A model generated the notes under the pieces. It searched no databases. It saw nothing but the letters and a program-made list of their open reading frames with translations, and had not been told where the DNA came from. Shown here one piece after another: positions 1 through 26,546 of a DNA stretch of 26,546 nt (the stretch's first letter is position 1; each line of letters starts with the position of its first letter). Both the position numbers and the translations under genes were made by a program. This DNA is from Candidatus Aerophobota bacterium (lineage in GTDB: Bacteria; Aerophobota; Aerophobia; Aerophobales; B3-G15). The stretch is from NCBI GenBank assembly GCA_014859225.1, contig JACUUP010000011.1, positions 1 through 26,546 on the forward strand. The letters run 5' to 3'.

Positions 1-1
1 A

Positions 2-208
2 GTATCTTACTTTGAATGGGCACAAAATCTTTCTGGATATTGCTGGGAAGAAGAGGTTGTGAACGAGAGACTGGATAAAAAAATGACCAGGGCATTTAAG
101 GAAGTTATGGCAGCATCATTAGAAAACAAAACAGATATGCGCACTGCCGCTTATATAATTGCAATTAAACGGGTAGTGGAGGCAATGCAGCTGAGGGGGT
201 GGATATAA
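2..208 (+). CDS. gdhA: Glu/Leu/Phe/Val dehydrogenase, C-terminal end (partial)
   Basis: This is the last 68 residues of a hexameric amino-acid dehydrogenase, most likely glutamate dehydrogenase, which interconverts glutamate with 2-oxoglutarate and ammonia using NAD(P). The frame is open from the window edge. It begins VSYFEWAQN, the conserved segment of the nucleotide-binding domain of this family. It then runs through the usual closing helices (DMRTAAYIIAIKRVVEAM) and ends RGWI followed by TAA, which is the typical family end. The start lies outside the window. A good hairpin terminator follows about 125 bp downstream, and the next gene is a glutamate synthase-like protein, so the two may both act in glutamate metabolism. 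The coenzyme preference cannot be read from this fragment. A leucine or phenylalanine dehydrogenase is less likely because of the SYFEW signature. Confidence 0.92.
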   Translation, partial: VSYFEWAQNLSGYCWEEEVVNERLDKKMTRAFKEVMAASLENKTDMRTAAYIIAIKRVVEAMQLRGWI

Positions 209-263
209 AACAAGAAAACCGCTAAAACACTTTAAAATTTTGCATATTTTCTGGTAAAAGAAC

Positions 264-322
264 AAACCCGAAAGCCACATCCAGTGTGGGAATGGCTTAA
301 AAGCAATGGAAGATACGGGTTT
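264..322 (+). promoter_or_regulatory. Candidate structured leader RNA upstream of the glutamate synthase-like gene
   Basis: A 7-bp perfect closing stem pairs 264-270 (AAACCCG) with 316-322 (CGGGTTT). Inside it, CCACA-TCCAG-TGTGG (275-289) forms a perfect 5-bp hairpin. The segment AAGCCA (272-277) can alternatively pair with TGGCTT (293-298), so two exclusive inner folds exist. A strong terminator hairpin begins 11 nt after the closing stem, and the ribosome binding site follows it. This layout looks like a riboswitch or attenuator, but I cannot match it to a named class. It may simply be part of the 3' region of the dehydrogenase transcript. Confidence 0.35.
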
Positions 323-332
323 GAGAGATGAC

Positions 333-364
333 AAGGGTGTCCTGAGAAAGGCACCCTTTTTTAT
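333..364 (+). terminator. Rho-independent terminator (or attenuator) before the glutamate synthase-like gene
   Basis: AAGGGTGTC (333-341) pairs with GGCACCCTT (350-358) through 9 bp with one G-T wobble and an 8-nt loop. A T-rich tract (355-364) follows directly. It lies between the dehydrogenase stop and the next ribosome binding site. It can end the dehydrogenase transcript, or act conditionally together with the folded element just upstream. Confidence 0.75.
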
Positions 365-390
365 TTAAATATTAAAAACAGGAGGATAAA

Positions 391-1959
391 ATGTCATTAA
401 GCAAACCCAATGCAAGTCCAGCTACTTCAACAAAAAATAGAGTCAGTCCTTCTCCCTGCTCAGGGTTATGTGTAAGCTGCCTTGATGGATGCCCCGGCTA
501 CTGCGAAGTAGGACTTTCAGCTCTGCGGGGAAGGGAGGTTCTGTATCCTCAACCTTTTGGCAGAATAACCGCTGGTTCGGAAAAAGACTATCCGGTGGAT
601 TTTTCTCATCTCAACATCCAGGGAACCTGTGTGGGTGCTTATGGAGTGGAGCCAGATTCAGATAAAGCTATTTTTCCTGCGGTAGAAGTATCAACAAAAC
701 TGGGAAGTAAGAATAAAATTGGGTTAAGGGTCCCCTTTTTTACCGGGGCACTCGGCTCTACCGAAGTAGCCCGTATTCACTGGGAATCTATGGCTGTAGG
801 AGCGGCTATCAGCGGAACTATAATTACAATAGGTGAAAATGTCTGTGCTATGGACCCTGAAAGCGAAATTAAGAATGGTCGCATAATTCACTCTCCAGAA
901 ATGGAAAGAAGAGTCAAAGCCTTTAAGAGATGGCAGGATAAAGATGGAGAGATTATAGTTCAGTGCAATGTAGAAGATAAAAGACTCGGAGTTCCTGAGT
1001 ATGTTATTGAAAAATTGGGAGTAGAAGCAGTTGAAATTAAATGGGGACAGGGAGCCAAGAGTATAGGAGGGGAAGTGAAACTTGATAGCCTGCAAAGAGC
1101 TTTGGAATTAAAAAGAAAAGGCTACATTGTCATTCCCGACCCTGAGGATTTTGTTGTAAAAAAAGCTTTTCAGCAGGGTGATTTTAAAGAATTTGAGCGA
1201 CACTCCCGTCTGGGAATGATAGAGGAAGAGGAATTTTTCCGGGAAGTAGAAAGATTAAGAGGATTAGGAGCTAAATATGTCACCCTTAAGACGGGCTCTT
1301 ATCGTCCTGCGGACCTTGCCCGTGCTATTCGCTGTGCTTCTGATGTGGAAATTGACATTTTAACAGTGGATGGCTCGGGTGGAGGGACAGGAATGAGTCC
1401 CTGGCGCATGATGAATGAATGGGGAATTCCCACGGTTTACCTGGAATGTCTTATCTATAATTTTCTCTCTCAACTAAAAAGTAAAAACTCTTTCATTCCA
1501 GCCTGTGCTATAGCAGGTGGTATCTGTCTGGAAGACCAGGTTTTCAAAGCAATTGCTCTGGGAGCTCCTTTTATTAAGGCAGTTTGTTTAGGTCGCTCAA
1601 GTATGACTGCGGCTATGGTGGGTAATACTATTGAGAGGGCTATAAAAAAAGGAGAGGTTTCTCAGAGAATTAAAAAATATGGAAACACTGTGGAACAAAT
1701 TTTCATTGAAGCAGCAAGACTCAAAGAAAAATATGGAAAAGATTTTGAAAGGATTCCCGGTGGGGCTATTGGTTTGTATACCTACTATGAGAGAGTTAAA
1801 ACAGGTCTGCAGCAGCTTATGGCTGGAGCAAGAAAATTTAACCTGAAGCATATAAATAGGGACGACCTTTTTGCTCTCACCCGGGAAGCAGAAAGTATCT
1901 CAGGAATTCCTTTCATAATGAATGTAGATAAGGAAGAGGTGCAAAAAATTCTTGCTTGA
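391..1959 (+). CDS. FMN-binding glutamate synthase-like protein (GltB domain 2 family)
   Basis: This 522-residue protein covers only the FMN/2-oxoglutarate synthase domain of glutamate synthase (COG0069-like). The glutaminase domain and the C-terminal beta-helix of full GltB are absent. Family features seen are IKWGQGAKSIGG (about residues 219-230), TVDGSGGGTGMSPW (the phosphate-binding loop, about 325-340), and ACAIAGGICLEDQVFKAIALGA followed by VCLGRSSM (a TIM-barrel end). The usual GltB iron-sulfur motif with CPVGIATQD is missing. Instead there is an N-terminal cluster of five cysteines (C23, C27, C30, C34, C38) that could bind an iron-sulfur cluster. The start is set by AGGAGG at 380-385, 5 nt before the ATG. 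Such stand-alone proteins occur in archaea and anaerobes. True glutamate synthase activity, with ammonia or a partner glutaminase, is possible but unproven, and an amine-specific relative is the alternative. Confidence 0.85.
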   Translation: MSLSKPNASPATSTKNRVSPSPCSGLCVSCLDGCPGYCEVGLSALRGREVLYPQPFGRITAGSEKDYPVDFSHLNIQGTCVGAYGVEPDSDKAIFPAVEVSTKLGSKNKIGLRVPFFTGALGSTEVARIHWESMAVGAAISGTIITIGENVCAMDPESEIKNGRIIHSPEMERRVKAFKRWQDKDGEIIVQCNVEDKRLGVPEYVIEKLGVEAVEIKWGQGAKSIGGEVKLDSLQRALELKRKGYIVIPDPEDFVVKKAFQQGDFKEFERHSRLGMIEEEEFFREVERLRGLGAKYVTLKTGSYRPADLARAIRCASDVEIDILTVDGSGGGTGMSPWRMMNEWGIPTVYLECLIYNFLSQLKSKNSFIPACAIAGGICLEDQVFKAIALGAPFIKAVCLGRSSMTAAMVGNTIERAIKKGEVSQRIKKYGNTVEQIFIEAARLKEKYGKDFERIPGGAIGLYTYYERVKTGLQQLMAGARKFNLKHINRDDLFALTREAESISGIPFIMNVDKEEVQKILA

Positions 1960-2044
1960 GTGAGCGAGTTCAAAATTGAATATGTTGAAGAAAAATGATG
2001 GGGAATTTTTGACAATACCAGCCTTTTTGAAAGGAAGCTTTTTA

Positions 2045-2506
2045 ATGATAAGAGAGTTAGTGCAACAGGCACTTGATTTTTGTACGGAGAAAAATCCATA
2101 TCTGGAGGATAGACAAGCTGTTGTCGGTATGCTGCTAAAAGACGATAGCTGGACTCACAGTGTTTTCCGGTATGCCTTAGCTATTAGAATCTCTCAATAT
2201 CTGGGAGCACATTATCAAGAATTGAAACAGGTTTATCTTGTGGGAAGCACCCTGGAAAATAGAGCAAAATTTACCTCAGATATAGACCTTATCATAAGAG
2301 TTGAGAGTGATAGCAAGGCTGTGGTAAATACCTTAAGAAGAGTGGATAACGACATTATGATATATTATAGAAGTTTACTGGGAGATGAGGTAAAAAAAAT
2401 GTATAAAATTCTGGACCTTGAGTTTGTCTTTTTTGAGGAAGAGAAAAAGCTTAAAAAGATAAAGGGGTGGGTTTTCCATCCACCCCTTCTTGTCTGGCAC
2501 CAGTAG
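2045..2506 (+). CDS. Minimal nucleotidyltransferase (MNT) domain protein
   Basis: About 153 residues. The middle carries the polymerase-beta-type nucleotidyltransferase signature VGSTLENRAKFTSDIDLII: the GS loop followed by the DxD metal-binding pair. A later LDLEFVFF strand can supply the third carboxylate. The N-terminal half is helical with no recognised domain. I chose ATG 2045 because AAGGAAG (2030-2036) precedes it by 8 nt. An in-frame ATG at 1976 would add 23 residues without a clear ribosome binding site. The last codons (KGWVFHPPLLVWHQ) are encoded by a perfect 9-bp hairpin and end at a repeat fragment, so the native C-terminus may have been altered. MNT proteins include nucleotide-transferring antitoxins paired with HEPN toxins, but no HEPN gene is next to this one. 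The substrate is unknown. Confidence 0.65.
   Translation: MIRELVQQALDFCTEKNPYLEDRQAVVGMLLKDDSWTHSVFRYALAIRISQYLGAHYQELKQVYLVGSTLENRAKFTSDIDLIIRVESDSKAVVNTLRRVDNDIMIYYRSLLGDEVKKMYKILDLEFVFFEEEKKLKKIKGWVFHPPLLVWHQ
2462..2488 (+). other. Perfect 9-bp hairpin inside the 3' end of the nucleotidyltransferase gene
   Basis: AAGGGGTGG (2462-2470) pairs with CCACCCCTT (2480-2488) around a 9-nt loop. The bases after it (CTTGTCTGG) are only mildly T-rich, so it is a poor intrinsic terminator. It may be the remnant of a terminator or part of a palindromic repeat. It lies within the last coding codons and directly upstream of the repeat fragment at 2506-2526. Confidence 0.6.
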
Positions 2507-2526
2507 AGGGTCAGACCTTGCAAAAT
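2506..2526 (+). repeat. Diverged half-copy of the inverted-repeat arm found at 11856-11878
   Basis: GAGGGTCAGACCTTGCAAAAT aligns with the left arm of the palindromic element at 11856-11878 with three mismatches and a 2-nt gap. Both copies begin at or one base beyond the stop codon of a + strand gene. No matching inverted arm is seen nearby, so this is a solitary or degraded half. Chance similarity cannot be excluded from two copies alone. Confidence 0.5.
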
Positions 2527-2577
2527 AATTCAAAAATAGCATACTACAAGGTAAAAGTAAAAGGTAAATGGTTGAAA

Positions 2578-3660
2578 ATGGATAAGAGCGCTTTGCTCGT
2601 TCTGGAAGATGGGAAAGTTTTTAAAGGAAGAGCTTTTGGTGCAGATGGCGAGGTGGCAGGAGAGGTAGTTTTTAATACAAGTATGATGGGATACCAGGAA
2701 ATACTTACCGACCCTTCTTATAAAGGACAAATGGTTACCATGACCTACCCTCTAATAGGTAACTATGGTGTCAATGATGATGACTTTGAGTCAACAAAAC
2801 CCTGGGTAGAAGGATTTATTGTGAGAGAATACAGTAAATTCCATAGCAACTGGCGCGCTATAAACACTCTGGATGAATTTTTAAAAAAGCACAGCATTGT
2901 TGGGATAGAAGGAATTGACACACGCGCCCTGACAAGGCACATAAGATTGCAGGGCGCTATGAGGGGAGTTATATCCGCCTTAAACGAGGATATTGCAGGT
3001 CTGGTAGAAAAGGCGAGGAGTTGCCCCGGTGTTGTAGGACAGGACCTGGTAAAAGAAGTTAGCTGCAAAGATACCTGGTGGTGGGAAAAAGAGGGAAGAT
3101 ACAAAGTAGTTGTGGTAGACTGTGGAGTGAAGCATAATATTTTAAGAGAACTTGCCAGAAGAGATTGCAAAGTGCAGATTGTTCCAGCGAAAACAAATGC
3201 TGAAAGTATCCTTGAGCTTAAGCCTGATGGAGTTCTCTTCTCTAACGGTCCAGGTGACCCTTCCGCCATCCCTTATGTTGTCCAGACAGCAAGAAAGCTT
3301 GCAGGTAAACTTCCAATCTTTGGCATATGCCTTGGTCAGCAGGTTTTAGCACAAGCTATAGGAGGAAAAACTTACAAATTAAAATTTGGACATCATGGAG
3401 CAAATCATCCGGTAAAAGACGTAAGAGAAGATAAAATTTCCATCACCGTGCAAAACCACGGCTTTTGCGTGGATATTACCTCTTTGCCGGATGAAGTTGA
3501 GGTCACTCACATCAACCTTTACGATAACACTCTGGAAGGAATCGCCTATCCAGAGCTTTATCTTTTCTCCGTGCAGTTTCATCCCGAAGCATCACCCGGG
3601 CCCCACGATGCCACATATATCTTTCAACAATTTGTTGAGCTTATGAGAAAAAAAAGATAA
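2578..3660 (+). CDS. carA: Carbamoyl-phosphate synthase small subunit (glutaminase)
   Basis: CarA hydrolyses glutamine and channels ammonia to CarB to make carbamoyl phosphate for pyrimidines and arginine. The 360-residue protein has the CarA N-terminal domain (ALLVLEDGKVFKGRAFG, then NTSMMGYQEILTDPSY) and a class I amidotransferase domain. That domain carries SNGPGDPSAIP, the nucleophile loop GICLGQQ, and the His-Glu pair in VQFHPEASPGP. The frame is open upstream to 2467, but that extension crosses a hairpin and a repeat. ATG 2578 gives the family-typical start MDKSALLVLEDG, although its ribosome binding site is weak. The gene ends with TAA directly before the carB ATG, so the two are co-transcribed. 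Confidence 0.96.
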   Translation: MDKSALLVLEDGKVFKGRAFGADGEVAGEVVFNTSMMGYQEILTDPSYKGQMVTMTYPLIGNYGVNDDDFESTKPWVEGFIVREYSKFHSNWRAINTLDEFLKKHSIVGIEGIDTRALTRHIRLQGAMRGVISALNEDIAGLVEKARSCPGVVGQDLVKEVSCKDTWWWEKEGRYKVVVVDCGVKHNILRELARRDCKVQIVPAKTNAESILELKPDGVLFSNGPGDPSAIPYVVQTARKLAGKLPIFGICLGQQVLAQAIGGKTYKLKFGHHGANHPVKDVREDKISITVQNHGFCVDITSLPDEVEVTHINLYDNTLEGIAYPELYLFSVQFHPEASPGPHDATYIFQQFVELMRKKR

Positions 3661-5325
3661 ATGCCCAAAAGAAAAGACATAAAAAAGATATTAATTATAG
3701 GCTCTGGACCAATAATTATTTCACAGGCTTGCGAGTTTGACTACTCGGGAACTCAAGCCTGCAAAGCATTGAAGGAGGAAGGATACGAAGTAGTTTTAAT
3801 TAACAGTAATCCTGCCACTATTATGACTGACCCTGACATGTCAGATAAAACTTATGTAGAGCCTATAACACCTGAAGTCGTGGAAATTATAATCAAAAGG
3901 GAAAGACCACAGGCACTCCTTCCTACCCTGGGTGGTCAAACCGCTCTTAACATCGGAGCCACTTTATCTAAAAAAGGTGTTCTGGATAAGTTCGCTGTTG
4001 AAATGATAGGTGCTACCTATGAGGCGATAAACAAAGCAGAAGATAGAAAACTTTTCCGAGAGTGCATACAAAAAATAGGACTAAAAGTCCCAAAAAGTGA
4101 GCTTGCCTATAATATGAAGGAGGCAAAGGAGGTAGCAAAAAATCTGGGGTTCCCCCTTATAATCCGCCCCAGTTTTACCCTGGGAGGAACAGGGGGAGGA
4201 ATAGCCTATAATATAGATGAATTTGAGGAAATTGCCCCTCGGGGTCTGGAAAAGAGTTTAATAAACGAAATTCTAATTGAAGAATCAGTCATTGGCTGGA
4301 AAGAGTTCGAGCTTGAGGTAATGAGAGATAAAAAAGATAATGTAGTAATTATCTGTTCCATTGAGAATTTTGACCCTATGGGAATACATACCGGGGATAG
4401 CATAACCTGCGCACCTGCCCAGACTCTAACTGATAAAGAATACCAGGTGATGAGGGACGCTGCCATAAATATAATAAGGGAGATAGGGGTTGAGACCGGG
4501 GGCTCAAACATTCAGTTTGCGGTTAATCCAGAGGATGGAGAGATGGTGGTTATTGAGATGAATCCACGGGTATCAAGAAGTTCTGCTCTTGCATCAAAAG
4601 CCACGGGGTTTCCCATAGCAAAAATTGCGGCAAAGCTTGCTGTAGGCTATACCCTTGATGAGCTTCCCAACGATATTACCAGGGAAACTTTAGCTTGTTT
4701 TGAGCCTACAATTGATTACTGCGTGGTAAAAATACCCCGGTTTACCTTTGAGAAATTTCCCGGAGCTAATCCAACACTAACCACATCCATGAAGTCAGTG
4801 GGAGAAGCCATGGCAATTGGGAGAACCTTTAAGGAAGCGCTGCAAAAAGGGCTCAGGTCTTTAGAAATTGGGGTAGATGGACTTATTGACCCTCAGCCTG
4901 TTACAGAAGATGAGCTTATTCAAAAGCTAACCATCCCCAATGCCGAGAGGATATTTTATATAGGTTATGCCTTGAGAAGAGGAATGTCGGTGGAAAAAAT
5001 TAATGAGCTTACCAAAATAGATACCTGGTTTTTATACAATATAGAAGAGATTGTAGAAATGGAACAGAGACTTAAAAAATCAGCTATTGCAGATGCTAAC
5101 ATAAACGAGAAGCAGTTTATTTCTCTTTTGTGGGAAGCCAAACAACACGGGTTCTCTGATTCCCAGATAGCAAGACTTTTAAATAAACAGGAGATGGATA
5201 TACGCAGGATAAGAGAGGAGGCAAAAATAAAGCCGGTTTATAAACTTGTTGATACCTGTGCGGCGGAGTTTGAAGCCTACACTCCCTATTATTATTCCAC
5301 CTATGAGATGGAAGAGGAAGCTTGA
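3661..5325 (+). CDS. carB: Carbamoyl-phosphate synthase large subunit, N-terminal half only (split carB)
   Basis: This 554-residue protein matches only the first half of the usual CarB of about 1,070 residues. It opens with [24 protein letters not shown] and contains the first ATP-grasp domain, which makes carboxyphosphate ([12 protein letters not shown] at about 170, [18 protein letters not shown] at about 300). The oligomerisation domain follows, and the protein stops after [19 protein letters not shown], exactly at the known junction between halves. The second ATP-grasp domain, which phosphorylates carbamate, and the allosteric domain are absent here, and mnmG begins at the next base. Split carB genes are known, for example in Aquifex and methanogens. 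I infer that the C-terminal half is encoded elsewhere. Because the stop sits on a domain boundary, a sequencing frameshift is unlikely. Confidence 0.93.
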
Positions 5326-7212
5326 ATGAATATGTGGGTCTATCCTGAAACTTATGATGTCATTGTGGTTGGGGGAGGGCATGCGGGAATTGAAGCCAGT
5401 CTTGCTGCAGCAAGACTGGGTTGTAATACTCTTCTTATAACTATGAACCTTGATACAATTGGGCTTATGTCCTGCAATCCTGCGGTGGGGGGAGTGGGAA
5501 AAGGACACCTGGTAAAAGAAATTGATGCTCTGGGTGGCCAGATGGCAATCTCAGTAGATGCTACTGCCATGCAATACAGAACTCTCAATACAAAAAAAGG
5601 TGCAGCAGTAAGGTCTACCCGAGCTCAGGTCGATCGTCAGGCCTACCGATGGTATACGAAAAAGGTGTTGGAGAATCAGCCTGACTTACATCTTAAACAA
5701 GCAACCGTAGAAAAACTTTTAGTGGAAAATGGCAAAGCTGTAGGAGTCAAAACGAATTTAGATGAGACATACGGGGGCAAATGTTTGGTCATAACTCCAG
5801 GGACCTTTCTTAACGGTCTTATCCACATCGGGCTAACCAGCTTCCCTGGGGGAAGGATTGCTGATTTTCCCTCCAAGGAGCTTCCCCAGAGTATGAGAGA
5901 TTTAGGATTCAGGATGGGTAGATTTAAAACCGGAACCTGTCCTCGGGTTGACGGCAAAAGTTTAAATTTTTCCAAACTGCAAATTCAGGAAGGCGAAATA
6001 AATGCCTCTGCCTTCTCTTTTTCCAGTAAAAAGGTAGAAATTAAGCAGATTCCCTGTTATATTACCTACACAAATCCAAAAACTCACAGAATAATCCAGA
6101 AAAATCTTGACCGTTCTCCCCTTTACAGCGGGATTATCAAATCTACAGGTGTTAGATACTGTCCTTCTGTTGAAGATAAGGTGGTGAAGTTTCCAAAGAA
6201 AGAAAGACACCAGATATTTTTAGAGCCTGAAGGAAGAGAGACTTTTGAATTTTATCCCAATGGTTTATCAACAAGCCTGCCCACAGATGTTCAAATGGAA
6301 CTTTTACACAGTATAGAAGGTCTGGAAAATGCTCACATACTAAGGCCAGGCTACGGAATAGAGCATGACTATGTAGACCCCACTGAGTTAAAACCAAGCT
6401 TAGAGACGAAAATGGTGGAAAATCTTTTTTTTGCCGGCCAGATAAATGGGACAACAGGATACGAGGAAGCAGCTGCCCAGGGTCTTGTAGCCGGTATTAA
6501 TGCTGCGCTTAAGGTAAAACAAAAACTCCCTCTTGTAATTGATAGGTCTCAAGCCTATATCGGAGTTCTCATAGATGACCTTGTGACAAAAGGAACAAAC
6601 GAGCCCTACAGAATGTTTACCTCCAGAGTGGAGTATCGCCTTATTTTAAGGGAGGATAATGCAGATATTAGACTCTCTAAACTTGGATATGAAATAGGTC
6701 TTATTTCAAAGGAGCGTTATCAGGAGCTGAAGGAAAGAGTGGAGGCTATTAAAAAAGAGACAAAAAAACTTGCCTCAACCAGAATTTTTCCTACTCCCGA
6801 GATAAACGATAGCCTCCTTAAACTTAAATCAACTCCTATTAAATCCCCCTGCTCTTTAAAAGAAATACTGAAGCGTCCTGAGATTCACCATAAGGATTTA
6901 AAAATTCTCCATGAATCCCTTCAAGAAATTGATGAGAAAGTATCTGGTGGGGTGGAAATTGAGGTTAAATATGAGGGCTACATTAAAAGACAAAATCTTG
7001 AGATAGAAAAATTCAAAAGGATGGAAAATGAGAAAATCCCTCCTGATTTTGACTTTGAAACTGTTCCGGGACTTTCAAGGGAGGTTAAAGAAAAGCTATC
7101 TAAGATAAGACCAACTTCCTTAGGTCAGGCTCTTAGAATTTCTGGAGTTACCCCGGCTGCCCTTTCTATATTGATGATCTGGCTAAAGAGAAAAGGCAGA
7201 GAAGCGGGTTAG
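5326..7212 (+). CDS. mnmG: tRNA uridine-5-carboxymethylaminomethyl modification enzyme MnmG (GidA)
   Basis: MnmG, with MnmE, adds the carboxymethylaminomethyl group to wobble uridine 34 of several tRNAs, using FAD and methylene-tetrahydrofolate. The 628-residue length is normal. The N-terminus has the FAD-binding loop [12 protein letters not shown] (residues 14-25), followed by [24 protein letters not shown] and [20 protein letters not shown]. Further family motifs are [19 protein letters not shown] and [22 protein letters not shown]. The C-terminal helical domain, which contacts tRNA and MnmE, ends in [11 protein letters not shown] and [15 protein letters not shown]. The ATG follows the carB stop with no gap, and an ATG two codons later is an alternative start. 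MnmE is not in the window. Confidence 0.97.
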
Positions 7213-7226
7213 TTTGAAAATAAAAT

Positions 7227-7583
7227 TTATTCTTTCGTGCCCAGATGCGCCTTTATGTATGTCAAAACTCTCCTGAGATTCTCTTCCGGGCTAAGATTTA
7301 CATCCGTTATTTCGTCTGCTTTAATTCTCTGTCCAATATGCATATGTCGTGGATAGGAAATTATATTTTTATGGTGGGGGGCCGTGTTAATTCTAATTGA
7401 TTCCACCTTTTTTTGCCAATGAAATGAATATTTTTTACCTGTTGGATGATAATATACATCAAGCAAGGAACCATCTATTAAGTATATTCGCAACTTCATC
7501 CCTGTAATAGCAGGTTTTGTTTTCAAAATATCAGAAAACTCTTCTTCTGTAAGGTGAAGAATTTTTTCAAAAGTTTCTCTCAT
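7227..7583 (-). CDS. TumE-family (DUF6516-like) toxin candidate
   Basis: This 118-residue basic protein resembles the TumE/DUF6516 family, annotated as the toxin of small toxin-antitoxin modules. It has a beta-strand with DGSLLDVYYHPTGKKYSFHW (about residues 37-56). This is followed by RINTAPHH (64-71) and YPRHMHIG (77-84), which correspond to the family's conserved R-x-D-x-APHH and FPHHKH-type segments. Here asparagine replaces the usual aspartate (RIN rather than RYD). The ATG overlaps the stop of the upstream partner gene by 4 nt (ATGA), so translation is probably coupled. It is an isolated - strand pair between + strand housekeeping genes, which fits a transferable module. The family match is from memory of its motifs, and toxicity is inferred. 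Confidence 0.65.
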   Translation of the reverse strand: MRETFEKILHLTEEEFSDILKTKPAITGMKLRIYLIDGSLLDVYYHPTGKKYSFHWQKKVESIRINTAPHHKNIISYPRHMHIGQRIKADEITDVNLSPEENLRRVLTYIKAHLGTKE

Positions 7584-7837
7584 AGTTTTTGTAATGCCAA
7601 AGTCAGTTTTTTTCTTAACCGAAGGACTCCAGCTTCATAACCTGCTGCTTCCAAAAAATCCTCATAGGCAGGATGCTCATCTATCTCGCCTGATTCAATT
7701 AGCTTTTCTATTTCGTCAGATTTTTCTACCTGATAACGTGAAAGAATTTCATTCAATGCAGCTTTAAAATGAAATAATCTATGCACCAGAGTATCAAGTT
7801 CAATCTCCTTTTGTTCAAGTTCAATTAAATCTTCCAC
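7580..7837 (-). CDS. Small helical partner of the TumE-like protein, antitoxin candidate
   Basis: This 85-residue, acidic, almost wholly helical protein (EDLIELEQKEIELDTL at the start, then several charged heptad-like stretches) matches no domain I recognise. I start it at GTG 7837 because AAGGGGG precedes it by 5 nt and because a promoter at 7875-7903 places the transcript start near 7868. A longer reading to 7918 would begin upstream of that promoter. It overlaps the TumE-like gene by 4 nt. Gene order (small acidic protein first, basic toxin-like protein second), coupling and palindromes in the control region suggest an antitoxin. It shows no helix-turn-helix that I can see, so whether it binds DNA is open. 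Confidence 0.6.
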   Translation of the reverse strand: MEDLIELEQKEIELDTLVHRLFHFKAALNEILSRYQVEKSDEIEKLIESGEIDEHPAYEDFLEAAGYEAGVLRLRKKLTLALQKL

Positions 7838-7846
7838 TTCTACCCC

Positions 7847-7879
7847 CTTATTTGAATAAGTATAATTATGGGAAATTAT
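7847..7879 (-). promoter_or_regulatory. Palindromes at the toxin-antitoxin promoter, operator candidates
   Basis: Two perfect palindromes lie between the -10 box and the GTG start. They are CTTATT-TG-AATAAG (7847-7860) and ATAATT-N6-AATTAT (7862-7879), the latter overlapping the -10 hexamer. Toxin-antitoxin complexes commonly repress their own promoter through such sites. Function here is inferred, and AT-rich palindromes can arise by chance. Confidence 0.4.
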
Positions 7880-7903
7880 ATAAGAAAAAGATAAGAAAGG
7901 CAA
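7875..7903 (-). promoter_or_regulatory. Sigma70-type promoter of the TumE-like pair
   Basis: On the - strand, TTGCCT (7898-7903) and a perfect TATAAT (7875-7880) are separated by 17 nt. Transcription would begin near 7868, giving a leader of about 30 nt before the GTG at 7837. Confidence 0.65.
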
Positions 7904-7964
7904 GCGCAAAAAGAGCAAAGTGCAGGGTCTATTACTCTGTGCTTAGACAGTTTAATTGCTTTGT

Positions 7965-7992
7965 TTGACATAAATAACTCTCCTAATATAAT
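7965..7992 (+). promoter_or_regulatory. Strong sigma70-type promoter for the QueG-like/hisHF/guaA genes
   Basis: Perfect consensus hexamers TTGACA (7965-7970) and TATAAT (7987-7992) are spaced by 16 nt. The next + strand gene starts at 8178, so the transcript would have a leader of about 180 nt that contains the whole composite repeat at 8010-8159. Confidence 0.75.
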
Positions 7993-8009
7993 GCAGTGAA
8001 GAGCGGCTC

Positions 8010-8159
8010 TTACGATAAAAAGTATGATGGTAGCCACAAGGCTTGAGTATAATCCATCGTAGGACAGGCGTCTCGCCTGTCATTGTAAACCCAGGTAGCC
8101 GCAAGGCTTGAGAGCCTGTACAGATGGTCCCTTCATTTCACCTATATTTCTTATCGTAA
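8010..8159. repeat. Composite palindromic repeat element
   Basis: The gene-poor stretch 7838-8177 holds, besides the two promoters, a 150-bp structured block. Its ends are a perfect 9-bp inverted repeat, TTACGATAA (8010-8018) and TTATCGTAA (8151-8159). Inside are two direct copies of GGTAGCCRCAAGGCTTGAG (8029-8047 and 8094-8112, one mismatch). Between them is an 8-bp hairpin, GACAGGCG-TCT-CGCCTGTC (8063-8081). No open reading frame is supported. It looks like a non-autonomous dispersed repeat, but copy number in the genome is unknown. Confidence 0.6.
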
Positions 8160-8177
8160 CAGTCTGGAGGACTTACT

Positions 8178-8849
8178 ATGGAGCAGGATAATTACAATCA
8201 ATTAAAGGATAGAGCTCTTGGGTGGGGCATCTCGCTTTTTGGTGTGGCTTCTTTAGACAATTTAAAACAAAACATAGCAGGAATCTTGCCTGAAACCTTA
8301 CAGGACCTTTTTTTTGCAGTATCGCTGGGTGTTAGGTTATCTGATAAAATAATTGATGATATTAAAGGTAAGCCCACTCAGCTTTACCTGCACCACTACC
8401 GCCAGGTAAACTACCTTCTGGATAAAGTAGCTTTTCTCATTTCAAACTTTATTCAGGAACAGGGCTACCAGGCTCTTCCCATAGCAGCCTCTCAGGTGAT
8501 AGACTGGCAAAACCAGAAGGGTCATCTTTCCCATAAACATGTTGCCTGTGAGGCAGGACTTGGATGGATGGGAAAAAACAACCTCCTTGTCACTCCGAAA
8601 TGGGGAGCACGAGTAAGACTTGTAAGTATCCTCACCAATTTTCCTTTAGTCGTGGATAAAAAACTAAATGTTAACTGTGGCAGTTGCAAAAGATGTCTTA
8701 CGGTGTGTCCTGCTGGAGCAATAAGGGAAAAAAGGGAGGATTTTGACCATCTTGCCTGCTTTGAGCAGTTAAAACAATTTAAAAGAGAGTACAATATAGC
8801 TCACTATATTTGTGGCATCTGTGTAAAATCCTGCCGCCCGCTTAATTGA
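8178..8849 (+). CDS. Small QueG-related protein with two 4Fe-4S clusters
   Basis: This 223-residue cytosolic protein belongs to the epoxyqueuosine reductase-related group (COG1600-like) but is much shorter than QueG (over 300 residues). The N-terminal part has ALPIAASQVIDW and the motif SHKHVACEAGLGWMGKNNLLVTP (about residues 118-140), shared with QueG-type proteins. The C-terminus carries CGSCKRCLTVCPAGAI (C167, C170, C173, C177) and a second set with C194, C212, C215 and C219, enough for two 4Fe-4S clusters. The HEAT-like C-terminal domain of QueG that contacts tRNA is missing, so activity on queuosine tRNA is doubtful. The substrate is unknown. The start has GGAGG (8166-8170) 7 nt upstream. 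The gene is first in the transcript that continues into hisH. Confidence 0.75.
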   Translation: MEQDNYNQLKDRALGWGISLFGVASLDNLKQNIAGILPETLQDLFFAVSLGVRLSDKIIDDIKGKPTQLYLHHYRQVNYLLDKVAFLISNFIQEQGYQALPIAASQVIDWQNQKGHLSHKHVACEAGLGWMGKNNLLVTPKWGARVRLVSILTNFPLVVDKKLNVNCGSCKRCLTVCPAGAIREKREDFDHLACFEQLKQFKREYNIAHYICGICVKSCRPLN

Positions 8850-8905
8850 AATTTGAAGAAAAAAATATAAAATATAACCTTCAAGGGACGATAGATAAAA
8901 AATTA

Positions 8906-9541
8906 ATGAAAAGAATAAGTCCTACAATAGTTGTGATTGATTATGAAATGGGCAACCTTTTAAGTGTGCAAAAAGCCCTGCAAAAGATAGGTTGTCGGGT
9001 AAAGGTCACAGACAATCCTTCAGCAATTGAAAAAGCTACAGGGCTTGTTTTACCCGGAGTTGGCTCATTCAGGGATTGCATGACTAATCTTTCCAGAAAA
9101 GGTCTGGTGGATGCGGTATATAAGTTCATCCACTCAGGACATCCCTTCCTGGGAATATGTCTGGGGATGCAGATTTTATTTACAGAAAGCGAGGAGTTTG
9201 GCCGAAGTAGTGGTCTTGATATATTAAAGGGGAAGGTTGTCCCTTTTTGCAAAAAATCGGGATTGAAGGTTCCCCATGTAGGGTGGAACAGTATAAAAAT
9301 AAGAAGAGGAGCGCCTGCCTTAAAAGATATTCCTGATAACTCTTACTTTTATTTTGTCCACTCCTACTATGTGCTTCCGGAAGATAAAGATATCATCGCA
9401 ACTACAACTGAATACGGGGAAGAGTTTGTATCAAGCGTGTGGAAAGATAATGTATTTGCCTGTCAATTCCACCCGGAAAAATCCCAGAGGTTAGGTCTTG
9501 CTTTATTGAAAAATTTTAAAGAGACGGTTTATGCTGGCTAA
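8906..9541 (+). CDS. hisH: Imidazole glycerol phosphate synthase, glutaminase subunit HisH
   Basis: HisH releases ammonia from glutamine and passes it through the HisF barrel, where PRFAR becomes imidazole-glycerol phosphate and AICAR. With ATG 8906 the protein is 211 residues, the normal length. It starts [21 protein letters not shown], keeping the family's IDYxMGN. The catalytic triad is visible: C85 in GICLGMQ, and H189 and E191 in CQFHPEKS. The oxyanion strand PGVGSF is present. The frame is open to a TTG at 8846 that overlaps the preceding stop, but that extension has no family similarity. The ribosome binding site for ATG 8906 is weak. The gene overlaps hisF by 11 nt. No other histidine genes are in the window. 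Confidence 0.94.
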
Positions 9542-10286
9542 AAGAATAATTCCTTGCCTTGATGTAATGAGGGGAAAAGTTGTTAAAGGTATAAATTTTG
9601 TCAAGCTAAAAGATGCAGGAGACCCGCTAGAAAATGCCAGAATATACGAGGAAGAAGGTGCCGATGAGCTGGTTTTCCTGGATATAACTGCATCTTGTGA
9701 GAAAAGAGATATAATAATTGATGTTGTGGAGAGGACTGCAAGGGAAGTTTTCATCCCCTTAACCGTGGGAGGAGGCATAAGGAACCTTGAAGATATTCGC
9801 TCTCTTTTAAAAGCAGGAGCAGATAAAGTTTCCATAAATACAGCAGCAGTTAATGAGCCTTCTCTGGTAGAAAAAGCTTCAAGAAAGTTTGGCAGTCAGT
9901 GTATTGTTGTGGCAATTGATGCTAAGAGAAAAAACTCTAACTGGGAAGTTTACACCTACGGTGGAAGAATTCCAACGGGAATTGATGCTGTATGGTGGGC
10001 TAAAAAAGTGGTAGAGCTTGGAGCAGGAGAAATCCTTTTAACCAGTATGGACCGGGATGGAACAGAGGATGGTTACGATATTGCGCTCACTAAAAAAATA
10101 GTCAACTCAGTTGATGTGCCGGTTATAGCCTCGGGAGGTGCAGGCAGGCTTGAGGATGTATTACAAGTTTTTCAGGAAGCTAACGCTGATGCAGCCTTAG
10201 CTGCAAGCATATTCCACTATAAAAAATACAGCATACAAGAGACAAAAAAATATCTTGCCGAGAGAGGAATTACTGTTCGGCTTTAA
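9531..10286 (+). CDS. hisF: Imidazole glycerol phosphate synthase, cyclase subunit HisF
   Basis: HisF is the TIM-barrel half of the HisHF complex, forming imidazole-glycerol phosphate and AICAR. The 251-residue protein is collinear with canonical His[22 protein letters not shown] carries the catalytic aspartate at residue 11. It is followed by [33 protein letters not shown], and VVAIDAKR with the second catalytic aspartate near residue 130. [17 protein letters not shown] and [11 protein letters not shown] form the phosphate-binding loops. It overlaps hisH, which favours translational coupling. The close match to biosynthetic HisF argues against the HisHF-like pairs used for surface sugar modification. 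AICAR feeds purine synthesis, which suits the guaA and pur genes downstream. Confidence 0.97.
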
Positions 10287-10298
10287 AAGGTGAGCACA

Positions 10299-11855
10299 GT
10301 GTCTGAAGAAAGATTTCGCGGTGAGCTAATCGCTGTTCTTGATTTTGGCTCTCAATATAACCAGCTCATAATGAGAAGAGTGAGGGGAAGCAGGGTTTAC
10401 TGTGAACTGTTCCCCTACAATGTCCCTGTTTCCTCGCTCAAAAAATTAAAATTGAAAGGAATTATTCTTTCTGGTGGACCGGCAAGTGTTTTTGAGAAAA
10501 ATGCTCCCCTCCCCTCTCCTGAAATCTTCAAGATGGGTGTTCCTGTCCTTGGTATTTGCTATGGAATGCAGGTAATGGTTCATCTTATGGGGGGGGAAGT
10601 TGCCCCAGCTAAAAAAAGAGAATATGGAGCAAGTGAGCTTTTAGTGGATAAAGCAGGAGAGCTTTTCTATCAACTACCCCCAAAACTTATTGTATGGATG
10701 AGCCATGGAGATAAGGTAGTTAAACTTCCCTCAGGATTTGAAGGGATAGCTCACACAAAAAACTCTCTCTTTGCCGCTATACAGGATAGAAAAAGAAAAT
10801 TTTACGGAGTCCAGTTTCATCCTGAAGTTTCACACACTCCCGAGGGAGAGGAGATAATTCAAAATTTTATCTTCCAGGTATGCGCATGTTCAGGAAACTG
10901 GACTATGAGCTCCTTCATAGAGCACTCCATAAACAAAATAAGAAAAGAGGTTGACAGGGGAAGGGTAATCTGTGCTTTAAGTGGTGGAGTTGACTCTTCA
11001 GTAACAGCTATGTTAATTCACAGAGCAATCGGTAAAAGAATTATTTGTATTTTTGTTAACAATGGTCTTTTAAGAGAAGCAGAAGCGGAGAAAGTTTTAA
11101 GCACCTTCAAAGACCACTTTCATCTTAATGTCCGGTATGTAGATGCTGAGGAAAGATTTCTTAAAAGATTAAAAGGAGTAAAGGACCCTGAGAAGAAAAG
11201 GAAAATTATCGGAGAAACATTTATCCAGGTATTCACTGAGGAAGCTAAAAAACTTGGAAAAATTGACTTTTTGGCTCAGGGGACGCTTTACCCTGATGTT
11301 ATTGAGTCTCGCTCAACCAGAGGGGGACCTTCCATCACTATTAAGTCCCACCATAATGTGGGGGGGCTTCCTTCCTCAATGAAACTAAAACTTCTTGAAC
11401 CTTTGAAGGAGCTTTTCAAAGATGAGGTTAGAATGGTGGGAAGAGAATTGGGTCTTCCTGAAAGGATAGTGAATCGTCAACCTTTTCCCGGACCAGGCCT
11501 TGCTGTTAGAATTTTAGGCGAGGTTAACCGCAGAAGGCTAAATATCCTTCGTCAGGCTGACAGCATTGTTGAGGAGGAGATGGAAAAATATGAAGGCATA
11601 TCCCGGATATGGCAGTCTTTCCCCGTGCTTATTCCCGTGAAAAGTGTTGGAGTGATGGGGGATTCCCGAACATACGAGTGGACAGTTGTTTTAAGGGCAG
11701 TTACAAGTCGGGACGGAATGACTGCAGATTGGGTAAGACTCCCCTATGACCTTCTGGACAGGATATCCCGTCATATTATCAACGAGGTAAAAGGGGTAAA
11801 CAGGGTGGTCTACGACATAAGCTCTAAACCCCCCGCCACCATAGAATGGGAATAA
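10299..11855 (+). CDS. guaA: GMP synthase (glutamine-hydrolysing)
   Basis: GuaA converts XMP to GMP using ATP and glutamine. The 518-residue protein has an N-terminal class I glutaminase ([12 protein letters not shown], nucleophile in GICYGMQ near residue 87, [11 protein letters not shown]). It then has an ATP pyrophosphatase domain with the PP-loop [11 protein letters not shown]. The C-terminal dimerisation domain contains [17 protein letters not shown] and ends in the invariant [11 protein letters not shown] chose GTG 10299 because AGGTGA precedes it by 5 nt. GTG 10290 is in frame but overlaps that site. It follows hisF by about a dozen bases and is probably in the same transcript. A palindromic element lies directly behind its stop. 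Confidence 0.97.
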
Positions 11856-11858
11856 GAG

Positions 11859-11951
11859 GGGGTCAGGTCTTGCAATATAACATTTGGATATTCATGTAGT
11901 TTATGTAGTAGATTGAAACTAAGTAGATGTGATATTGCAAGACCTGACCCC
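11859..11951. repeat. 93-bp palindromic element with perfect 20-bp inverted repeats
   Basis: GGGGTCAGGTCTTGCAATAT (11859-11878) is repeated in perfect inverse at 11932-11951, enclosing a 53-bp AT-rich core. The core itself holds a smaller TAGTTT/AAACTA inverted repeat. It begins 4 nt after the guaA stop and ends about 20 nt before purS. There is no coding capacity. The arms resemble the REP-type palindromes mobilised by REP-associated tyrosine transposases (IS200-like), as far as I recall; no such transposase is in the window. In RNA it would form a very stable stem that could reduce read-through or protect 3' ends. Confidence 0.8.
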
Positions 11952-11970
11952 TTGAATCGAGGAAATATAA

Positions 11971-12222
11971 ATGTTCAAGGTTAAAATTTATATTAATCTA
12001 AAAGAAGGTGTAGCTGACCCTCAGGGAGCGACAATAAAACACGCCCTGGATTCAATTGGTTATCAAAAGATAGGTAAGGTGAAAACAGGAAAATATCTAC
12101 AGTTAGAACTTGACATGCATGATAAGAATAAAGCAAGAGAACAAATTGAGGATATGTGCCAGAAAATTCTGGTAAATCCAGTCATTGAAAATTATGAATA
12201 TCAAATTGAGGAGATTAAATGA
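11971..12222 (+). CDS. purS: Phosphoribosylformylglycinamidine synthase subunit PurS
   Basis: PurS is the small structural subunit that bridges PurL and PurQ in the three-part FGAM synthase. The 83-residue protein has the PurS pattern: a beta-strand start [24 protein letters not shown], then [18 protein letters not shown], and a [17 protein letters not shown] end. A GAGGAA site precedes the ATG by about 6 nt. Its TGA overlaps the ATG of purQ by 4 nt. Having purS together with a PurL of 743 residues shows the multi-subunit form typical of Gram-positive bacteria, archaea and many deep lineages, rather than the fused large PurL. Confidence 0.95.
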
Positions 12223-12920
12223 GGTTTGGAGTGATTATGTTTCCTGGCTCTAACTGTGACTATGACTGCTGGTGGGCAATAAAAGAGGTTACAGGAGAAG
12301 AGGTTGATTTTATCTGGCACAAGGAGGAAAATATTACGGGCTTTGACTGTATTGTTCTTCCCGGGGGATTTTCCTATGGGGACTACCTTCGCACCGGTGC
12401 TATTGCCCGCTTTAGTCCGATTATGAAAAAGGTTAAAGAATTTGCTGAAAGAGGAGGGCTTGTTGTTGGCATATGTAACGGTTTCCAAATCCTGCTTGAA
12501 GCAGGCTTTTTGCCAGGTGCAATGAGAAAAAACAAGCATCTTTTATTTATATGCAAATACATCCATCTGCGCGTGGAAAACCCCCACACAGCTTTTACTA
12601 ATCTTTGCAAAAAAGGGCAGATATTGCGTATCCCTATCGCCCACTTTGAGGGAAACTACTATGCCACCCCGGATACACTGTCAACCCTACAAAAAAAGAG
12701 TCAGATAATTTTTCGCTACTGCAACAAAGAAGGAGAAATAACTGATGAGGTTAATCCCAACGGTTCCCTTGATGCAATTGCCGGGGTATGCAACGAAAGA
12801 GGAAATATCCTGGGAATGATGCCTCACCCTGAGCGCTCCTGTGAATCTATCCTTGGCTCTGAGGATGGAAAACTTATCTGGAAATCCATAGTAACCTCAC
12901 TAAAAAGAATAAAAAAGTAG
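12219..12920 (+). CDS. purQ: Phosphoribosylformylglycinamidine synthase subunit PurQ (glutaminase)
   Basis: PurQ supplies ammonia from glutamine to PurL for the FGAR to FGAM step of purine synthesis. The 233-residue class I amidotransferase shows [13 protein letters not shown] at the N-terminus and [19 protein letters not shown]. The nucleophile is C86 in [14 protein letters not shown], and the closing His-Glu pair is in [24 protein letters not shown] and [11 protein letters not shown] are also family-typical. The ATG overlaps the purS stop (ATGA), so the two are translationally coupled. purL follows after 26 nt. Confidence 0.97.
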
Positions 12921-12946
12921 CCTAATTGAAAAGGGAGTAGAAAAAG

Positions 12947-15178
12947 ATGAAAGAACCAGTTAAAATAGATAAAGACTTAATAAAAGTTCATGGATTAACA
13001 GATGAGGAATATGAAAAAATAAAAGAGGTCCTGGGAAGGGAACCCAATTTTACCGAACTTGGAATTTTCTCGGTGATGTGGAGTGAGCACTGCAGTTATA
13101 AAAGTTCAAAACCCGTGCTCAGGAAATTTCCCACCCAGGGCGACAACATTCTCGTCCGGGCAGGAGAGGAAAACGCAGGAGCAGCTGACATAGGAGATGG
13201 TTTTGCTGCAGTTTTCAAGATGGAATCACACAACCATCCTTCCGCCATTGAACCTTTTCAGGGAGCAGCAACCGGTGCGGGAGGAATTATAAGGGATATA
13301 TTCACCATGGGAGCACGCCCCATCGCACTTATGGATTCTTTGCGATTCGGCTGCCTGAGTGATGCTCGCTCCCGCTACCTTCTAAAAGGAGTGGTGGGAG
13401 GAGTTGCTTTTTACGGGAATTGCATCGGCATTCCCACTGTGGGAGGAGAAACTTTTTTTGATAAAACATACCAGGGAAATCCTTTAGTCAATGTTCTTTG
13501 TCTTGGAATAGTTAAAAAGGATAAAATTGTTAAAGCGCAGGCAAAAGGAGAGGGAAATACCATTTTTTATGTGGGCTCCTCAACGGGAAGAGATGGACTT
13601 GGAGGCGCAAGTTTTGCCTCAAGAGAGCTTACGGATGAATCTCATGAAGATAGACCAGCTGTTCAGATATGCGACCCATTTATGGAAAAGCTCCTCCTTG
13701 AGGCAACCCTGGAGCTTATAGAAAGTGCAGTCGTAGTAGGAATGCAGGATATGGGTGCAGCAGGGCTCACCTCTTCTACCGTGGAAACAGCATCCAGGGG
13801 AAACTCCGGAATAGAGATAGACATATCCCTTGTCCCGAGAAGAGAGGAAGGAATGATTCCCTATGAGGTAATGCTCTCTGAATCTCAGGAAAGAATGCTG
13901 GTTATAGTTAAAAAAGGTAAGGAAGAGGAGGCTAAGAAAATTTTTGAAAAATGGGACCTGCATGCTGCTCCCATTGGCAGGGTAACTTCAGGTAATAGTT
14001 TCCTGGTAAAAGATGGAGGAAAAATCGCAGCAGAGATTCCAGTTAAAGCTTTAACAACTGATGCGCCAGTTTACCTAAGAGAAAAAACAAAACCAGAATA
14101 CCTTGATGGGGTAAGAAACCTTGATTTATCAGATGTGCCATTACCCGAAGATTTAAACAGCATTTTTTTAAAAATGCTATCTTCCCCCAATATCGTTAGC
14201 AAATCCTGGGTCTTTGAGCAATACGACCATATGGTTGGAACAAATACCATCCTTTTGCCCGGCGCAGATGCTGCGGTAGTTAGAATGAAAGGAACAAAGA
14301 AGGCTCTTGCTTTAAGCTGCGATGGAAATGGACGCTACTGCTATCTTGACCCTTATGAAGGCGGAAAAATTGCAGTTGCTGAGGCTGCACGTAATGTGGT
14401 TTGCGTTGGGGCAAAACCTTTAGCCATTACCAACTGTCTTAATTTTGGCACCCCCACCGACCCTGAGATTTTCTGGCAATTCAGCCGGTGTGTGGAAGGA
14501 ATGGCTGAAGCCTGCAAAGAACTGAAAACCCCGGTTACCGGAGGAAATGTTAGCTTTTACAACGAAAATCCTCAAGGAGCAGTTGACCCTACACCAGTTG
14601 TGGGAATGCTTGGTTTGATTGAAGATATAGATTATCTTTGCACTCCCTGGTTTAAAAAGGAGGGAGATTTAGTTTGTCTCCTGGGAGAGGGAGAAAAAAG
14701 CCTGGGAGGAAGTGAGTATCTTTATCATGTCCATAATTTAAAAAAGGGCCAACCCCCGAAACTTAACCTTCATTTAGAAAAAGCGTTACAGAAAACTTGC
14801 CTTGAGGCTATAAAGAAGGGTTTAATTAATTCAGCTCATGATGTATCAGATGGCGGCTTGGCCATCACCCTTGCAGAATGCTGCATTTTAAACGAAGAAA
14901 ATCTCATGGGCGCAGATATAAATTTAAAAGAGAGCGAAAGAGAAGATGTTATCCTTTTTGGTGAAGCCGAGTCACAGATAATTATCTCCTGTTCTTCTTC
15001 AAATTTAAATAAGCTAAAAAAAATAGTGAGGGAAAATAAAGTAACTCTTAAAGTTTTGGGCAGGGTGGGTGGAGAAAAACTTACCATTAAAAAGGAAGAA
15101 AAACCCCTCATCTCCCAAAGCATCCAGGAACTTTATACCACCTGGAAAAACAGCCTTTCCAGCTACTTTGAGATGTAA
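12947..15178 (+). CDS. purL: Phosphoribosylformylglycinamidine synthase subunit PurL
   Basis: PurL is the ATP-dependent synthetase subunit that forms FGAM using ammonia delivered by PurQ. The 743-residue length is that of the small PurL form. Visible motifs are [16 protein letters not shown] near residue 50, [28 protein letters not shown] (about 92-119), and [29 protein letters not shown] and [30 protein letters not shown] follow, with a late GGNVSFYNE and [11 protein letters not shown]. These are the paired AIR-synthase-like repeats of the family. GGGAG lies just upstream of the ATG. It is the last + strand gene and converges on the - strand transporter 32 nt away. No convincing terminator lies between them. 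Confidence 0.97.
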
Positions 15179-15210
15179 CAAAGAGCTTCTTTTGATTAGT
15201 GAATAAGACT

Positions 15211-16359
15211 TCAAAGCCTGGTTGAATGGCCATAACGCACACTGACCAGAATCTGAGCTATCATGCCTGTTCCCACCACTAAAGCAGCCATGAGGTAGGG
15301 AGCTCTCAGAGAAAAATTTTGGGCAACTATCCCTCCTACCAATGGACCAAGAAGGGCTCCCACTCCAAGTATAGTCTCATGAATTGCTGCACGGGGACCT
15401 TTCTGCAAAGGACTGTTTACACTGTAAAAAAGACTGGATGTGTGAGTCATCCCTGTTCCCAGTCCCATACAAACAAAAGCAGGAAAAAATAAAGCGAGAG
15501 AGCTACTCATTAAAATTATCACAAGGCCAGTAAGGGCAAGAGCTTGAAAAAGAATAAGAGGAAATATAGTATAATGCCAGCTATGGACTTTTCCCAATCC
15601 ATAAAAAGTTAGAGTCTGGGAAAGAAAGAGACTAAACATCAAAAAACCAAGAAAAGAAGGAGATATCCCCAAGCTTGTCCCTAATTTAGGAAAAATGTAT
15701 CTAATTATTCCCAGAGAAAACCACAAGGTAAAATTAGCCAGTCTGGAAAGATTGGTATAGAGAGGAAGATGGGGGGAGAAGTCTTTTAGAAGTGGTTCAA
15801 CTGTTGTGGATAAGGTTACTTTTGGACCTCGCCACAGAAAAATAAAAAAACCGCATAAACTTACAAAAAGAGTGAAATAAAAGGGAAGCTTCATGGCTAC
15901 CCCAAATAAAACTCCTCCTACAAGAGGACCTAAAGTTTGTCCTGTGCTCCAGGAAACATTAAAGGCTCCCATCCTCCGGGCGAGGGGTCTTTTGCTCTTT
16001 ATCTCAGCAATCCATGCCTCCAAGGTAGGCCAGAACATAGCCGCTGCTACACCTGTTATGGCCATAGATATATAAAGCTGATATATTCTAAAAGTCAGGC
16101 ACAAAACTAAAGAGGATAGTATATAGAAAAATAATCCGAAGATAAGAAGATTTTTCCTTTGATATCTCTCAGATAATTTCCCAAAAATAAAACATAAAGA
16201 CACAAATACAGCTCCCGGGACAAATCCTAAAAATCCCAGGGTTACTGAGGATGCACCTAAAAATATGGCAAGAAGGGGAACAGATATCATAACAGTTCCC
16301 ATAACCATATCAGCAAGAAAAGGTATAAAGTATAAAATAATAGAGCCCCTTTTATTCAT
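15211..16359 (-). CDS. Major facilitator superfamily transporter
   Basis: A 382-residue integral membrane protein with about 12 hydrophobic segments, consistent with one MFS unit. The loop after the second segment (FGKLSERYQRKNLLIFGLF, about residues 60-78) matches MFS motif A. A second recognisable loop is MGAFNVSWSTGQTLGPLVGG before the fifth or sixth segment, the proton-antiporter type motif. I start it at ATG 16359 because AAGGA precedes it by 6 nt; an ATG five codons upstream is possible. The sequence is closest in style to efflux permeases, but no substrate can be read from it. It ends the long - strand gene series, about 100 bp after the DUF401 gene, a gap in which I see no convincing promoter. 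Confidence 0.85.
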   Translation of the reverse strand: MNKRGSIILYFIPFLADMVMGTVMISVPLLAIFLGASSVTLGFLGFVPGAVFVSLCFIFGKLSERYQRKNLLIFGLFFYILSSLVLCLTFRIYQLYISMAITGVAAAMFWPTLEAWIAEIKSKRPLARRMGAFNVSWSTGQTLGPLVGGVLFGVAMKLPFYFTLFVSLCGFFIFLWRGPKVTLSTTVEPLLKDFSPHLPLYTNLSRLANFTLWFSLGIIRYIFPKLGTSLGISPSFLGFLMFSLFLSQTLTFYGLGKVHSWHYTIFPLILFQALALTGLVIILMSSSLALFFPAFVCMGLGTGMTHTSSLFYSVNSPLQKGPRAAIHETILGVGALLGPLVGGIVAQNFSLRAPYLMAALVVGTGMIAQILVSVRYGHSTRL

Positions 16360-16463
16360 CCTGTGTCCTTGCATTTTTAACCTATATTAGATTTTTTAAT
16401 ACTGTATAAAATCCTGGACAAAAGGTAAGCTCGTTGCATGGCTTTTCCTTATATTTTAAATAC

Positions 16464-17669
16464 TCATCCAAAAAACCCATGCAAAAATACAATTACAAAA
16501 GAGGCTGCAGCAACAAAGAAAACAGGTAAAATAATCAATTTATACACTCTGGAAAAATCAGCTTTGAAATATGCTGTAGTGGTAACAAGACAAAGATGCA
16601 AAGGTGAAAGAAGGTAGCCGCATACCCCGCCTGTATAAACTAACATTGCATAATAAAGATTGGGATTATCTATTCCAATAATAGGTAAAAAAAGGGGCAG
16701 GGTAATGGGTATAGAAGCCATACTGAGGCCGGTTAAAATTCCTGCCACGAAAGGTATAGAAAACAAAGTAACAAGAGGGGATATCCCTATACGCTTAAAT
16801 AGTTCTGCAACTATGGGGAGAACACCGGAGGTTATCAGAATTCTTTTAAATACCATTACTGATATTATTAAAAGGATTATTCTCCAGGATAGGCTATTTT
16901 TAATGATAAATGGTATTCTTTTCTTACTTATTTTTGTCGTTAAGAAGGCAAAAATCAAAATTATGAACAAAGATAATATGAGCTCTATATTAAGCACAAG
17001 GACAAGCATGATTATAGCAAAGATGGGCCACAGATGAAAAAAAAACATGTAAGCGTCCTTCTTGCGAGCGTTCTTGGTAAGCTTATTTTTCTTTTCCACT
17101 AAAGCTTTTGCATGGGGAACTTTTCTTAAACCAAATATATATCCAACAGCAAGGGCAACTACCATTAATGGCAACTGGGTAAATATTAATTTGTGAATGC
17201 TTATGTTTAAAATGCTGGACGCTAAAATAAGCCCAGGATATATTGGCCATGAAAATTCCCAGGGATGGCGGAACCAGTAATTGAGAAAAGTTTTGATTTC
17301 TGCGTTTAATTGCATTCTATTTCCCGCCTCTTCAACCATAGGAGCCGAAAGCATCGCTCCTGCCGGCACAGGAAGAAGTCCCATTAGAACTGAGGGAGCA
17401 ATAAGTGTCAGTCGTTTATTTTTAATAAAAGATTCCATTGAGAAGTTAATCTTTTGTAGAATACCACCCTCCCGTAAAATATTGCCAAGTATTCCAATAA
17501 GGATAATGATACCTACCACATTAACTGTAGCAGAATCAATGCTGGCAAATAGAAAATTTTCCAAAATTTGGAAAATAGACATTTTAGAAAAAATTCCAAT
17601 GAGCATAGAGGCAATAAGTATCAATAAACCAAGGTCTAATTTTTTTCTCATGGTTTGTAAAAAAATCAA
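16464..17669 (-). CDS. DUF401 family membrane protein
   Basis: A very hydrophobic protein of about 400 residues with some ten membrane segments. It carries the DUF401 signatures LLPVPAGAMLSAPMVEEAG (about residues 96-114), FLNYWFRHPWEFSWPIYPGLILASS (about 127-151), and late GYLLSPLHLCLVTTTAYF. The family is widespread in bacteria and archaea and is related to ion and organic-anion permeases, but its substrate is not established. The TTG at 17669 overlaps the yraN stop by 4 nt (TTGA), suggesting coupling. ATG 17651, six codons later, is the other candidate, and neither has a clear ribosome binding site. The N-terminal membrane segment typical of the family seems shortened. Confidence 0.85.
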   Translation of the reverse strand: MIFLQTMRKKLDLGLLILIASMLIGIFSKMSIFQILENFLFASIDSATVNVVGIIILIGILGNILREGGILQKINFSMESFIKNKRLTLIAPSVLMGLLPVPAGAMLSAPMVEEAGNRMQLNAEIKTFLNYWFRHPWEFSWPIYPGLILASSILNISIHKLIFTQLPLMVVALAVGYIFGLRKVPHAKALVEKKNKLTKNARKKDAYMFFFHLWPIFAIIMLVLVLNIELILSLFIILIFAFLTTKISKKRIPFIIKNSLSWRIILLIISVMVFKRILITSGVLPIVAELFKRIGISPLVTLFSIPFVAGILTGLSMASIPITLPLFLPIIGIDNPNLYYAMLVYTGGVCGYLLSPLHLCLVTTTAYFKADFSRVYKLIILPVFFVAAASFVIVFLHGFFG

Positions 17670-18037
17670 AAGGTGGCTACAAAAGCATTTTTTATAAGAT
17701 TGATAGAGCCAATTTTACTACCTTCTTCAAATACAACAGCAACTACATCAAATCTACAGGATGCATTTTTTAGGTTATGGCTGGTAAGGTAAAAAAGGGC
17801 TAATCGGGTTAGACGCTTCTTTTTAAAATAATCTAAAGACTGCAGAGGAGAACCAAAATTTAAACTCCTACAACTTCTAACTTCTATAAATATAATCTGA
17901 TTATCCTCTTCTGCCACAATATCCAGTTCCCCGAATCTGCAGCGAAAATTTCTATCTAATATCTTATATCCTTTTTTTCTTAAAAAGGAAAGAGCTACCT
18001 GCTCACCTTTTTTCCCTACATCTTTCCTGGTATCCAT
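17666..18037 (-). CDS. yraN: UPF0102 family protein YraN (endonuclease-like fold)
   Basis: A 123-residue protein of the YraN/UPF0102 family, which has a restriction-endonuclease-like fold of uncertain biological role. The sequence has GKKGEQVALSFLRKKGYKILDRNFRCRFGELDIVA at residues 9-43. These give the conserved GE, GY, RNxR and GELDIV elements with the presumed metal-binding Glu and Asp. IIFIEVRSC (48-56) supplies the ExR motif (usually VEVK or VEVR). The short variable C-terminus is normal. yraN commonly sits near rplS, lepB and rnhB. Here it follows lepB by 36 nt and rnhB is absent. Confidence 0.94.
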   Translation of the reverse strand: MDTRKDVGKKGEQVALSFLRKKGYKILDRNFRCRFGELDIVAEEDNQIIFIEVRSCRSLNFGSPLQSLDYFKKKRLTRLALFYLTSHNLKNASCRFDVVAVVFEEGSKIGSINLIKNAFVATF

Positions 18038-18073
18038 TTAGGATTATTAAATTTCACTTTCAATATATTTCAA

Positions 18074-18619
18074 TCAGGGAGCCCTTATTATCCTCACCCG
18101 CTGCGGAGGCCAATAAAGCAGGAAAACCTCACCTATCAGGTTTTTTGCCGGAACATACCCCCAGTATCTACTGTCTTCGCTTGAGTCCCGATTATCCCCG
18201 AGAACAAAAAGAGACTCAGGGGGGACTTTAACCGGACCATACTCATCCCTGGGAAAACCAATATTTCGCCTATCAGAGTGCACAATATAAGGCTCTATTA
18301 GCTCTTCACCATTTATATATACTTTCTTATCCCTTATCTCAACAACATCCCCGGGAAGACCAACCACTCTTTTAACAAAATCCTTACGCACATCAAGGGG
18401 AAACTTAAAAATAATTATATCCCCCCTTTGCACATTATCCATCCCGTAAAATAGTTTGTAAGCCATTATCCTATCGCCCACCAGAAGAGTTGATTCCATG
18501 GAACCTGAAGGTATCCAAAAGGTCTGCACTATGAATGTGCGGATTAAAAAAGCAAGGATAAGAGCTATAATTACTGTCTCTGCAGTCTCCCGTATCCAAC
18601 CAGGCTGTTTTTTATTCAT
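18074..18619 (-). CDS. lepB: Signal peptidase I
   Basis: LepB removes signal peptides from secreted proteins at the outer face of the cytoplasmic membrane. The 181-residue protein has one N-terminal membrane segment (about residues 13-33) and then the catalytic box [16 protein letters not shown] with nucleophile S40. [11 protein letters not shown] holds the general base K83, and [20 protein letters not shown] (about 137-156) completes the family boxes. The length matches compact Gram-positive-type signal peptidases. Its ATG overlaps the rplS stop by 4 nt. The rplS-lepB linkage is common in bacteria. Confidence 0.97.
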
Positions 18620-18936
18620 TTATTAGCCTTATCTCTTAAATAAGAAAGATTTGCTCTTCTTACCCTACCTTTCTTTAGTACCTCAATTTTTTTAATTAAA
18701 GGTGAGTGAAGGGGGAAAGTTTTCTCCACGCCTATTCCAAAAGAAACCTTCCTTGTGGTAAAAGTTTTCCTTAATCCTCCTCCTCTTCTTCTGAGGACAA
18801 CCCCTTCAAAAACCTGAACTCTCTCCCTGTCCCCTTCCCGAACAATAAAATGAACAGCTACCACGTCTCCAGGAGAAAATTCAGGAATATCTTTTTTTAC
18901 GAACTTATCTTCAATTTTCGTTATTTCACTGTGCAT
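18616..18936 (-). CDS. rplS: 50S ribosomal protein L19
   Basis: L19 lies at the 30S-50S interface. The 106-residue protein is slightly shorter than the usual 115 or so but complete. It has [78 protein letters not shown] in the order expected. A GAGGA site precedes the ATG. It follows trmD by about 45 nt and overlaps lepB, preserving the trmD-rplS pairing seen across bacteria. Confidence 0.98.
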
Positions 18937-18981
18937 TGATTTATCCTCGTCTTGAATTGATTGGATTAAAATAAAAAATTG

Positions 18982-19728
18982 CTAAGAATTAAGATTTAGG
19001 GTTTTCTTAATTTCCTCCAGCCACCTTTTTTCCTCTAAAGTAAGATTAGCTTTTTCCAATAAATCAGGACGATTTCTCAGAGTTTTCTTTAGCATATTTT
19101 TTATTCTCCATTCTCCTATCTTCTGGTGATTTCCCGAACGTAAAACCTCGGGAACTTTCCATCCCATAAATTCAACAGGACGGGTATACTGTGCATAATC
19201 TAAAAGAGGCCGGGAGAAAGAATCCTCCTTTACTGACCTTTCGTCTCCTACCGCTCCTGGAAGAAGTCTTGCCATTGCATCAACAACCACCATCGCCGCT
19301 ATTTCTCCGCCACTTAAGACATAATCCCCGATTGAGAGCTCCTCATCAATGAGGTATTCTCTTACCCTCTCATCCACTCCTTCATAACGGCCACAAATCA
19401 AAATTATGTTTTCCTCCTTCACCAACTCAAAAGCAATATCCTGATTGAGAGTTTTACCCTGAGGTGACAGGAGAACAACCTTTATCCTTTTTTTTAAGTT
19501 TTCCTTTATGTAATTTAAAACCCGATAAATTGGCTCCACCTTCATAACCATACCGGCCCCTCCTCCGAAAGGTGTATCGTCTACTGTCCTGTGCGTATCA
19601 GTGGCGAATTCTCGCAGGTTGTGAAGGTGGATTTCCAAAAGACTTTTTTCGCGAGCCCTTTTGATTATGCTTTCTTCAAAAGGGCCCTTAAACATAGAGG
19701 GGAATAGGCTGATAATATCAACCCGCAT
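18982..19728 (-). CDS. trmD: tRNA (guanosine-37-N1)-methyltransferase
   Basis: TrmD methylates G37 next to the anticodon of tRNAs reading CNN codons, preventing frameshifts, and uses S-adenosylmethionine. The 248-residue protein has the full SPOUT trefoil-knot signature. [13 protein letters not shown] starts it, [20 protein letters not shown] follows, then [14 protein letters not shown]. The knot is [14 protein letters not shown] and [28 protein letters not shown]. The C-terminal domain has [24 protein letters not shown]. It starts 1 nt after the khpA stop. The rimM gene that normally sits between these two is missing. Confidence 0.98.
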
Positions 19729-19729
19729 T

Positions 19730-19963
19730 CTATTCTTCCAGAATCTCCACCATCACTCTTTTTCTAAGTTTAGCTGCCGCTGCACCCACAATGGTTCTCA
19801 AAGCATTAGCGACTCTTCCTCCCTTTCCTATGACCTTACCCATATCTTCTTTAGCTACAGAGATCTCCAGAAGAATGACTTTTTCTGCTTTTATCTCCTG
19901 GACCTTCACCTCATCAGGATTATCCACTATCTGCTTGATAATATATTCCACCAACTCACGCAT
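19730..19963 (-). CDS. khpA: KH-domain RNA-binding protein KhpA
   Basis: A 77-residue single KH-domain protein (UPF0109/KhpA), an RNA-binding protein usually encoded between rpsP and rimM-trmD. The start [19 protein letters not shown] is the family start, and AAAGGAGG stands 5 nt upstream of ATG 19963. A longer frame reaching 20002 adds residues unlike the family. The RNA-contacting loop is [18 protein letters not shown] (about residues 42-59) with the GKGG turn. In other bacteria KhpA pairs with KhpB/Jag and affects cell elongation and division; no khpB is in the window. Confidence 0.95.
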
Positions 19964-20015
19964 TTTTGCCTCCTTTGAACTGGATTTAAACAGATTCACC
20001 ATTATCCCCCCCTGC

Positions 20016-20273
20016 CTATTTGGAAAGCTCCTCAGTCAAAAGAACAGAATAATTAACTAATAGTTTTTCTGTGGATTCTGTTAACCTTGCGCCCTTTTTC
20101 AGCCATTCCAGTATCCTTTCTTTATCTGCTTCAACTTTCTTTGCCCGGGGGTCATACCATCCCACACTTTCGATAAACTTACCCTTAACGGGAAACCGTG
20201 AATCAGCCACTACAATTCTGTAAAATGGAACCTTTTTCGCACCCACTCTTCTCAATCTAATACTGACAGCCAC
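20016..20273 (-). CDS. rpsP: 30S ribosomal protein S16
   Basis: S16 is an early-assembling protein of the small subunit. The 85 residues read AVSIRLRRVGAKKVPFYRIVVADSR at the start, then FIESVGWYDPRAKK and ERILEWLKKGARLTESTEKLL, all canonical. It starts with GTG directly after the rpe TAG stop. Its ribosome binding site AAAGGAGG lies inside the last codons of rpe about 9 nt upstream, so translation of the two is tied. rpsP normally leads its cluster after ffh; here it follows rpe and a PASTA gene. Confidence 0.98.
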   Translation of the reverse strand: MAVSIRLRRVGAKKVPFYRIVVADSRFPVKGKFIESVGWYDPRAKKVEADKERILEWLKKGARLTESTEKLLVNYSVLLTEELSK

Positions 20274-20954
20274 CTACATAGCCCTCCTTTCATTGAATTC
20301 ATTTTTTAGCTCAGTGATTAACTTCCCGGGGTCAGGATGTCTGAATATAAAACTTCCCATTATCAGAATATTTGCACCTTCTGCAACTACTTTTTTTGCC
20401 GTAACTTCATTTATTCCCCCATCCACAGCAATATCCAGATTGATATTTTCCCTTTCAGCAATTTTGCGCATGTTGCGTATTTTAGGTAACACCCCCGGTA
20501 TAAACTCCTGCCCTCCAAAACCAGGATTTACTGCCATCACCACAACAAGGTCCAGTTTGGAAAGTATATAGTTAAGCATAACTTCCGGAGTGGCTGGATT
20601 TAAGGCAACTCCACATTTAATGCCTCTTTTTTTAATTAAATTAACCACTCTATCAAGATGCACTGCAGCTTCCTGGTGAAAACTTATAAACTCACAGCCA
20701 ACTTCAGCAAAAACTTCAATCCATCTCTCCGGATTTCTCACCATAAGATGAACATCAAAAGGCAATTTTATCTTACCCTTCAAAGATTTTAATACCCCTG
20801 CTCCAAAGGATATGTTGGGCACAAAGTGTCCATCCATTATATCTATGTGAAGCAGGTCAGCATTTTTTTCAACTTTTTTAATCTCATCCAGCAAACAGCT
20901 AAAATCTGCGCTCAAAATTGAAGGAGCTATCCTTATTCCCACGTGTATCACCAT
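20274..20954 (-). CDS. rpe: Ribulose-phosphate 3-epimerase
   Basis: Rpe interconverts ribulose 5-phosphate and xylulose 5-phosphate in the pentose phosphate pathway. The 226-residue TIM-barrel protein has IAPSILSADFSCLLDEIKK near the N-terminus and LLHIDIMDGHFVPNISFG with the metal-binding His and Asp. FDVHLMVRNPE, VMAVNPGFGGQEFIPGVLPKI, DIAVDGGI and ANILIMGSFIF complete the phosphate-binding end. The ATG at 20954 overlaps the stop of the PASTA gene by 7 nt. The PASTA-rpe linkage recalls clusters in which rpe follows rsmB, pknB and PASTA genes. Confidence 0.97.
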   Translation of the reverse strand: MVIHVGIRIAPSILSADFSCLLDEIKKVEKNADLLHIDIMDGHFVPNISFGAGVLKSLKGKIKLPFDVHLMVRNPERWIEVFAEVGCEFISFHQEAAVHLDRVVNLIKKRGIKCGVALNPATPEVMLNYILSKLDLVVVMAVNPGFGGQEFIPGVLPKIRNMRKIAERENINLDIAVDGGINEVTAKKVVAEGANILIMGSFIFRHPDPGKLITELKNEFNERRAM

Positions 20955-21910
20955 TCCATCTTTTCTATTTTCACAAGCTCATCATCCAGGTAGATTTTAA
21001 CTTCCCCTTTTCCAGCCACTTCACAGGATATCCATACCTTCTCTCCTGGAGCATGAATCCCATAATCCAGACTCCTTCTTCCCTCCTCATCCGATATTAC
21101 AACTAACACCTTTTTTCCACTAAATCCAAGAGGAACCTGAACTTCGGTCAAAAGCCATCTCCTCGGACTGAGCGTGCGAATTCTTTCCTCTTCTCTCCTG
21201 CTAACCACAAGTTCAATCCCACTATCCTGGTCAATGATACTTCCCTCCTGTGGGGATTGAGAGATAATTGTTCCTTCCTCCCTTAAAGAAAACTCCTCTT
21301 TAATCATTGCTACATCAATAGAGAGCCCTTTGAGCAACTCGGCAACTTCCTTTATTTTTCTTCCTTTAAAATCAGGCATTATCAATTGAGGTTTGGAAGG
21401 ACCAGCACTCACAAGTAAATTAATTCCCTCCTCCCGAGTCATCTTAAATCCTGCAGAAGGGTCCTGTGCAATTACCTCATCCTGAAAAGTTTCAAAGGGA
21501 ACATAACTTATATTAGCCACATTCACTCCCAGCTCAGAAAGATATATCTTTGCCTCTCTTAGTTTCATACCAACAAGTTCAGGAGCAATTACTACCTCTG
21601 CACCTCCACTTAGTACAAGCTCAACACTTCTATTCTCTCTAACCTTTGTTCCTGGAGGTGGAGATTGAGAGATGATAATATTTTCAGGAACTCCTCTGGA
21701 AAATTTTCTCTCTATTACCTTTACGCTGAGATTTCTCTCGCTGAGCAAAAAAATAGCCTCCTCTATCCTGCTTCCTACTACCTCAGGCACCACAACACTT
21801 TCGCCCGGAACTAAAACCACTACAGTGATGTATGCTGCAACTCCAGCGGTTGCCAAAAGAGCAAAAAAAAACCCACCCATCTTAAAAAACCATTTCACCC
21901 ATTCTGACAA
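20948..21910 (-). CDS. Membrane-anchored protein with three PASTA domains, no kinase
   Basis: A 320-residue protein with one N-terminal membrane segment (about residues 10-33) and an outside region of three PASTA-like repeats of about 66 residues (roughly 38-103, 105-171 and 172-238). Each has a VPxxxG-type start (VVPEVVGSR, IAPELVGMK, IMPDFKGRK) and ends in an IxSQSPxxG-type strand. A distinct C-terminal beta-rich domain (about 240-320) is not recognised. PASTA domains bind peptidoglycan fragments in Ser/Thr kinases and penicillin-binding proteins, but this protein has neither partner domain. The start is TTG 21910, with AAAGGA 6 nt upstream. It sits 3 bp from the rplT stop. A role in envelope sensing or anchoring is inferred. 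Confidence 0.88.
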   Translation of the reverse strand: MSEWVKWFFKMGGFFFALLATAGVAAYITVVVLVPGESVVVPEVVGSRIEEAIFLLSERNLSVKVIERKFSRGVPENIIISQSPPPGTKVRENRSVELVLSGGAEVVIAPELVGMKLREAKIYLSELGVNVANISYVPFETFQDEVIAQDPSAGFKMTREEGINLLVSAGPSKPQLIMPDFKGRKIKEVAELLKGLSIDVAMIKEEFSLREEGTIISQSPQEGSIIDQDSGIELVVSRREEERIRTLSPRRWLLTEVQVPLGFSGKKVLVVISDEEGRRSLDYGIHAPGEKVWISCEVAGKGEVKIYLDDELVKIEKMEW

Positions 21911-21912
21911 CT

Positions 21913-22272
21913 TTATTCCTTTATGCTATTTTTAGCTACCTCCACTAACCTAAAGAACTCTTCAGGCTCCCTAACTGCCATCTCCGCAAGAGTTTTTCTG
22001 TTTAAACCAACATTTGCCTTCTTTAACCCACTTACAAAACGAGAATATGAGATACCTTCCTTTTTTGTAGCGGCGCTAATCCGGGTAATCCATAACCTCC
22101 GGAAATCTCTTTTTTTTCTCTTTCTCCCTGTGTAACTATCAGAAAGAGACTTCTTAACCGCCTCTTGAGCCTGAGTATGTAAATGACTCCTTCCGCCTCT
22201 ATAACCTTTAGCTAATCGGAGAATCTTTTTTCTTTTTTTTGTATGTATGGTTCCTCTTTTTACCCTGCTCAT
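21913..22272 (-). CDS. rplT: 50S ribosomal protein L20
   Basis: L20 is needed for early assembly of the large subunit and in several bacteria represses the infC-rpmI-rplT mRNA. The 119 residues start MSRVKRGTIHTKKRKKILRLAKGYRGGRS and continue RDFRRLWITRISAA and NRKTLAEMAV, fully canonical. GGGAG overlapping the rpmI stop region supplies the ribosome binding site. The C-terminal domain with the known RNA-binding surface is intact, so autogenous control is possible, though I could not identify an L20-binding leader. Confidence 0.98.
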   Translation of the reverse strand: MSRVKRGTIHTKKRKKILRLAKGYRGGRSHLHTQAQEAVKKSLSDSYTGRKRKKRDFRRLWITRISAATKKEGISYSRFVSGLKKANVGLNRKTLAEMAVREPEEFFRLVEVAKNSIKE

Positions 22273-22282
22273 TTACATCTCC

Positions 22283-22477
22283 CTAATCAGATAATAACCT
22301 TTTTATTTTCTTCGCATCAGCCCCACATAAACTTGCAGCTTTTCTGAGCTTCCTCTTTCTCTTTGCGGATTTCTTAGACAAAAGATGAGAAGCAAAGGCT
22401 CTGGACCTTTTTATCTTACCTTTTGCCGTAACTTTAAATCTTTTCATTGCACCTCTGTGACTCTTCAGTTTGGGCAT
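22283..22477 (-). CDS. rpmI: 50S ribosomal protein L35
   Basis: A small basic ribosomal protein of 64 residues. [28 protein letters not shown] is the family start, with [18 protein letters not shown] in the middle, and the length is normal. GGAGG precedes the ATG by about 5 nt. It lies between infC and rplT in the standard order, with rplT 10 nt downstream. Confidence 0.98.
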
Positions 22478-22513
22478 AGTATCCTCCAGAAAAAAACAAA
22501 AAATTTAAATATT

Positions 22514-23026
22514 TTATTTTGGAACTAAATATTGCTCCATTCTTCTCCCGCTGGTAGAGGGAGCAGACTCTATTTTGCCTAAATTCTCTACCTCTTTAAC
22601 TATCTTCTCAAAGATATGTTTTCCTTCCTCTTTATATATATTTTCCCTACCCCTGAATCTTATAGAAAGCTTCACACGGTGTCCCTCTTTTAAAAACTGT
22701 TGAACTTTCCTTAATTTTACCTGAAGGTCATGTTCGCCTATCTGATAAGAAAGTCTTATCTCCTTTAAAGCATCAGAGGTACGCTTTTTTCTGCTTTTCT
22801 TACGTTTTTTCTCCAGTTGATATTTAAACTTACCATAATCAAGCAGCCGACAAACTGGCGGATTCGCCTGAGGAGCAACTTCAACCAAATCTAATCCCGC
22901 GTTTTGGGCAACCTTCAAGGCCTCCTCTGTTGACAATATACCCATTTGCTGTCCTTCAGCATCGATAAGACGCACCTTTTTCGCCCTTATCCCTTCATTG
23001 ACCGCATTCCCATAATTTGTGCTAAT
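22514..23026 (-). CDS. infC: Translation initiation factor IF-3, probable AUU start
   Basis: IF-3 binds the 30S subunit, prevents premature 50S joining and checks start codons. With an ATT start the protein is 170 residues. VNEGIRAKKVRLIDAEGQQMGILSTEEALKVAQNAGLDLVEVAPQANPPVCRLLDYGKFKYQLEKK is the N-domain and linker. The C-domain has KEIRLSYQIGEHDLQVKLRKVQQFLKEGHRVKLSIRFRGRE. A TTG at 23032 is in frame, but the ribosome binding site AGGGAGG (23033-23039) would touch it with no spacing. ATT at 23026 lies 6 nt away, the right distance. AUU is the known infC start in Escherichia coli and others, where IF-3 uses it to control its own level. No earlier usable start exists. Confidence 0.93.
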   Translation of the reverse strand: MSTNYGNAVNEGIRAKKVRLIDAEGQQMGILSTEEALKVAQNAGLDLVEVAPQANPPVCRLLDYGKFKYQLEKKRKKSRKKRTSDALKEIRLSYQIGEHDLQVKLRKVQQFLKEGHRVKLSIRFRGRENIYKEEGKHIFEKIVKEVENLGKIESAPSTSGRRMEQYLVPK

Positions 23027-23050
23027 AAACAACCTCCCTGCTATTTTTAT

Positions 23051-24787
23051 TTAATTTCTAATGGATATTTCCTCTTTAAGCATCCGAATGAGCTCTCTCA
23101 GGGAAACACCCTTTATGTTTTCTCCATTTAGTCTGCGAATTGTCACTGTATCTGTTTCTTTTTCCTTTTTGCCTATAACAAGCATGTAAGGTACCTTTTG
23201 AAGCTGAGCCTCACGGATTTTATAGCTTAACATCTCGCCCCTTGAATCAAGTTCTGCCCGAATATCTTCCTTTATAAGTTTTTCATAGACCCCTTTTGCA
23301 TAAGAGAGTTCCTTGTCAGTTATAGGTAACAGTTTTATCTGCAATGGAGCAAGCCAGAGGGGGAACTTTCCCTCCAGATGTTCTATTAAAACCCCTAAAA
23401 ATCTATCAATTGTTCCAAGCACAACCCTGTGAATCATAACCACTCGCTCTTTCTCTCCTCCGGAGGCTATATACGTAAGATCAAATCTTTCGGGGAGGTT
23501 GAAATCAACCTGAATAGTAGGCCCCTGCCATAATCTGCTGAGTGCATCCTCCATCTGAATATCTATTTTGGGACCGTAAAAAGCGCCCTCCCCGGCAGCA
23601 ACATCAAAATCAAGGTTTTCCCTGATTAAAGCCTCCCTCAAAGCAGCAGTGGACATCTCCCATAAAATATCAGAGCCAATTGATTTCTCCGGACGGGTAG
23701 AAAGATTAATTTTGTATCCTAATTTAAAAGTATTCATCATAAAAAGCGAAAATTGCAAAACCCCCCTTACTTCATCCACCACCTGTGAAGGCATACAGAA
23801 AATATGAGCATCATCCTGCGTAAATCCCCTTAATCTTAAAAGGCCATGGAGAACTCCTGACTCCTCACGTCTGTAAACAGTTCCAAGTTCAAATAACCTG
23901 AGGGGAAGGTCTCTGTAGCTTCTCTGCTTACTTTTGTAAATCACTATGTGAGCCGGACAATTCATAGGCTTTAATACATAATCCTCACCATTAACGGAAA
24001 AAACATACATATTTTCTTTATAAAAGTCAAGATGCCCGGATATCTTCCACAAATCAGCCCTGGATATATGGGGAGTTCTTACCAGCTCATAGCCTCTTTT
24101 CATATGTTCTTTCTTCTCAAAATTCTCTATAACCTCTCTAATTATAGCACCCTTAGGATGATAAACAGCCAGACCTGAACCTAAATCCGGGTAAATACCG
24201 AAAATTTCCAGTTCTTTACCTAATCTGCGATGGTCTCTTTTTTTTGCCTCTTCCATCCATTTCAAATAACTGTCCAGAGCCTCTTTAGTAAAAAAAGACG
24301 TCCCGTATATCCGCGTAAGCATCGGGTTTTCTTCTTTGCCACGCCAATACGCCCCGGCTGTGGAAAGAAGAGCAAAATGCTTTACTTTACCGCTGCTTTC
24401 CACATGAGGCCCACGACACAAATCTACAAACTCACCCCCCCGATATACAGAAACCTGGTCATCTTCTATATCTTTAAGCAGCTCCAACTTATAAGATTCT
24501 TGCCTTTCCTCAAATAATCTTTTCGCTTCCCCTTTGCTTAACTCCTCCTTCTGGAAGGGGATATCTTCCTGAATTATCTTTTCCATCTCCCTTTTTATCC
24601 GGGATAAGTTCTTAGCTAAAAGTTCCCCATCAATATCAAAATCATAATAAAAACCATCTTTAATTGCAGGCCCTACCCCGAGTTTTGCTTGAGGGAAAAT
24701 TCTTTTTACTGCTTGAGCCAAAATATGAGAGGTGCTATGTCTTAAAACCTCCAACTGTTTTTCCTCTTGTTTCTTGTATCCCTTCAT
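23051..24787 (-). CDS. thrS: Threonine-tRNA ligase lacking the TGS domain
   Basis: ThrRS charges tRNA-Thr and edits Ser-tRNA. The 578-residue protein begins at the editing domain (LRHSTSHILAQAVKRIFP, with H17 and H21 of the zinc-like site, and later VDLCRGPHV). It then runs through the class II core: YELVRTPHI, MNCPAH with the zinc Cys, FELGTVYRREESGVLHGLLRLRGFTQDDAHIF, and MIHRVVLGTIDRF. It ends with the anticodon-binding domain (LAPLQIKLLPI to GVSLRELI). The usual N-terminal TGS domain of about 60 residues is missing. An in-frame TGA lies two codons upstream of the ATG, so this is not a start-choice error. The ribosome binding site is weak, and no T-box is seen in the 90 nt upstream. Confidence 0.96.
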   Translation of the reverse strand: MKGYKKQEEKQLEVLRHSTSHILAQAVKRIFPQAKLGVGPAIKDGFYYDFDIDGELLAKNLSRIKREMEKIIQEDIPFQKEELSKGEAKRLFEERQESYKLELLKDIEDDQVSVYRGGEFVDLCRGPHVESSGKVKHFALLSTAGAYWRGKEENPMLTRIYGTSFFTKEALDSYLKWMEEAKKRDHRRLGKELEIFGIYPDLGSGLAVYHPKGAIIREVIENFEKKEHMKRGYELVRTPHISRADLWKISGHLDFYKENMYVFSVNGEDYVLKPMNCPAHIVIYKSKQRSYRDLPLRLFELGTVYRREESGVLHGLLRLRGFTQDDAHIFCMPSQVVDEVRGVLQFSLFMMNTFKLGYKINLSTRPEKSIGSDILWEMSTAALREALIRENLDFDVAAGEGAFYGPKIDIQMEDALSRLWQGPTIQVDFNLPERFDLTYIASGGEKERVVMIHRVVLGTIDRFLGVLIEHLEGKFPLWLAPLQIKLLPITDKELSYAKGVYEKLIKEDIRAELDSRGEMLSYKIREAQLQKVPYMLVIGKKEKETDTVTIRRLNGENIKGVSLRELIRMLKEEISIRN

Positions 24788-24857
24788 TTTTCAATAAATC
24801 CATTGCTAAAATTTATCTTATATTTTCTCATAGATGATGAATAGACTTCAAGGAGAG

Positions 24858-24882
24858 AAAAAAACTAACTCCAGTAAACTGG
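24858..24882 (-). terminator. Weak terminator candidate after tRNA-Val
   Basis: On the - strand the tRNA's CCA end is part of CCAGTTTACTGG (24871-24882), which can fold as a 4-5 bp hairpin. After a 6-nt gap (AGTTAG) comes a run of seven T (24858-24864). The stem is short and uses the mature tRNA end, so it may act only partly and allow some read-through to thrS. Confidence 0.35.
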
Positions 24883-24955
24883 TGCCCGGTGCTGGGCTCG
24901 AACCAGCGACCTCTTGCATGTCAAGCAAGCACTCTAACCACTGAGCTAACCGGGC
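24880..24955 (-). tRNA. tRNA-Val (anticodon GAC)
   Basis: A complete cloverleaf on the - strand. The acceptor is GCCCGGT paired with ACCGGGC. The D arm starts TAGCTCAGTGG. The anticodon stem CTTGC/GCAAG encloses TTGACAT, giving anticodon GAC for valine. The T arm is GCTGG-TTCGAGC-CCAGC. The discriminator is A, and CCA is encoded (24880-24882). The mature body without CCA is 24883-24955. Confidence 0.96.
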
Positions 24956-24956
24956 C

Positions 24957-25032
24957 TGGAGGCGGCGCCCGGATTCGAACCGGGGAATAGAGGATTTGCA
25001 GTCCTCCGCCTTAGCCACTTGGCTACACCGCC
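24957..25032 (-). tRNA. tRNA-Cys (anticodon GCA)
   Basis: A complete cloverleaf on the - strand. The acceptor GGCGGTG pairs with CGCCGCC with one T-G pair. The D arm is TAGCCAAGTGGCTAAGGC. The anticodon stem GAGGA/TCCTC encloses CTGCAAA, giving anticodon GCA for cysteine. The T arm is CCCGG-TTCGAAT-CCGGG. The discriminator is T, as expected for tRNA-Cys, and CCA is encoded (24957-24959). Only one base separates it from tRNA-Val, so both come from one precursor. Confidence 0.97.
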
Positions 25033-25042
25033 TCAAGTATAT

Positions 25043-25438
25043 TCACTCCTCTTCTTCCAGAACAGTTTCTCGTATTCCCATCTCTTTAACCAGCGGGTTC
25101 ATTCTGCATTCTCCGTTAAAAGAAGCACCTTCAGCTATAGTCAAATCAGAAGCCCTGACCTTACCTTCAAGAGAACCTGTAGAACAAATTTCCACCTTTC
25201 CTTCGCAATCAATATCTCCTAACAGCTTACCTGCAACCACTACTGTAGCTGCTTTGATATTAGCCTGAACTAAAGCATGTTCCCCTATGATTACGCTTGC
25301 CTCCGTTTGAATCTCCCCTTCAAATTTACCATCTACTCTTATGCTCTGCTTATCCTTTAAAGTTCCCTTAAATTCAGTGCCCGGACCAATTATGCTGTTG
25401 GTTACTTCCCCCACTTTTCCTTTTTTTCTTTTAAACAT
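25043..25438 (-). CDS. Bactofilin (polymer-forming cytoskeletal protein)
   Basis: A 131-residue protein with a central right-handed beta-helix built of short hydrophobic repeats (IIGPGTEFKGTLKDKQSIRVDGKFEGEI, ASVIIGEHALVQANIKAATVVVAGKLLGDIDCEGKVEI, GSLEGKVRASDLTIAEGASFNGEC). The charged N-terminus MFKRKKGKVGEV and acidic C-tail EEEE are short, as in bactofilins. The family forms filaments at the inner membrane that localise cell-wall enzymes and shape cells. GAGGAGG directly precedes the ATG. It lies 21 nt after an M23 peptidase gene, a pairing known from other bacteria such as Helicobacter CcmA with Csd1. The tRNAs begin 10 nt after its stop. Confidence 0.95.
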   Translation of the reverse strand: MFKRKKGKVGEVTNSIIGPGTEFKGTLKDKQSIRVDGKFEGEIQTEASVIIGEHALVQANIKAATVVVAGKLLGDIDCEGKVEICSTGSLEGKVRASDLTIAEGASFNGECRMNPLVKEMGIRETVLEEEE

Positions 25439-25459
25439 ATCCTCCTCTTTACCCTCAAT

Positions 25460-26407
25460 TTAGTTTAGAGGCTCTACCATAAGTTTAAGAGGGTCAATAG
25501 ATCTTCCTCCCTTCCACACCTCAAAGTGAAGATGAGGTCCTGTGCTGCGCCCGGTACTCCCAACTCTGCCAACAATTTGACCTTTTTCCACCCGTTCTCC
25601 TTTTTTTACCAGTACTTTGGATAAATGCGCATACAGGGTAGAATAACCATATTTATTTTTAATCTCCACTACTAAACCATAAAAATCTCTCCATCCAGCA
25701 AAAACCACCTCCCCCCGGCAAGCCGCCCTCACAGGTGTATCCCAGGGTGCAACTATATCAATAGCTTCATGTGTTTCTCTTCTTCCGGTAAAAGGATTTA
25801 TCCTTGACCCATAACCTGAAGAGAGCCATCCTTTAACCGGAAATATATTAGGTGTTGAGGCGAAAAGAGCTTCTTTTTCCTTGATAATCTCATTTATCTG
25901 AGTAAAATTTTTTTCCCTGAGAATAGCTTCATTACTTAGCAACTGGAGGTCCCTCTTCATTTCATCTATAATCTGAATGGGGTTAGCTTTAATCTCCTGC
26001 AGGGGAAAACTTTGAAATGGCAAAGAGCCTCCCATATACTGTTCTGGGCCACCTTTTCCCGAGCCATCTTCAAGGGCAATATTTTTTCCTCCCGCCCCTG
26101 CCATCGTTTTTAACTTATCCTCCATTTCCTTTAGTCTGTCCAGGGTCTCACCAAATTCGGCTATTTTTTCACTTAATGAAACTATCCTCTCCTGTTGAAT
26201 CTGAGTAAGCTCCTCCAGAGCTTCAAAGTAAGGTATTTTAGCTTTAACAATTTGATACTCACTTATGAAATAAAAAAGAGCAAAAAAACATACAATTAAA
26301 CCTATGATACCTGTTGTTATTAAAAACCTGGGAATAACTAATCTGCGGACCTTTCCATGAGAGTTGGGAATCACTACTACCGTAAAAAATTTGGATTTTT
26401 CCGCCAC
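25460..26407 (-). CDS. Membrane-anchored M23 family peptidoglycan endopeptidase
   Basis: A 315-residue protein with a short cytoplasmic N-terminus and one membrane segment (about residues 27-49). A periplasmic coiled-coil stretch follows (about 60-105 and 145-182), then a C-terminal LytM/M23 domain (about 190-310). The metal site is complete: H213 and D217 in THEAIDI, H261 in YAHLS, and H292 and H294 in PHLHFE. Such enzymes cut peptide crosslinks in peptidoglycan. The start is GTG 26407, with GGGAG 10 nt upstream. Being first in the operon with bactofilin suggests that the filament positions this hydrolase to shape the cell. Two promoter candidates lie upstream. Confidence 0.94.
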   Translation of the reverse strand: MAEKSKFFTVVVIPNSHGKVRRLVIPRFLITTGIIGLIVCFFALFYFISEYQIVKAKIPYFEALEELTQIQQERIVSLSEKIAEFGETLDRLKEMEDKLKTMAGAGGKNIALEDGSGKGGPEQYMGGSLPFQSFPLQEIKANPIQIIDEMKRDLQLLSNEAILREKNFTQINEIIKEKEALFASTPNIFPVKGWLSSGYGSRINPFTGRRETHEAIDIVAPWDTPVRAACRGEVVFAGWRDFYGLVVEIKNKYGYSTLYAHLSKVLVKKGERVEKGQIVGRVGSTGRSTGPHLHFEVWKGGRSIDPLKLMVEPLN

Positions 26408-26443
26408 TTTCTTAAAACTCCCATCCAGTATTAATGTAGTTTA

Positions 26444-26472
26444 AAAATATCATCTACAGGCAAAATTGTCAA
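26444..26472 (-). promoter_or_regulatory. Promoter candidate (proximal) for the M23-bactofilin-tRNA genes
   Basis: On the - strand a perfect TTGACA (26467-26472) is followed after 17 nt by TATTTT (26444-26449). This would start transcription about 30 nt before the GTG at 26407. Confidence 0.55.
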
Positions 26473-26508
26473 TAGCACACATCCAAGTATCCACCCTATT
26501 CACTATAT

Positions 26509-26536
26509 ATTATACAATTTCGTAAATGAAAAGCAA
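26509..26536 (-). promoter_or_regulatory. Promoter candidate (distal) for the M23-bactofilin-tRNA genes
   Basis: On the - strand TTGCTT (26531-26536) and a perfect TATAAT (26509-26514) are 16 nt apart, about 100 nt upstream of the M23 start. With the proximal candidate this would make a tandem promoter. Confidence 0.5.
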
Positions 26537-26546
26537 GGAAAACTAC

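Follow-up and report, generated by a model that had tools for sequence, protein, structure and literature searches.

The window analyzed here is a whole 26,546-nucleotide stretch of DNA from a Candidatus Aerophobota bacterium, contig C257 of genome G000 (a 1.8-Mb assembly, a MAG in 273 contigs, 91% complete). It carries carA, then a carB gene that encodes only the N-terminal half of the protein (N-half), and then mnmG. CarAB (CPS) performs the first step of pyrimidine and arginine synthesis; CPS is made of two duplicated halves that are fused and joined by an internal carbamate tunnel. The genes of the locus are the following.

391..1959, + strand: gltB-like (glutamate-synthase-like) gene; ORF, 80% identical to the carA neighbor in G016 contig C124 (L141); named by eye
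1976..2506, + strand: small nucleotidyltransferase-like gene between the gltB-like gene and carA; ORF, order as in G016 C124; named by eye
2578..3660, + strand: carA, glutaminase subunit; Pfam/NCBIfam, catalytic Cys, His, and Glu present (GICLGQQ ... FHPEA)
3661..5325, + strand: carB(N), carboxyphosphate/carbamate-forming ATP-grasp and oligomerisation domain only, 554 aa; ORF, Pfam/NCBIfam, E. coli alignment
5326..7212, + strand: mnmG; Pfam GIDA, position common to G001, G002, and G006
8846..9541, + strand: hisH-like gene that opens the shared right flank hisH-hisF; ORF maps of the window and L049; named by eye

The carB(N) reading frame starts with ATG and stops with TGA at 5323-5325, and the mnmG ATG occupies the next base, 5326. 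Pfam matches are limited to CPSase_L_D1, D2, and D3 (oligomerisation), all of which end by residue 506. The NCBIfam model PRK05294.1 is matched over positions 1-545 of 1058, and the alignment with E. coli CarB runs end to end over its residues 1-552. The cut falls between the two synthetase halves, in the linker that joins them. The equivalents of E. coli R129, R169, E215, H243, Q285, E299, N301, and R303 were checked by position and are all kept, and the glutaminase triad of the neighboring CarA is intact. The nearest named record is that of Candidatus Aerophobetes AUK192, with 82% identity over the half. A local tblastn of 5200-9000 with four C-terminal halves (C-halves) as queries detected no remnant of a C-half. 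The description given in an earlier note on this DNA, namely, an N-half next to carA that ends at residue 554 after the oligomerisation domain, with mnmG at the next base and the C-half absent from the window, is thus borne out on every point by the reading frames, the domain matches, the E. coli alignment, and the tblastn search.

Relatives and the origin of the split

The same carA-carB(N)-mnmG junction is found in two genomes of the same family (G001 and G002) and in a third of the same order (G006), with N-halves of 552-559 aa. The comparison with relatives proposed in the earlier note therefore excludes chance or misassembly, and a frameshift or assembly error at 5320-5330 is rejected. 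In these three relatives, a free C-half of 517-532 aa is encoded 3' of pyrR-pyrB-pyrC, convergent with an NDK-like gene; the C-half locus of G005 has the same organization. Full-length carB genes occur in two settings. In locus P, represented by G004 and G008, the order is pyrRBC-carA-carB (the G004 stretch that was read covers only pyrC and the end of pyrB). Locus Q denotes the gltB-linked carAB neighborhood, for which the gltB-like gene at 391..1959 is the marker. In G016, this locus is the neighborhood of the window but with a full carB: contig C124 carries the gltB-like and nucleotidyltransferase-like genes, carA, and carB, and on contig C55, hisH-hisF lies directly 3' of carB. In the window, mnmG occupies the slot that is held by the C-half in the gltB-linked locus of G016.

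These two gltB-locus carB copies (L141 on C124 and L049 on C55) are 92% identical and lie in a single f6 bin. This bin is probably contaminated by two related strains, with C124 and C55 foreign to it, because another CarB in the bin is of the kind usual for the f6 family to which the bin belongs. Five other f6 genomes (G010, G011, G015, G014, and G007; L031 and L033-L036) encode a full-length carB with no carA homologue at E 1e-20. The gene immediately before carB in L033 and L035 is pyrC; the carB of L031 lies near a glutamate-dehydrogenase-like gene (named by eye). By gene content, the CPSs of these five genomes appear to lack a glutaminase.

The free C-halves group with the carB of locus P with a support of 100, and their grouping with locus Q is rejected (AU p 0.001). 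The N-halves group with locus Q; for the N-half alone, the alternative grouping with P is not rejected (p 0.36), but for CarA and the N-half together it is (p 0.032). Furthermore, in comparisons of the split enzymes with P, N-half identity is 4-8.5 points below C-half identity, and between full-length pairs it is on average 3.3 points above. Taken together, the C-half trees, the combined CarA and N-half test, and the identity offsets indicate that the split CPS of these Aerophobota most likely unites halves of two carB genes, its N-half coming from a gene that lost the C-half and its C-half from a gene that lost the N-half. Simple fission of a single carB is accordingly disfavored by the C-half and CarA plus N-half tests, if not by the N-half alone.

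The C-half and a second CarB in the genome of the window

The genome of the window retains pyrR-pyrB-pyrC and the NDK-like gene, with pyrC intact, but only 19 bases separate pyrC from the convergent NDK-like gene, with no C-half between them. On this gene order, the free C-half gene is deleted from its pyr-operon site. A query of the whole genome with a C-half yielded no free C-half either (9% of the genome may be missing). A separate CPS.B gene, present in G001, G002, G005, and G006, was thus not found in this 91% complete assembly, even though the other parts of a split CPS are there: a CPS.A encoded by its own gene that stops after the oligomerisation domain, and a separate glutaminase with an intact triad. 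Apart from the N-half itself, the sole strong match was on contig C171, within a complete CarB of 1082 aa (CarB'). The expectation of the earlier note that the C-half is encoded elsewhere holds for the sister genomes, where it is a separate pyr-operon gene; in G000 that gene is gone, and a genome-wide search leads instead to the C-half inside CarB'. The complete carB that the note had set against its own reading does exist, as a distinct gene that shares 63% identity with carB(N) over the N-half. Its alternative suggestion, a carbamate kinase-like enzyme in place of the C-half, finds no support, as all matches to TIGR00746 in G000 are below the family cut-off. Consumers of carbamoyl phosphate are encoded in this genome, with pyrB on C263 and an ornithine carbamoyltransferase on C151.

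CarB' adjoins a second glutaminase-like gene, CarA'; the two are separate genes rather than a single fused glutaminase-synthetase chain. In CarA', the catalytic Cys is replaced by Ser (GISSGNL versus GICLGQQ), His by Ile, and Glu by Gly (VQYIPGD versus VQFHPEA). With the triad lost, CarA' lacks the residues for glutamine hydrolysis (hereafter, "dead"). CarB', by contrast with its partner, has both ATP-grasp sites intact and keeps all the N-half catalytic residues checked. The Ser in place of the catalytic Cys resembles Ser294 of human CPS1 (PMC4655335), and by this analogy use of ammonia would be implied. In contrast to vertebrate CPS I, CarA' and CarB' are separate bacterial chains, and the His and Glu are lost as well. 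E. coli CarB is a closer solved relative than human CPS1. The pair is likened to CPS I and not classed with it.

For a RecB-like neighbor gene on C171, an 8-kb contig, 16 other Aerophobota genomes contain no relative, an observation that counts toward foreign contamination. Nevertheless, the tetranucleotide distances among contigs of this genome span a range that includes that of C171, and a CarA'-CarB' homologue is present in G006, which belongs to another family of the same order; contamination is thus disfavored. The CarB' gene of G006 (L044:2454-5693, C78) contains an in-frame TGA at codon 574, within a conserved motif (GPNRI-QGIEFDY) where the C-half begins; besides this gene, G006 has a complete split CPS.

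Lone N-halves and apparently exchanged halves in other bacteria

The survey comprised 173 genomes, all at least 95% complete apart from G000, of which 131 had a CarB match. Wherever the N-half frame was short, the genome was examined for C-halves; the triad was subsequently inspected in the sample's CarA genes. CarB is split in about 10 of the 131. Five genomes (G020, G063, G134, G135, and G144) have the ordinary split with a free C-half, and in five (G000, G074, G109, G114, and G119) a lone N-half lies next to an active carA with no free C-half. The latter represent five different families; the four besides G000 are outside Aerophobota and 96-98% complete. No C-half remnants were found 3' of the lone N-halves. 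All five also carry a CarB with an intact C-half, so that a lone N-half is never the sole CarB in the sample, and in all five a full CarB lies next to a dead CarA' (the CarB' genes of G109 and G119 are cut by contig ends, and the remainder was read on the next contig). Dead CarA' is otherwise present in 5 of the 126 other CarB genomes (G184, G052, G072, G038, and G173), a difference with a Fisher p of 8e-7 in a test that ignores kinship and was posed after the first cases had been seen. The CarB' proteins of G052, G074, G109, and G184 are ∼80-83% identical to that of G184 across both halves, and in G184, CarA'-CarB' is apparently the only CPS.

Some of the dead glutaminases have other contexts. 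In G072 (L231:1200-10350), carA-carB and dead carA'-carB' lie in tandem on one contig, each CPS gene pair being complete, with one glutaminase devoid of its Cys and His. In G038 and G173 (L275 and L321), which are outside the CarB' clade studied, the sole CarA found lacks the catalytic Cys and His, and these may possibly be further ammonia-type bacterial CPSs. Separately, the CarB frames of G180 and G070 (L333 and L334) are 941-947 aa long, and the C-half match stops early, as if the MGS-like regulatory domain were missing.

Three cases bear on the exchange of halves. In G114, the partner CarB has an intact C-half and a diverged N-half without the equivalents of Q285, E299, and N301, residues that bind metal at the first ATP site of the E. 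coli enzyme; the lone N-half would be a natural replacement for this damaged N-half, although G114 also has a third CarB. An Omnitrophota contig (L060) carries carA, carB(N), and a free C-half that is 77-85% identical to the C-halves of CarB'. Its N-half shows 58-60% identity to the N-halves of CarB' and 75% to the lone N-half of G109. The trees agree with these identities: grouping of the N-half with CarB' is disfavored (p 0.066), and grouping of the C-half with the Aerophobota P group is rejected (p 0.0007). Because the C-half is close to CarB' and the N-half is not, the free C-half is, as judged from these comparisons, derived from CarB' and has become the partner of a lone N-half. The reverse is seen in G111 (L159:469-3711, C141), where the N-half of a full carB is 71-72% identical to lone N-halves; compared with Aerophobota f6, its C-half is 79-81% identical and its N-half only 55%. 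On these identities, this carB joins the halves of two different carB genes in a natural fusion.

A proposed half-plus-whole CPS and its alternatives

Under the explanation that fits these observations best, the active CarA and carB(N) of the window would use glutamine, bicarbonate, and ATP to produce carbamate, which the C-half of CarB' would phosphorylate in trans. Nitrogen could then enter CarB' in two forms, as ammonia at its own N-half and as glutamine by way of the lone module. As for the history, the gltB-linked locus would have lost its C-half and the pyr locus its carA and N-half, yielding a hybrid enzyme whose free C-half was later replaced by that of CarB'. We give about an even chance to the claim that the lone CarA-carB(N) works in trans with the CarB' C-half after such complementary losses from two carAB loci; the partnership is one that we infer from sequence, and G114 and L060 point to a working one. 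The broader proposition, that a half-plus-whole CPS with two nitrogen entries is recurrent and that CarB halves are exchangeable modules across bacterial lineages, is plausible at slightly less than even chance. As part of this proposition, the intermediates could run from two full enzymes to half plus whole, then to a whole with a dead N-half (G114), and then to a free C-half of CarB' ancestry (L060). CarB' might, however, be an independent ammonia-using CPS, given the site retained in its own N-half and the apparent dependence of G184 on CarA'-CarB' alone; in that case, it may form carbamoyl phosphate unaided, and no pairing with the lone half would be required.

Several known systems are relevant to these readings. 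According to the review PMC6022934, which cites Ahuja et al. 2001, the split CPS of Aquifex aeolicus consists of separate CPS.A, CPS.B, and GLN, and isolated CPS.A and CPS.B catalyze both ATP-dependent partial reactions; the same review cites Popa et al. 2012 for a 41-kDa CPS of Methanobrevibacter smithii that functions as a dimer of one half. The likening of the split carB to Aquifex in the earlier note stands, in that CarB is divided between the two synthetase halves and accompanied by a separate active glutaminase; G001, G002, and G006 resemble this arrangement. Unlike Aquifex, G000 has no detectable free CPS.B, its only C-half being part of another CarB that is complete and whose CarA' is dead, and the Aerophobota halves appear to be derived from two different carB genes. 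M. smithii offers a precedent for one synthetase half that performs the whole reaction as a dimer, but the half in the window is 554 aa long with an oligomerisation domain and has a dedicated active CarA; moreover, a complete CarB' is encoded in the same genome, so that, in contrast to a minimal dimeric CPS, the single half is not the only CPS of the cell. With E. coli CarAB, the window shares an N-half equivalent to CarB 1-552 with its catalytic residues kept; in E. coli, however, CarB is one complete chain.

The abilities of the isolated Aquifex halves and the dimeric M. smithii enzyme (PMC6022934), together with the strong conservation of the N-half, would suit a reading in which CarA-carB(N) suffices as a small CPS that lacks the regulatory C-terminal domain: two N-halves, as the earlier note also suggested, would pair, and one of them would act as the carbamate kinase. 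We consider this compatible with the sequence but unlikely, given that all five lone N-halves coexist with a CarB whose C-half is intact and that sister genomes retain a separate gene for the free C-half. That the C-half merely moved and is missing from a 91% complete MAG in 273 contigs, leaving an ordinary Aquifex-type split, agrees with its presence in four relatives; this is distinctly improbable, since the conserved site is assembled and closed to 19 bases, the genome-wide query did not find it elsewhere in G000, and the free C-half is likewise absent from G074, G109, G114, and G119 at 96-98% completeness.

CarA-carB(N) might also be a relic in the course of loss, CarB' and free ammonia having taken over and the C-half having been the first to go. 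The apparently self-sufficient dead-CarA CPS of G184 and the f6 Aerophobota carB genes without a detectable carA are in keeping with this, as is a marginal excess of changes in carA plus carB(N) on the G000 branch with G006 as the outgroup (p 0.053). Yet the catalytic residues are intact; dN/dS of carB(N) in the G000 comparisons is ∼0.04, the estimates for carB(N) being the lowest of the seven genes compared, with synonymous sites near saturation; and relative-rate tests detected no significant acceleration of carB(N). Relaxed selection on carB(N) is rejected on these tests, read with that saturation in mind, and the lone module persists in four genomes outside the phylum, which leaves a relic as improbable as a moved C-half, or slightly more so. 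An artefact of assembly or binning, be it a frameshift at the junction or a C171 from another organism, draws on the fragmentation of the MAG and the shortness of C171; it is scarcely credible against the same organization of the junction in three relatives, a CarA'-CarB' in G006, and the tetranucleotide composition of C171.

Split CPS itself is already known. For a half that lacks its own partner and recurs, in five genomes of five families, together with a complete CarB whose glutaminase subunit is dead, the open literature searched yielded no description. If the missing half is indeed supplied by the other, full-length copy, a tunnel between separately encoded halves of different ancestry becomes testable. 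The sampled genomes would, in addition, appear to capture a central enzyme at several points on the way to replacing one partner by another, and the bacterial CPSs with a dead glutaminase resemble the step taken in vertebrates from a glutamine-using to an ammonia-using CPS.
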